Shown here: positions 1-53,281 of the stretch, one piece after another
Position numbering within the stretch: the first letter of the stretch is position 1
How the letters are laid out: every line of letters starts with the position of its first letter
Assembly: GCF_000337375.1 (NCBI RefSeq)
Contig: NZ_AOJG01000020.1
Span: 1-53,281, forward strand
Length of the DNA: 53,281 nt
DNA from: Halorubrum lipolyticum DSM 21995
GTDB lineage: Archaea; Halobacteriota; Halobacteria; Halobacteriales; Haloferacaceae
Direction: 5' to 3'
Notes under the pieces: model-generated
Databases searched by the model: none
What the model was told of the DNA's origin: nothing
Seen by the model: only the letters and a program-made list of their open reading frames with translations
Program-made: the position numbers and the translations under genes

Positions 1-26
1 CGCTCAGAGATGTGTATAAGAGACAG
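1..26 (+). other. Nextera/Tn5 adapter remnant
   Basis: Positions 8-26 are exactly the 19-bp Tn5 mosaic end used in Nextera libraries (AGATGTGTATAAGAGACAG). The first seven bases are probably also non-genomic. Translating across it gives the peptides MCIRDR and VSYTHL, which are typical of this contamination. It should be trimmed. It artificially ends the minus-strand gene that follows. Confidence 0.96.
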
Positions 27-237
27 GGACGTGCATAAGTCCGAACCGGTCGTGGTCGTTCATGTCCCTGCTCACCGTGTCGGTGTGCGGTGCCATGACG
101 ACGGTCGTCTCCCAGCCGTCTTCCCGGCGCTCCTCGGCGAGCAGCTCCGTCTCCTCGAGGGTCTGTTCCCAGGCCTCGACGTGCGCCTCGCCGAGTCGCT
201 GTCGCTTTTCTACGAACGGGTCCGGATCGGGAACCAT
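27..237 (-). CDS. hypothetical protein, N-terminal part only
   Basis: About 70 genomic codons remain, starting at the ATG at 237-235 and running off the contig into the adapter. The visible part is acidic and soluble, with a helical stretch rich in Glu and Arg (EETELLAEERREDGWET), then VVMAPHTDT and a HDRFGL segment. I do not recognise a family with confidence. A TATA-like stretch (minus strand AATTATGC near 262-272) lies about 30 nt upstream, which fits an own promoter and a short leader. Nothing can be said of the C-terminus. Confidence 0.6.
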
Positions 238-290
238 GAGCTATTCGTCCGGTCCCGCAGGGCATAATTCTTTTCGAGTTCGGTCGGCGG

Positions 291-698
291 TCAGCGCACG
301 CCGAACCCCGTCTCCAGAAGGAACGAGACGCCGAGAACGATGACGCCGGCGAGAAACACCTTGCCGGCCACGCCGATCCGGTCGGTCGGCGCCGGGAGTC
401 GGACCCAGCGGAGCGGCGGGAGCCGTCGGACGATTCCCTCCAGTCGCGTGCCGCGCGCGCTTATCGGCGGTCCCGACAGGTCCTCGATCGACGAAGGCCA
501 CAGCCGGACCGTGCCGTAGCCGACCAACAGCCAGCCGCCGACGAACGTCAACGCCTTCCCGCGGACGAAGCCGCCTCCGGTCGCGATTCCGACGGCGAGC
601 GCGACCCCGGTCACCAACGCGGCGAGCGCGACGGCGTACGCGGCGGCGTCCGCCCACGCTCGCGCGAGCGTGGCGAGTCGGTCCCGAGCGGCGCCCAT
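291..698 (-). CDS. small membrane protein, unknown function
   Basis: The product is 135 residues. Hydrophobic segments lie near residues 18-38, 48-65 and 112-130. Between the last two is a basic stretch (RGTRLEGIVRRLPPLRWVR), so the protein is probably a three-helix membrane protein with a cytoplasmic loop. Its start is 3 nt after the stop of the upstream ABC ATPase gene, so it is probably the last gene of the peptide-transport operon. It resembles no transporter subunit I know. It may be an unrelated passenger of the operon. Confidence 0.72.
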   Translation of the reverse strand: MGAARDRLATLARAWADAAAYAVALAALVTGVALAVGIATGGGFVRGKALTFVGGWLLVGYGTVRLWPSSIEDLSGPPISARGTRLEGIVRRLPPLRWVRLPAPTDRIGVAGKVFLAGVIVLGVSFLLETGFGVR

Positions 699-701
699 CG
701 G

Positions 702-2060
702 TCAGTTCCGCGCTTCGATCACGTCGGCGGTTTCCCGATACTCCGACTCGTGGCGGTGGCAGTAGCTCAGCCGCCCGCTCTCGCTCACCTGGTGGAACGC
801 CGGCTTGACGCCTTCGTCGACGCCGCTCGCGCCGACGCCGTCACAGACGCTGCCGAACGCCTGGTTGAACCGGTCGAGCGCCTCGGCCTCGTCGTGGTCG
901 CCGGCGGTGTCGGCGACCTCCGTGAGGATCTCCTCGACCTCGTCGGGCACCGCGACATCGCCGAACAGCTCCTCGTACGTGTCGTCCATGGTGGCGAAGC
1001 GAGTCTCCATGCCGAACCGCTCGCGGAGCCGCTCGCGGATCGAGCGCTCGGCCCGCATCCGCTCGCGGAGGATCTCGCGGAAGGAGTTGAGGCTGTCCCA
1101 GAGATCGTCGTCGAGCTCCTCGTACCCGTCGGGGCGGATGCGGGCCGGACAGCGCGTACTGAACGGACAGCCCGAGGGCGGATACCGCGGGTTCGGCGGC
1201 GTGCCGTGGAGCGTGATCCGGTCGCGGCTCGCGGTCGGGTCGGGCTTGGGAATCGCCGACAGCAGCGCGTGGGTGTACGGATTCGCCGGGTCGGTGAACA
1301 GCTCCTCCGTCGGGCCGATCTCCATGATGTTACCGAGGTACATCACTGCGACCCGGTCGCAGATATGCCGGACGACCGAGAGGTCGTGTGCGATGAACAG
1401 GTACGTCAAGTCGAACTCGTCTTGAAGATCTTCGAGGAGGTTGATGATCTCGGCCTGGACGGAGACGTCGAGCGCCGAGACCGGCTCGTCGAGCACGATG
1501 AACTCCGGGTTGAGCGCGAGCGTCCGGGCGATCCCGATCCGCTGGCGCTGGCCGCCGGAGAACTGGTGCGGGTAGCGGTAGTAGTGTTCGGCCTCCAGCC
1601 CGACTTTGTCGAGCAGGTCCCTGACCCGCTCGCGCCGCTCCGCCGGGGTCTTCCACTCGTGGACGTCGAGCGGTTCGCGGACTATCTCGCCGACGGTCAT
1701 CCGGTCGTTCAGGCTGGAGTCGGGGTCCTGGAACACCATCTGGGCGTTCTGTCGCCACTCGTAGAGCTGGTCGCCGCGGATCTCAGTGATGTCGGTCCCG
1801 TCGAAGAAGATCTCGCCGTCGGTCGCGTCCTCGAGCTGGATGAGGGTTCGACCGAGGGTGGTCTTCCCGCAGCCCGACTCGCCGACGAGCCCTAGGGTCT
1901 CGCCGCGGCGGATATCGAAGCTGACGCCGTCAACTGCCTTGACCGGCCTGTTGTCGAGCAGGCTGCCGCTGTCGTAGTACGTTTTCAGGTCGCGGACCTC
2001 GACCATCGTGTCGGACGTCGCGTCAGGTGTCGTGCTCGGTTGTGCGGTGTTAGAACTCAT
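702..2060 (-). CDS. peptide/Opp-type ABC transporter ATP-binding protein (DppF/OppF type)
   Basis: This is the second ATPase of a peptide-type importer; it would hydrolyse ATP at the inner face of the permease pair. Visible motifs are Walker [10 protein letters not shown], signature SGGQRQRIG, Walker B EFIVLDEP followed by VSALDVSVQ, and the switch His in IAHDLS. It has 452 residues against about 320-340 for usual DppF. The C-terminal oligopeptide-transporter domain (GCPFSTRCP) is followed by a charged helical insertion of about 100 residues (around 315-410) before the last Cys-containing segment. The start overlaps the upstream ATPase stop by 4 nt (ATGA). The family is certain; the substrate (peptide, sugar or nickel) is not readable from sequence. 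Confidence 0.93.
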
Positions 2061-3421
2061 TCGCGCTCACCTCCGTGGGACCGCCCGCGGTGGCGGGCGA
2101 TCGCCGCCTCGGTCGACTCGTCCTCCGGATAGAGGAGACACGCCGCCGTGTGGTCGTCCGCGGTCTCGTCGACCGGCACCGGGATCGGATGGACCGCTTC
2201 GCACTCCTCGAACGCCTTGGGACACCGTGGCGCGAACCGGCAGTACGTCGGCTCCTCGTTCGGCGTCGGAACACTGCCGTCGATCGTCGCGAGCCTCCCG
2301 CCCACCTGTCCGCCGGGTATCGAGTTGAGCAATCCCTCAGTGTACGGGTGTTTCGGGTTCGCGAACAGCGGTTCGACGTCGGCGGACTCGACGATCTCGC
2401 CGGCGTACATCACGTTGACCCGGTCGGAGACGTCGGCGATCACGCCCATGTCGTGCGTGATGAACATCACCGCGACGTCGCGAGTCTCTTGGATCTCGGC
2501 GATCAAGTCGAGGATCTGCGCTTGGATCGTCACGTCGAGCGCGGTCGTCGGCTCGTCGCAGATGAGCACGTCCGGTTCGCAGGCGAGCGCCATCGCGATC
2601 ACGGCGCGCTGGCGCATCCCGCCGGAGAACTGGTGCGGGTACTCGTTGACCCGCCGCCTGGCGTCGGGGATCCCGACCGCTTCCAACAGATCGGCCGCCT
2701 CCTGTGTCGCCTCCTTACCGGTGAGCCCCTGGTGGAGCGAGAGCGATTCTTTGATCTGGTTGCCTACCGTGTAAACGGGGTTGAGGCTCGTCAGCGGGTC
2801 CTGAAACACCATCGAGATCCGGCCGCCGCGCATCTTCCGTTGCGCCTCGCCGGAGACCCGAGTGAGTTCGACGAATCCGCGCCGGATCGACGAGGGGTCG
2901 CCGGCGTCGCCGTCGAGGACGAAGACGCACTCGTCGCCGCTCGTGAGCCCGACCTCGTCGCCGTACCCGGCCGCGACCACGTCCACGAGGGGGACGTCTG
3001 CCGGGTCGGCGTACCCGAACTCGGCCGGCGTCGCGGCGGTCTGATCGAACACGCGCACCGGGTCGTACCGCGACTCGAGGTCGGCGACGGAGACGGTCCG
3101 TCCCGAGAACGCGTCGGCGAACGACCGAACGGTGTCGAGGTCGCGGTAGCGGATGCTGCTGCCGCGCAGGACGCGGCCGGGCGACTCGATGAGCCCCATC
3201 AGCGACCGGGCGGTGACGCTTTTGCCGCTCCCGCTCTCGCCGACAATCCCGACGGTCTCGCCGGGGTCGATCGTGAAGTCGATCCCGTCGATGGCCCGGA
3301 TCGTCTCCTTGTCGGTGAAGAACGTCGTCTGGAGGTTGCGGACGTCGACGAGCGACTCGTCGCCGCCCCCGTCGTCGGTCGCGCCGGTCGGCGTGGCCGA
3401 CGAGCGGTCGTCGGTCGACAT
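2057..3421 (-). CDS. peptide/Opp-type ABC transporter ATP-binding protein (DppD/OppD type)
   Basis: This is the first ATPase of the importer. Motifs are Walker [11 protein letters not shown]-loop [12 protein letters not shown], signature SGGMRQR, Walker B DVLICDEP with TTALDVTIQ, and switch His in FITHDMG. The C-terminus holds the cysteine-rich OppD-type motif (YCRFAPRCP, then EEC and AAC). It has 454 residues, longer than the usual 320-350, because about 100 residues are inserted between Walker A and the Q-loop (roughly residues 85-190), rich in Asp and Val. The same kind of extra material is seen in DppF and DppC here, so the whole complex seems enlarged. Its start shares one base with the stop of the permease gene (TGATG). 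Confidence 0.93.
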
Positions 3422-5151
3422 CAGGCGCCACCTCCGGCGGTCGCGGCCTCGGCCTCGTCGACGTCGGCCTCCGGATCGATGGCGTCCCGGATGGCGTCAC
3501 CGAGCGCGTTGAACGCGACGACCACCAGCACGATCGCGATCCCGGGGACGGTCGCGACGTGCCACGAGGAGGTTGCGACGTACGTCCGTCCGCCGTCGAT
3601 GAGCCGTCCCCACTCCGGGGTCGGCGGGTTGATCCCCAGCCCGAGGAACGTCAGCGCGGCGGTGGAGATGATGACCCCGCCGATCAGAAGCGACGCGTAG
3701 ATCAGGATGTAGCCGGCGATGTACGGCGCCATGTGTTTCTGCATCGTCCGCAGCGGCGTCTGGCCGTAGCTCTTGGCGGCGTCGACCCACTCCTGTTCGG
3801 AGACCTGGAGCGACGGCCCGCGTATCGCGCGCCACATCCCCGGCCAGAGAGTGAACGCGAAGATCAGCGCGAGCAGTAACCCGCCGTCTAACGGCTGTGC
3901 GATCGGGTGGTCCGCCTCCTGGAAGACGACGGAGACGAGCATGATGAGCAGCAGGGCGGGAACCGCCTGTATCGTGTCGCTCGTCATCACCGTCGCGATG
4001 TCGGTGATGCCTTTATAATAGGCCGAGAGGAGCGAGAGCACGACGGCGACGAACGCCCCGAGCCCGATGGCCGTCATCCCGATGGTGAGGGACGTTCGCG
4101 CCCCGTACGAGAGGTGCGTCATCATATCCTGTCCCCGGTTCGTCGTGCCGAGCGGTGCCCATCTGTCGTAGTCGTCGTAGCTCAACAGCCCGACGGTGTT
4201 CTGGCCGTCGGACCGGCTGTCGAGGTTGGCGAACACGTGGTTCACTTCCTGGACCTCGCCGTTCTCGTCGAGGTACTCGAAGCCGTTCGCGTTCGGTTCG
4301 TAGATGTTGTGTTCCGCCTCCACGGGGCTGACCGCCGGCGCCCAGAGCGCTAGCACGACGAAGATGAACACGATGGCAAAGCCGAACAGCCCCCAGTAGT
4401 TGCTCCGGAACCGACGGACCGTGTCGTCGGTCGGCGTCCAGTCGGCGCCCCGGTAGTGTGTGCGGTACGTCTCGTATCCCCGCCACACCCAGGCGAGGAG
4501 CGCGGTCGCGTACGCGAAGACGAGCCCGGTCCGGATCGCCCACGCGACCGCGGGAGAGAGCCCGAGGAAGGTGTCGTCCCAGCCGCCGTCCGGCGTGCGA
4601 TGTCCCGTGTTCGAGATCAGTTCGCGGCTCGTGAGCGACGGCAACGCGGACGAGAGCGCGTCCACGCTGCCGGTGATCGCGGCGATCGCCGCGGAGAACG
4701 CGCCGCCGACCGGGGTGTACGCGATCAGCGCGGCGACGGCGACGAGAGCGCTCGCGAGCTCGACGCGTTTCGCCCAGCGATGCCCCCGACGCGACAGCTC
4801 GAGGCCGAGGACGTCGACCGTCGCGTCCGGCACGTACTCGCTGACCGGGATCGAAACGGCGAACGCCAGCGCGAAGCCGAAGACGACGGTCGCGACCGCC
4901 CCGGCGGCGGGGCCGAGCGTCCCGGCGACGTTCCCTCCGATAGCGGCCGGCGTGGCCGCGAAGAGGTCGACGACGAATCCGATGACCGCGAACAGCGTGT
5001 CGATACCGGCGAACACGCGGCCGATCTCCAGCGCGAGCAGCAACGCCAGCACGCCGAGCCACACGGCCGCCGGACGCGGGTTCTCTCCGAGGAGTTTGCG
5101 GAACGATTTATCAGAGTCTCGCTTGTCGACGTCGGTCTGTGTCGTGCTCAT
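3421..5151 (-). CDS. peptide-type ABC transporter permease (DppC type, long N-terminus)
   Basis: This is an inner-membrane permease subunit of 576 residues. The start ATG at 5151-5149 overlaps the DppB stop as ATGA; the reading frame continues upstream but there it is only a shadow of dppB. The last ~330 residues are a normal DppC: first helix after RFRSNYWGLFGF, a periplasmic-type loop, NRGQDMMTHLSYGARTSL, the EAA loop DAAKSYGQTPL with HMAPY, and a final helix near FNALGDAIRDAIDP. The first ~235 residues are an added module with about five hydrophobic segments absent from standard ~300-residue bacterial DppC. Long DppC forms occur in haloarchaea as far as I recall, and their extra module has no assigned role. 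Confidence 0.92.
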   Translation of the reverse strand: MSTTQTDVDKRDSDKSFRKLLGENPRPAAVWLGVLALLLALEIGRVFAGIDTLFAVIGFVVDLFAATPAAIGGNVAGTLGPAAGAVATVVFGFALAFAVSIPVSEYVPDATVDVLGLELSRRGHRWAKRVELASALVAVAALIAYTPVGGAFSAAIAAITGSVDALSSALPSLTSRELISNTGHRTPDGGWDDTFLGLSPAVAWAIRTGLVFAYATALLAWVWRGYETYRTHYRGADWTPTDDTVRRFRSNYWGLFGFAIVFIFVVLALWAPAVSPVEAEHNIYEPNANGFEYLDENGEVQEVNHVFANLDSRSDGQNTVGLLSYDDYDRWAPLGTTNRGQDMMTHLSYGARTSLTIGMTAIGLGAFVAVVLSLLSAYYKGITDIATVMTSDTIQAVPALLLIMLVSVVFQEADHPIAQPLDGGLLLALIFAFTLWPGMWRAIRGPSLQVSEQEWVDAAKSYGQTPLRTMQKHMAPYIAGYILIYASLLIGGVIISTAALTFLGLGINPPTPEWGRLIDGGRTYVATSSWHVATVPGIAIVLVVVAFNALGDAIRDAIDPEADVDEAEAATAGGGA

Positions 5152-6218
5152 TGGTCGTACCCCACGCGCGGGTCGATGATCGTGTAGAGGAAGTCCTGAA
5201 GGATGTTCAAAAACAGGATGATCAGGGTGAAGATGAAAAGCAGCGCGCCCGCCATCGGGAGGTCGCCCTGCGTCACCGACTGGAAGAAGATCCGGCCGAG
5301 ACCGTTGATGTTGAAGATCTGTTCGACGATCACGGATCCGCCGATGAGGAGGAACGCCTCGCTCGTGATCACCGGCAACAGCGGGATCAGGGCGTTCCGG
5401 AAGATGTGTTTCCAGACGATCACGCGGCTGGTGAGTCCCTTCGCGCGGGCGGTCTCGACGAAGTTGGCGTTGACCGTCTCCAACATCGCCGTCCGTCCGA
5501 TCCGCAGCTCGGCCGCCATCGACGCCGACCCCAGAATGAGCGCCGGCGGAAGGATCAGCTTGACGTCGATCGCGAGGGCGGTCCAGTCGCTGACGTACGG
5601 CACCGGGAAGAACAGGAGATCCATCGTCGAGAACCAGTCGAAGTCCGGCGTTCCGGTGATACTGATGTCCCTCGACAGGAAGTCGGGGCCGAACGCGTAC
5701 CAGTCGAAGCCGAACGGGCCCCCGCCGTTGCGCGTCTGTCGGAGCGTCGCGAGCGCCAGCACGCTCAGCCAGAAGTTCGGGAGCGCCTGCCAGAGGATCC
5801 CGCCGAAGGACGCGGTGTAGTCGCCGAGCGAGTTCGGGTTGAGACCGGCGTAGAAGCCGAGCGGAATCCCGATGAAGAGGGGCAACAGGATCGCCCAGAA
5901 ACCGAGCCAGAGGGTCGCGGGGGCGGCCCCGACGACGATCTCGATGATGGGGCGACCGGCCTGAACGACCCACGACTGGCCGAAGTCGAACGTCAGGAAG
6001 CTGGTGATGAAGTCCACGTACTGTTGCCAGAGCGGCTCGTCGAGTCCGAGTCGCTCGCGGATCGCTTGGGCGTCACCACCTGTCGCCTGGGGGCCGAGAA
6101 TCGCCGCGACGGGATCGATCGGCCCCATTCGAAGCATGACGAACAGGAAGCTCAACACGAGGAACAACACGGGGACCGTGAGCAGCAGCCGTTTGACGAA
6201 GTACTCCCAGCGGCTCAT
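5148..6218 (-). CDS. peptide-type ABC transporter permease (DppB type)
   Basis: This permease of 356 residues is slightly longer than usual DppB (~310-340). The first helix is LLLTVPVLFLVLSFLFVML; then come IRERLGLDEPLWQQYVDF and FDFGQSWV, characteristic of DppB, and the EAA loop ETARAKGLTSRVIVWKHIF with RNALIPLLP. The end GRIFFQSVTQGDLPM and IIDPRVGYD is also typical. It pairs with DppC to form the membrane channel. Its start is 105 nt after the binding-protein stop and its stop overlaps DppC, so it is inside the operon. Confidence 0.94.
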   Translation of the reverse strand: MSRWEYFVKRLLLTVPVLFLVLSFLFVMLRMGPIDPVAAILGPQATGGDAQAIRERLGLDEPLWQQYVDFITSFLTFDFGQSWVVQAGRPIIEIVVGAAPATLWLGFWAILLPLFIGIPLGFYAGLNPNSLGDYTASFGGILWQALPNFWLSVLALATLRQTRNGGGPFGFDWYAFGPDFLSRDISITGTPDFDWFSTMDLLFFPVPYVSDWTALAIDVKLILPPALILGSASMAAELRIGRTAMLETVNANFVETARAKGLTSRVIVWKHIFRNALIPLLPVITSEAFLLIGGSVIVEQIFNINGLGRIFFQSVTQGDLPMAGALLFIFTLIILFLNILQDFLYTIIDPRVGYDQ

Positions 6219-6323
6219 GGAAGTACCCGTTCTTGCGTGGTCATGGTGGGCATACGTCGAGTGAGTATCCGGGGAGAGACCCGTGATCTAACTAAATGCT
6301 TCGATAACGTGGGGAGACCGAAG

Positions 6324-8213
6324 TTACTCGGCCTCTTCTTCGAGGTTCGTGTGCCAGTCGAGGTAGAACCCGTTGGTCTCTTCCGGCATCACCGACGTGT
6401 TGGTGTTGAGCGGCTCGAGCTGGAACATACCGTACGGAACCGCGGGCCAGCTCCAGATCCAGCCGAGCGAGTACATCTGGAGTTCGCCGTCCTCACCGCG
6501 GCTCTGGAGCGTCGAGAACTGCGACGTCTCGAGTGACAGGTCGAGGCCGGTCCCGGACAGCAGGTCGCGGATGAGCTCAGCTGCCGTCTGGAACACCTCG
6601 CTCTCGTAGGTGGTGAGCGTCATCTCGGTCGGACTGTCGGAGGTGAATCCGGCCTCTTCGAGGACCGTCTGGGCCCCCTGCGAGTCGCTCTCCCCGAGGC
6701 CGTAGGGGTAGTCTTCGAGGAACGACTCGTACCCGTCCTGGCCAGTCGGCCAGATCGCCGGCGGCAGGAAGCTGTATGCCGGCGTGCCGCGGCCCGCGAA
6801 CACCTCCTGGACGATCTGCTCTTTGTTCATCACGTACGCGACCGCCTGTCGCGCCGCCCGCTCCGTGTTCGAGGCGTTGAACCCGAAGTAGAAGGTGCTG
6901 ATCTCGGAGACCCCGAGGTAGTTCACTTCCTCCTCGAGGTCGCCGGCCGGACCGTACGTCCCGACCTGTCGGCCGCGGTCGTCCTCCTCGGCGTCGATGG
7001 CGTCCGCCTCGTAAGCGAACGTCGGCATCTCGAACCGGTCGGCGTTCTGTTCGAGGGAGTACGTCCAAGCGGCCTGGTCGTCCTCGATGATCTCCCAGTT
7101 GACGGCCTCGACGCTTGCGGTCTCACCCCAGTAGTCGTCGTTGCGGACGACGCTGACGTCCTCGTCGACGTTGAACTCGTCGAGCTCGAACGGGCCGGTT
7201 CCGTTTGCCACGTCGGTGCTGAACTCGTCGTGGGAGACTTCGCCGTCGTAGCCCTCGATGTCGTCGACGTACCCCTCGGGGATCACCGCGAAACTGCTGT
7301 ACGCGATGATGGAGAGGACGTCGGGGTTCGGGCCGACGAGCTGGATCTCGAGCGTCTGGTCGTCGATGACCTCGACGGCGAGCGAGTCGGGCTCCGGGTC
7401 GCCCTCGTCGTCCATCTCGACGTCGATCCCGAGCCCGGTAGGCTGGTTGAGGGTGAACGTCGCGCGCTCGGAGTTCGCCGACTCGACGGTGCGCCGCCAG
7501 GAGTACTTCACGTCCTGTGCGGTCACGGTTCCGCCCCCGTGGAACTGGATGTCCTCTTTGAGCGTGAACGTCCACGTGGTCCCGTCCTCGGAGACCTCGT
7601 ACTCTTCGAGGAGCTGGTTTTCGACTTCGGGGACGCCGTTCGGGAACTCGGTGAGGTTCTCGTAGATCTGCGTGATGACGATCGACGACGCCGTGTCGGT
7701 CGACATGATCGGGTCCAGCTCGTCGAAGGTGCTGTTGATGAGGTTGAGCGTGTCGTCACCCTCGACCGTCGTCGTGTTGAGCTGCTGCCAGTGCTTGCCG
7801 AGCGCGCCGGTCAGCGGCACGTCGACGTAGTCGTACCAGAACAGCTCGGTGAATCCGTGGTACAACGGGGTGAGCACCGCGTCGTCGCGGACCGCCTCCT
7901 CCATCTCGACGTAGGCCTCCTGGCGGAGATCCTCGTCTTCCGGGAGGGGATTCTCGACCGCGCGTTCCCACGCGGCCTGCGCCTGGTCGGCGTAGGTGGG
8001 TCCGCTGTCTCCCCCGTCTTCGCCGTCTTCGCCGTCTTCGCCGTCCATTCCGTCGCTACCGTCTTCGCCGTCGGTGTCGTTACCGTCGCTACCGTCGGAG
8101 GGCTCCTGATCGGAACAGCCGGCGAGGCTTACCGCCGCCCCGCCGCCAAGGAGGCCGAGTAGCCGTCGTCGCTTCGTGCTCTCAACTGCCTCTCCATTTG
8201 CTGGATCGGGCAT
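6324..8213 (-). CDS. extracellular solute-binding protein family 5, Tat lipoprotein
   Basis: This 629-residue protein is the ligand-capturing subunit of the importer and the first gene of its operon. The N-terminus has a twin-arginine signal (KRRRLLGLLGGGAAVSLAGC) ending in a lipobox, so it should be folded in the cytoplasm, exported by Tat and lipid-anchored at Cys33. An acidic Asp/Gly/Glu linker (about residues 38-70) encoded by 9-nt repeats follows. The mature part carries family-5 features: EIYENLTEF, TWTFTLKEDIQFHGG, TAQDVKYSWRR and ARQAVAYVMNKEQIVQEVFAG. Ligand is unknown; family 5 binds peptides, nickel or oligosaccharides. Confidence 0.93.
   Translation of the reverse strand: MPDPANGEAVESTKRRRLLGLLGGGAAVSLAGCSDQEPSDGSDGNDTDGEDGSDGMDGEDGEDGEDGGDSGPTYADQAQAAWERAVENPLPEDEDLRQEAYVEMEEAVRDDAVLTPLYHGFTELFWYDYVDVPLTGALGKHWQQLNTTTVEGDDTLNLINSTFDELDPIMSTDTASSIVITQIYENLTEFPNGVPEVENQLLEEYEVSEDGTTWTFTLKEDIQFHGGGTVTAQDVKYSWRRTVESANSERATFTLNQPTGLGIDVEMDDEGDPEPDSLAVEVIDDQTLEIQLVGPNPDVLSIIAYSSFAVIPEGYVDDIEGYDGEVSHDEFSTDVANGTGPFELDEFNVDEDVSVVRNDDYWGETASVEAVNWEIIEDDQAAWTYSLEQNADRFEMPTFAYEADAIDAEEDDRGRQVGTYGPAGDLEEEVNYLGVSEISTFYFGFNASNTERAARQAVAYVMNKEQIVQEVFAGRGTPAYSFLPPAIWPTGQDGYESFLEDYPYGLGESDSQGAQTVLEEAGFTSDSPTEMTLTTYESEVFQTAAELIRDLLSGTGLDLSLETSQFSTLQSRGEDGELQMYSLGWIWSWPAVPYGMFQLEPLNTNTSVMPEETNGFYLDWHTNLEEEAE
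8016..8042. repeat. 9-nt tandem repeat in the linker of the binding protein
   Basis: Three perfect copies of GTCTTCGCC, with a further copy at 8061-8069, encode Gly-Glu-Asp units of the acidic linker after the lipobox. Such units can expand or contract by slippage without a frameshift, so linker length may vary between strains. Confidence 0.85.
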
Positions 8214-8235
8214 AGTACTTCGATTTTGCTAGGTG

Positions 8236-8243
8236 ATACTAAA
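8236..8243 (-). promoter_or_regulatory. TATA-like box of the ABC importer operon
   Basis: The minus strand reads TTTAGTAT about 27 nt before the binding-protein ATG at 8213, which fits an archaeal TATA box with a leaderless or very short leader transcript. The surrounding 84-nt gap to mptD is notably AT-rich. Confidence 0.55.
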
Positions 8244-8297
8244 GTCTTCCTCAAGGTTCCGTATAGTCCTCAGGAGAATTCGAACGCGAGTGAACGC

Positions 8298-8660
8298 TCA
8301 GTTGGTCTCGTCGCTCGCCACGCCGTCGACCGAGACCAGCTCCATCAGCGGGTACCCGTCACGCATCGCCATCCGGGTGCGGACCGTCACGCCCTCGTAG
8401 GCGATCCGCATCTCGACGTCCATCAGCGAGCCGGTCAGCTCCGTGTAGCCGTTCTCGTGGTCGATCGCGTCCGCGACCCGATCGTCGTGGATCTCGACGG
8501 CCACCGACTCGCAGAAGGGCTGGTTCTCGATCGCCTCTGCCATCGCGGCCTCCAGGCTCCGCGTGCTCGACGGGCTGACGGGCGTCCCGGCGAACTGGTG
8601 GTACAGCGAGCCGAACTTGATCCCGGCCTCGAAACACGCCTGCTGGGCGTCGGTTGCCAT
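8298..8660 (-). CDS. mptD: archaeal dihydroneopterin aldolase (MptD family)
   Basis: This 120-residue protein matches the archaeal MptD family in length and in pattern: ACFEAGIKFGSLYHQFAGTP at the start, SLEAAMAEAIENQPFCESV in the middle and GYTELTGSLMDVEM with MAMRDGYPLMELV at the end. MptD converts 7,8-dihydroneopterin to 6-hydroxymethyl-dihydropterin with release of glycolaldehyde, on the archaeal route to folate- or methanopterin-type carriers. It is unrelated in sequence to bacterial FolB. It stands alone, divergent from the amidohydrolase gene, with a 140-nt shared intergenic region. Confidence 0.82.
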   Translation of the reverse strand: MATDAQQACFEAGIKFGSLYHQFAGTPVSPSSTRSLEAAMAEAIENQPFCESVAVEIHDDRVADAIDHENGYTELTGSLMDVEMRIAYEGVTVRTRMAMRDGYPLMELVSVDGVASDETN

Positions 8661-8800
8661 GGGTCGAACTCCGACGGCGGCGGGGAAAGAACGTTCGGAG
8701 GCGGAACCGGCGAGGGCGACGACAGCGCCCTGGAATCACCGCGACGCCCGCCCCGCCGCCGAACGGAAGGCGTTAGGTCCGCCGGCCGGAATCGGGGTCC

Positions 8801-10144
8801 ATGGACACGCTTCGCGTGACGGGCGGACGGGTGCTCCGACCCGACGGCCGCGTGACGGAGTCGGACGTGACGGTCGACCGCGACGCCGGCACGGTCGTCG
8901 CGGTGGGCGACGAGACCGTGAACGGTGGCGAGACGGCCGGAAGCGGCGAGACCGTCGAGGAAACTCTCGACGCCGACGACACCCTCGACGCCGACGGCGG
9001 GCTCGTGATCCCCGGGCTCGTCAACGCCCACACGCACGTCGCGATGACGCTGCTGCGCGGGTACGCCGACGACAAGCCGCTCGACCCGTGGCTGCGCGAG
9101 GACATCTGGCCGGCCGAGGCCGAGCTCACGCCCGACGACATCGAGGCGGGCGCCGCGCTCGGCGTCCTCGAGATGATCCGGTCGGGAACGACCGCGTTCG
9201 CGGACATGTACTTCGCGATGGACCGCGTCGCGGACGTGGTCGACCGCGCCGGCCTGCGCGCACGGCTCGGGCACGGCGTGGTGACTGTTGGCAAAGACGA
9301 CGCGGACGCTCGCGAGGACGTCGAGGAGAGCCTGCGGGTCGCCCGCGATCTCGACGGCGCCGCGGACGGCCGGATCCGGACCGCGTTCATGCCCCACTCG
9401 CTGACGACGGTCGGCGAGGAGTTCCTCCGCGAGGGCGTTGCCGAGGCGCGCGAGGCGGGCGTGCCGGTCCACCTCCACGCGAACGAGACGACGGACGAGG
9501 TCGACCCGATCGTCGACGAGCGCGGGGAGCGCCCGATCGCGTACGCCGAGGAGATCGACGCGCTCGGGCCGGACGACTTCTTCGCCCACGGCGTCCACCT
9601 CGACGACTCCGAGATCGACCGGCTCGCCGACGCCGGGACCGCGGTCGTCCACTGCCCCGCGTCGAACATGAAGCTCGCCAGCGGGATGGCCCCGGTCCAG
9701 CGGCTCCGCGAGGCGGGCGTCACCGTCGCGCTCGGTACGGACGGGGCGGCCTCGAACAACGACCTCGACCCCTTCGACGAGATGCGCGACGCCGCGATGC
9801 TCGGGAAGCTCGCCGCGGCCGACGCGACCGCGGTGCCCGCCACCGCGGTCGTGGAGATGGCGACCGCCGATGGAGCCGACGCCCTCGGGCTCCCCGGCGG
9901 GCGGATCGAGCCGGGCGCGGCCGCCGACCTCGCGGTCGTCGACCTCGACGCCCCGCATCTGACGCCGGTCCACGACCCGATTTCTCACCTCGCGTACGCG
10001 GCGCGCGGGAGCGACGTGCGCCACACGGTCTGCGACGGCGAGGTGCTGATGCGCGACCGCGAGGTCCTGACGCTCGACGCCGACGCGGTTCAGGAGCGGG
10101 CGGCCGCGGCCGCGAGCGACCTCGTCGATCGAGTCGGCGAATAG
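8801..10144 (+). CDS. amidohydrolase, SAH/MTA/5'-deoxyadenosine deaminase type
   Basis: This 447-residue metal-dependent hydrolase belongs to the MtaD/DadD branch of the amidohydrolase superfamily, cytoplasmic deaminases of S-adenosylhomocysteine, methylthioadenosine or 5'-deoxyadenosine. Motifs: LVIPGLVNAHTHVAM (metal His pair), TLLRGYADDKPLDPWL, SGTTAFADMY, VPVHLHANET (metal His), FFAHGVHLDD (His), and VALGTDGAASNNDLDPFDEM (metal Asp). The N-terminal beta part has an inserted Gly/Glu/Thr stretch (residues about 44-64). SAH hydrolase is encoded 2 kb downstream on the same strand, so both may act on methylation by-products. Exact substrate cannot be read from sequence; a chlorohydrolase/Trz-like role is the alternative. 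Confidence 0.85.
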   Translation: MDTLRVTGGRVLRPDGRVTESDVTVDRDAGTVVAVGDETVNGGETAGSGETVEETLDADDTLDADGGLVIPGLVNAHTHVAMTLLRGYADDKPLDPWLREDIWPAEAELTPDDIEAGAALGVLEMIRSGTTAFADMYFAMDRVADVVDRAGLRARLGHGVVTVGKDDADAREDVEESLRVARDLDGAADGRIRTAFMPHSLTTVGEEFLREGVAEAREAGVPVHLHANETTDEVDPIVDERGERPIAYAEEIDALGPDDFFAHGVHLDDSEIDRLADAGTAVVHCPASNMKLASGMAPVQRLREAGVTVALGTDGAASNNDLDPFDEMRDAAMLGKLAAADATAVPATAVVEMATADGADALGLPGGRIEPGAAADLAVVDLDAPHLTPVHDPISHLAYAARGSDVRHTVCDGEVLMRDREVLTLDADAVQERAAAAASDLVDRVGE

Positions 10145-10212
10145 GAATTTCGAGTCTTAGGCGCTCGGGCTCGATATCGGGAGTGGGTATAGCGAATTGG
10201 TGAAACGATTAT

Positions 10213-10457
10213 TTGTAAGCGATCGAGTGACGTTGCTGTCGGCTGTTTATACGTGATCGACGCTTCTGCGGTGAACACCTCCAAAGCCCCAGCCGTGAGG
10301 ATGGCCCTTTGAGTCCCACCCCGCACCGCAACCGCACAGCCTCACGCCTCCCCAGCCTCGTCGGTCGCCGGAGGCGACCGACTCCCTCGTGCGGGCTGCT
10401 CGCGCCCGGTGGGCGCTCGCAGGCGCACGCCACCGCCCTCGTTCAGTTATAAGCGAT
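10213..10457 (-). repeat. dispersed structured intergenic repeat, copy A
   Basis: This occupies part of the 600-nt gap 10145-10745. Read on the minus strand it contains GAGGCTGGGGAGGCGTGAGG, a GC-rich middle with GGTTGCGGT, then CGGCTGGGGCTTTGG and GTTCACCGC with TCGATCAC. The same order occurs on the plus strand near 38.6 kb (copy B). A 10-bp-stem hairpin (10360-10382, loop GGA) sits just before the GAGGCTGGGG block, where copy B has a different palindrome. The copy is bounded by near-identical direct repeats TTGTAAGCGAT (10213-10223) and TTATAAGCGAT (10447-10457). It codes for nothing convincing. It is a non-autonomous mobile repeat or a structured RNA gene. The rest of the gap, 10458-10710, shows no gene. 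Confidence 0.8.
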
Positions 10458-10710
10458 TGTCGCCGTCACTCTCGGCTTTTAAATACCTCATCGCTACCGA
10501 CGAACTACAACACCCGCTCCCGATCTGCTTCATCACACACAAGCCGATCGAAGTCGGGTCGCGCCCGAGCCGCGAACCGGCCCTCTCGAGACGCAAATCG
10601 ACGGCGGTACAGATCGATTAACCGCTCGGTCCCGCCAAAACGCCAAACCGCTGGGACAGCGCCGTTAACCCGAATACAATCCGGGTAAAACCGGCTTAAC
10701 CGAGTTCCCT

Positions 10711-10718
10711 TTTTATAC
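10711..10718 (+). promoter_or_regulatory. TATA box of the repeat-containing secreted protein gene
   Basis: TTTTATAC lies about 30 nt before the ATG at 10746, giving a predicted transcript start close to 10738-10741. The message would be nearly leaderless. This placement makes a GTG at 10740 a possible alternative first codon. Confidence 0.7.
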
Positions 10719-10745
10719 GGTAACGGTGTCACGACCCGAGTGGAC

Positions 10746-12104
10746 ATGAGCAAACGCACGATTGGCCTGCTGTTGATCGCGGTCGTCGCGCTCGGCGCGA
10801 TGACCGGCGTCGCGGCCGCCGAGGGCGACCTCGGCGTGGCCGTCGACAGAGGCGCGGACGGGGCATCGACGGTCACGGTGACCGAGAACGACACCGCGGT
10901 CGAGAACGCCACCGTCAACGTGAGCGTCGTCGACCCCGCAAACGAGTCGTACGCGGGAGCGGGCGAGTACGAGACTGACGCGAACGGTACCGTCGACCTC
11001 GACGCCCCCGAGGAGGACGTGACGGTGAACGTGACGGCGAGTAACGGGAACGACACCGCGTCGACGACGGCCGACCTCGAGGCCCCCGACGGCCTCGAAC
11101 TCGACGTCGAGGACACCGACGGCGAGCCGGTCGTCACGGTGACGGACAACGACACCGCGGTCGAGAACGCCTCGGTGAACGTCACCGCGGCCGACGAGAA
11201 CGCCACGTACCTCGGCGCGGGCGACTACGAGACCGACGCGAACGGTACCGTCACCCTCGACGCCGCCGAGGAGGACGTGACGATCGACGTGACGGCCGAG
11301 TACGAGAACGACTCCGTCACGGAGACGGTCGATCTCGAGGTCCCCGAGGGGCTCGCAGTCGACGTCGAGAACACCAGCGGTGAACCCGTCGTCACGGTCA
11401 CCGACGACGGCGAGTCCGCCGAGAACGCCTCGGTGAACGTCACCACCGCCGACGGTCAGAACGTCACCTACGTCGGCGCGGGCGACTACGAGACCGACGA
11501 GAACGGCACCGTCACCCTCCCGGCCGCCGAGGAGAACGTCACCGTCGACGTGACCGCCGAGTACGAGAACGACTCCGTCTCGACGACGGTCGACCTGGTC
11601 GCCGAGGGCGGCGAGGCCGACGAGGACCAGCCCTTCGGCCAGCTGATGCAGGACTTCATCGACCGTCTGCAGGACCGCGAGGGCGGCATCGGCGCCGCCG
11701 TCTCCGACTTCGCGACGGAGAACAACCCGGGGAACGCCCCGGACCACGCCGGGAACCCGGGCGGCCCGGACGACGCGGGTAACGGCAGCGACGCGGGCAA
11801 CGCGAGCGACGGTCCCGGTAACGCGCCCGACCACGCTGGCAACGGGAACGACGGCGAGCAGGGGCCGCCGGACCACGCCGGTCCGGGCGGTGACGACGGC
11901 GACGCGAACGAGAGCGACGACGACCAGGGACCGCCGAGCGACGCCGGCCCGGACGCCGACGAGAGCGACGAAGAGGACGGGGACGACGCCGACGCGGAAG
12001 GCGATGACGACGACGCGGAAGGCGGCGATGACGACGACGCCGGGAACGGCCCGGGAAACGGCAACGGGCAGGGCAACGGTAACGGCAACGGCCCCAATAA
12101 CTGA
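10746..12104 (+). CDS. secreted repeat protein with N-glycosylation sites and acidic tail
   Basis: The protein has 452 residues. A Sec signal peptide (KRTIGLLLIAVVALGAMTGVAAA) is followed by three tandem beta-rich repeats of 86-87 residues, roughly 28-290, each with VTVT, the core ENASVNVT, YxGAGxYETDxNGTV and DVTAEYENDS. Each repeat holds several N-x-S/T sequons, as expected for a glycosylated surface protein. A short helical segment (GQLMQDFIDRLQDREGG) leads to a ~150-residue Gly/Asn/Asp/Pro tail ending NGNGNGPNN. No C-terminal membrane helix or PGF anchor motif is present, so it is probably released or bound non-covalently. Repeats resemble Ig-like adhesin modules, but no family is certain. 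An in-frame GTG at 10740 would add two residues. Confidence 0.85.
   Translation: MSKRTIGLLLIAVVALGAMTGVAAAEGDLGVAVDRGADGASTVTVTENDTAVENATVNVSVVDPANESYAGAGEYETDANGTVDLDAPEEDVTVNVTASNGNDTASTTADLEAPDGLELDVEDTDGEPVVTVTDNDTAVENASVNVTAADENATYLGAGDYETDANGTVTLDAAEEDVTIDVTAEYENDSVTETVDLEVPEGLAVDVENTSGEPVVTVTDDGESAENASVNVTTADGQNVTYVGAGDYETDENGTVTLPAAEENVTVDVTAEYENDSVSTTVDLVAEGGEADEDQPFGQLMQDFIDRLQDREGGIGAAVSDFATENNPGNAPDHAGNPGGPDDAGNGSDAGNASDGPGNAPDHAGNGNDGEQGPPDHAGPGGDDGDANESDDDQGPPSDAGPDADESDEEDGDDADAEGDDDDAEGGDDDDAGNGPGNGNGQGNGNGNGPNN
10825..11610 (+). repeat. three tandem 258-261 bp coding repeats
   Basis: The block GTCACGGTG or its variant starts at 10872, 11133 and 11391, so the unit is 261 then 258 bp. 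The second and third units are most alike. They encode the three beta modules of the secreted protein and could recombine to change copy number. Confidence 0.85.
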
Positions 12105-12148
12105 CGGCGCGTCACGCGTCGGTTCGGTTCACACACTGACGGCGGTTC

Positions 12149-12153
12149 TTTTT
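12149..12153 (+). terminator. T-tract terminator candidate
   Basis: Five T residues follow a GC-rich stretch about 45 nt after the stop of the secreted protein gene. Haloarchaeal transcripts commonly end in such short T runs without a stable hairpin. Confidence 0.45.
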
Positions 12154-12207
12154 CCGGACGCGCTCGGTGTCGGCAGGGTTTAGTGCGCCGTGAGCGAACC
12201 GAGAGGT

Positions 12208-13497
12208 ATGAGCGAAACCGCGTATCCGCCGGTGTCGAAGCACCTCTCGGACCTCGAGACGGCCCGAGAGGAGGGGCGCCGGAAGATGGACTGGGCGCTC
12301 CAGCACATGCCGATTCTGAACGCCCTTCGCGACGACTTCGTCGAGGAGCAGCCGCTCGCCGACGAGACGATCGCGATGGCGATGCACGTCGAGGCGAAGA
12401 CGGCGAACCTCGTCGAGCTGCTCGCCGACGGCGGCGCCGAGGTCGCGATCACCGGGTGTAACCCGCTCTCGACGCACGACGACGTGTCGGCCGCGCTCGA
12501 CACCCACGAGTCGATCACCTCCTACGCGGTCCGGGGCGTCGACGACGAGGAGTACTACGACGCGATGCACGCCTGCATCGCCCACGAGCCCACCATCACC
12601 GTCGACGACGGGATGGACATGGTGAAGCTCGTTCACGAGGAATACCCCGACCTGATCGACTCCATCGTCGGCGGCGCCGAGGAGACGACCACCGGCGTCG
12701 ACCGCCTGCGCGCGATGGACGCCGACGGCGAGCTCCACTACCCCGTCTTCGCCGTGAACGACACGCCGATGAAACAGCTGTTCGACAACGTCCACGGCAC
12801 GGGCGAGTCGTCGCTCGCGACCATCGCGATGACGACGAACCTCTCGTGGGCCGGCAAGAACGTCGTCGTCGGCGGCTACGGCCAGTGCGGCAAGGGAGTC
12901 GCGAAGAAGGCCTCCGGCCAGAACGCGAACGTCATCGTCTGCGAGGTCGACCCGCGGAAGGCCTTAGAGGCCCACATGGAGGGGTACGAGGTGCTGCCGA
13001 TGGTCGAGGCCGCGAAGAAGGGCGACGTGTTCATCACGACGACGGGCAACCGCGACGTGATCACCCGCGAGCACTTCGAGGAGATGCAGGACGGCGTCCT
13101 GCTCGCCAACGCCGGCCACTTCGACGTGGAGGTGAACCTCGACCACCTGGACGAGTTGGCCGTGGACCGCTACGAGGTCCGCGACGGCGTCGAGGGGTTC
13201 GAGATGGCCGACGGCCGCGTCCTGAACGTGATCGCCGAGGGGCGGCTCGTCAACCTCGCCGCGCCCATCTCGCTGGGCCACCCGGTCGAGGTGATGGACC
13301 AGAGCTTCGGCGTGCAGGCTGTCGTCGTCCGCGAGCTGGCCGACAACGGCGAGAACTACGAGGCCGGCGTCCACGACGTGCCCGACGAGCTCGACCGCGA
13401 GGTCGCGGACATCAAGCTCGCCGCCGAGGGCGTCGCGTACGACGACCTCAGCGACGAACAGCGCGAGTACATGGACAGCTGGGAGCACGGGACGTAA
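12208..13497 (+). CDS. ahcY: S-adenosylhomocysteine hydrolase
   Basis: This cytoplasmic NAD-dependent enzyme splits S-adenosylhomocysteine to homocysteine and adenosine and so relieves inhibition of methyltransferases. The 429 residues match archaeal AhcY. Visible are the N-terminal substrate part (MALHVE-like AMAMHVEAKTANL, GCNPLSTHDDV, ACIAHEPT), the NAD-binding loop GGYGQCGKGVA, CEVDPRKALEAHMEGYEV, and FITTTGNRDVI with LANAGHFDVEV. The ATG at 12208 is preferred over an in-frame GTG at 12190 because the protein then starts as MSETAYPPVS and a GAGAGG stretch lies just upstream. Two kb upstream is an amidohydrolase that may act on the same substrate. Confidence 0.95.
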   Translation: MSETAYPPVSKHLSDLETAREEGRRKMDWALQHMPILNALRDDFVEEQPLADETIAMAMHVEAKTANLVELLADGGAEVAITGCNPLSTHDDVSAALDTHESITSYAVRGVDDEEYYDAMHACIAHEPTITVDDGMDMVKLVHEEYPDLIDSIVGGAEETTTGVDRLRAMDADGELHYPVFAVNDTPMKQLFDNVHGTGESSLATIAMTTNLSWAGKNVVVGGYGQCGKGVAKKASGQNANVIVCEVDPRKALEAHMEGYEVLPMVEAAKKGDVFITTTGNRDVITREHFEEMQDGVLLANAGHFDVEVNLDHLDELAVDRYEVRDGVEGFEMADGRVLNVIAEGRLVNLAAPISLGHPVEVMDQSFGVQAVVVRELADNGENYEAGVHDVPDELDREVADIKLAAEGVAYDDLSDEQREYMDSWEHGT

Positions 13498-13536
13498 GCG
13501 GGCAGCGGCGAACCCTGAGAAAAGCCTTTGTGAGTC

Positions 13537-13554
13537 TGCATACAACCGTATGCA
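13537..13554 (+). promoter_or_regulatory. palindromic operator candidate of vapBC
   Basis: A perfect inverted repeat, TGCATAC-AACC-GTATGCA, lies between a TATA-like AAAGCCTTTG (13521-13530) and the antitoxin ATG at 13556. It covers the expected transcript start. VapB proteins usually repress their own promoter through such palindromes, so this is the likely autoregulatory site. It also overlaps an alternative ATG at 13550, which argues for the 13556 start. Confidence 0.7.
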
Positions 13555-13555
13555 C

Positions 13556-13792
13556 ATGTCGAAGAGCATCCGCCTCTCCGAGGAGGCCTATGACCGGCTC
13601 GCCGCTCACAAGCGCGAGGACGAGACGTTCTCCGACGTCGTTCTTCGGCTCGCCGGCGAGCGATCGCTGCTGGAACTTGCTGGGGTTCTGAGCGACGACG
13701 AGGCAGACGCGCTCCGTGAAGCCGTCGAGGAGCGGCGTGATCGACGCGCCGCCGAGCTGGAGGACGCCGCTGACCGGCTTCGGGAGGCGTAG
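13556..13792 (+). CDS. vapB: VapB-type antitoxin
   Basis: The product is 78 residues. The N-terminus MSKSIRLSEEAYDRLAAHKR is a ribbon-helix-helix-like DNA-binding segment, with DETFSDVVLRLAGERS following, as in archaeal VapB/DUF217 antitoxins. The acidic helical C-terminus (residues 40-78) would wrap the toxin. The toxin gene starts 1 nt after this stop, a standard toxin-antitoxin arrangement. The first seven residues of the ORF from an upstream ATG at 13550 lie inside the operator palindrome, so 13556 is chosen. Confidence 0.85.
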   Translation: MSKSIRLSEEAYDRLAAHKREDETFSDVVLRLAGERSLLELAGVLSDDEADALREAVEERRDRRAAELEDAADRLREA

Positions 13793-13793
13793 C

Positions 13794-14183
13794 GTGCTGC
13801 TGGACGCGTCGTTCCTCATCGACTTGATGAACGGAGACGAGGACGCCGTCGAAAAGGCTCGGGAGCTGGAGACGGAACTGGTCCAGCAGCGCATCTCCTC
13901 GATGACGCTGTTCGAACTGTACTACGGTATCTCCCGAGCGACCGAATCAGAAAGCGAGCGTCAGAAGGTCGAAGACGTCCTCGCCTCGAAGCCGATCCAT
14001 CCGGCCGACACCGCCGTCATGCGGAAGGCCGGCCGGCTCGCAGGTGAGCTACAGAACGAAGGGACGCCTGTGGCCGACGGCGACGTGATCATCGCCGCCA
14101 CTGCCGAGGTCGTCGACGAACCGGTCCTGACCCGAAACGTCGAGCATTTCGAGCGACTAGATGTCGAGATCGAAAGCTACTGA
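13794..14183 (+). CDS. vapC: VapC toxin, PIN-domain ribonuclease
   Basis: This PIN-domain protein has 129 residues. The acidic active-site residues are visible: Asp in MLLDASFLIDL, Glu in MTLFELYYGI, and Asp in VADGDVIIAATA with a following LTRNVEHF. VapC toxins cut tRNA or rRNA when the antitoxin is degraded. The GTG at 13794 is chosen because it begins the PIN core directly, follows the antitoxin stop by one base and has GGGAGG (13782-13787) at the right distance. All catalytic residues are present, so it is probably active. Confidence 0.88.
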   Translation: MLLDASFLIDLMNGDEDAVEKARELETELVQQRISSMTLFELYYGISRATESESERQKVEDVLASKPIHPADTAVMRKAGRLAGELQNEGTPVADGDVIIAATAEVVDEPVLTRNVEHFERLDVEIESY

Positions 14184-14330
14184 GGACGGAATTTCGACGC
14201 TGAACACCCTTCACTGAACCACACGGTGTCGTGAGCGGCTGTGACGGCGTGAACGCGCGGACGAAGCGATTGGATCGGCGCGATGGCAACGGGCCGACCG
14301 GCTTTTGTGCGGCGCGACAGTACCGATCTC

Positions 14331-14480
14331 ATGAACCTGACCGCGGTGTTACACGCCGGGTTCGGCGTATCAGTTCTGGCCGGGATCCTCATCTCTGACA
14401 CGACGCTCCGAATCGCCGCCTTCGCGCTCGGCGCGGTCCTCTTCGTCGCCGGCATCGTCGTGTCGCGGCGGAGCGACTGA
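14331..14480 (+). CDS. 49-residue membrane protein
   Basis: Two hydrophobic segments (about residues 5-18 and 24-42) are joined by SDTTLR and end in VVSRRSD, giving a small two-helix membrane protein. An in-frame ATG at 14283 would add 16 polar residues, but the shorter start puts the first helix at the N-terminus. Coding bias (GC at third positions) supports translation. Function unknown. Confidence 0.55.
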   Translation: MNLTAVLHAGFGVSVLAGILISDTTLRIAAFALGAVLFVAGIVVSRRSD

Positions 14481-14503
14481 AACCGCACGCCCGGCACGCG
14501 CCC

Positions 14504-14508
14504 TTTTT
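14504..14508 (+). terminator. T-tract terminator candidate
   Basis: Five T residues lie 24 nt after the small membrane protein gene and 26 nt before nucS. They could equally help form the nucS promoter. Confidence 0.35.
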
Positions 14509-14533
14509 CAGCCGCGACCGCCTATGGAGGCCA

Positions 14534-15304
14534 GTGACAGTCACGAGCGTCCACGACCCGAGCCACCGCGAGGCCCTCTGGGAGCTGGAGGACGCCTTCG
14601 AGCGCGGCGACCTGATAAGCGTCTTCGGGCGCTGCACGGTCGCGTATGAGGGTCGCGCCGCCTCCGATCTCGGCGCGGGCGACCGGCTGCTCGTGTTGAA
14701 GCCCGACGGCGCCGCCCTCGTCCACACGGACGAGGGACGCCAGCCGGTCAACTGGCAGCCGCCGGGGTCAGAACACCGCGCCGCGGTCCGCGGGAGACAG
14801 CTTCGCGTGCGCTCCACGCGAACCAACCCCGACGAGACGCTGACAGTCCGTTTTTCCGACGTCCACCAGCTCTCCGCGATGGCCGTGACGGGCGGGCGCG
14901 ACCTCACCCTCCACGGGAGCGAGGAGGACCTCCGGACCCGGATCCTCGAACGCCCCGAACTCGTCGAACCGGGCTTCGAGCCCCGCGAGACCGAGCGCCC
15001 GTCGAGCGCCGGCCCGATGGACGTGTTCGGCGTCGACGCCGCGGGCAACCCCGTCGTCGTCGAGCTGAAACGCCGGCGGGTGGGCCCGGACGCGGTCGGG
15101 CAGCTGGCGCGATACGTGCGGGCGCTCGGCGAGGAGCTGGGGGCAGCGGAGGCCGATCCCGACGGCACCGGCGGCGACGGCGACGACGACGCACCCTTCG
15201 TCCGCGGCGTCCTCGTCGCGCCCTCGGTCACGGACCGGGCCGCAGAGCGACTCGCGGACCGGGGGTTCGACCACGTCGCGCTCGAGCCGACGCCCGAAGA
15301 GTGA
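14534..15304 (+). CDS. nucS: endonuclease NucS
   Basis: This 256-residue protein fits NucS, the RecB-like nuclease that cleaves mismatched or branched DNA in archaea and actinobacteria. N-terminal DNA-binding part: RGDLISVFGRCTVAYEGR, LLVLKPDGAALVHTDEG, PVNWQPPGS. Nuclease core: MDVFGVDAAGNPVVVELKRR (catalytic Asp, then Glu-x-Lys) and AVGQLARYVRAL (Gln). An acidic Gly/Asp loop (residues about 212-222) sits near the C-terminus. The start is GTG with GGAGG immediately upstream. I do not see a clear PCNA-interacting PIP box at the C-terminus. Stand-alone gene in mutation avoidance. Confidence 0.93.
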   Translation: MTVTSVHDPSHREALWELEDAFERGDLISVFGRCTVAYEGRAASDLGAGDRLLVLKPDGAALVHTDEGRQPVNWQPPGSEHRAAVRGRQLRVRSTRTNPDETLTVRFSDVHQLSAMAVTGGRDLTLHGSEEDLRTRILERPELVEPGFEPRETERPSSAGPMDVFGVDAAGNPVVVELKRRRVGPDAVGQLARYVRALGEELGAAEADPDGTGGDGDDDAPFVRGVLVAPSVTDRAAERLADRGFDHVALEPTPEE

Positions 15305-15373
15305 GGCGGGGACGACCGAGAGACGGCCGGTCGGGATCCGAATCGCGAGCCGGCGACGCCTCGGTATCGAAGG

Positions 15374-15380
15374 GTTTATC
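15374..15380 (+). promoter_or_regulatory. TATA-like box of rpl10e
   Basis: GTTTATC lies about 35 nt before the ATG of the L10e gene, consistent with a transcript with a leader of only a few bases. Confidence 0.5.
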
Positions 15381-15412
15381 GCCGCAGCACGGGCTACATC
15401 GGACAAGTAGCC

Positions 15413-15943
15413 ATGTCTGACAAACCCGCCTCTATGTATCGGACGATCGACAAGCCGTCGTACACCCGCCGCGAATACATCACGGGCATTCCGGGCTCGA
15501 AGATCGCCCAGCACAACATGGGCGACCTCTCCGCGGAGCCGGACGACTACCCCGTCCAGATCAGCCTCCGCGTCGAGGAGGAGCTCCAGATCCGCCACGG
15601 CTCGCTGGAGAGCGCGCGCCTCTCTGCGAACCGTCACCTGATCAAGGAGCTCGGCGAGGGCAACTACAAGATGACCCTCCGCAAGTTCCCCCACCAGGTC
15701 ATCCGGGAGAACAAGCAGGCGACCGGCGCCGGCGCGGACCGCGTCTCCGACGGGATGCGGCAGGCGTTCGGCAAGCCGGTCGGGACCGCCGCGCGACTCA
15801 ACGAGGGCGACGTGGTCTTCACGGCGTACTGCGACGTCGAGCAGGCGTCCGTCGTGAAGGAGGCGTTCCGCCGCGCGTACAACAAGCTCTCGCCGCCGTG
15901 CCGGATCACGGTCGACCGCGGCGAGAAGCTGCTCGTCTCGTAG
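15413..15943 (+). CDS. rpl10e: 50S ribosomal protein L10e (L16 family)
   Basis: The 176 residues fit archaeal L10e: [65 protein letters not shown] and ADR-type loop GEKLLVS at the end. It binds the central region of 23S rRNA near the tRNA sites. It is followed by a T-tract. It stands outside a ribosomal cluster, as in other haloarchaea. Confidence 0.97.
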
Positions 15944-15979
15944 CGATCCCCGACGCTCCCCGTCCGTTCGAGGCGGGTC

Positions 15980-15984
15980 TTTTT
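15980..15984 (+). terminator. T-tract terminator of rpl10e
   Basis: A run of five T residues after GGCGGGTC lies 37 nt past the L10e stop. This is a typical position and form for a haloarchaeal terminator. Confidence 0.5.
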
Positions 15985-16084
15985 CCGTGCGACCGCTCCG
16001 CGTAGCCTCGCCGTCGCTCGCGCGGCCCCTGCGTCGCCCACCGAGCCGAACCCCTGAAATACCTCGCTCGCGTACCGAACCGCA

Positions 16085-18139
16085 GTGTCACAGCAGTTGG
16101 CCGAGGTCGAGACGCTGTTCCTCCACGAGGCGCGGAGCGACTACACCGTCGTCGCGAACCGAGACGGGAGTCGGGTGCTCCGCGGGCGGCTCGAACTCAA
16201 GGAGACCTCCGCGGGGCCGCGCCCGGGGAAGTTCCGAGTGATCCGCGACGGCGAGGACCAGCCCCGCCAGCCCGACGAGTTCGTCGACCTCGCCCGCGCG
16301 GCCGGCCGGATCCGGATCTCCGAGCAGACCTCGCCGGAGAACCGAAAGCGGCTGAAAGAGATGCTCGACGGCTACCAGCTGGAGGCGACGGCGGTCCGGA
16401 CCTGCCGGCGCTGCGCGAACGACGGCCGGTACGGCCCCATCACGAGCGACGGCGCGATCGAGCACAACGGCGAGCTGATCTGCCGCGACTGCGCCCGCAG
16501 AGAGCTCGAACGCGAGCTCTCTTATAAAGGCGAGTTCACGGGCGCCGCCGAGGAGCGCCTCGAAGAGCTCCTCTACGAGTCGGGCGACCTCGACCGGATC
16601 GTCAACCTTCTGCAAGGCGGACTCGACCCCGACCTCACCAAGTACGACGAGGTCTCCGCCAACGTCGACGACGTCTCGCCGGTCCGGACCGAGGACCTCG
16701 ACCTGCATCCGGACCTGTCCGCGCACCTGCAAGGCCGCTTCGAGGAGCTGCTCCCGGTCCAGAGCCTCTCCGTGCGGAACGGCCTCTTGGACGGCGACGA
16801 CCAGCTCGTCGTGAGCGCGACCGCGACCGGGAAGACGCTGGTCGGCGAACTGGCGGGGATCGACCGGGCGCTGAAGGGGGACGGAAAGCTCCTCTTTTTA
16901 GTCCCGCTCGTCGCGCTCGCCAACCAGAAGCACGAGGACTTCAAGGACCGCTACGGCGACCGGCTGAACGTCTCGATCCGCGTCGGCTCCTCGCGGGTGA
17001 ACGACGACGGCAACCGCTTCGACCCGAACGCCGACGTGATCGTCGGCACCTACGAGGGGATCGACCACGCGCTCCGCACCGGGAAGGACCTCGGCGACAT
17101 CGGCACCGTCGTCATCGACGAGGTCCACACGCTGAAAGAAGGCGAGCGCGGCCACCGCCTCGACGGCCTCATCTCGCGACTGAAGTACTACAGCGAAGAG
17201 CGGATGGCGACCCACGAGGGCTACGGCGGCACGCAGTTCGTCTACCTCTCGGCGACGGTCGGGAACCCCGAGTGGCTCGCCGAGAAGCTCCGGGCGACGC
17301 TCATCGAGTACGAGGAGCGACCCGTCCCCATCGAGCGCCACGTCACCTTCGCGGACAGCCGCGAGAAGGCCGACATCGCGGACAAGCTCGTGAAGCGGGA
17401 GTTCGACACGAAGTCGTCGAAGGGGTACCGCGGGCAGACGATCATCTTCACGAACTCCCGGCGGCGCTGCCACGAGATCAGCCGGAAGCTCCGGTACGAC
17501 TCCGCGCCGTACCACGCCGGGCTCGACTACAAGCGCCGGAAGAAAGTCGAGCGGCAGTTCGGGAACCAGGACCTCTCGGCGGTCGTCACCACCGCGGCGC
17601 TCGCGGCCGGGGTCGACTTCCCCGCCTCGCAGGTGATCTTCGACTCGCTGGCGATGGGGATCGAGTGGCTCTCCGTCCAGGAGTTCTCGCAGATGCTCGG
17701 CCGGGCCGGTCGGCCGGACTACCACGATCGCGGGCGCGTCTACCTCCTCGTCGAGCCCGACGGCGTCTACCACAACTCCATGGACCGCACCGAAGACGAG
17801 GTCGCGTTCACCCTCCTCAAAGGCGAGATGGAAGACGTGGCGACCCACTACGACGAGACCGCCGCGGTCGAGGAGACGCTGGCGAACGTCGTGGTCGCGG
17901 GCAAGAAGGCCAAGCGGCTCAACGACCGGATGATCGGCGAGGTGCCGACGAAACACGCGATCGGCAAGCTGCTGGAGTGGGAGTTCATCGACGGCTTCGA
18001 GCCGACGCCGCTCGGCCGCGGGATCACGCGTCACTTCCTCGCACCCGACGAGGCGTTCTTCATGCTCGACGCGATCCGGAAGGGGACCGACCCCTACCAG
18101 GTCGTCGCCGACCTCGAACTGCGCGACGACGAGGAGTGA
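16085..18139 (+). CDS. superfamily 2 DNA/RNA helicase with zinc-finger-like N-terminus
   Basis: This 684-residue protein has a haloarchaeal N-terminal region, then CRRCANDGRYGP...CRDC (residues ~107-140), which should bind zinc. The helicase core follows: Walker A SATATGKT (~245), FLVPLVALANQKHEDF, VGTYEGIDHAL, DEVHTL (~342, so DEVH not DEAD), YLSATVGNP, IIFTNSRRRCHEISRKL, TTAALAAGVDFP and FSQMLGRAGRPDYHDRG. The order resembles Ski2/Hel308-type helicases, with a C-terminal winged-helix-like part. It is probably an RNA or DNA remodelling helicase; the substrate is unknown. GTG start follows a TATA-like GAAATACC at about 30 nt. Confidence 0.88.
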   Translation: MSQQLAEVETLFLHEARSDYTVVANRDGSRVLRGRLELKETSAGPRPGKFRVIRDGEDQPRQPDEFVDLARAAGRIRISEQTSPENRKRLKEMLDGYQLEATAVRTCRRCANDGRYGPITSDGAIEHNGELICRDCARRELERELSYKGEFTGAAEERLEELLYESGDLDRIVNLLQGGLDPDLTKYDEVSANVDDVSPVRTEDLDLHPDLSAHLQGRFEELLPVQSLSVRNGLLDGDDQLVVSATATGKTLVGELAGIDRALKGDGKLLFLVPLVALANQKHEDFKDRYGDRLNVSIRVGSSRVNDDGNRFDPNADVIVGTYEGIDHALRTGKDLGDIGTVVIDEVHTLKEGERGHRLDGLISRLKYYSEERMATHEGYGGTQFVYLSATVGNPEWLAEKLRATLIEYEERPVPIERHVTFADSREKADIADKLVKREFDTKSSKGYRGQTIIFTNSRRRCHEISRKLRYDSAPYHAGLDYKRRKKVERQFGNQDLSAVVTTAALAAGVDFPASQVIFDSLAMGIEWLSVQEFSQMLGRAGRPDYHDRGRVYLLVEPDGVYHNSMDRTEDEVAFTLLKGEMEDVATHYDETAAVEETLANVVVAGKKAKRLNDRMIGEVPTKHAIGKLLEWEFIDGFEPTPLGRGITRHFLAPDEAFFMLDAIRKGTDPYQVVADLELRDDEE

Positions 18140-18193
18140 GAATCCGCCGCGCAACGAAACTCTTTACCGGTCGATGCGGGTACGTATGGGTGC

Positions 18194-18264
18194 GGGACCG
18201 TGGGTTAGTGGTATACTCCGGGCCTTGGGTGCCCGTGACCCCGGTTCGAATCCGGGCGGTCCCA
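18194..18264 (+). tRNA. tRNA-Pro (anticodon UGG)
   Basis: A complete cloverleaf: acceptor GGGACCG pairs with CGGTCCC, anticodon stem CGGGC/GCCCG with loop CTTGGGT gives anticodon TGG, and T-stem CCGGG encloses TTCGAAT. The last base A is the discriminator; CCA is not encoded. A TATA-like CTTTACC lies about 30 nt upstream. No intron. Confidence 0.96.
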
Positions 18265-18383
18265 TCCCGAAATTTCTGCTCGGTATCGCTCCAGCACCGA
18301 CCGACGGCGACGACGCCGCTCTCCGATCCGGTCGCCGCCTTTCGAAATCCTTTTGTCTCGAATCGGCGTTGGTCCGAGTGCGA

Positions 18384-18457
18384 GCCGCCTTAGCTCAGAC
18401 TGGGAGAGCACTCGACTGAAGATCGAGCTGTCCCCCGTTCAAATCGGGGAGGCGGCA
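18384..18457 (+). tRNA. tRNA-Phe (anticodon GAA)
   Basis: A complete cloverleaf: acceptor GCCGCCT/AGGCGGC, anticodon stem CTCGA/TCGAG with loop CTGAAGA giving GAA, and T-stem CCCCG/CGGGG around TTCAAAT. Discriminator A, no encoded CCA, no intron. An upstream CTTTTGTC near 18350 may be its promoter. A broken copy of its 3' half lies 35 nt downstream. Confidence 0.96.
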
Positions 18458-18460
18458 TGC

Positions 18461-18465
18461 TTTTT
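18461..18465 (+). terminator. T-tract after tRNA-Phe
   Basis: TTTTT starts 4 nt after the tRNA 3' end, the usual short T-run terminator of archaeal tRNA genes. Confidence 0.55.
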
Positions 18466-18492
18466 CACGTGAACAGCATCTGTGAGCCCCGC

Positions 18493-18591
18493 CTGAAGAT
18501 CGAGCTGTCCCCCGTCCCCGTGAGCGTAGCGAGCGGGGAACAGTGAGACGACCGAAGGGAATCTCACGCGTTTCAAATCGGGGAGGCGGCA
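18493..18591 (+). pseudogene. tRNA-Phe 3'-half copy interrupted by a 57-nt insert
   Basis: Bases 18493-18514 repeat exactly the 22 nt of tRNA-Phe from the anticodon loop to the T-stem (18416-18437). Bases 18572-18591 repeat exactly the last 20 nt (18438-18457). Between them is a 57-nt insert (18515-18571) at the start of the T-loop, which contains two hairpins: CCCCG...CGGGG and GTGAGA...TCTCAC. No 5' half exists, so no tRNA can form. A repeated tRNA 3' half is the classic scar of site-specific integration at a tRNA gene. Here only 35 nt separate the copies, so any element is gone or was tiny. Confidence 0.88.
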
Positions 18592-18683
18592 TATTTCGAG
18601 ACGGTGAGCGGAGCGAACCGTCGAGAAAACGACGCGATCCCGGTTCGGGCAGTCTCCGACTTCGATCGGGAGGAACGCTCATT

Positions 18684-19202
18684 ATGCCGCCGTCGCTATC
18701 CACACGGGTGAGCGACGACCCCCAAACCGACCGCGACGATCCCGACGACGGACCGCTCGCCAGCCGGAAGCGCCCGCTCCGGTACGTGATGAGCGCGGCG
18801 TACGTAATCGCGGGGATCACGCACTTCCTCGCGCCGACGGCGTTCGCGCGGGTCGTCCCGCCCGGCCTCCCGCGACCGCGCGCCCTCGTGTACCTCTCCG
18901 GGATCGCGGAGATCGGGCTGGGACTCGGGGTCGCGTGCGATCGGACGCGGCGCGGGTCGGCGTGGGGGATCATGGCGCTGCTCGGCGCCGTCTTCCCCGC
19001 GAACGTCTACATGGCGACCGACGACGTGGCGGCCGAGCTCGCGCCCGACCGCCTCTCGGGGATCGCTCGCGCGGCGGCGTGGGCGCGGCTCCCGCTGCAG
19101 GGCGTGTTGCTGCTGTGGGCGTGGTGGCACACGTCCCCGGACGCCGGGTCCGAAAGCGGCGCCGAGACCGAGGCGGAGACGAGAGCTGAGGCGGCGAGCT
19201 AA
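18684..19202 (+). CDS. DoxX-like membrane protein
   Basis: The product is 172 residues. After a polar N-terminus of about 35 residues come four hydrophobic segments: RYVMSAAYVIAGITHFLAP, RALVYLSGIAEIGLGLGVA, AWGIMALLGAVFPANVYM and ARLPLQGVLLLWAWWHT. The first two with HFLAP and SGIAEI are typical of DoxX/DoxD-like quinone-associated membrane proteins. The ATG at 18684 is preferred over upstream in-frame codons that would translate the tRNA pseudogene region into a basic, non-acidic sequence. The C-terminal tail is Glu/Ala/Thr rich. It converges with the next gene with a 4-nt overlap. Confidence 0.75.
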   Translation: MPPSLSTRVSDDPQTDRDDPDDGPLASRKRPLRYVMSAAYVIAGITHFLAPTAFARVVPPGLPRPRALVYLSGIAEIGLGLGVACDRTRRGSAWGIMALLGAVFPANVYMATDDVAAELAPDRLSGIARAAAWARLPLQGVLLLWAWWHTSPDAGSESGAETEAETRAEAAS

Positions 19203-19486
19203 GCGCCGGGACGGAGCGGCGCCGCGCAGCGGCGACAGTAGTCGAAACCCGACTCGTTGGCCGCGCCGCACTGGGGGCACGTCGCGGTCGAATGGCTCGA
19301 GTCGTCCGCCGATCCCGGGCCGTACTCCTCGTCTTCCGTATACTTCTCTACCTCTCCGGCCCGTCGGCGCCGGCGGAGGTCGCGTCCCTCCCGGACGATC
19401 CCGCGGAGCACGCGGAGTCCGGCACCGAGGGCGACGAGCAGGAGCGCCCCCGTGACGGCGAGGTAGATCGCCCCGAGATCGATCAT
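19199..19486 (-). CDS. membrane-anchored zinc-ribbon protein
   Basis: The 95 residues comprise one N-terminal membrane helix (YLAVTGALLLVALGAGLRVL), a basic helix REGRDLRRRRRAGEVEKY, an acidic linker, and a C-terminal zinc ribbon CPQCGAANESGFDYCRRC. The ribbon would lie in the cytoplasm. Such anchored ribbons are common in haloarchaea and their partners are unknown. The stop overlaps the convergent gene by 4 nt. Confidence 0.78.
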   Translation of the reverse strand: MIDLGAIYLAVTGALLLVALGAGLRVLRGIVREGRDLRRRRRAGEVEKYTEDEEYGPGSADDSSHSTATCPQCGAANESGFDYCRRCAAPLRPGA

Positions 19487-19561
19487 ACGAGCCCTACGGG
19501 CCGCGGACGTAGATATTGTGGGACGATCGCACGGGACACGGCCGACCGCAGCGCCCGGGAG

Positions 19562-20077
19562 TCAGTACCGGAGCGTGGCGTCGAGGATGCCGGCCGTCTG
19601 CCCGGCGCCGACGACCGCGAGTGCGACTGCGGTCAACGTCGCCGACGGCGCGACCGCGACGCCGAGCGCCCCGGCGACACAGCAGACGGCGCCGAAGTCG
19701 TAGATCCGGGCGCCCGCCTCGACGCGCCTCCGAGTACGGGCGAACCCGACGGCCGGGAGGAGCGCCCAGCCGTACAGCGAGACCGCGAGCAGCGCCTCCG
19801 GGGAGACGCCGAGAGTCCCGTCGAGCGCGAGGAACCCCGCGACGCCCGCGAGCGTGACGGGCGTGCCCGCGAGGACGACGAGCTTCCACGTCCGGAGCAC
19901 GCCCTCGGCCATGTCGCGCCACGAGGCCGCGACGAACGCGACGAGCAGGACGCTCATGACGACGTGCGCGACGAACAGCGCGTGCGTCGAGACGACGCCG
20001 AGGGCCGTCGCGGCGACGACGAGCCACGCCGCCGGCACGAGCAGCGCCGGACCGTTCTCGCGGAGGCGTCGGAACAC
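19562..20077 (-). CDS. polytopic membrane protein, unknown function
   Basis: The 171 residues have about five hydrophobic segments (LLVPAAWLVVAATALGVV, FVAHVVMSVLLVAFVAA, VTLAGVAGFLALDG, LLAVSLYGWALLPAVGFA, VALAVVGAGQTAGILDA) and few charged loops. The gene is alone, with the 284-nt intergenic region upstream shared with the divergent cold-shock gene. That region shows no other gene. I do not recognise a family. Confidence 0.7.
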   Translation of the reverse strand: MFRRLRENGPALLVPAAWLVVAATALGVVSTHALFVAHVVMSVLLVAFVAASWRDMAEGVLRTWKLVVLAGTPVTLAGVAGFLALDGTLGVSPEALLAVSLYGWALLPAVGFARTRRRVEAGARIYDFGAVCCVAGALGVAVAPSATLTAVALAVVGAGQTAGILDATLRY

Positions 20078-20324
20078 GACGGAGCGGTTCGGCGCGGTCC
20101 GGCATAAGCGTCGGGGCGATCCCCCGGGCGATCATTCGGCACCGGCAACGTCTGCGCCCGTCTGCCGAGTCGATCGGATCCGGACTTCGGAGCGTTTCGG
20201 GGACGAAACAGCCGGATCGGTCGGGCTCTCGGATCGAGTCCGGTCGTACGGTCACCGATCGTCGCGATCGTCGCCGATTGGGGAAACGAATGTCCGCCTA
20301 CACCCGTGGTAACTGTACACTCGC

Positions 20325-20333
20325 AATCCTTAT
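20325..20333 (+). promoter_or_regulatory. TATA-like box of the cold-shock gene
   Basis: AATCCTTAT lies about 30 nt before the cold-shock ATG at 20362, in an otherwise GC-rich region. A second out-of-frame ATG at 20357 lies just before the true start. Confidence 0.45.
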
Positions 20334-20361
20334 GCCGGGACGGGGCGTCCGTTAGGATGCA

Positions 20362-20556
20362 ATGGCGACCGGAAAGGTTGATTTCTTCAACGACACTGGC
20401 GGCTACGGATTTATTGAGACTGACGACGCTGACGACGACGTGTTCTTCCACATGGAAGACGTCGAAGGGCCGGACCTCGAAGAGGGCCAGGAGCTCGAGT
20501 TCGACATCGAGTCCTCGCCCAAGGGGCCCCGCGCGTCCAACGTCGTTCGGCAGTAA
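20362..20556 (+). CDS. cspA: cold-shock protein, CspA family
   Basis: The 64 residues are a single cold-shock domain: GKVDFFNDTGGYGFIETDD holds the first RNA-binding motif and DDVFFHMEDVEG the second. In bacterial CspA these read KGFGFI and VFVHF, so the aromatic binding surface is largely kept (F, Y, F, F, F, H). It binds single-stranded nucleic acids and acts as an RNA chaperone. It is much more acidic than bacterial homologues, as expected in a high-salt cytoplasm. Confidence 0.95.
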   Translation: MATGKVDFFNDTGGYGFIETDDADDDVFFHMEDVEGPDLEEGQELEFDIESSPKGPRASNVVRQ

Positions 20557-20784
20557 GCCGATCCGATACGGTGGGTCGGTCCGGCTGACGCCGAACGCGA
20601 CTCTGACACGCGACAACGAGACTTCTGCCCGCCCCCGGACGCACGTCCGACGCGGGTTCTTATCACGACACTGAGCGTCGCCGCCGCCGATCGGTCGAGC
20701 CGTCACGGACGGTTCGGGCGGCGACGACGAGCGGCGCGCTCGTCGCGCGCCAATTTATAAGAGAGGAGCGGCGCGACCGCCGAG

Positions 20785-21099
20785 TCAGATATGTTGCCCG
20801 AAGAGCCCCCGGCCCTTGGTCACCTCGACGTCGCCCTCGACTTTCGTCTGGCACGCGAGGCGCACGTCGTGGCTCGGGTGGTGCGGCGGGAACCAGAGGC
20901 GGGCCTTCTCCTTTTTCCCCGGCTCGCTCACCTCGCCGTCGACCTGAACCGCACAGGAACCGCACGACCCCGAGCCCCGGCAGTTGAGCTGCTTCATCTT
21001 GCCGTTGTACACGGAGAGCCCGGCCTCCGCCAACACGTCGCGCAACACGTCGCCCTTCTCGCACTCGATCTCTTCTCCCTGGTAGGATACGGTCGGCAT
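20785..21099 (-). CDS. 2Fe-2S ferredoxin
   Basis: The 104 residues form a plant-type ferredoxin fold. Cluster ligands are in NCRGSGSCGSCAVQV (three Cys) and LACQTKV (fourth Cys). The start at MPTVSYQGEE is chosen because ten upstream in-frame codons encode a basic, unconserved sequence. A HPSHDVRLAC segment before the last Cys is typical of haloarchaeal ferredoxins of this size. It carries single electrons in the cytoplasm; its reductase partner is not encoded nearby. Confidence 0.9.
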   Translation of the reverse strand: MPTVSYQGEEIECEKGDVLRDVLAEAGLSVYNGKMKQLNCRGSGSCGSCAVQVDGEVSEPGKKEKARLWFPPHHPSHDVRLACQTKVEGDVEVTKGRGLFGQHI

Positions 21100-21206
21100 A
21101 GACGATCGAGTGGTACGCGACCGACCCACAAAGAGTCTGGGTAACGCGATCGACGCGACCCCAAGCCGGGGCGAGCGTGCGCCGAACGTCTGACGACGGA
21201 CGGGGC

Positions 21207-21214
21207 GTTTTTTA
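21207..21214 (+). promoter_or_regulatory. TATA-like T-rich box before the zinc-ribbon gene
   Basis: GTTTTTTA lies about 26-30 nt before the ATG at 21240, a suitable TATA position. The same T6 run could be read as a terminator, but the nearest upstream gene is on the other strand. Confidence 0.5.
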
Positions 21215-21239
21215 CCCTCGGACCCGCAGGTGAAGCGTA

Positions 21240-22391
21240 ATGGGACTCAGGTGTCTGCTCGGGCACGATTTCGGCGAGCCCGAACTACGGCGCGAGCGCG
21301 AGGAGGACGGGAACGAGGTCGTCACCACCGTCACCGAGGTGAAAACCTGCGCTCGCTGCGGCGAGACGCAGGTGGTCAGCGAGAACACCGAGGTCACGAC
21401 GATGGAGCAGCTGACCGACGAGGCCACCGCCGCGGGCGACGAGCCGACCGGAGCCGACGCCGACCCGGAGCGCGGGCCCCCTGCGACGGGCATCGGAGGG
21501 ATCGGTTCCGACGGTGTGGAGGCCGGAGGCGGCTCGGGGAGTACGGATGCCGACGCCGCCGGATTCGGGGGCGACATCGACGGCGACGACGCCGTGATCA
21601 TCGACGAGAGACCCGGAGAGGAAGGACCGGCCGGTAGCGGCCGCGATCCGGGTCCGGCCGACGCCGGGACCGCGGAGGCGGCGCCCGACGATTCGGTCGC
21701 GTCGACGGCAGACGTGGGAGCGGACGCGGACGGCGAGACGGAGGCGGCCGACGACGGCGGCGCGGAGCTGATCGACGACGGCCCGTCGAGCGCGGGCGAC
21801 GAGGGCGACGGCCTCGAACCCGACGAGGGCGAGTACGCGGCGTACCCGGAGGCGGAGACGGCGGAGGCGGCGGAGACGCCCGCGGACGAAGAGCGCGCCG
21901 AGACCGACGACGGCGTGATCCTCGACGAGACGGAGGAGCCGGCCGACGACCGCGAGCGCGGCGCGTGGCCGGACGTGGACGAGTCGGACGAGGGGGACGG
22001 GGAGCCGACCCCGTGGCCCGAACACGGCGGCGAGGACGAGGGGTTCAGCGCCGAGGTCGGCGAGGGCGACGCGGGCGACGTGGAATTCGGCGGCGGGCTC
22101 ACGCCCGAGGCCGCGGACCCGCCCGCCGACGGCGAGGACGCGGAGTACGTCGAGGCGCCCGCGCCCGGGGCCGAGGGGGACGGGACGGCCGAGGGCGGGG
22201 CCGTGGTCGACGAGGGCGTCGAGATCACGCGCGGCGACAGCCCGGACCTCAGGACGTCGACCGCCGACGTGGCGACGGAGTACTACTGCCCCGAGTGCGA
22301 GATGACCCGCGCCGCCGACGGCAACTCCATGCGCGCGGGCGACATCTGTCCGGAGTGCAAGCGCGGGTACGTCGACGAGCGACCGGTCTGA
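21240..22391 (+). CDS. acidic protein with a zinc-binding motif at each end
   Basis: The 383 residues begin MGLRCLLGHDFGEPE with a first Cys pair in VKTCARCGETQV. About 240 residues of Asp/Glu/Gly/Ala-rich low complexity follow. A second zinc ribbon ends the chain: YYCPECEMTRAADGNSMRAGDICPECKRGYV. The central part has very few hydrophobic residues and is probably disordered, so the protein is two small metal-bound domains on a long flexible acidic tether. This layout recurs in haloarchaea with unknown function; nucleic-acid or protein binding is a guess. Confidence 0.78.
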   Translation: MGLRCLLGHDFGEPELRREREEDGNEVVTTVTEVKTCARCGETQVVSENTEVTTMEQLTDEATAAGDEPTGADADPERGPPATGIGGIGSDGVEAGGGSGSTDADAAGFGGDIDGDDAVIIDERPGEEGPAGSGRDPGPADAGTAEAAPDDSVASTADVGADADGETEAADDGGAELIDDGPSSAGDEGDGLEPDEGEYAAYPEAETAEAAETPADEERAETDDGVILDETEEPADDRERGAWPDVDESDEGDGEPTPWPEHGGEDEGFSAEVGEGDAGDVEFGGGLTPEAADPPADGEDAEYVEAPAPGAEGDGTAEGGAVVDEGVEITRGDSPDLRTSTADVATEYYCPECEMTRAADGNSMRAGDICPECKRGYVDERPV

Positions 22392-22512
22392 GCGCGGACG
22401 CGTCCCGAGCGGCGCCCGATCGATCGCCCGCCCGCGGCCCTCGATCGACGGTGAACCGGGCGAAGACCCCGTGACGAAACTGGTTTACGGCCCCCTGTCG
22501 AACGAACGCGGC

Positions 22513-22896
22513 ATGAAGGAGTACAAGATGCGACGCGGCGAGCATCTGGACGACCGTATGCCCGACTTGAAAGGCTCCATCGAGGAGTACTTCGGCGAGG
22601 TCACCGCCACGGAGGAGTGGCAGGGCCACGAGCTGTACGTCGTCGAGGACCCGGACAACCCCGTGTTCGACCGCATCGTCGCCGGCGCCGCGGAGTACGG
22701 CGGCAAGAAGGACAAGCTCGCGGTCCACTTCGAGGAGCGTCCAGCCGAGGACGTGATCGCCGAGGGGAACGCCGACGCCGCGGCCGACGCGGTCGACGCG
22801 AAAAACGAGTTCTTGCTGGAGGCGACCGGTCGCGACGCGAAGTCCCGGCGCGACTCGCTGAAGCGCGAAGTCGAGGACGACGCGCCCGACTACTGA
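22513..22896 (+). CDS. conserved archaeal protein, DUF5611-like
   Basis: The 127 residues start MKEYKMRRGEHLDDRMPDLK and continue IEEYFGEV, ELYVVEDP, and AAEYGGKKDKLAVHFEERPA, ending in an Ala/Asp/Lys-rich helical region. The pattern matches small haloarchaeal proteins annotated DUF5611 as I recall them. The ATG at 22513 is preferred over a GTG at 22471 because TATA-like GTTTACGG lies ~30 nt before it and the upstream codons are not conserved-looking. No catalytic motif is seen. Function unknown. Confidence 0.72.
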   Translation: MKEYKMRRGEHLDDRMPDLKGSIEEYFGEVTATEEWQGHELYVVEDPDNPVFDRIVAGAAEYGGKKDKLAVHFEERPAEDVIAEGNADAAADAVDAKNEFLLEATGRDAKSRRDSLKREVEDDAPDY

Positions 22897-22984
22897 ACGG
22901 TTCGCGCTGGACCGCCGAGCGGGCGCCGATCGAGGGACCGAGAGGTTGCAAACAGTTTAGTGCTCTCCGGCGAGGTACCGAGCC

Positions 22985-24886
22985 GTGACGCGAGGGACCG
23001 ATCCCGAGACGGCGGAGCCGAACGCGGACCGGCGGGAGGGGACGTGTGATTACTCCCTCCCGGTCCCCGACTACCTCGAATCGTACCCGTGGCTCGACGA
23101 GACGCCGAACTGGGGGATCGACGCGTCGACACCCGGCGTTCGGGACGGTGCTTGGCGCTGTCCCCACGACGCCGAAGGGGGCGCCGACTACTGCGCGTTT
23201 CACCGGGATGCCGGGGACAGATCCCCGGACGCGGAATCCGTCTCGACGCTTCTGATCCGGCGTATCGAGGCGGCGAACGAGACGTCCGACCCCGAACGAC
23301 GGCGGCGGATGCTCCAGTTTATCGGCGCGCGGCTCGGTCGCCTCGACTTCGAGTCACAGGTCGTCGGCGGGGAGAGCAGGTCGACGATCGACCTCCGGCA
23401 CGCGTCGATCGGCGCGGTCTCGTGTCGCCGGACGGAGTTCAGACAGCCGATCGACTTCTCGGCCGCCGTCTTCGACTCCGGGGCCGCGCCGCCGGAGTCG
23501 CCGGGGCGCGAGGTGCTCGATCCCGCTCTCGAACAGATCCCGTTCGGGATCGATTTCACGCACGCGGACTTCGCCGACATCGTCCGGTTCGACGGGACGA
23601 CGTTCCGGCGACCCGCGCTGTTCCGTGACGCCGAGTTCGACCACCCGACGAGCTTCGGGGACGCGCGGTTCCGCGATCACGTCTCGTTTCTCACGGCCGA
23701 CTTCCGCGACATCGTCATGTTCGACGACGCGCGGTTCCGGCGCGATGTCCGGCTGCAAGCGTGCGAGTGCGTCGACCTCGTCGATTTCAAGCGGTCGTAC
23801 GTCGGCGGGCGTCTCAACCTCGATCGGGTGGTGTGTCGCGGGGATGTCGAACTCGACGAGGCGAACCTAGCCGACCGCCCCCCGGATGCCGACGACAGGT
23901 GGCTGGAGACGACCGCCGGTCGGGTGACGGCGGACATGGCGGTCGTCACCGGTCGGCTGTCGTGTAACGAGGTCGCGTTCGGTCGTGAGATTCGGGTTCG
24001 CGAGGCCGAGATCGGTCGCCTGCGGCTCCGGGAGCCCGAGACCGATGGAGCCGCCGCGTACGTCGATCTCGCCAGGTCGACGATCGGGAAGGGGACGCTG
24101 GGTCAGCCTCCCGCCGGCGGGTCGGTGATATACGACCTCCACCGAACGACGCTCGGGAACGTGCGGTTCGAGAGCGATCCCGACACGACGGTGATCGACC
24201 GGATCAGGTTCCACCGGACGGAGTACGACGGGTTCGACTTCACCGACGACGACGCGCTCGACCTCGACGCCGCGAGCCACCGGATCCACGGGTTCAGCGT
24301 CGACGCCATGTCGGTTCCCTGCTACTGCGGCGACGGATCGGAACACGAGGGACGGTTCATCGTCGACGATCCGGCGTGTCCCAGACACGACCGCGAGTTC
24401 GGTCACGGGGCGATGCAGGCGACGTACGCGTACGCGAAAAACGGGGCGGACGACGCCGGCGACAACGCCAGCGCGGGGTCGTTCTTCTACCGCGAGATGT
24501 GCGCTCACCGGTACGAACACCGGTACGACGCGCTCACGCGGGGTGCCGGTCCGATCGGGCGGGTCGCGGCGGCGACGCGGTGGGGACGGTCGGCGCTGCT
24601 CGCCGCGACGACGGGGTACGGTGAGCGGCCGTATCTCGTGGTCGTCTCCTCGTTCGTCGTCGTGGCCGCGTTCGGCTCCGCTTACTGGGCCGCCGATCTA
24701 CTCCGAACGGAGTACACCGTGATCGAGGCGTTCGTGTTCTCGTTCCAGTCGTTCGTCGCCTTCGTCCTCGGACCGCCGGACGGCGCCACCCTATACGTCG
24801 AGGCGCTCTCCGCGATACAGGGGTTCATCGGTGCGTTCCTGATCGCGCTGTTCGTCTTCGCGTTCACGCGCCGGATCCACCGGTGA
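22985..24886 (+). CDS. pentapeptide-repeat protein with C-terminal channel-like membrane part
   Basis: The 633-residue protein starts at GTG. The N-terminus has a Cys/His cluster (WRCPHDAEGGADYCAFH) that looks metal-binding. About residues 150-300 are pentapeptide-type repeats with Phe at every fifth place (FTHADFADIVRFDGTTF, FRDAEFDHPTSFGDARF), forming a right-handed beta helix. A second cluster CYCGDG...CPRH lies near 440. The C-terminus has helix YLVVVSSFVVVAAFGSAYW, a re-entrant-like VFSFQSFVAFVLG, and helix GFIGAFLIALFVFAF with RRIHR. This resembles two-helix ion channels, but the TxGYG filter is absent. It may be a sensor or altered channel. Confidence 0.8.
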   Translation: MTRGTDPETAEPNADRREGTCDYSLPVPDYLESYPWLDETPNWGIDASTPGVRDGAWRCPHDAEGGADYCAFHRDAGDRSPDAESVSTLLIRRIEAANETSDPERRRRMLQFIGARLGRLDFESQVVGGESRSTIDLRHASIGAVSCRRTEFRQPIDFSAAVFDSGAAPPESPGREVLDPALEQIPFGIDFTHADFADIVRFDGTTFRRPALFRDAEFDHPTSFGDARFRDHVSFLTADFRDIVMFDDARFRRDVRLQACECVDLVDFKRSYVGGRLNLDRVVCRGDVELDEANLADRPPDADDRWLETTAGRVTADMAVVTGRLSCNEVAFGREIRVREAEIGRLRLREPETDGAAAYVDLARSTIGKGTLGQPPAGGSVIYDLHRTTLGNVRFESDPDTTVIDRIRFHRTEYDGFDFTDDDALDLDAASHRIHGFSVDAMSVPCYCGDGSEHEGRFIVDDPACPRHDREFGHGAMQATYAYAKNGADDAGDNASAGSFFYREMCAHRYEHRYDALTRGAGPIGRVAAATRWGRSALLAATTGYGERPYLVVVSSFVVVAAFGSAYWAADLLRTEYTVIEAFVFSFQSFVAFVLGPPDGATLYVEALSAIQGFIGAFLIALFVFAFTRRIHR

Positions 24887-24933
24887 GTGGGGCGACCGGC
24901 ATACAAAAGTCGGTGGGGGGTGAACCGGGAGCC

Positions 24934-27297
24934 ATGTCAGCGATCGTCGTGTCAGCCGTCGATTCCTACGACGTGAGCGAACGGACGGTTACGCTCTCGT
25001 GTGCCGTGGAGTCCGACGAGCGAGACGTGACGCGGACCGTCCCGGTGTCGATTCGGTTTCACGCGCCGGGGATCTTTCGGTTCGAGCTGCGAGCGAATCC
25101 CGAAACGCCGGCCGCGGAAGCACCGCGAACGTATTCAGCAGACGAGGTCCGTGAGCCGGTATCGCTTTCCGTCACCGAGAACGACGGCGTCCTCGTCGCG
25201 GAGACGTCGGCACTGACCGTTCGGATCGGGACCGACGAGTGGCTGTTCGACGTGTCCGACGCGAACGGACGGTCCCTACTGAGCGAGCAGCGGTCCGACC
25301 GGAACGCGAAGGGGGAGGTCCGAAGCCGCCCGCTCGGGTTCGAGGAGGAGGAAGTGAACGGCTGGCCGCTCCGGGTCGATGGCACCCGGACCGCGTTCGC
25401 TCTCGGCCCCGACGAGCGGATATACGGGTTCGGGGAGAAGTTCACGGAGTTCGACAAGCGCGGCCGCGAGATCGAGTCGTGGATCACGCAGCCGAACGGG
25501 ACGGAGACCGAGCGTTCGTACAAGAACGTTCCGTGGTTCGTCTCGACGCGGGGGTACGGGCTCCTCGTGGACACCGTTCGCCGGACCCGCTTCGACGTGG
25601 GGCGTTCGTCGTCGGTGACGAACCAGATCCGCGTCGACGGAGACGACCTTCGGTTCGTGTTCGTTCACGGCCCGGAACTCAAGTCGGTCCTCCGTCGCTA
25701 CACGGCGATGACGGGGCGGCCGAACCGCCCCGAACCGTGGACGTTCGGCGTATGGATGTCGCGGCTGAGCTACGAGTCCCGCGAGGAGGTCGAGTCCGTC
25801 GCGGCGCGACTCCGTGAGCGGTCGATCCCGTGCGACGTGGTACACATCGACCCCGCGTGGATGTCGCTCGACGACATGTGCGATCTGCGGTGGGACACGG
25901 ACGCGTTTCCGGACCCCGAGGCGATGATCGAAGAGCTCGCTGCGGAGGATTTCAGGGTCTCGCTGTGGGAGTTCCCGTACGTGCAGGTCGACTCCCCGCT
26001 GTTCGAGGAGTTCGCACGAAAGGGGTACTTCGTCGAGGACGGGTCGGGGTCGCCGTACGTCCTGTCTCGACTGAGTGCGGACAACAGGGGGAGTATCGTC
26101 GACTTCACCGACCCGGACGCCCGGGAGTGGTGGGCCGAGCGACATCGACAACTGACGGAGATGGGAGTGGACGCGTTCAAACTCGACTTTGGGGAGTACC
26201 TGCCGCGGGACGCGGTGCTGGCCAACGGTCGGACGGGCGCGGCGATGCGGAACCGGTACCCCAGGGAGTACCAGCGAACGGTGAGGGATGCGATGCGAGC
26301 GGCCGGGAGAGAGCAACCGACGCTGTGGGTCCGTGCCGCGTGGACGGGCGATCAGGTGTTCCCGATCCACTGGGGCGGAGATCCGAACACCACCTTCGAG
26401 TCGATGGCCGCGAGCCTGCGAGGGGGACTCAGCCTCGCGCTGTCCGGATTTTCGTTCTGGGCGGCTGACATCGGCGGGTTCCGGGGGACGCCGTCGACGG
26501 AACTGTACGTCCGGTGGGCGCAGTGGGCGCTCCTCGGGAACAGCCACGCGCGGTTCCACGGGACGACCCCGCGAGAGCCGTGGGAATTCGGTGAGACGGC
26601 CGAGCAGATCGTTCGCGAGCACGCCGAGGAGCGGTACCGCCTGCTACCGTACCTCTGCTCGTACGGGGAGCGAGCGAGCCGAGAGGGACTCCCGGTCATG
26701 CGACCGCTCGTGTTGGAACATCAGGGCGATCCGGCCGCGCGGGCGATCGACACCCAACACTACGTGGGTGAGGAGCTCATGATCGCCCCGGTGCTGTCCG
26801 CCGACGGGCGGCGGGAGGTGTACCTCCCGGAGGGGGAATGGGTCGACTACTGGACCGGAGAGCGATACGCGGGCGCCCAGACCCTCTCGCGCGACGTGCC
26901 GCTCGACACGGTCCCGCTGTTCGTCCGAGCGGGGAGCGTCGTGCCGACCCGCGAGGCGAGCCAACACGTGGGCGAGGGACCGTGGACGCTGCGGCTACGG
27001 GTGGAGTTCGAGTCGGAACCGACCGGAGAGCGGGAGGAGATAGCCTTCGAGTACCACGGCCGTACCGGAGACGAACGCGGGACGATAACCGCGATCCGCG
27101 AGCCGGGCTCGAGCGACGTCCGCGTCGAGACCCCCGACGGGTGTCCGATTGCCGAGGTGCGGGCCGCCCGGTTCGGAGAGCCGCCGTCCACTCTCAGTGT
27201 CGACGGCGCGACGTACGCTCGCGTCGACGACGACCCCGGCCCGCGCGAGTGGACCTTCGATCCGGACACCGGAGTCGCGCGCGCCGTCGTCGCCTAA
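24934..27297 (+). CDS. glycoside hydrolase family 31, alpha-xylosidase/alpha-glucosidase type
   Basis: This 787-residue retaining exo-enzyme resembles YicI-type GH31. Motifs: YGFGEKFTEFDKRG in the N-terminal beta domain, PWTFGVWMSRLSYESREEV at the barrel start, DVVHIDPAWM, nucleophile Asp418 in DAFKLDFGEYLP, acid/base Asp512 in FWAADIGGFRG, then RYRLLPYL and a C-terminal beta domain with VPLFVRAGSVVP. KLDFGE with the WMS segment is nearer to alpha-xylosidase than to alpha-glucosidase. No signal peptide, so it acts on imported oligosaccharides. The ATG at 24934 is preferred over a GTG that overlaps the previous stop; GGGGGG and a TATA-like ACAAAAG lie upstream. Substrate not certain. Confidence 0.9.
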   Translation: MSAIVVSAVDSYDVSERTVTLSCAVESDERDVTRTVPVSIRFHAPGIFRFELRANPETPAAEAPRTYSADEVREPVSLSVTENDGVLVAETSALTVRIGTDEWLFDVSDANGRSLLSEQRSDRNAKGEVRSRPLGFEEEEVNGWPLRVDGTRTAFALGPDERIYGFGEKFTEFDKRGREIESWITQPNGTETERSYKNVPWFVSTRGYGLLVDTVRRTRFDVGRSSSVTNQIRVDGDDLRFVFVHGPELKSVLRRYTAMTGRPNRPEPWTFGVWMSRLSYESREEVESVAARLRERSIPCDVVHIDPAWMSLDDMCDLRWDTDAFPDPEAMIEELAAEDFRVSLWEFPYVQVDSPLFEEFARKGYFVEDGSGSPYVLSRLSADNRGSIVDFTDPDAREWWAERHRQLTEMGVDAFKLDFGEYLPRDAVLANGRTGAAMRNRYPREYQRTVRDAMRAAGREQPTLWVRAAWTGDQVFPIHWGGDPNTTFESMAASLRGGLSLALSGFSFWAADIGGFRGTPSTELYVRWAQWALLGNSHARFHGTTPREPWEFGETAEQIVREHAEERYRLLPYLCSYGERASREGLPVMRPLVLEHQGDPAARAIDTQHYVGEELMIAPVLSADGRREVYLPEGEWVDYWTGERYAGAQTLSRDVPLDTVPLFVRAGSVVPTREASQHVGEGPWTLRLRVEFESEPTGEREEIAFEYHGRTGDERGTITAIREPGSSDVRVETPDGCPIAEVRAARFGEPPSTLSVDGATYARVDDDPGPREWTFDPDTGVARAVVA

Positions 27298-27470
27298 CGG
27301 TCGCCCCGGTCCGACGCACCCGGATTTCTCGCGGTCAATGACCGGCTATTTCCGCAGCGTCGCGTGTTTTCACCGCCCGGTCGTCGGAACACGCCGAACC
27401 GAGACGGGACGGGGAACGTCAGGATCGATCGGTGTGAAAGTTTATTCGGAACTGAGTTAATACTTCGACG

Positions 27471-27478
27471 GATTTAAG
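27471..27478 (+). promoter_or_regulatory. TATA box of the universal stress gene
   Basis: GATTTAAG lies about 28 nt before the ATG at 27502. An earlier AT-rich pair (GTTTATTC and GTTAATAC, 27440-27462) upstream could bind a regulator. The rest of 27298-27470 shows no gene. Confidence 0.55.
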
Positions 27479-27501
27479 CCGTCAGGGGACGAAGGGGAAG
27501 T

Positions 27502-27960
27502 ATGAGCATCGAGACAGTCGTACTAGCGGTCGGAACGGAAGACGAGGAACGAACAGAGCAGCTCGCGAGGGAGGCTATCGCGGTGGCCAAGCCCGCGGGC
27601 GCGACGGTCGTGTTGACCCACGTGTTCTCCGACGAGGAGTTCGAAGCGGTCAGGTCGCGGCTGGGCGTCGACAAGACGAGCGAGGGGTCGACCCCCAACG
27701 CCGTCGCCGAGCGACACACGACGACGCGGGCACTCGCGAAGGTGCTCAACGACGCCGGCGTCGACTACGAGATCCGCGGCGCGGTCGGCGACCACGCCGA
27801 CGAGGTCGTCGCAGCGGCGAAGGCCGTCAACGCCGACCGCATCCTCGTCGGTGGACGCAGCCGATCGCCGACCGGAAAGGCCGTCTTCGGGAGCGTCGCA
27901 CAGGAGATCATGCTCTCGGCGCCGTGCCCGGTGACATTCGTGCGAGACGTCGACGCCTAA
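27502..27960 (+). CDS. universal stress protein, UspA family
   Basis: The 152 residues form a single Usp domain: IETVVLAVGTEDEERTEQLA at the first strand, VVLTHVFSDEEF, DYEIRGAVGDHADEVVAAAK, and the nucleotide-binding loop ILVGGRSRSPTGKAVFGSVAQ with ending APCPVTFVRDV. The G-x2-G-x9-G-S/T pattern suggests ATP binding. Role in stress response is inferred only from the family. It lies between the GH31 and ROK genes but has its own promoter. Confidence 0.93.
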   Translation: MSIETVVLAVGTEDEERTEQLAREAIAVAKPAGATVVLTHVFSDEEFEAVRSRLGVDKTSEGSTPNAVAERHTTTRALAKVLNDAGVDYEIRGAVGDHADEVVAAAKAVNADRILVGGRSRSPTGKAVFGSVAQEIMLSAPCPVTFVRDVDA

Positions 27961-28090
27961 GCGGGCGAACCCCCCTACGGGTCGATCACGACGAGATCGC
28001 GCGCGTCGCGACGACTCCTCGCTCACCGATCGCGGCGAACGGTCCCCTGAAGCGTCCCGTTTAAGTAACACCGGTTCGCGGGTTTACCCG

Positions 28091-29071
28091 ATGTACTACG
28101 TGGGCGTCGATCTCGGAGCGACGAACGTCCGGGCGGTCGTCGGCGACGAGACCGCGACGATCCTCGGGTCCGAGTCGCGAGGTACCCCGCGCGGGCCGAG
28201 CGGGATCGCGGTCACCGAGGCCGTTCTCGACGTGATCCGCGGCGCGTGCGAGGCCGCCGGGATCGATCCGACCGCGGCCGTCGCGGCCGGGATCGGCTCG
28301 ATCGGGCCCCTCGATCTGGCCGCCGGGGTCGTACAGGGGCCGGCGAACCTCCCGGACACCGTCGAACGGATCCCGCTCGTCGGGCCGGTCTCGCAGCTGT
28401 TGGACACCGACGAGGTCCACCTCCACAACGACACCATCGCGGGCGTCATCGGCGAGCGGTTCCACTCCGAGCGCAACCCCGACGACATGGTGTACCTCAC
28501 CATCTCCTCCGGGATCGGCGCCGGCGTCGCCGTCGACGGCAACGTGCTCTCGGGGTGGGACGGCAACGCCGGCGAGGTCGGTCACATGACCGTCGACCCG
28601 CACGGCTTCATGACCTGCGGCTGCGGCCTCGACGGCCACTGGGAGGGGTACTGCTCCGGCAACAACATCCCGAAGTACGCCCGCGAACTGCACGAGGAGG
28701 ACCCGGTCGAGACCGTCCTCCCGATCGAAGACCCCGACTTCTCCGCGGTCGACGTGTTCGAGGCGGCCGGCGAGGACGTCTTCGCGGACCACGTGATCGA
28801 CCAGGTCGCCCACTGGAACGCGATGGGCGTCGCCAACGTCATCCACGCGTACGCCCCGCTGGTCGTGAGCGTCGGGGGCGCGGTCGCGCTCAACAACCCC
28901 AAGCGGGTGCTCGACCCGATCCGCGAGAAGCTCGCCGACATGGTGTTCATCAACGTCCCGGAGGTCCGGCTCACCGAGCTCGGCGACGAGGTGGTGGTGA
29001 AGGGCGCGCTCGCGAGCGCGCTCACCGGGGGCACGGGCGACCGGTCGCGGGTGGAGTCGCCGCCCGAGTGA
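28091..29071 (+). CDS. ROK-family sugar kinase (glucokinase type)
   Basis: The 326-residue protein is a ROK kinase that phosphorylates a hexose with ATP or polyphosphate. Motifs: phosphate loop YVGVDLGATNVRAVV, IGSIGPLDLAAGVV, catalytic Asp in HLHNDTIAGVIGE, SSGIGAGVAVDGN, and the ROK zinc motif GHMTVDPHGFMTCGCGLDGHWEGYC. It is 10-20 residues longer than bacterial GlkA types. Its placement 3' of GH31 and UspA suggests it phosphorylates sugars released by glycosidases, which is inference. Archaeal ROK proteins may also use other substrates. A TATA-like GTTTAAGT lies ~30 nt before the start. Confidence 0.9.
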   Translation: MYYVGVDLGATNVRAVVGDETATILGSESRGTPRGPSGIAVTEAVLDVIRGACEAAGIDPTAAVAAGIGSIGPLDLAAGVVQGPANLPDTVERIPLVGPVSQLLDTDEVHLHNDTIAGVIGERFHSERNPDDMVYLTISSGIGAGVAVDGNVLSGWDGNAGEVGHMTVDPHGFMTCGCGLDGHWEGYCSGNNIPKYARELHEEDPVETVLPIEDPDFSAVDVFEAAGEDVFADHVIDQVAHWNAMGVANVIHAYAPLVVSVGGAVALNNPKRVLDPIREKLADMVFINVPEVRLTELGDEVVVKGALASALTGGTGDRSRVESPPE

Positions 29072-29120
29072 ACGGGCAGGGAGGCGGAGGAGCGCGGAGG
29101 CGGATCGGGGGCGACCGCGA

Positions 29121-30131
29121 TCAGTCTTCGAACTCGGTCATCTCGGGCTCGACGGGCGGATCGACCGCGTCGCGCGTGTCGAGGTACGCGTCCCGGTACC
29201 GGCGGAGCTTCCGTAAGAGGACGTACCCGAACGCTCCCTGAAACAGGATCACGAAGACGAACAGCGAGAGGACCTGCGGCAGCCCGGTCGCCAGCGAGAG
29301 CACCGTCGTCACCGGTCCGACCAGCGAGTTGTACAGCGCGTGGATCGCGGCGGCGATGACGAGCCCCTTCACGACGATCGGCCCGCGGTTCCCGGGGTTG
29401 AACTTCGCGAGCCCGAGGTAGTACCCCGCGAACGCGGAGTAGATGACGTGTCCCGGGCCGGCCAGCGCGCGCAGCGCGGCGATCCCGTCGCCCGCGCCGA
29501 GGGCGGCGAGGCCGAGGGACAGCTCCGCCAGCTCGACGGTCCGAGCGATGTACACGAGGTTCTCGATGACGACGAATCCGAGCCCGGCGATGGCGCCGTA
29601 CACCGCGCCGTCGATGACCGCGTCGAACCGGTCGTCGGTGTACGCGTAGAGCCGGACCGCGAGCAGCTTCACCGTCTCCTCGATCGGCCCGACGATCACG
29701 AAGAAGAAGAGGACGAGCCCGGGGAATCCGAACGGAGAGAAGTACGGCTGGGCGTAGCTGTTGAGCACCGCGGCGAACGTCGCGGTCAGGATCGACAGCA
29801 GGAACGTCGCCACGAGCAGCGAGAGCGGCTCACCGGTGGTCACGTCGGAGACGTACACGTACGCGGCGAGTCCGAGCGCCGGGACCGCCGAGAGCCCGAC
29901 GAGCATCGCGACCGTCGGGTCGAAGACGAGCCCGAGCCCGAAGGAGCCGAGGATCGCGAGGAGCCCGAGGAGCGCGACGAAGACGACGAACGCCTTCGCC
30001 GACCGAGTGATGAGCCAGTGCAACGCGACCGAGAGGCCGTCGAGGGAGGTGCGCTCCTCCCACGTGGCGATGTCGTAGAGGTCGCGGTCGTCGTCGGCGC
30101 GCGACTCGACCGGATCCGACCGGGATGGCAT
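29121..30131 (-). CDS. PrsW-like intramembrane metalloprotease
   Basis: The 336-residue multi-pass membrane protein has the PrsW signature in its helices: IVGPIEETVKLLAV (Glu-Glu pair), FVVIENLVYIAR (Glu), GPGHVIYSAFAGYYLG (His) and IHALYNSL (His). These polar residues in helices are proposed to bind zinc and cut membrane proteins, as PrsW does to RsiW in Bacillus. Eight to nine helices can be counted. The start at MPSRSDPVES is chosen over upstream in-frame Met codons that code for a basic sequence. Its target cannot be read from the neighbours. Confidence 0.85.
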   Translation of the reverse strand: MPSRSDPVESRADDDRDLYDIATWEERTSLDGLSVALHWLITRSAKAFVVFVALLGLLAILGSFGLGLVFDPTVAMLVGLSAVPALGLAAYVYVSDVTTGEPLSLLVATFLLSILTATFAAVLNSYAQPYFSPFGFPGLVLFFFVIVGPIEETVKLLAVRLYAYTDDRFDAVIDGAVYGAIAGLGFVVIENLVYIARTVELAELSLGLAALGAGDGIAALRALAGPGHVIYSAFAGYYLGLAKFNPGNRGPIVVKGLVIAAAIHALYNSLVGPVTTVLSLATGLPQVLSLFVFVILFQGAFGYVLLRKLRRYRDAYLDTRDAVDPPVEPEMTEFED

Positions 30132-30249
30132 GTCAGCGGGTTCGGACCGGGGCGACTTAAGCCGTGGCAGGGGTCGGGGCGCGACGCGGCCGAACGATCG
30201 CACGAAACGGAGCCGACAGAATTGAAACCGCGGCGACCGAAGAGGCGGT

Positions 30250-30708
30250 ATGCACTTCGACGCACGGACCCAGCGGGCCCTCCGCGAGGCGGGGCTCGAC
30301 GCGGACGCGATCGCGGCGGCGTCCGACCGAGTCGCCGAGCTCGTCGACGAGGACGCCGACCGCCTCCGGGAGTTCTTCGAGCCGGCGGGACCCTACCACT
30401 CCGACATGGAGACGGCCCACAGCACCGCCGAGAGACAGGAACACGCGAGCGCGGACGTCGACCTGTTCACCCACGGGAGTGACCTCCGCGGCTACCTCTC
30501 GCTCGACGGCTGGGGCGTCCCGGTCGAGGGCGGGCGGGTGCTGCGGACGGCGGAGACGGGAGGCGTGGACGGCGGGAGCGGCGAGACGGCAGGCGACGGC
30601 GAGGGGGAGGGAGGAGACGCCGACGAGGTCCCCGTCCTCGTCGAGCTCTCGCTCGGCGCGACCGTCCACGACCGCGTCCGGTTCGCGCGCGACCCCGACG
30701 AGCTATGA
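30250..30708 (+). CDS. hypothetical protein, operon partner of FAU-1-type RNase
   Basis: The 152 residues begin MHFDARTQRALREAGLDADA, a helical start, with PYHSDMETAHST in the middle and SLDGWGVPVEGG, then a Gly/Glu-rich disordered stretch (about 101-128) before LVELSLGATVHDRVRF. The last codons overlap the RNase gene as ATGA, so the two are almost surely co-translated. I do not recognise a domain. The coupling suggests a role in RNA metabolism, which is inference. Confidence 0.75.
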   Translation: MHFDARTQRALREAGLDADAIAAASDRVAELVDEDADRLREFFEPAGPYHSDMETAHSTAERQEHASADVDLFTHGSDLRGYLSLDGWGVPVEGGRVLRTAETGGVDGGSGETAGDGEGEGGDADEVPVLVELSLGATVHDRVRFARDPDEL

Positions 30709-32168
30709 ACGTCCGGGTACGCGGCATCTACGCGACGGCGCTCACGCGGACGCTGCTCGACGCGGGCCACGAGGTCGTCGACGCGTCGCCGCCGATCCGC
30801 CGGCGCTTCGACGCCGAGTTCGAGACGGCGCCGCCCGACGTTCGGATCGCGACGACCGACGACCGGCAGGGCGTCGGCGCGCACGGCGACCCGGACGCGG
30901 TCGCGTCTCTCCGCGACCTCCTGACCGACGCCGGTCTCGACGCGATGGCGTGGGGCGATCCGACGCCGCCCGGGACCGTCCTCGACGGGACGGTGACCGA
31001 GACGCTCGGCGGCGGGGCGGTGGTGGAGCTTCGCGTCGGCGGAGACGAGGGCGGGAGCGGCGACGCCGCCAGCGCCGAGGGGTACCTCCCCTACGGGGCC
31101 GTCGACGACCGGGTCGAGACGGGCGATCCGGTCCGGGTGCGGGTCCGCGAGTCCGCGGCGCCGTGGACGGACCGCCGCCCCGAACTGGGCGGGTCGCTGC
31201 GGGCGGGCGGCGGGCTCGTCGCGCTCGAGCCGGGCTCGGGCACGCGCGTCGACGTGCGGAACGACGAGGCCGCCCGGGAGCTCGCGGGGATGCTCGACCT
31301 GCTCGGGCTGGAGCCGCCGGAGGGGTGGCGCGCCGTCTGGAAGGCGCCCGCGGTCGACGCGGAGACCGAGGAGCTGCGGGCCGGGCTCGACCGAGCGGTC
31401 GCGGCCGCCGAGGGGCTCGACGACGCCGTCGACGCGGCCGGCGGCGTCGGCGTCCTCGACGGTCCGGACCTCGTCCGCGAGGAGCCGCTGGCGACTCCGC
31501 ACGCCGGGGTCTGGGTGTGGTTCGGCCGCGAGAGCCGGTTCTCGCTCGACGACCGCCGCCGCGAGGCGACGGCGACGATGCCGGGGCACCACCGGGTGAA
31601 GGCCGGGTCGGCGGACGCGTCCGCGGGCGTCGACCTCGCGGAGGCGCTCTGCGAGCCCGACCCGGACGCCGCGTTCCCGTTCGGGGTCGTGACGGACGCG
31701 TTCGGGCCGGCCGAGGGCGACGCCCTCCGACTCGAACACGGCAAGCCCGACGGGAGACTGATCACGCTGGGCGAGGCGACGGTGACCGCGGTCGACGCCG
31801 ACGGCTCGGTCACGGTCGAGCGAGAGATGACCGGCGGCGGGACCTACGACGGGCTGGACGTGCCCCGCGAGGCGGGCGACGTGGCCGAGACCAGCCTGAA
31901 GGAGGGCCGGTGGTGGTACCCGACCACCTACCGCGGGCGCGACGGGACGGTTCGGGGAACCTACGTCAACGTCTGTACCCCGGTCGAGGTGTTCCCGGGC
32001 GCCGCCCGCTACGTGGACCTCCACGTCGACGTGGTGAAACGCCCGGACGGCGCCGTCGAGCGCCTCGACGACGACGAACTGCGGGAGGCGGAGGCGGCCG
32101 GCGACGTGCCGGAACCGCTCGCGGAGAAGGCCCGGAGCGTGGCGTCGGCGCTGGAGAACGCTTTTTAA
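30705..32168 (+). CDS. FAU-1-type ribonuclease (RNase E/G-like with DUF402)
   Basis: The 487-residue protein follows the FAU-1 layout: an N-terminal RNase E/G-like region with an S1-like strand set (VLDGTVTETLGGGAVVELRV, GYLPYGAVDDRVETGDPVRVRV), a middle region GTRVDVRNDEAARELAGML with HHRVKAGSADAS, and a C-terminal DUF402 domain (EGRWWYPTTYRGRDGTVRGT, YVNVCTPVEVFPG, RYVDLHVDVVKRPDG). FAU-1 of Pyrococcus binds AU-rich RNA and processes 5S rRNA precursors. It overlaps the upstream gene by 4 nt. The T-run in CTTTTTAAAAACG covers the stop and may end transcription. Confidence 0.87.
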   Translation: MNVRVRGIYATALTRTLLDAGHEVVDASPPIRRRFDAEFETAPPDVRIATTDDRQGVGAHGDPDAVASLRDLLTDAGLDAMAWGDPTPPGTVLDGTVTETLGGGAVVELRVGGDEGGSGDAASAEGYLPYGAVDDRVETGDPVRVRVRESAAPWTDRRPELGGSLRAGGGLVALEPGSGTRVDVRNDEAARELAGMLDLLGLEPPEGWRAVWKAPAVDAETEELRAGLDRAVAAAEGLDDAVDAAGGVGVLDGPDLVREEPLATPHAGVWVWFGRESRFSLDDRRREATATMPGHHRVKAGSADASAGVDLAEALCEPDPDAAFPFGVVTDAFGPAEGDALRLEHGKPDGRLITLGEATVTAVDADGSVTVEREMTGGGTYDGLDVPREAGDVAETSLKEGRWWYPTTYRGRDGTVRGTYVNVCTPVEVFPGAARYVDLHVDVVKRPDGAVERLDDDELREAEAAGDVPEPLAEKARSVASALENAF

Positions 32169-32260
32169 AAACGACGACACGACGGAAAGCCGACGACAAC
32201 GACGAGACCGAAAGCCGACGGCGACGACCGCGACGCACGTATTTTTAACTCCATTTCGGA

Positions 32261-32278
32261 CGAGAGAAACACCTCTCG
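32261..32278 (+). promoter_or_regulatory. inverted repeat upstream of the GH97 gene
   Basis: CGAGAG-aaacac-CTCTCG, a perfect 6-bp inverted repeat, sits 16 nt before the TATA box of the GH97 gene. This is where activators or repressors of haloarchaeal sugar genes often bind. It is a candidate operator only. Confidence 0.45.
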
Positions 32279-32293
32279 TTCGTTACAATAACA

Positions 32294-32301
32294 TTATAAA
32301 T
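32294..32301 (+). promoter_or_regulatory. TATA box of the GH97 gene
   Basis: TTATAAAT lies about 28 nt before the ATG at 32326, in a marked AT-rich stretch (32241-32310) unlike the surrounding GC-rich DNA. It is one of the clearest promoters of the window. Confidence 0.75.
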
Positions 32302-32325
32302 CATCGCATACACGACCGAACCGAA

Positions 32326-35300
32326 ATGGATGAGAAACAATCTCAGCACGAATTCGAGGAGACGAGTCGTCGGGGGTTCCTCGGCGGCGTGGGAGCGCTC
32401 GTGGCCGCGGCCGCGTACTCGCGGGACGTGTCCGGGTCGGCCGCTGACGAGGTCGAAAACGGCGACGACGACCCGGTACAGACCGTCTCGTCACCGGACG
32501 GGTCGATCTCGGTGACGGTCGACGTCGGTGACGGCGTCCCGACCTACGAGGTCGCCCGCGGCGGGACGACGTATGTCGAGCCGTCGCCGATCGGCTTCGA
32601 CTTCCGGAACCAGTCGGCGTTCGGGGCGTCGAGCGCGGAGGGGGGAAGCGACGTCCCCCTGAACGTCACCGGCACCGAACGCGAGACGGCCACGGAGGCG
32701 TGGGAGCCCGTGTGGGGCGCGTTCGATGCGGTGTCCGCGGCGTACGAACAGCTCAGCGTCGGACTCGCGGAGGCGGGCGGCGAAAGTGACTCCGACGGCG
32801 AGAGCGGCTCCGGCGGCGAGAGCAGCTCCGGCGGCGGGAGCGGGACCGACGACGCCGGCCGCCACGCCACCCTCCAGGTCCGCGTCTTCGACGACGGGAT
32901 CGGGCTGCGGGTCGTCCTCGGCGAGGGATTCGCGAGCAACGCCGACCGGGCGGTGATCGAGGCGGAGAACACGGGCGTCGAGTTCGCGGACGACTACGAC
33001 GCGTGGTGGATCGCGAACGAGGTGACCAACCCGCGGTTCGAACAGGAGTACGCGGAGACGCCCCTCTCGGAGATCCCGGGCGGGACCCGACCGACGCAGC
33101 CGACCGACACGCCGATCCGGACCGGCGCGCACACGCCCCTGACCGTCGACGCCGGCGACGCCGACGGCTCCGGCGGGGCGTACCTGAGCGTCCACGAGGC
33201 GAACCTCGACGACTACGCCGCGGCGACGCTCGCCCCGCGCGACGACGGCGGCGGGACCGGCTTCCGCACCGAGCTCACCCCCCTGCCCGACGGGACGAAG
33301 GCGTCGCTGGAGCTCCCCGCGACCACGCCGTGGCGGACGATCCAGCTCGTCGACCGGCCGGGCGAGCTGATCGAGTCGCAGCTCGTCCCCCTGCTCTCCG
33401 ACCCGCTCGACGAGTCGGCGCTGCCGACCGTCGGCGGGGAGTCCGACACCGACTGGATCGAGCCCCGGAAGTACGTCGGCATCTGGTGGACGATGATCGC
33501 CGGGTCGGCCAACTGGGAGTACAGGTCGGACGACGCGATCGCCGGCGGGGGCGGGAACCCCGCCGCGTACGTCCACGGCGCTCGAACCGAGCGGATGAAG
33601 CGGTACATGCGGTTCGCGAGCGAGAACGGCATCGACAGCGTGCTCGTCGAGGGGTGGAACGAGGGGTGGGACACCTACCCCGGCGACGGCAGCGGCTTCG
33701 GGTTCGGCGTCGACGACTCGTACCCCGACTTCGACGTGCGGGAGGTGACCGGCTTCGGCGCGTCGCTCTCCGACCCGGTGGAGATGACGATCCACAACGA
33801 GACGGCCGGGAACCTCCCGAACTACGAGGACGCGATCCTCGACGGAGACGCGTTCGCGGGGTACGACGAGCAGGGGATCAACTCTATCAAGAACGGGTAC
33901 GTCTCCGACCCCGGCCTCGGGATCGACGGCGACGGCTCGGAGCCGACCCACAACCAGCACAACCAGCTCGCGGTGAACCACCACCGGCTGGTGATCCGCG
34001 AGGCCGCCGCGAACCGCCAGCTCCTCGAGATCCACGAGGGGATCAAGCCGACCGGCGAGATCCGCACCTACCCGAACGTGGCGAACCGCGAGGTCGTCAA
34101 GGCCCAGGAGTACGACGGCTTCACCCAGCTCGGCTCGAACGTCGGCCGCGACCACCACGTCACGCTCCCGTTCACGCGGAACCTCGCGGGCCCGGTGAGC
34201 TACCAGCCGGGCATCTTCGATCTCACCTTCAACGACGACCGCGGCGGTCAGATCCAGACGACGCGCGCGAAGCAGCTCGCGATGTACCCGACGTACCTCA
34301 GCGGGCTCCAGATGGCCGCCGACCGCGTCGAGGCGTACGTCGACGAGACGTTCGCGGTCGGCGAGGCGCTCCAGGCCGCCGCCGGCGACCTCGACGGGCT
34401 CGTCACCGACGACTCGTGGCGGAACGCGTTCGGTACCAACTTCGTCGCCGTCGACCCCAACCGCGCGCCGAGCGGGTCGTCGGTCTCGTTCACGGTCCGC
34501 GACGTGCCCGCGGCCGGGAGCTACGACCTCCACCTCCGGTACGCGAGCGACGCCGAGGAGAACGCCGGCCGGGTGACCGACGCCGGGACTCCCCGAGCGA
34601 CGCTGCGCGTCAACGACGACCGCGAGACGATCGAGCCCGCGTTCACCGACTACTGGGACGACTGGCAGGTGTTCACGACGGAAGTCGAGCTGGCGGCCGG
34701 CGACAACGAGATCGCGATCGAGCTCGACTACGAGGCGAGCGACGACGGCTTCGCCGGCGACGTGGGCGGCTTCAACCTCAACACGGTCGCGGTCGCCGAG
34801 TCGGGCGCACCGTCGCCGGTTCCCGCCGAGTACGAGGGGTACACGCCCGAGAACGAGAACTTCGACGCGGAGCCCGAGTTCGGCTTCATCGAGTCGGTCC
34901 CGGCGGCCGGCTGGGACGAGACCCGCGTCGTCGGCGCCGCGATCGGTGACTCCCTCGCGATCGCCCGCCGACACGGCGAGGAGTGGTACGTCGGCGTCAT
35001 GACCGACGGCGACGGGCGGGCGCTCGACGTACCGCTCGAGTTCCTCGCGCCGGGGAACTCGGGCGGTGGCGCGTCTGGACAGGGGAACGGAAACGGGAAC
35101 GGCGGTGGCAACGGAAACGGGAACGGCGGTGGCAACGGAAACGACCGAAACGGTCCGAAGTACGTCGCGGAGCTCTACTCGGACGCGCTCGGCGCGGGCG
35201 TCGACGCCGACCCGACCGGGGTCCGCATCGACGAGGCGATAGTCACGCCGAGTACGACGCTGCTCGCGTCGCTGGCGCCGAGCGGCGGGACCGCGGTCAG

Positions 35301-36312
35301 ACTGCGTCCGGGGCGGGGCCGCGAGATCAACCGGCTCCCCGAGTACGAGCGCCCGGAACAGGAGATTTCGGTGTCGATCGCGGAGGAGGCCGACCTCGGC
35401 GAGTCGTTCGTCACCGGGACCGGCACCAACGACGCCCCGTTCGTCGGCGGGACCACGGTCGAGATCGTCGTCGACGGGGCGGTAGAGGCGGTCGGCAACG
35501 TCCGGCTCCCGCCGAACGCGACGGACGAGACGGTCGATCTCGGCTTCAACATCTCGCGGATCGGCACGTTCGATATCGTCGTCCGCGAGGCCGACGGCGG
35601 GGCCGAACTGGCGTCCGGGAGCGTCACCGTCGCGCCCGGGGACCTCGTGGCGGAACTCACCGATCCCGCCGGGGACGACGACGGGCCGGGCGAGTACGTC
35701 TACCCGACGGGCAGTGACTTCGAGGAGGGCGCGTTCGATCTGCGCTCGTTCCGCGTGCTGGAGACGGACGAGGAGTACCGGTTCGCGTTCGAGGTGGAGA
35801 ATCTGTACGACACGTTCGGCGGGGCGTTCTCACCGCACTACTTCCTCGTCTACCTACGCGACCCGTCGGCCGACGAAGGACGGACGACCGAGCTCGGCGG
35901 CGGCTCGGGACTCGACGTCACTGCCGAGTTCGCCCGAACTTGGCAGTATCGGATCGACGCGAGCGGCTTCGGTAGAGGGATCACCGACGCCAACGGAGAG
36001 TCTCTCGGAACCCCGGAGGTTTTCGTCAGCTTCGAGTCGAACACAGCCGTGGTCTCGATACCGAAATCAGTGGTCGGCGACGCCGATCTCTCGGACTGGG
36101 AAGCGCTGCCGGTCGTCGGCTCGGAAGACCAAGGGAGCTTGCGCCCAGTCAGGATCGACCCCGAAACGTTCGTCTTCGGCGGCGCGCGCGAGGGTGCAGT
36201 CGAGAACGCGCCGCGCGTCATCGACCTGATCACGCCCGAGGGCGTCTCGCAGTCCGAGGCGCTCGACTACGGTCCCGACTCGCTGGCGTCGCTCCCGTTC
36301 ACGCCGCTGTAG
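32326..36312 (+). CDS. Tat-exported GH97-type glycoside hydrolase with CBM-like and glucodextranase C-like domains
   Basis: This 1328-residue multidomain enzyme has a Tat signal TSRRGFLGGVGALVAAAAYS, then GH97 N-domain (~50-340, with a Ser/Gly-rich insert near 155-180). The GH97 barrel starts at RKYVGIWWTMIAG (~382), with VLVEGWNEGWDTY and the diagnostic HEGIKPTGEIRTYPN (~569). A galactose-binding-like, CBM35-type module (~698-826) is inserted before the GH97 C-domain (~850-1000), which is itself split by a Gly/Asn linker (910-945). An Ig-like part and a glucodextranase C-like domain (DPAGDDDGPGEYVYPTG to the end, ~1111-1320) follow. It probably degrades alpha-glucans or galactosides outside the cell; inverting or retaining mode is not decided. 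Confidence 0.88.
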   Translation: MDEKQSQHEFEETSRRGFLGGVGALVAAAAYSRDVSGSAADEVENGDDDPVQTVSSPDGSISVTVDVGDGVPTYEVARGGTTYVEPSPIGFDFRNQSAFGASSAEGGSDVPLNVTGTERETATEAWEPVWGAFDAVSAAYEQLSVGLAEAGGESDSDGESGSGGESSSGGGSGTDDAGRHATLQVRVFDDGIGLRVVLGEGFASNADRAVIEAENTGVEFADDYDAWWIANEVTNPRFEQEYAETPLSEIPGGTRPTQPTDTPIRTGAHTPLTVDAGDADGSGGAYLSVHEANLDDYAAATLAPRDDGGGTGFRTELTPLPDGTKASLELPATTPWRTIQLVDRPGELIESQLVPLLSDPLDESALPTVGGESDTDWIEPRKYVGIWWTMIAGSANWEYRSDDAIAGGGGNPAAYVHGARTERMKRYMRFASENGIDSVLVEGWNEGWDTYPGDGSGFGFGVDDSYPDFDVREVTGFGASLSDPVEMTIHNETAGNLPNYEDAILDGDAFAGYDEQGINSIKNGYVSDPGLGIDGDGSEPTHNQHNQLAVNHHRLVIREAAANRQLLEIHEGIKPTGEIRTYPNVANREVVKAQEYDGFTQLGSNVGRDHHVTLPFTRNLAGPVSYQPGIFDLTFNDDRGGQIQTTRAKQLAMYPTYLSGLQMAADRVEAYVDETFAVGEALQAAAGDLDGLVTDDSWRNAFGTNFVAVDPNRAPSGSSVSFTVRDVPAAGSYDLHLRYASDAEENAGRVTDAGTPRATLRVNDDRETIEPAFTDYWDDWQVFTTEVELAAGDNEIAIELDYEASDDGFAGDVGGFNLNTVAVAESGAPSPVPAEYEGYTPENENFDAEPEFGFIESVPAAGWDETRVVGAAIGDSLAIARRHGEEWYVGVMTDGDGRALDVPLEFLAPGNSGGGASGQGNGNGNGGGNGNGNGGGNGNDRNGPKYVAELYSDALGAGVDADPTGVRIDEAIVTPSTTLLASLAPSGGTAVRLRPGRGREINRLPEYERPEQEISVSIAEEADLGESFVTGTGTNDAPFVGGTTVEIVVDGAVEAVGNVRLPPNATDETVDLGFNISRIGTFDIVVREADGGAELASGSVTVAPGDLVAELTDPAGDDDGPGEYVYPTGSDFEEGAFDLRSFRVLETDEEYRFAFEVENLYDTFGGAFSPHYFLVYLRDPSADEGRTTELGGGSGLDVTAEFARTWQYRIDASGFGRGITDANGESLGTPEVFVSFESNTAVVSIPKSVVGDADLSDWEALPVVGSEDQGSLRPVRIDPETFVFGGAREGAVENAPRVIDLITPEGVSQSEALDYGPDSLASLPFTPL
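35089..35143 (+). repeat. 24-nt tandem repeat in the Gly/Asn linker of the GH97 enzyme
   Basis: Two perfect 24-nt units (35089-35112 and 35113-35136) and a partial third encode Gly-Asn-Gly repeats. They form a loop between two strands of the GH97 C-domain, so repeat number would alter loop length, not domain order. Confidence 0.85.
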
Positions 36313-36386
36313 CGGGGCGAAGCGTCGGGACGAGAGCCGAGAGGAAGGAGTCCGGCCGGGGGGACTCCCCGGTCGAAACGGCGCTC

Positions 36387-36713
36387 TCAGAAGTGGTTCG
36401 CGGACTCGGTCTCGTGTTTCAGCTCGCCGCCGCGACCGCCCTCGACGGTGGAGGCGCCCTGATCGCCGGAGGAGGCCGACCGGACCGTCACGTTCTCTAC
36501 CTCGTCGAAGTCCATGATCAGGTCCCGGCGGATGTTGTCGGCGGTGATGTTCGAGATGCCGCAGCCGGAGCAGGTGCCGCCGAGCTCGACGACGACCTCG
36601 CCGGTCTCGGCGTCCGCCTCGCGTACGACGCTCGTGCCGCCGTGCATCTGGATGATCGGCATCTGTCCGACCATCCACTCCTCGACCCGGTCCGCGAGGC
36701 TCTCGTCGCTCAT
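36387..36713 (-). CDS. NifU C-terminal-domain protein (Fe-S scaffold/carrier)
   Basis: The 108 residues contain the NifU C-domain: [39 protein letters not shown] with the metal CxxC, and [17 protein letters not shown]. Such proteins hold and transfer 4Fe-4S clusters to enzymes. The start at [10 protein letters not shown] is preferred over an upstream Met three codons away. A Gly/Glu-rich tail of about 25 residues is added at the C-terminus. No other Fe-S assembly gene lies next to it. Confidence 0.9.
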
Positions 36714-36840
36714 TGGCTTCACTTCGCGGTCGAGCCTATGGAAGCTTGCGGTTTGCGAGCACGGCGAAAGCGAGAAAGGAACTGTATCACCGTCGATCCT
36801 TCGGGAATGGAGCGTTCGAAACCTGTTTCGATTACGGCTG

Positions 36841-37167
36841 TCACTCGTCGCGCTCGTCCGTGCGCTCCGACTCGCTCGGGAGCCGCGTCGGGTCCGCCGG
36901 GTCGTCGCCGTGCATCGAGTCGTCGCGTTCGAGGAGGTACAAGAGCGGACCGAGCGCGGCCAACACGAGCACGCCCGGAAGCGGCGCGTCGGGGACGAGG
37001 ACGGCGGTGATCCCGGCGGCGCCGGACGTGACGACGACGAAGGCGGCCCACAGGGGCGGCGACCCGAGGTCGACGCCGACCGCGTCGGCGTCGCGGTAGA
37101 CGAGCGCGGCCGCGACGGCGACGAGGAGCGCGGCGATCCCGGCGCCGAGGACCGTGATGACGGACAT
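36841..37167 (-). CDS. membrane protein with acidic tail, unknown function
   Basis: The 108 residues have three hydrophobic segments ([58 protein letters not shown]) and a charged tail rich in Asp, Glu and Arg. The start at 37167 begins the first helix directly; longer in-frame extensions give a basic non-haloarchaeal sequence. No family recognised. It lies 122 nt downstream of the membrane ferredoxin gene on the same strand and may share its transcript. Confidence 0.7.
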
Positions 37168-37289
37168 ACCGATCCTTCGGTCGAGAGGCGAAAAAGGGTG
37201 TCGCGAGCGGGCGAGCGGTTTGACGTGAAATTCGGAGCGAAGAGAAGGGGGAGGGAGAGAAAGAGAAGACCGCCGGCCGCGCGCGACGC

Positions 37290-37892
37290 CTACGGCGCCT
37301 CGCCGGTCTCGATGCTGAACGAGTCGCGGGGGTACGCGACGCAGGTCAGGGTGTAGCCGTCGTCGATCTCGGCCTCCTCGAGCATCTGCTGGTTGTCGTG
37401 CTCGACGAAGTCCTCGGAGGGACCGTCCGTGATGTGGCCGGCACAGGAGACGCACTGGCCCTGGCGGCAGGCGTACGGGAGGTCCCACCCCTCGTCTTCG
37501 CCCTGTTCGAGGATCGGCGCGTCGTTGGAGAGCTCGACGGTCTCGCCCTGCTTGACGAACTCGACCTCGAAGTACTCGACCTCGTCTTCGGGGATGTCGC
37601 CGGGGCCGGAGCCACCGGCCTCACCGTCCTCCAGTTCGCCCTCCTCGCCCTCGCCGCCGGCGGGGATCGCTCCGCCGCCGCCACCGCCGCCGATCGAGCG
37701 GTTCCCCGGCTCGGGGAAGTCGGTCTCGGGCACGGCGGAGGCGCGTCGTTGGAGCACCTCGTCCGAGATGTCCGTCGCGGGCTCCCACCCCGTCCCCTTC
37801 AGCGAGCTGACGAAGACGACGAGCAGCGTCGCGATCGCCCCGAGAACGATCGCGGGGACGTTCGCGATGTTCGCAATGAGCGGAATGAGCAT
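37290..37892 (-). CDS. membrane-anchored 2Fe-2S ferredoxin
   Basis: The 200 residues consist of one N-terminal membrane helix (LIANIANVPAIVLGAIATLLVVFV), a Gly/Glu-rich flexible linker (roughly 68-110, with eight Gly in a row), and a plant-type ferredoxin domain with cluster ligands in ACRQGQCVSCAG and a fourth Cys in TLTCVAYP. The ferredoxin would be tethered at the inner membrane face and could pass electrons to a membrane complex or quinone. The minus-strand CTTAAACC about 25 nt upstream is a likely TATA box. The start ATG at 37892 begins the helix; a longer frame exists but is basic and unlikely. Confidence 0.85.
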   Translation of the reverse strand: MLIPLIANIANVPAIVLGAIATLLVVFVSSLKGTGWEPATDISDEVLQRRASAVPETDFPEPGNRSIGGGGGGGAIPAGGEGEEGELEDGEAGGSGPGDIPEDEVEYFEVEFVKQGETVELSNDAPILEQGEDEGWDLPYACRQGQCVSCAGHITDGPSEDFVEHDNQQMLEEAEIDDGYTLTCVAYPRDSFSIETGEAP

Positions 37893-38028
37893 ACCAGTGG
37901 ATATGAAGAGGTGGTTTAAGGCCGTTTTGATCGGTCCAACCGCGTGAGAGGCCGGTAGTGCCGGTCGTTCGACCGTCACCCATCGGCGGAGCGGTCCATT
38001 TATCGGCCGAGCGGTCGACTGGGACCGC

Positions 38029-38511
38029 ATGGAAGTCAAATCGCGGCACCACCTCCGGAGCGACGACATCACGACGATCCGCGAGGCGGTCGCCGACCAC
38101 CTCGGCGTCGACATCGACGGGGACACCTTCGAGTTCGTCGAGTTCGTGGACGCGAACTACGAGCTCGTGCTGGTCGACGGGGAGCCGGCGGTGTTCTACG
38201 TCGACGACGACGAGCCGTTCCTCACCGTGCGAGGCGCGAACGACTACGAGCCGAAAACGGGCGTCGTCACGGTCGACGCGGGCGCGATCTCGTTCGTCTC
38301 CGACGGCGCCGACGTGATGCGCCCCGGGATCGTCGAGGCCGACCCGGAGATCCGCGAGGGCGACCTCGTCGTCGTCGCCGAGGAGACCCACGAGAAGGTG
38401 CTCGCGGTCGGCCGCGCGATGGTCGACGGCGACGACATGGTCGGCGACAGCGGCAAGGTCGTCCAGTCGATCCACCACGTCGGCGACGAGCTGTACGAGT
38501 TCGCGGCGTGA
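38029..38511 (+). CDS. PUA-domain RNA-binding protein
   Basis: The 160 residues begin MEVKSRHHLRSDDITTIREA, continue with VEFVDANYELVLVDGEPAVFYV and end with a PUA fold: TVDAGAISFVSDGADVMRPG, EIREGDLVVVAEETHEKVLAVG and GKVVQSIHHVGDELYEF. PUA domains bind structured RNA, mostly tRNA. The pattern fits the stand-alone archaeal pre-PUA/PUA family related to eukaryotic MCT-1/Tma20. The gene is divergent from the membrane ferredoxin gene. TATA-like CATTTATC lies about 30 nt upstream. Confidence 0.85.
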   Translation: MEVKSRHHLRSDDITTIREAVADHLGVDIDGDTFEFVEFVDANYELVLVDGEPAVFYVDDDEPFLTVRGANDYEPKTGVVTVDAGAISFVSDGADVMRPGIVEADPEIREGDLVVVAEETHEKVLAVGRAMVDGDDMVGDSGKVVQSIHHVGDELYEFAA

Positions 38512-38533
38512 CCGGGCGGTGTCAGGAGGTTAT

Positions 38534-38867
38534 TTATAAACGGCGTGAGCGATCGCGACCATCGTTTATAAAAGAACGAGCCGTCGGCGCGTGCCCACGA
38601 GCGGCGCGCGCGAGGGAGCCCGCGACGGCGTTTATAAACGCCGTCGCGGCGAGGCTGGGGAGGCGTGAGGTGTGGGGCGGTTGCGGTCGGGCGGTCCTCG
38701 CGGCTGGGGCTTTGGGGATGTTCACCGCGGAGAAGTCGATCACGCACTGTCGAGCGGCTGGCTTCGGAGGAGTTCGCTGTCGATCCGCCAAAAACCGGTC
38801 ATACGCAAGCGGCTGAGGCTTGGAGGCGTTCGCCCAAGAACCGCCGGCAACCACTTATAAACGGGCG
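38534..38867 (+). repeat. dispersed structured intergenic repeat, copy B
   Basis: This fills most of the 436-nt gap 38512-38947. The core 38610-38743 matches copy A: CGAGGGAG, a palindrome, GAGGCTGGGGAGGCGTGAGG, GGTTGCGGTC, CGGCTGGGGCTTTGG, GTTCACCGCGG and TCGATCAC. In copy A the middle holds about 14 nt absent here. The copy is bounded by direct repeats TTATAAACGGCG (38534-38545) and TTATAAACGGGCG (38855-38867); a further TTTATAAA occurs near 38565. No translated frame looks protein-like. Mobile repeat or structured RNA gene. Confidence 0.8.
38620..38649. repeat. 30-bp perfect palindrome in repeat copy B
   Basis: Fifteen bases on each side of the centre (38634/38635) match perfectly, with TTTATAAA in the middle and CCGCGACGGCG/CGCCGTCGCGG arms. 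The sequence corresponds in position to the 10-bp hairpin in copy A. It could form a cruciform or RNA hairpin, or bind a dimeric protein. Confidence 0.9.
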
Positions 38868-38947
38868 ACTGGAGTATCAACACCACAGCCGTCGAACTCG
38901 CGATCGCTCCGCGCCTTTTAATCGCCTCGCCCGCGACCCCCACGTCA

Positions 38948-39790
38948 ATGACCGGGATCCGGGTGCTGAGCTACAACGTCCGCTACGCCAACCGCGGCGA
39001 CCACCACGACGCGTGGCACGAGCGTCGGGACGCCGTCGGGCGGCTCGTCCGGTTCCACCGCCCGGACGTCGCCGCGTTTCAAGAGCCGCTGCCCGACCAG
39101 CGTCGCGACCTGCGCGAGCGCCTCCCGGCGTACGAGTTCGTCGGGCGGGGGCGCGAGACCGGCGGCGAGGGAGAGGGGTGCCCGATCGGGGTCCGCGCCG
39201 ACCGCTGGGCGGTCGCCGACGACGGCACGTTCTGGCTCTCCGAGACGCCGAGCGAGCCGTCGACCGGCTGGGACGCGGACTACCCGCGGATCACGACGTG
39301 GGCGCGGGTTCGGGCGGTCGACGGCGACGCCGCGCTCCTCGTCGTCAACACGCACTTCGACCACGTCAGCGCGCACGCGCGCCGCGAGTCGGCGCGGCTG
39401 CTCCGCGAGCGACTCCCGGGGATCGCGGGACGAGACCCGGACGACGCCGGCCGCGGCTCGACGCTCCCGGTCGTGTTCGTCGGCGACCTCAACTGCACGG
39501 CGGGGTCCGACCCGCACCGGATCCTCGTCGGCGACGGCCCGGCGGCAGACGCGGGAGACCCGAGCGACGGCCGACTCGCGCTCCGCGACGCGGCCGCGAG
39601 CGCCGACCTCCGACACGGCCCGGAGACGAGTCTCACCGACTTCGCGCGGCTGATCGACGGTCGTCGGATCGACCACGCGCTCGTCTCGCCCGGGGTCGGC
39701 GTCGAGGCGTTCGCGACGCTCGCCGACCGCGACGACCGAGGGCGGTACCCCTCCGACCATCTGCCGATCCTCGCGCGGCTGGAGCTGTGA
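38948..39790 (+). CDS. endonuclease/exonuclease/phosphatase-family hydrolase
   Basis: The 280-residue metal-dependent phosphodiesterase has EEP motifs in order: LSYNVRYAN (Asn), VAAFQEPLPDQ (catalytic Glu), LLVVNTHFDHVS (His), VFVGDLNCTAG (Asp-x-Asn) and ending YPSDHLPILARL (Asp-His). Family members cleave DNA, phosphoinositides or other phosphodiesters. Inserted loop SADLRHGPETSLTDFARLIDGRRIDHALVSP is common in the sphingomyelinase-like branch. No signal peptide. Substrate unknown. TATA-like CTTTTAATC lies about 32 nt before the ATG. Confidence 0.88.
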   Translation: MTGIRVLSYNVRYANRGDHHDAWHERRDAVGRLVRFHRPDVAAFQEPLPDQRRDLRERLPAYEFVGRGRETGGEGEGCPIGVRADRWAVADDGTFWLSETPSEPSTGWDADYPRITTWARVRAVDGDAALLVVNTHFDHVSAHARRESARLLRERLPGIAGRDPDDAGRGSTLPVVFVGDLNCTAGSDPHRILVGDGPAADAGDPSDGRLALRDAAASADLRHGPETSLTDFARLIDGRRIDHALVSPGVGVEAFATLADRDDRGRYPSDHLPILARLEL

Positions 39791-39810
39791 AGGAGAGTCG
39801 AATACCCTTA

Positions 39811-39818
39811 TAAAAACA
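39811..39818 (-). terminator. T-tract terminator candidate of the DUF1028 gene
   Basis: On the minus strand a TTTTTATAAG run lies just beyond the DUF1028 stop (39845). The gene pair here is convergent, so transcripts from both sides must end in this 54-nt gap. Confidence 0.4.
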
Positions 39819-39844
39819 CTCGAACCCGCCGCCCCCGAAGCTCG

Positions 39845-40528
39845 CTACTCCTCGTCCGCGTACTTCGCCAACACCGTCTCGTAGCCGCGTTTGGCCGTCT
39901 CGTACGTCTCGCGGAGGTCGGCGATCGGCGTCTCGCTCGCGTCGACGCGGAGGTCGTTGTAGTACGGGTCGTCGACCGCCTCCTCCGTGTTCGTCACCTG
40001 TAGCGCCGCGGACTGGACCTCCAGGTCCTCCCGCTTGTCGCCGCCGGCCTCGTGGCCCGCCGCGAGCGCGTCGATCAGTCGCTCCGCCAGCGGGGCGTCG
40101 CCGTGAGCGTCCGACTCGTAGGCGGCCGCGACGTCGTCGATCACGTCCTCGCCCGTCAGCAGGTTGCCCGCGACCGTGTAGTTCTCGCCGACGACGTGGC
40201 CGTACCAGTCGTTACACTCGTCGCCGGAAAAGGCGAAGGTCCCGTCGGCGTCGATCCCGTGGAGCTGGCGCTGGGGTTTCCCCTCGTCCGCGTTTAAAAG
40301 AGCGTCTAAGGCGTCGTCGACCGCGAGCCCGTCGCCGAGGTACTCGATCCCCTTCCGGCCGAGTTCGACGTTGACGAGCGACTGGGTCGCCACCGCGCCG
40401 TCCGCCGACGCGAACGGACACAGCGTCCCGACCCCCGGGAGGCGCGTGGTCACCGCCACGCCGTACCGGATCCGGTCGCCGCCGTCGTCGTCCGTGTACC
40501 GCTCGCGAACGCAGATGCTGAACGTCAC
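39845..40528 (-). CDS. DUF1028 family protein (Ntn-hydrolase-like)
   Basis: The 227 residues start at GTG with MTFSICVRERY and contain VAVTTRLPGVGTLCPFASADGAVATQSLVN, ALNADEGKPQRQLHGID, and NDWYGHVVGENYTVAGNLLTGEDVIDDVA. That last pattern, with the Asn-Leu-Leu, is the DUF1028 hallmark. These proteins have an Ntn-hydrolase fold and may cut amide bonds; the true substrate is unknown. A longer frame exists upstream, but the family starts at (V/M)TFSI. The 410-nt gap upstream (40529-40939) holds only promoters and leader of prkA. Confidence 0.82.
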   Translation of the reverse strand: MTFSICVRERYTDDDGGDRIRYGVAVTTRLPGVGTLCPFASADGAVATQSLVNVELGRKGIEYLGDGLAVDDALDALLNADEGKPQRQLHGIDADGTFAFSGDECNDWYGHVVGENYTVAGNLLTGEDVIDDVAAAYESDAHGDAPLAERLIDALAAGHEAGGDKREDLEVQSAALQVTNTEEAVDDPYYNDLRVDASETPIADLRETYETAKRGYETVLAKYADEE

Positions 40529-40742
40529 ACCGGGCGTGGGACGCGAACCGGCAAAAGGCTGCGCACCGGGGGCGGCGTTTCCGGTTTCGTCCGCGAGCCG
40601 ACCGCACGCCGGTTCGCGCGGACGGTCGCGGCGTCGAGGGGACGAGCGGAGGGCCGAAAGGGGGGCTTCACGGCCGCTAAGGGGAGCCAAACCGCCGGCA
40701 CCGGAGACGGTCGCAGTGTCGTGTGTGGTGCCAACGGGCGAC

Positions 40743-40939
40743 ACACTTATGCGTGACAAACCCTCCCATACATATAGCCTCGGTTACGGGCGAACGGCGA
40801 TCCGTCGCGGGTCGCTCTCGACGACAGCGGCGTTCGCGGCTCCATGAGCCGTCGTCTCAGGCACGCGGAGCCGTGCCGCCGCGCGTCGGGGGCGCTCGCG
40901 GCGGTCGCTGCCCGTCCGAGCGACCAGAGACGAGATACA
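40743..40939 (+). promoter_or_regulatory. promoter and long leader of the PrkA operon
   Basis: Two TATA-like boxes are seen, ACTTATGC (near 40744-40751) and CATACATATAG (near 40767-40777). They would start transcripts about 140-170 nt before the ATG at 40940, a long leader where most genes here have almost none. The leader carries an inverted repeat GGCACG-cggagc-CGTGCC near 40860. A possible ATG at 40844 would extend the protein by 32 basic residues, unlike the rest. Confidence 0.45.
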
Positions 40940-43015
40940 ATGGCAAACCGACACACGCTCGAACGGCTCAGCGAGGAGTACCGGACGAACGTCCCGGACG
41001 ACCTCCGGGACCCCCGCTCGTTCGACTGGTACCTCGACGCGCTGTACGAGGAGCCGCGGATCGCGCGGAACGCCCACCAGCGCGTCGCGGACATGTTCGA
41101 CCACTACGGCACCCGGTACGACGAGGAGCGCGGCGTCGTCGAGTACGCGCTCGCCGCGGACGACCCGCTCCACGACGGCGAGAACGTCTTCTACGGCCGA
41201 GAGGTCCACGAGGCGATCCACGAGTTCGTCAACAAGGTGAAGTCCGGCGCCCGCGGACTCGGCCCCGAAAAGCGGATCAAGCTCCTGCTCGGTCCCGTCG
41301 GCTCCGGCAAGTCGCACTTCGACTGGCTGGTCCGCCGGTACTTCGAGGCGTACACCCGCGAGGAGGCCGGCCGGATGTACACCTTCCGCTGGGTGAACCT
41401 CTGTTCCGTGATCGACGACCAGGACCCCGGCGACGACGCGGTCCGCTCGCCGATGAACCAGGACCCGCTCGTGCTCATCCCGCGCCCCCAGCGCGAGGCC
41501 GTGATCGACGAGATCAACGAGCGGCTCGACGCCCCCTACACCCTCCGGAACGACCAGCACCCGGACCCGGCCTCGGAGTTCTACCTGAACGAGCTGCTCG
41601 CGCACTACGACGACGACTTAGAGCGCGTCCTCGACGAGCACGTCGAGGTCGTCCGGCTCGTCGCCGACGAGAACCGCCGGGAGTGCATCGAGACGTTCGA
41701 GCCGAAGGACAAGAAGAACCAGGACGAGACCGAACTCACCGGCGACGTCAACTACGCGAAACTCGCCGTCTACGGCGAGTCCGACCCGCGCGCGTTCGAC
41801 TACGCCGGCGCGTTCTGTAACGCCAATCGCGGGCTGTTCTCCGGGGAGGAACTGCTCAAGCTCCAGCGGGAGTTCCTCTACGACTTCCTCCACGCCTCCC
41901 AGGAGTCGACGATCAAGCCGAAGAACAACCCGCGGATCGACATCGACCAGGTGATCGTCGGCCGGACGAACATGCCGGAGTACCGCGAGAAGACCGGCGA
42001 CGAGAAGATGGAGGCGTTCAACGACCGTACCAAGCGGATCGACTACCCCTACGTGTTGGAGTACGAGAGCGAGTCGGAGATCTACCGTAAGATGCTCGAC
42101 AACGCCGACGTGCCGAACGTCCACGTCGAGCCGCACGCGCTGGAGATGGCCGGGCTGTTCGGCGTGCTCACCCGGTTAGAGGAGCCCACCGACGAGACGG
42201 TGAGCCTCCTGGATAAGGCGAAGGTGTACAACGGCGAGCTGGAGGACGAGGAGATCGACCGCCGGAAGCTCCGCGAGGACGCCGCCGAGTCCGCCGACGT
42301 GGGCGAGGGGATGGACGGGATCTCCGCGCGGTTCGTCGGCGACGAGATCGCGGAGGCGATCATGGACGCCACCCACCGCGACCGCAGCTACCTCTCCCCG
42401 CTGTCCGTCTTCGACCACTTCGAGGCGAACCTCGGCGGTCACGGCTCGATCGCGGAATCGGACCTCGACCGCTACGAGCGACTCCTGGAGACCGTTCGCG
42501 AGGAGTACCGCGAGCGCGCCATCGAAGACGTGCGCCACGCGTTGGCGTACGACGTGGACGAGCTCCGCCGACAGGGCGAGAAGTACATGGACCACGTGAT
42601 GGCGTACATCGACGACGCCACCGTCGACGACGAGCTGACGGGGAGGGAGACCGAGCCGGACGAGACGTTCCTGCGCGCGGTCGAAGAGCAGCTCGACGTG
42701 CCCTCCGACCGCAAGGACGACTTCCGGCAGGAGGTGTCGAACTGGGTCTCCCGTCGCGCCCGCGAGGGGCGCGGCTTCGACCCGCGGGAGAACGACCGGC
42801 TCCGGCGCGCCTTAGAACGCAAGCTCTGGGAGGACAAGAAGCACAACATCAACTTCTCGGCGCTGGTCTCCGCGACCGACCTCGACGACGAGGAGCGGAG
42901 CGCGTGGGTCGACGCCCTAGTCGATCGCGGCTACTCGGAGGACGGCGCCGCGGAGGTGCTCGAGTACGCGGGCGCCGCCGTCGCCCGCTCCGAGATCGAA
43001 GACGGCGGGGACTGA
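40940..43015 (+). CDS. prkA: PrkA/YeaG-family AAA+ protein kinase
   Basis: This 691-residue protein is of the PrkA family (AAA+ ATPase with kinase-like C-terminus; bacterial YeaG). Walker A is LLLGPVGSGKSHFDWLVRR (~115), after FYGREVHEAIHEFVNKVKSG. Family segments: RWVNLCSVIDDQDPG, CNANRGLFSGEELLKLQREFLYDF, PRIDIDQVIVGRTNMPEYRE and the long helical C-terminal part. In Enterobacteria YeaG helps stress survival and nitrogen-starvation fitness. It is the first gene of a four-gene operon; the next starts 1 nt after its stop. Confidence 0.92.
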   Translation: MANRHTLERLSEEYRTNVPDDLRDPRSFDWYLDALYEEPRIARNAHQRVADMFDHYGTRYDEERGVVEYALAADDPLHDGENVFYGREVHEAIHEFVNKVKSGARGLGPEKRIKLLLGPVGSGKSHFDWLVRRYFEAYTREEAGRMYTFRWVNLCSVIDDQDPGDDAVRSPMNQDPLVLIPRPQREAVIDEINERLDAPYTLRNDQHPDPASEFYLNELLAHYDDDLERVLDEHVEVVRLVADENRRECIETFEPKDKKNQDETELTGDVNYAKLAVYGESDPRAFDYAGAFCNANRGLFSGEELLKLQREFLYDFLHASQESTIKPKNNPRIDIDQVIVGRTNMPEYREKTGDEKMEAFNDRTKRIDYPYVLEYESESEIYRKMLDNADVPNVHVEPHALEMAGLFGVLTRLEEPTDETVSLLDKAKVYNGELEDEEIDRRKLREDAAESADVGEGMDGISARFVGDEIAEAIMDATHRDRSYLSPLSVFDHFEANLGGHGSIAESDLDRYERLLETVREEYRERAIEDVRHALAYDVDELRRQGEKYMDHVMAYIDDATVDDELTGRETEPDETFLRAVEEQLDVPSDRKDDFRQEVSNWVSRRAREGRGFDPRENDRLRRALERKLWEDKKHNINFSALVSATDLDDEERSAWVDALVDRGYSEDGAAEVLEYAGAAVARSEIEDGGD

Positions 43016-43016
43016 G

Positions 43017-45482
43017 ATGACAGAACGCGACACGCCGGACGGGGGCGCGTTCGTCCGCGACGCCGACGAGACGCTCCGCGGGGCGTACGACCCGCCGATG
43101 AGCCTCGAGGAGTACGTCGACCGGGTGTTGGCCGACCCGACCGCCGCCGCCTCCGGCGCGCGGTACCTCCTCGCGGCCGTCGAGTCGCAGGGGACCCGCG
43201 AGGTCCGCGAGCGCGGCGAGCGGCTGGAGCGGTACCGGTTCTTCGACGACCCGTTCAACGACGGGGAACACGCCGTGCTCGGCAACACCGGGGCGCTCAA
43301 CGCGTTCGTCGACGACCTCCGGGCCGCCGCCGCGGGCCGCGGCAACGACGAGACGATCGTGTGGATCGACGGCCCCACGGCCACCGGGAAGTCGGAGTTC
43401 AAGCGGTGTCTGGTGAACGGGATCCGGGAGTTCTCGAAGACCGAGTCCGGGCGACGCTACACCGTGGAGTGGAACGTCACCGGGGCCGGAACCGGACGCG
43501 GGGGCGGCGCGGGCGCCGCGTCGCTCTCGTACGGGGACGGCGGCGACGCCGGGGCGTGGTACCGGAGCCCCGTCCAGACCCACCCCCTCTCGGTGTTCCC
43601 GGAGGCGGTCAGGGAGTCGATCGCCGACGCCGTCGACGACGACGCCTACCCGATCGCGGCCGACGTGGACCTGGACCCGTTCAGCCGCGAGGCGTACGAC
43701 CACCTCGAATCGGTGTACCGCGACGAGGGGCGGCGAGACCTGTTCTCGGCGATCACCGACCGCGACCACCTGCGAGTGACGAGCTACGTCGTCGACGTGG
43801 GCGAGGGGATCGGCGTGCTTCACGCCGAGGACGACGGGAGCCCGAAGGAGCGGCTCGTCGGCTCGTGGATGGGCGGGATGCTCCGGGAGCTCGACTCGCG
43901 CGGCCGGAAGAACCCACAGGCGTTCAGCTACGACGGCGTGCTCTCACAAGGGAACGGGGTCGCGACCGTCGTCGAGGACGCCAGCCAGCACGCGGACCTC
44001 CTCCGCCGGCTCCTCAACGTCCCCGACGAGCGGCGCGTGAAGCTCGACAAGGGGATCGGGATGGATCTCGACACCCAGCTGATCGTCATCTCGAACCCCG
44101 ACCTCGACGCCGAGCTCGACCGCCACGCCGAGCGCGAGGGAGCGGACCCCCTGAAGGCGCTGAAGCGCCGGCTCACCCGCCACGAGTTCCGCTACCTCAC
44201 GAACCGACGGCTCGAGGCGGAGCTGCTGCGCCGCGAGGTCGGCGGGCCGCGCGGCGTGCCGACCGTCGACGGGATCGAAGGCGACGGGGAGACCGAGGCC
44301 ACCCTGGACGACCCGGCCGCACCCGACGGCGATCCGGCGAGGGCCCCCGCGAGCGAGCCCGGAGCGGCGGCCCTCACGATCGGCGTCCGCGACGGCGACG
44401 GCGGGGTCACGGAGCGCGAGCTCGCGCCCCACGCGGTCGGGGCGGCCGCGCTGTATGCCGTCGTCACGCGGCTCGACACCGACGACCTCCCGGCGGGGAT
44501 CGACCTCGTCGAGAAGGCGGACCTGTACGAGACCGGCGAGATCCGACGCGATCGGAGCGGCGAGGAACAACCGATCACCGTCGACGACGTCGAGTTCGGC
44601 GACGGGGACGGCCGGAACGGGGTCCCGGTCACCTACGTCCGCGACGTCGTCGCCGAGTTGCTCGGGTCGGACGCAGACCGCAGCCACCCGGAGCTGCCGG
44701 TCGAGCGCGTGATCATGCCGACGGACGTGCTCGACGCGATGGCCGGGGGGCTCTCCGACGCACCGGTGTTCTCGCGGTCGGAGGTCGCCGAGTTCGAGAG
44801 CCGGAAGGCGCCGGTCGCCGAGCGGGTGCGCGAGCGGCAGCGGGCCGACGTGGTCGACGCGATCCTCGCCGAGGAGACCGTCTCGGAGGCCACCGTGGCC
44901 GAGTACGTCGAGCACGTGTACGCGTGGGACGCCGACGAGCCGGTCGAGACCGAGCGCGGCCCGGAGGAGCCGGACGCGCTCGCGATGAAGGTGTTCGAGA
45001 CGGAGACCCTCGGTCGGTTCGACGAGGGCGACTACCGCGGGACCGACCCCGGGGAGTCGGTCGCGACGTTCCGACGCGAGCGCGTGATCCGTGCGCTCAC
45101 CCGGTACGCGTGGCGGAACCGCGGCGACGCGTTCAGCGTCGACGACGTGGAGCTCGGCGAGATCCCGGAGCTGAAGGCGGTGCTGGAGTCGAACGACCTC
45201 GCGGACGTGAAGCGGCGGTTCCCGGACCTCGACCCCGCCGAGTGGACCGACCCGCCCGCCGACACCGAGACGGAGCGCACGAAGGCGGCGACGATAGACC
45301 GGCTCGTCGACCGGGGATACAGCCCCGCGTCCGCCGAGCTGACGAGCCGCGCCGTGATGCGGAGCGTCCGCGACGAGTGGGTGAGCCTGGCCCTCGACGG
45401 CGACGCGGGTGACGGCGACGCGTCGGATCGCCCGGGAGCCGACCGCGGCGGCCGGAACGGAGGTGGTCGGACGTGGGACTGA
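43017..45482 (+). CDS. second, diverged PrkA-like AAA+ protein
   Basis: The 821-residue protein shares layout with the first Prk[29 protein letters not shown], an altered Walker [24 protein letters not shown] (~118), and [34 protein letters not shown] instead of the CNANRGL segment. [15 protein letters not shown] follows. Two Gly/Ala/Asp-rich inserts (~155-180 and ~425-455) enlarge it. The C-terminus, with a helical region [19 protein letters not shown], parallels that of PrkA. It may pair with PrkA as a hetero-oligomer. ATPase activity is plausible since GKS is kept. It starts 1 nt after prkA and overlaps the next gene by 10 nt. Confidence 0.85.
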
Positions 45483-46858
45483 CCGAGGACCGCGAGCGCT
45501 TCCGCGAGGTGGGCGAGGAGCGCCGCGAGGACCTCGCGGAGTTCATCAGCCACGGCGATCTGGGCGGCTCCGGTCCCGACCGGGTCCGGATCCCGGTGAA
45601 GATCGTCGACCTCCCCGAGTTCGAGTACGACCGACGGGAGGCCGGCGGCGTCGGGCAGGGACGGGGCGGCCAGCCCCAGCCCGGCCAGCCGGTCGACCCC
45701 GAGCCCGGCGAGGGCGACGAGGAGGGCGACCCGGGCGAGGAGGGCGGCGAACACGAGTACTACGAGATGGACCCGGAGGAGTTCGCGCGCGAGCTCGACG
45801 AGGAGCTGGGGCTCGACCTCGAACCGAAGGGGAAACAGGTCGTCGAGGAGGTGGAGGGCGACTTCACCGACACCGCCCGCGCCGGTCCGCGGGGGACCCT
45901 CGACGTCGACGAGTTCTTCAAACGCGGGCTGAAGCGCCACCTCGCCACCGACTTCGACGAGGCGTACGTCCGCGAGGGGCTGTTCGTCGCGGGCGCCGAC
46001 GTGGACGACGTGTTCGCGTGGGCGCGGGGGCAGGGCGTGCCCGTCTCGCGGGCGTGGATCGCCGACGCCGCGTCGACCGCGGTCGACGAGCACGGCGAGC
46101 CAGTGGAAGCGCTCGATCGGTGGGAGAGCTTCGACGCGCTCGACGACGAGGTCGACCGCGAGCCCGCCACGCGTCGGATCCGTCGAGAGGGGCTCGACAG
46201 CGTCCCCTTCCGCCGGGAGGACGAGCGGTTCCGCCACCCCGAGGTGATCGAGGAGCGCGAGCGCAACGTCGTCGTGGTGAACGTCAGGGACGCGTCCGGC
46301 TCGATGCGCGAGACGAAACGCGAGCTGGTCGAGCGCGTGTTCACGCCGATGGACTGGTACCTGACGGGGAAGTACGACGCGGCGGAGTTCCGCTACGTCG
46401 TCCACGACGCCGAGGCGTGGGAGGTCGACCGCGAGGAGTTCTTCGGGATCCAGTCGGGCGGGGGAACCCGCATCTCCAGCGCCTACGAGCTGGTCGCCGA
46501 GATCCTCGAGGAGTACCCCTACAGCGAGTGGAACCGCTACGTGTTCGCCGCCGGCGACTCCGAGAACGCCGGCACGGACACGACCGAGTCGGTGATCCCG
46601 CTGATGGAGTCGATCGACGCCAACCTCCACGCGTACGTAGAGACCCAGCCGGGCGGCGCCGCGCCGAACGCGCGGCACGCCGACGAGGTGGAGAGCGCGC
46701 TCGGCGACGCCGACGACGTCGCCGTCGCGCGCGTGTCGGACCCCGACGACGTGACCGACGCCATCTACGAGATCCTCAGCACGGAGACGGAGGGCGACGG
46801 CGACGCGACCGCCGGCGGGGCGGCGAAGGGGCGGACAGACGGGGGTGAGCGGCGATGA
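45473..46858 (+). CDS. YeaH/YhbH-family protein (DUF444, VWA domain)
   Basis: The 461 residues start at GTG, 10 nt before the previous stop. N-terminal basic/acidic region [17 protein letters not shown] and [16 protein letters not shown] are family features. A Gly/Glu/Gln/Pro-rich flexible segment (~60-100) follows. The C-terminal part is a von Willebrand A domain: [20 protein letters not shown] with MIDAS DxSGS, and [18 protein letters not shown]. In Enterobacteria the yeaH gene follows yeaG. YeaH-like proteins probably bind PrkA and SpoVR as a scaffold with metal-dependent adhesion, by inference. Overlaps SpoVR as ATGA. Confidence 0.93.
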
Positions 46859-48933
46859 GAGACGAGCGCGTCGAGGCGAAACGCGAGGCGGAGTCGCTCG
46901 ACGAACCCGCCGCGGAGGCCCGCGAACTCGCCGAGCGGCTCGGGCTCGCGCCGTACCCGGTGCGGTACTGGGTCGTCGACCACGACGAGATGAACGAGCT
47001 GATCGCGTACGGCGGCTTCCAGCGGCGTTACCCCCACTGGCGCTGGGGGATGAACTACGAGCGGCAGGCGAAAAAGGACCGCCACGGCCTCGGAAAGGCG
47101 TTCGAGATCGTCAACAACGACGACCCGAGCCACGCGTTCCTCCAGGAGTCGAACTCGCCCGCCGACCAGAAGGCCGTGATCACCCACGTCGAGGCGCACG
47201 CGGACTTCTTCGCGAACAACCGCTGGTTCGGGCTGTACGCCGACCGCGGAGAGGGAGGGCCGAACGCCGCGGCGCGGCTGGAGCGCAACGCCGACCGGGT
47301 CGCCGCGATCGCCGACCGCCCGGCCGTCGACCGCGACGAGGTCGAGCGCCTGATCGACGCCGTGAGTGCGCTGGAAGACACGATCGACCAGCACAACCCG
47401 GTCGACGCCGCGCGGTCGGTCGACGAGCCCGGCGTCGCCGAGGACGTGAACGACCCCGACGAGGACCCGCTCGCGGCGATCGAAGACCGGATCGCGGAGC
47501 TGGATCTCTCCGAAGAGGTGCGCCGCGACGTGTTCGACGACGAGTGGCTCGAGGCCAGGGGCGAGGGCGTCGAGCCGGAGGAGCCGCGCCCGGACGTGCT
47601 CGCGTTCCTGCGCGATCACGGGAAGCGCTACGATCCCGACAGCGGGAAGGCGGTCGACCGCGAGCCGTGGGAGACGACCGTCATCGACGCGCTCCGCGAG
47701 GAGGCGTACTACTTCGCGGGCCAGAAGTCGACGAAGGTGATGAACGAGGGGTGGGCCACGTATTGGGAATCGATCATGATGGGCGGCGAGGGGTTCGCCG
47801 GCCCCGACGAGTTCCTCACGTACGCCGACCACATGTCCCGGGTTCTCGGCTCCCCCGGGCTCAACCCCTACAAGCTCGGGTTCGAACTGTGGACGCACGT
47901 CGAGCTGCGAGCCGCTCGCCGCGACGTGATCGACAAGCTGCTCCGGGTCGAGGGCGTGACGGCCGAGAACTTCCACTCGCGGGTCAACCTCGATCGGGTC
48001 GCCGACGCACTGGAACCGCATCCCGCGATCGCGGGAGCGGGCCCAGCGACGCTCGACGAGCTGGCCGAGCTCGCCGCCGACGGCGACCCGCGCGTCGACG
48101 CCGAGGCGGTCGACCGGGTGCTGTCGGCCCGAGACGAGGGGGAGACGGACGGCGACGACGAGAACGGTCTCGACGCCGGCCCGGACATCGAGCGGTACCC
48201 GTGGAAGCTACTGACGCGCGAGGGGCTCGCAGAGCGCCACTACGTCCTCTCGAGACCGGAACACCGGGGTGCGCTCCGAAACGTCTCGCGGGAAACACTG
48301 GCGGAGCGGGCGCGGTACATGTTCGACGTCGATCGGTACGCGACCGTCGACGAGGCCCTCGCCGACGTGGACCGGACCGCCGGCTGGGACCGGATGCTGG
48401 AGGTGCGCGAGAGCCACAACGACGTGACGTTCATCGACGCGTTTCTCACCGACGAGTTCGTGCGCGAGGGGAACTACTTCACCTACGAGTACAGCCGGGC
48501 GACCGACCAGCACCGCGTCGCCAGCGTCGACGCCGACGACGTGCGGAAGAAGCTCCTGTTGCGCTTCACGAACTTCGGGAAACCGACGGTCGTCGTGCTC
48601 GACGGAAACTTCCGGAACCGCGGCGAGCTCCTCTTGGGCCACCGGTACAACGGAGTCCCCCTCAACGAGGAGTCGGCGACGGAGACCTTAGAGCGCGTCT
48701 TCGAGCTGTGGGGCCGCCCCGTGAATCTCGCGACGATCCGCGTCGAGTACCCCGATGAGGCGATCCGACGCGCCAAGCGGCGAGGCACCGAGCCGGACGG
48801 GAACGAGGTCGGCGTGCGGTTCCAGTACGACGGCGGAGAGGTGACCGAACACGACCTCGACCCGGAGATCAGAGAGCGGATCGCGGCCGACGAGGTCGAC
48901 TACGACACGAAACCGGACGACTGGCTGGCGTGA
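46855..48933 (+). CDS. spoVR: SpoVR family protein (YcgB type)
   Basis: This 692-residue protein matches SpoVR/Ycg[73 protein letters not shown] with His-rich metal-like site, [20 protein letters not shown] (HEGWA-like), [29 protein letters not shown] and a C-terminal [14 protein letters not shown]. It is larger than bacterial forms (~510) by two charged insertions (~140-240 and near 400-430). Last gene of the operon; SpoVR with PrkA and YeaH is a conserved stress trio in bacteria and archaea, whose biochemistry is poorly known. Confidence 0.94.
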
Positions 48934-48978
48934 CGAGCGGACAAAGAGAAGGCGCGATCGACCGCGACCGACCCGGGC

Positions 48979-49713
48979 CTACGCCAGGTCAGCGACCATC
49001 TCGGAGACGAACGCCGTCTCCTCCTCGTTGATCCCGTGCCCCATCCCCTCGTATATCCGCTCGTCGACGTCGGCACCGAGCGCCTCCAACACCGCGGTCG
49101 TCTCGTGGACGCGCTCCTCCGGGATGTGCGGGTCGACGTCGCTACAGCCGAGGAACGTCGGGGTCCCGCCGACCGCCTCGGCGGCGTCCCCGGCGATTTC
49201 GGCCGCGTGAGAGACGTAGTCGTCGACGTCGATCGACTCGCCGATCAGGCCGCCGCTCAGGACCGCGAGCCCGCCGTACCGGGTCGGGTTCCGCGCGACG
49301 AACTCGCTGGCGAGGCAGGCGCCCTGCGAGAAGCCGGCGACGAGGACGCGTTCGGTCGGTATCCCGGCGTCAGTCGCCGTCTCGACCGCGCGGCCGACGG
49401 CGCGGAGCCCGGAGCTCCGGCCGGGCTCGTTGTCCGCGACGGGCGCGAGGAAGGAGTTCGGATACCACGTGTTCGCCGCCGCCTGCGGCGCGAGCAGTGA
49501 GAGACCGGAGGTCTCTCTGACAGCCGGCGGCGAGAGCGCGACGTCGCGGTCGCCCGCGATCTGCTCTCCGAACTCGACGATGCTGCGCGCGGTCGCGCCG
49601 CGACCATGGACGAGGACGACGGCGGCGTCGGCCGCGTCGACATCGGTGCCGGCGGTCACCAGCGGCTCGTCGACGTGCGGGTCGTCGCCCGCGTGCGGCG
49701 ATCCGCGGCTCAT
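48979..49713 (-). CDS. alpha/beta hydrolase, carboxylesterase/phospholipase type
   Basis: The 244-residue protein has the serine-hydrolase triad: nucleophile Ser in VLVAGFSQGACLASEF, Asp in GCSDVDPHIPEERV and His in EGMGHGINEEE; the oxyanion part is VVLVHGRGATARSI. It fits the small carboxylesterase/lysophospholipase family (YpfH/MhqD type). It is translated after the VOC-protein gene with a 4-nt ATGA overlap. In Bacillus MhqD is paired with the VOC dioxygenase MhqO in quinone and aldehyde defence; a similar role is possible here but not shown. Confidence 0.87.
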   Translation of the reverse strand: MSRGSPHAGDDPHVDEPLVTAGTDVDAADAAVVLVHGRGATARSIVEFGEQIAGDRDVALSPPAVRETSGLSLLAPQAAANTWYPNSFLAPVADNEPGRSSGLRAVGRAVETATDAGIPTERVLVAGFSQGACLASEFVARNPTRYGGLAVLSGGLIGESIDVDDYVSHAAEIAGDAAEAVGGTPTFLGCSDVDPHIPEERVHETTAVLEALGADVDERIYEGMGHGINEEETAFVSEMVADLA

Positions 49714-50324
49714 ACGCCGACGCCCGCGTCGGCGTCGGGCAGGTCGTGTTTCTTCACCGGGAGCCCGAGCTCCTCGAGGGCGCCCTTCATGTGGCGGTCC
49801 TGCGCGAAGTCAGCGCCGTCCTCCTCGCGGAGGCGCTGGGCGGTCGCAAGCACCTCGCCCTTGCGGTCGTCGGGGATCTCGTACTTGTCGGCGGAGAGCT
49901 CGATGACGAGTCCGTTGTTGTCCTGGGTGTAGATGGAGTGGAAGATCCCCCGGTCGAACACGTTGTACCCCTTGCCGGCCTCCTTGAGCGCTTGCATGAT
50001 GTCCTCGTACTCGTCGGGCTCGACGCTGAAACAGAGGTGGTGGACGGCGCCGGTGCCGGCGCGCTGGCCGCGCGCGGACGGCCGGTCGTCGCTCACGAAG
50101 AACGTCAGGATTCGCCCGTCACCGGTGTCGAAGAACAAATGCGTCTGCGAGGGATCGTCGAGGTTCGGCTGGCGGAGAACGAGCGGCATACCGAGCAGGT
50201 CGCGGTAGAACGCGATCGTGTCGGCCTCGTTGCTCCCCCAAACGGTGATGTGGTCGGTGCCGGTGGTGTGGAACGGTGCGTCCGGACGCTCCGGCGTGAC
50301 CGGTGCCGGGATGTCGTCGCTCAT
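49710..50324 (-). CDS. VOC-family (glyoxalase/extradiol dioxygenase-like) protein
   Basis: The 204 residues contain the vicinal-oxygen-chelate pattern with metal ligands at TTGTDHITVWGS (His), GAVHHLCFSVEPDEYEDIM (His) and NNGLVIELSADKYEI (Glu). Inner segments AFYRDLLGMPLVLRQPN and LFFDTGDGRILTFF are typical. MhqO-type enzymes are near 310 residues, so this one lacks the second domain pair and ends in a charged helical tail (RKGEVLATAQRLREEDGADF). First gene of the two-gene operon. The start at 50324 lies 25 nt after its TATA box. Confidence 0.87.
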   Translation of the reverse strand: MSDDIPAPVTPERPDAPFHTTGTDHITVWGSNEADTIAFYRDLLGMPLVLRQPNLDDPSQTHLFFDTGDGRILTFFVSDDRPSARGQRAGTGAVHHLCFSVEPDEYEDIMQALKEAGKGYNVFDRGIFHSIYTQDNNGLVIELSADKYEIPDDRKGEVLATAQRLREEDGADFAQDRHMKGALEELGLPVKKHDLPDADAGVGV

Positions 50325-50346
50325 ACCACCGATACGAAGCGAACAC

Positions 50347-50354
50347 GTATAAAA
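50347..50354 (-). promoter_or_regulatory. TATA box of the VOC-hydrolase pair
   Basis: The minus strand reads TTTTATAC, ending about 25 nt before the ATG at 50324. Leaderless transcription is the likely outcome. Confidence 0.65.
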
Positions 50355-50483
50355 GCGAAAGGGACCGCCGAGCCACCGGCTGACATCGGTGTTATCCGGT
50401 CTTGGGAGCAGCGCGAACGCCGCACTCGAGCGGTGTCGACGCCGAAACGAACCCCTTAATCCGACCAGCGTGAACCGAAAGAC

Positions 50484-50630
50484 ATGGACATACTGCTCCA
50501 CTCCGGCCTCGAACACCCGAACACCCTGTGGATCGCGGCCGCCGCGGTCGTCTCGTTCGTTCTCGGCGTCGCCTCGGTCACCTACGGTCGGCGACTCACG
50601 GCCCCGTTCCGAGACAGCACAGAGGAGTAG
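50484..50630 (+). CDS. 48-residue single-helix membrane protein
   Basis: The frame MDILLHSGLEHPNTLWIAAA runs on to VVSFVLGVASVTYGRRLTAP and ends FRDSTEE. It has one membrane helix (about residues 16-34), a positive YGRR at the cytoplasmic end and an acidic tail. A CCTTAAT box lies 30 nt upstream, and G/C-rich third positions support coding. Function unknown. Confidence 0.62.
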   Translation: MDILLHSGLEHPNTLWIAAAAVVSFVLGVASVTYGRRLTAPFRDSTEE

Positions 50631-50673
50631 CTCCGAGCGCCCGAACAGAGGCGCGACCCGTCAAATCGAGCGG

Positions 50674-50883
50674 TTAGGACTGCTGCCAGACCGGCGGCGC
50701 GACGCCGAGCGCCCGAACGACGACCGGATAGCCGAAGGCGACGACGAACACGAGAAGCAGCGACACCAGAAACGGGAGCTGTCCGACGACGCTCTCGACG
50801 AGCGCCAACACGGCGAACATCACGACGAACATCACGCCCCAGTGGGGGGCGAGCTGGCGGACCTTCCCAGTGGTATCACTCAT
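50674..50883 (-). CDS. 69-residue membrane protein
   Basis: The sequence has two hydrophobic segments (WGVMFVVMFAVLALVESVVG and PFLVSLLLVFVVAFGYPVVV) separated by a short turn, and a short Lys-containing N-terminus. It is convergent with the 48-residue gene. No recognised family. Confidence 0.62.
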   Translation of the reverse strand: MSDTTGKVRQLAPHWGVMFVVMFAVLALVESVVGQLPFLVSLLLVFVVAFGYPVVVRALGVAPPVWQQS

Positions 50884-51015
50884 ACGCCTCGTAACGGGCC
50901 CGACAGATATAGATTATCGGACTCGCGCGCACTCCGAGGCGGGCGATGACGCGTCGAGAAGGTGACGGAACCGGGACGGAAATCGGGAAGCGAGCGAGTC
51001 GAGTGGAACCGAAGG

Positions 51016-51837
51016 CTAGTACCGCGAGGGGATAAACGCCGTCGAGAGCAGGAGCACGACCGAGATCAGCGCAAGGACCACCGCGCGCGTCAGTCCGGTG
51101 TTGTACTGTTCGAAGCGGTCGATTTCCGCGACCTGCGACTCGTACCCCTCGATGTCGGTCGACAGCGTCATCGTGGACGCGTCGGGGAAGTGCGCGATGA
51201 ACTCCGTCTCGCCGATCGTAACCGTTGTATCCTGTTCGATCTCGATCGTGTTAGTCTGCGTCCCCTCCCAGACGATCACAGCCTGATCGGCGGTGACTTC
51301 GTCGACGGTCACGGAGTGCCCGTCGTACTCGAAGGAGTCTCCCGTTGCGTACGAGCGCTCTTCGGGAGCGGGGAAGTACTCGTCCGCCGGGACGAGGGTC
51401 GTCTCACCGTCGTCGGTGACCGCGACGTACTCGCCGTCGTCGCGCTCTACCGTCTCGTTGTCCGCGGCGTCATCGGACTCGAGGATCGCCTGTCGGTCGA
51501 GCACCTCGACGAGCGTGACCCCTGACGGATCGTCGCCGGCGATCTCAACGGTCCACTCGCGGTCGTCGACCGCGACCGTTGACCCGTTCGCCCACGTCTC
51601 CGAGAACTCCGCCGTCTCGTTCTGCTCGAGCGTCCCGATCGGCGCCGAGTCACCCTCCGAGATCCCTGCGACGGTGTACGTCTCACCGTCGACCTCAACC
51701 GAGTCACCTTCCGAGACCTCGAAGTCTGGGTTTTCGAGGGCGATTTCCGGACTATCAGCCGTCGCGGTGAGCACACCAGCCACGCCCGCAACGAGAAGGA
51801 AGAGCGCGGCATACACGGCCACAGCGCGTCGTTGCAT
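51016..51837 (-). CDS. membrane-anchored extracytoplasmic protein, unknown function
   Basis: The 273 residues start at MQRRAVAVYAALFLLVAGVA, a signal-like helix, followed by about 215 polar acidic residues rich in Thr, Ser and Val with four beta-type modules (for example YTVAGISEGDS, REWTVEIAGDD, HSVTVDEVTAD, TVTIGETEFIAHF). A single C-terminal helix (VVLALISVVLLLSTAFI) then ends in PSRY. The protein is therefore anchored at the outer membrane face. A few N-x-S/T sequons are present. The ATG at 51837 begins the signal helix; a longer frame exists but is not acidic. Minus-strand GTTATACAC (~51866-51874) is the likely TATA box. Confidence 0.75.
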   Translation of the reverse strand: MQRRAVAVYAALFLLVAGVAGVLTATADSPEIALENPDFEVSEGDSVEVDGETYTVAGISEGDSAPIGTLEQNETAEFSETWANGSTVAVDDREWTVEIAGDDPSGVTLVEVLDRQAILESDDAADNETVERDDGEYVAVTDDGETTLVPADEYFPAPEERSYATGDSFEYDGHSVTVDEVTADQAVIVWEGTQTNTIEIEQDTTVTIGETEFIAHFPDASTMTLSTDIEGYESQVAEIDRFEQYNTGLTRAVVLALISVVLLLSTAFIPSRY

Positions 51838-52093
51838 AGTTCCAGCATGGGTCACCCGGTGTATAACGGTTACTAAGCCGCGCTCTCGAACCCCAGAACA
51901 AATCGCCGAGTACCTCGGTGCGGCAACCACAATCGCGGTGGCGATCGTTCGCTGACGAAGCCAGTGATCTCCGAGGGTTTGCACAAGTAGAGTCGAACAG
52001 TAGACAACCAGATCGGATCTTGGTCAATGGAGATTTCATTGGGTTCGGCATATCGACCGAGAACACGCGTTGACGATCGAGTTCTGCAACAGT

Positions 52094-52102
52094 ACTTTAA
52101 TT
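52094..52102 (+). promoter_or_regulatory. TATA-like box of the winged-helix regulator
   Basis: ACTTTAATT lies about 25 nt before the ATG at 52124, so the transcript would be close to leaderless. The 286-nt region 51838-52123 is otherwise only promoters of the two divergent genes. Confidence 0.6.
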
Positions 52103-52123
52103 GCGCGCTGCGGAACACGAGCA

Positions 52124-52927
52124 ATGACAGATCCCGACAGGGCGACACCGCCGGCCGTCCTCGACAGCAAGCGCGACGCGACGAGATACCAGGTCCTCGT
52201 GGAGATCGCCGCTCGACAGCCCGCAGTAAGCCAGACGGAAATCGCCGACGCGATCGGCGTGACATCGCAGGCCGTCAGCGATTACGTCAGGGACCTTGTG
52301 GAACACGGCTACGTCGAGAAGGAAGGCCGAGGACGGTATGCAGTGACGAAGGAAGGCGTCGATTGGCTGATCTCTCGAACCGACAGCCTAGAAGCGTACC
52401 TCGACCGCGTCAGCTCTGACGTGCTCGGTAGCGTCGACGTCGACGCCGCGATCGCGATGGACGATGTCGACGAGGGAAGCGACGTGGGCCTGCTCATGCG
52501 TAACGGTGTCCTCCAGGCGAACCCCGCAGGCGGGACGGCGACGGCTGTCACCGTTACCGCCGCCGCGGCAGGCGAAGCCGTCGGCGTCGCCGACTTCGAA
52601 GGCGTAGTCGACTACGAGACCGGATACGTCACGGTGCTCCCCGTACCGCCCGTCACGAATACCGCATCCGTGGACCCCAACGTGCTTCCGTCGACCCGCC
52701 CGTCCGAGAGCCTCCTCGCCGTCGCCGGAACCGAAGCGTACGCGCTCGCAACGCAAGCAGATATGCGGCCGGACATCAGGTTCGGGACAGTCGACGCCGT
52801 TGCCGAAGCCGCAGTGCGGGGGCTGGACGTATTACTAGTGATCACAGCCGACCAGTTGCCGCAACACACCGCACGGCTCCGCGACGAGAATATCCCTCAC
52901 GAGGTGCTCGATACAGGCGACTTCTGA
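52124..52927 (+). CDS. winged-helix transcriptional regulator
   Basis: The 267-residue protein has an N-terminal winged helix: SQTEIADAIGVTSQAVSDYV is the helix-turn-helix and HGYVEKEGRGRYAVTKEGVDWL the wing. The C-terminal 170 residues form an unknown domain with an Ala/Val-rich region TAVTVTAAAAGEAVGVADFEG and AVAGTEAYALATQADMRPDI, ending ADQLPQHTARLRDEN, perhaps a ligand-binding part. Haloarchaeal proteins of this layout are annotated as MarR-like. The start at MTDPDRATPP is chosen because of the TATA box; an earlier ATG at 52070 would add 18 uncharacteristic residues. Target genes unknown. Confidence 0.82.
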   Translation: MTDPDRATPPAVLDSKRDATRYQVLVEIAARQPAVSQTEIADAIGVTSQAVSDYVRDLVEHGYVEKEGRGRYAVTKEGVDWLISRTDSLEAYLDRVSSDVLGSVDVDAAIAMDDVDEGSDVGLLMRNGVLQANPAGGTATAVTVTAAAAGEAVGVADFEGVVDYETGYVTVLPVPPVTNTASVDPNVLPSTRPSESLLAVAGTEAYALATQADMRPDIRFGTVDAVAEAAVRGLDVLLVITADQLPQHTARLRDENIPHEVLDTGDF

Positions 52928-52991
52928 GACGGAGACAGACGGTAACCGGCTCAGCGAGCGCGTCGCTACCGGATATCGGCGTTCGATGAAA

Positions 52992-53067
52992 AGCCAAGGG
53001 CCGGATTTGAACCGGCGTTGGGCGGCTCTGCAGGCCGCTGCGTCTGACCAGACTCTGCCACCTTGGC
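52992..53067 (-). tRNA. tRNA-Cys (anticodon GCA)
   Basis: On the minus strand, acceptor GCCAAGG pairs with CCTTGGC, the anticodon stem GCGGC/GCCGC encloses CTGCAGA (anticodon GCA), and T-stem GCCGG/CCGGC encloses TTCAAAT. The discriminator is T and no CCA is encoded. It lies downstream of 5S rRNA, as in haloarchaeal rRNA operons. Minus-strand CTTAAAC (about 53093-53099), 27 nt before it, might be a separate promoter. Confidence 0.95.
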
Positions 53068-53148
53068 GCTATCGGACGTACCGCAGTCGAGCGTTTAAGC
53101 CTAGCGGTCGCACGTGCGGGTTGGCGCTCCCGCTCGCTACATATGAAA

Positions 53149-53179
53149 ACAGCCCACGGACGCGATGTCCGTGGGCTGT
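53149..53179 (-). terminator. terminator-like hairpin between 5S rRNA and tRNA-Cys
   Basis: A 13-bp perfect stem (ACAGCCCACGGAC and its complement) with a 5-nt loop lies about 30 nt after 5S rRNA, followed on the minus strand by a T4 run (53149-53146). A second small hairpin GGGAG-tatt-CTCCC lies at 53185-53198. It is either a transcription terminator or a processing signal of the rRNA operon transcript. Confidence 0.6.
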
Positions 53180-53208
53180 AAACTGGGAGTATTCTCCCGG
53201 ATGAATGG

Positions 53209-53281
53209 GCAGGCGGCGAACCGCGGTTCCCAGAGGATCGCTCACTCCAGTACTTCCCGGTACGCTGGTGGGCTTAACTTC
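53209..53281 (-). rRNA. rrf: 5S ribosomal RNA, 3' part only
   Basis: The minus strand reads AAGCCCACCAGCGTACCGGG, then AGTACTGGAGTGAGCGATCC, CTCTGGGAACCGCGGTTCGC and CGCC, which is the 3' half of archaeal 5S rRNA. It is cut by the contig end at 53281. The 3' end is taken near 53209-53212. About 70 of some 122 nt are present. Confidence 0.92.

Follow-up and report, generated by a model that had tools for sequence, protein, structure and literature searches.

A structured, apparently mobile intergenic repeat family in Halorubrum and other haloarchaea

Results

Two copies of the repeat in a 53-kb window

The window analyzed here is a stretch of 53,281 nucleotides from Halorubrum lipolyticum DSM 21995 (assembly GCF_000337375.1, contig NZ_AOJG01000020.1), and it carries two copies of a repeat in opposite orientations, copy A on the minus strand (10171-10524) and copy B on the plus strand (38533-38860), with the features collected in Table 1. 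A sequence-only reading of the window had proposed that the two copies share several blocks in the same order, and this is borne out by GAGGCTGGGGAGGCGTGAGG, CGGCTGGGGCTTTGG and GTTCACCGC, the last of which lies at 10268-10276 (minus strand) in copy A and at 38720-38728 (plus strand) in copy B. Palindromes with unlike stems are likewise found between GGGA and GAGGCTGGGG in both copies, and the TTRTAAGCGAT repeats said to flank copy A are present at 10212 and 10447. The proposed limits of 10213-10457 proved too narrow, as the element reaches further and copy A sits inside a MITE-like unit bounded by TIRs; an end of the element at the TTRTAAGCGAT repeats is not established, these being one layer of a nested structure.

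Elsewhere in the window, a unit of ~258 bp is repeated three times in tandem at 10857-11596 (65-86% alike) inside the gene at 10740-12104, a predicted extracellular repeat protein. The only Rfam matches at gathering score across the window were three tRNAs, and the region around copy A (10150-10520) gave a single chance-level match to sR9 and nothing else. The RNA fold of copy A is not unusually stable (z = -0.19), and folding energy, not being significant, was left unused as evidence for this copy.

Table 1 Features of the two copies of the repeat in the window.
Copy	Feature	Position	Strand	Remark
A	TIR of MITE-like carrier, 3' side in element orientation, TCGATATCGGGAGTGGGTAT	10171-10190	.	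In relatives, these TIR pairs stand at the ends of empty as well as filled copies
A	Right (3') AT boxes: GTATAAAC and TTACAAA	10212-10252	-	
A	Near-terminal palindrome GGTGTTCACCGC	10268-10279	-	
A	P3 remnant: GGGACTCAAAGGG ... CGGCTGGGGCTTTGG; long inner arm deleted in this copy	10281-10316	-	CGGCTGGGGCTTTGG itself at 10281-10295
A	Invariant core box GAGGCTGGGGAGGCGTGAGG	10340-10359	-	
A	Hairpin P2 (GTCGGTCGCC/GGCGACCGAC), the palindrome of the sequence-only reading	10360-10382	-	
A	Invariant GAGGGA linker	10383-10388	-	
A	Hairpin P1: outer stem GCGTG..CGCAC; inner stem CTGC-GA-GCGCCC/GGGCGC-GA-GCAG with tandem G-A	10389-10428	-	
A	Left (5') TTATAA box, one of the direct repeats of the sequence-only reading	10447-10452	-	
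A	TTTAAA box, ~32 nt upstream of left TTATAA; possible TATA box of a carrier promoter	10478-10483	-	Sequence; 32-nt spacing peak in MITE-type copies
A	Partner TIR, 5' side in element orientation, reverse complement ATCGGGAGCGGGTGTTGT	10507-10524	.	
B	Pair of TTTATAA boxes at the 5' end, spaced by 32 nt	38533-38571	+	
B	Shortened P1, then GAGGGA	38584-38617	+	
B	Hairpin P2 (CCGCGACGGCG/CGCCGTCGCGG around TTTATAAA)	38618-38650	+	
B	Invariant core box GAGGCTGGGGAGGCGTGAGG	38651-38670	+	
B	CGGCTGGGGCTTTGG (38701-38715) and GTTCACCGC	38701-38728	+	
B	Degenerate tandem 3' units, last part TTATAA	38755-38860	+	

Anatomy of the element

Full copies are ~300-450 nt long and contain no gene. Read along the strand that bears CTGGGGAGG, the 5' part consists of a TTATAA box, ~10 nt of spacer, hairpin P1, the sequence GAGGGA, hairpin P2 and the invariant box GAGGCTGGGGAGGYGTGAGG, after which come a G-rich linker of TGCGGT-like runs, GGGACTCAAAGGGG and hairpin P3, while the 3' part is made up of GGTGTTCACCG and one to four tandem units of ~57 bp, each carrying TTATAA and another GCGRCTGGGGCTTTGG block. 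P1 has an internal tandem G-A (GA/GA), and P3 is a long hairpin enclosed by CAAAG/CTTTG and CAGCCG/CGGCTG, in the arm of which tandem G-A pairs stand between short Watson-Crick steps. P1 starts some 10-20 nt away from the left TTATAA, and a distance of ~20 nt separates GGTGTTCACC from a right TTATAA. Many copies have palindromic cassettes inserted in their stems.

A TTATAA box was found in 73 of 108 copies, mostly 14-18 nt upstream of GGTGGCG, and in ~30 copies another AT box precedes it by a further 32 nt, a second box that most copies lack; among MITE-type copies the spacing of the AT boxes peaks at 32 nt. The AT boxes upstream of GGTGGCG could be promoters.

Several loci depart from this plan. 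L248, L250 and L251 carry internal deletions, apparently from recombination between two GGCTGGGG blocks, with both element ends retained, and at L102 in another Halorubrum species the core box occurs four times in tandem with a period of 23 bp. What looked like tandem copies of 90 bp in C3, C7 and C40 contains N and repeats contig-end sequence, and was rejected as scaffold joins of no biological meaning; at L011, L013, L092 and other N-containing loci, a single N between repeated sequence likewise marks scaffold joins that mimic tandem copies.

Copy number and spread

Copies A and B are members of an undescribed intergenic repeat family of haloarchaea. When the 16-mer core box CTGGGGAGGCGTGAGG was searched with at most one mismatch allowed, 96 places were found in the 3.4-Mb genome of H. 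lipolyticum compared to 0 for the reversed control, which puts the original claim of a dispersed repeat far beyond chance. The 3' block led to ~18 more places, mostly with diverged cores or internal deletions and with both ends retained, so that the true copy number in this genome exceeds 100. The exact core box is present in all 52 Halorubrum genomes (7-160 per genome, median 58) and is patchy in other haloarchaeal genera (16/86), and a covariance-model search placed the family in 17 of 58 genera. Outside Halorubrum the P1-P2-box part is retained and the 3' part is different. One plasmid record and 10 viral contigs matched the element, and the phage collection held no matching record. Many contigs of the H. 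lipolyticum genome end inside these repeats.

We found no named family for the repeat, in Rfam or in the openly searchable literature: no Rfam family matches it, literature searches with the sequence boxes returned no papers, the boxes are absent from the text of the papers searched, and topic searches returned no account of the element.

Selection on the fold of one strand

From the unlike but still palindromic stems of copies A and B, the sequence-only reading had argued for selection on structure. Compensation cannot be shown by one pair of copies, but it is seen in a comparison of ~150. We aligned 48 5' domains (25 pairs, 1178 cells) and compared them with 500 shuffles and with slid registers. 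Standard pairs occupied 97.6% of the cells compared to 79.6% after shuffling, 17 of the 25 pairs had changed on both sides, and 179 cells with two-sided changes were observed against 50 in shuffled data. For any of five measures, no shuffle out of 500 reached the observed values, counts that are not to be read as probabilities since the sequences are related, and the slid registers were 21-51% paired. When the stems of P2 and P3 were anchored by their flanks and not by alignment, in up to 151 copies, the picture was the same, with the outer 13 bp of P3 paired in 84-100%. In type-C P2 hairpins the tandem G-A is retained in 30 of 36 copies, and the pairs adjoining it covary. Covarying base pairs, a mark of structured RNAs, are thus found by both approaches, and the contrary outcome, an absence of compensatory stem changes, is rejected.

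The mismatches in the stems are asymmetric, G-U occurring 78 times and A-C 14 times (61 versus 12 in distinct arms, p = 5e-9). Since a double-stranded cruciform would treat the two strands alike, one single strand is read, the one bearing CTGGGGAGG. Orthologous copies carry unlike stems that still pair, so stems are altered at their sites, either through compensation or through conversion by another copy. The case for selection on structure has to be qualified in one respect, as some of the stem variation is exchange of whole hairpin cassettes and not stepwise compensation. Taken together, it is strongly supported that selection acts on the fold of one single strand, the CTGGGGAGG-bearing one, while the sequence drifts.

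There are 195 distinct hairpins with a stem of at least 7 bp, compared to 29 in shuffled sequence. Among their loops are 130 triloops, nearly all closed by C-G and most often GNA (43), and GNRA tetraloops are few. Stable DNA mini-hairpins characteristically carry the c(GNA)g loop, whereas structured RNAs favour tetraloops. The loop statistics therefore lean towards single-stranded DNA, though they could also reflect how palindromes arise, and the tolerance of G-U and the tandem G-A pairs fit either RNA or DNA.

Genomic context and mobility

All copies lie outside predicted genes, with one weak overlapping gene call as the exception. Convergent genes flank 38 of 70 copies and divergent genes 5 of 70, and beside same-strand genes there is no sense bias (11 sense, 16 antisense). 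Among ~40 copies sampled in other species, both neighbouring genes were those of a copy in the H. lipolyticum genome (G000) in ~8 cases. Site A is without the element in some species, carries it in one orientation in the H. lipolyticum clade, and carries it in the opposite orientation in G004 and many others; sites B and L059 show one orientation in most species and a short intergenic gap in some. Empty alleles thus exist for all three sites. The empty sites seen for element plus flank are not exact to the base and so do not prove a true target duplication. At L187, the start of the site-B intergenic region in G004, short repeats resembling GGCGTAGACAGCGTAGAC are arrayed in tandem beside the element.

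In the H. lipolyticum genome ~20 of 90 copies, copy A included, are inside a MITE-like carrier of ~130 bp with the TIR CGATAGCGGGAGTRRGTAT, and the rest are without this TIR. The carrier also exists empty, at L254 (G014) and L255 (G016). Carriers are filled at one and the same point, CGATCGCTTATAAA, which occurs once in empty carriers and at both ends of the insert in filled ones; this may be a duplication or may come from ends that resemble the target. The presence or absence at orthologous sites, the inversion at site A, and the empty and filled MITEs indicate that the element is mobile.

An autonomous relative of the carrier TIR was absent among the matches listed in nine genomes. Within that search one candidate partner, a ~1-kb TIR pair at L256, turned out to be a filled MITE interrupted by unrelated DNA. 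At L256, L269 and L279, IS605-type (TnpB) ends, recognized by GGAGGAGGATGTCAA, adjoin or interrupt copies of the element in the manner of a landing place.

The IS200/605 transposase TnpA (Y1_Tnp) is missing from G000 and from ten other genomes with 14-109 copies, and across 52 genomes the number of Y1_Tnp genes does not correlate with the number of copies (rho -0.05). We examined 30 TnpB loci from four genomes, and not one uses the ends of the element as its own; the 3' ends of these loci are unlike those of the element, and the few copies nearby are outside the IS or interrupted by it. An IS200/605 origin, or an origin as an IS605-derived PATE, was rejected on these grounds, TnpA being absent and the TnpB ends different.

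Discussion

Few non-coding sequences in Halorubrum are as common as this repeat, and few folds that can be found within a single genome are as rich in covariation, making it a natural experiment on the constraint that structure places on a mobile repeat. If the enzyme or RNA that underlies it were found, a large share of the intergenic DNA of haloarchaea, of their genome rearrangement and of breaks in their assemblies would be accounted for.

Our best explanation, to which we would give about as much credence as to all others combined, is a non-autonomous, intergenic, PATE-like mobile repeat that is probably mobilized in trans by an enzyme acting on one single strand. The element lies between TTATAA-type boxes, with hairpins near both ends and no gene of its own, and an enzyme supplied in trans would probably act on one of its strands in single-stranded form; the multi-hairpin fold of that strand (P1, P2, and P3 with tandem G-A) is what persists as the sequence drifts and copies swap hairpin cassettes. 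Mobility would be what the fold serves, TTATAA would be the target, and the strand would act as single-stranded DNA and not as RNA; these three points we infer. No mobilizing enzyme was found, which counts against this explanation. It is odd for an active transposon that the element matches one plasmid record and no phage record, which also counts against this explanation, and its strongest conservation is in unpaired boxes, which a role in RNA or in protein binding would explain equally.

A serious competitor, though a clearly less probable one, is that the element encodes a structured non-coding RNA expressed from its own TATA boxes on the CTGGGGAGG strand, with selection on the RNA fold and the DNA copies spreading along. 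The strand-specific G-U bias, the conserved tandem G-A pairs, the unpaired invariant purine boxes and the occurrence of the same fold across genera would all suit such an RNA, and the TTATAA before GGTGGCG together with the second box could set a start just 5' of P1. However, the proximal TATA box predicts a start inside P1, the second box is lacking in most copies, triloops dominate where GNRA or UNCG loops are rare, and Rfam has no such family.

We regard it as rather unlikely that the element belongs to a new archaeal class of structured elements mobile through single-stranded DNA or a retro-intermediate, in which a strand of 300-450 nt with a multi-hairpin fold kept across the genus is spread to ~100 chromosomal sites per genome by an enzyme that responds to shape instead of sequence. 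The fold invoked by this proposal includes a helix that alternates between tandem G-A pairs and short Watson-Crick steps.

It is improbable that the covariation arose without selection on the fold, through palindrome correction at the DNA level (by template switching within hairpins) together with gene conversion among copies. The numerous perfect palindromes whose loops are 3 nt long, the exchangeable hairpin cassettes and the differences by entire hairpins between orthologous copies speak for it. Against it, correction would be expected to remove the tandem G-A mismatches of type-C P2, which are retained between covarying neighbours, and so large an excess of G-U over A-C on a single strand, in elements lying in both orientations, is not an obvious outcome of correction. 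A cis-acting end-of-gene element retained by the host (REP/BIME-like: terminator, mRNA stabilizer or nucleoid site) is very improbable, for although the copies are largely chromosomal, enriched between convergent and rare between divergent genes, and kept at the same site by many species, they show no sense bias, site A is inverted between species, and the convergent excess is equally expected if promoter insertions are purged.

Comparison with known systems

Tests with Pfam, Rfam and IS605 ends gave no membership for the element. The 58-bp intergenic promoter repeats of halovirus HF2, similar in length and AT motif, were rejected, as the text of the paper has no TTATA sequence and the phage collection had no match. 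Like the TnpB omega RNAs and HEARO-type RNAs, the element is a structured single strand tied to dispersed mobile DNA, but it has no Rfam match and is absent from the ends of the TnpB genes tested. With bacterial REP/BIME it shares ~100 copies per genome, an intergenic location, palindromes and an excess in convergent regions, but it is much longer, with a covarying multi-hairpin fold and strand-specific wobble pairs, in a genome without a RAYT-type (Y1) transposase. The copies in the TIR carrier resemble MITEs, whereas most copies have no such TIR, and the structured core is a unit distinct from the MITE.

The palindrome-associated transposable elements (PATEs) of Haloquadratum walsbyi have ends that match IS605-type transposons (PMC3119063). 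Like them, our element is short, gene-free, numerous, heterogeneous in sequence, intergenic and haloarchaeal, with near-terminal palindromes and a short oligonucleotide at both ends; both the palindromes and the lack of coding capacity by which PATEs are recognized are found. Unlike PATEs, its ends do not match those of the 30 sampled Halorubrum TnpB loci, the H. lipolyticum genome has no TnpA, and its body of 300-450 nt has three covarying hairpins and invariant boxes conserved across genera. PATEs are the closest description available, one that fails in origin and that the element nevertheless resembles in behaviour.
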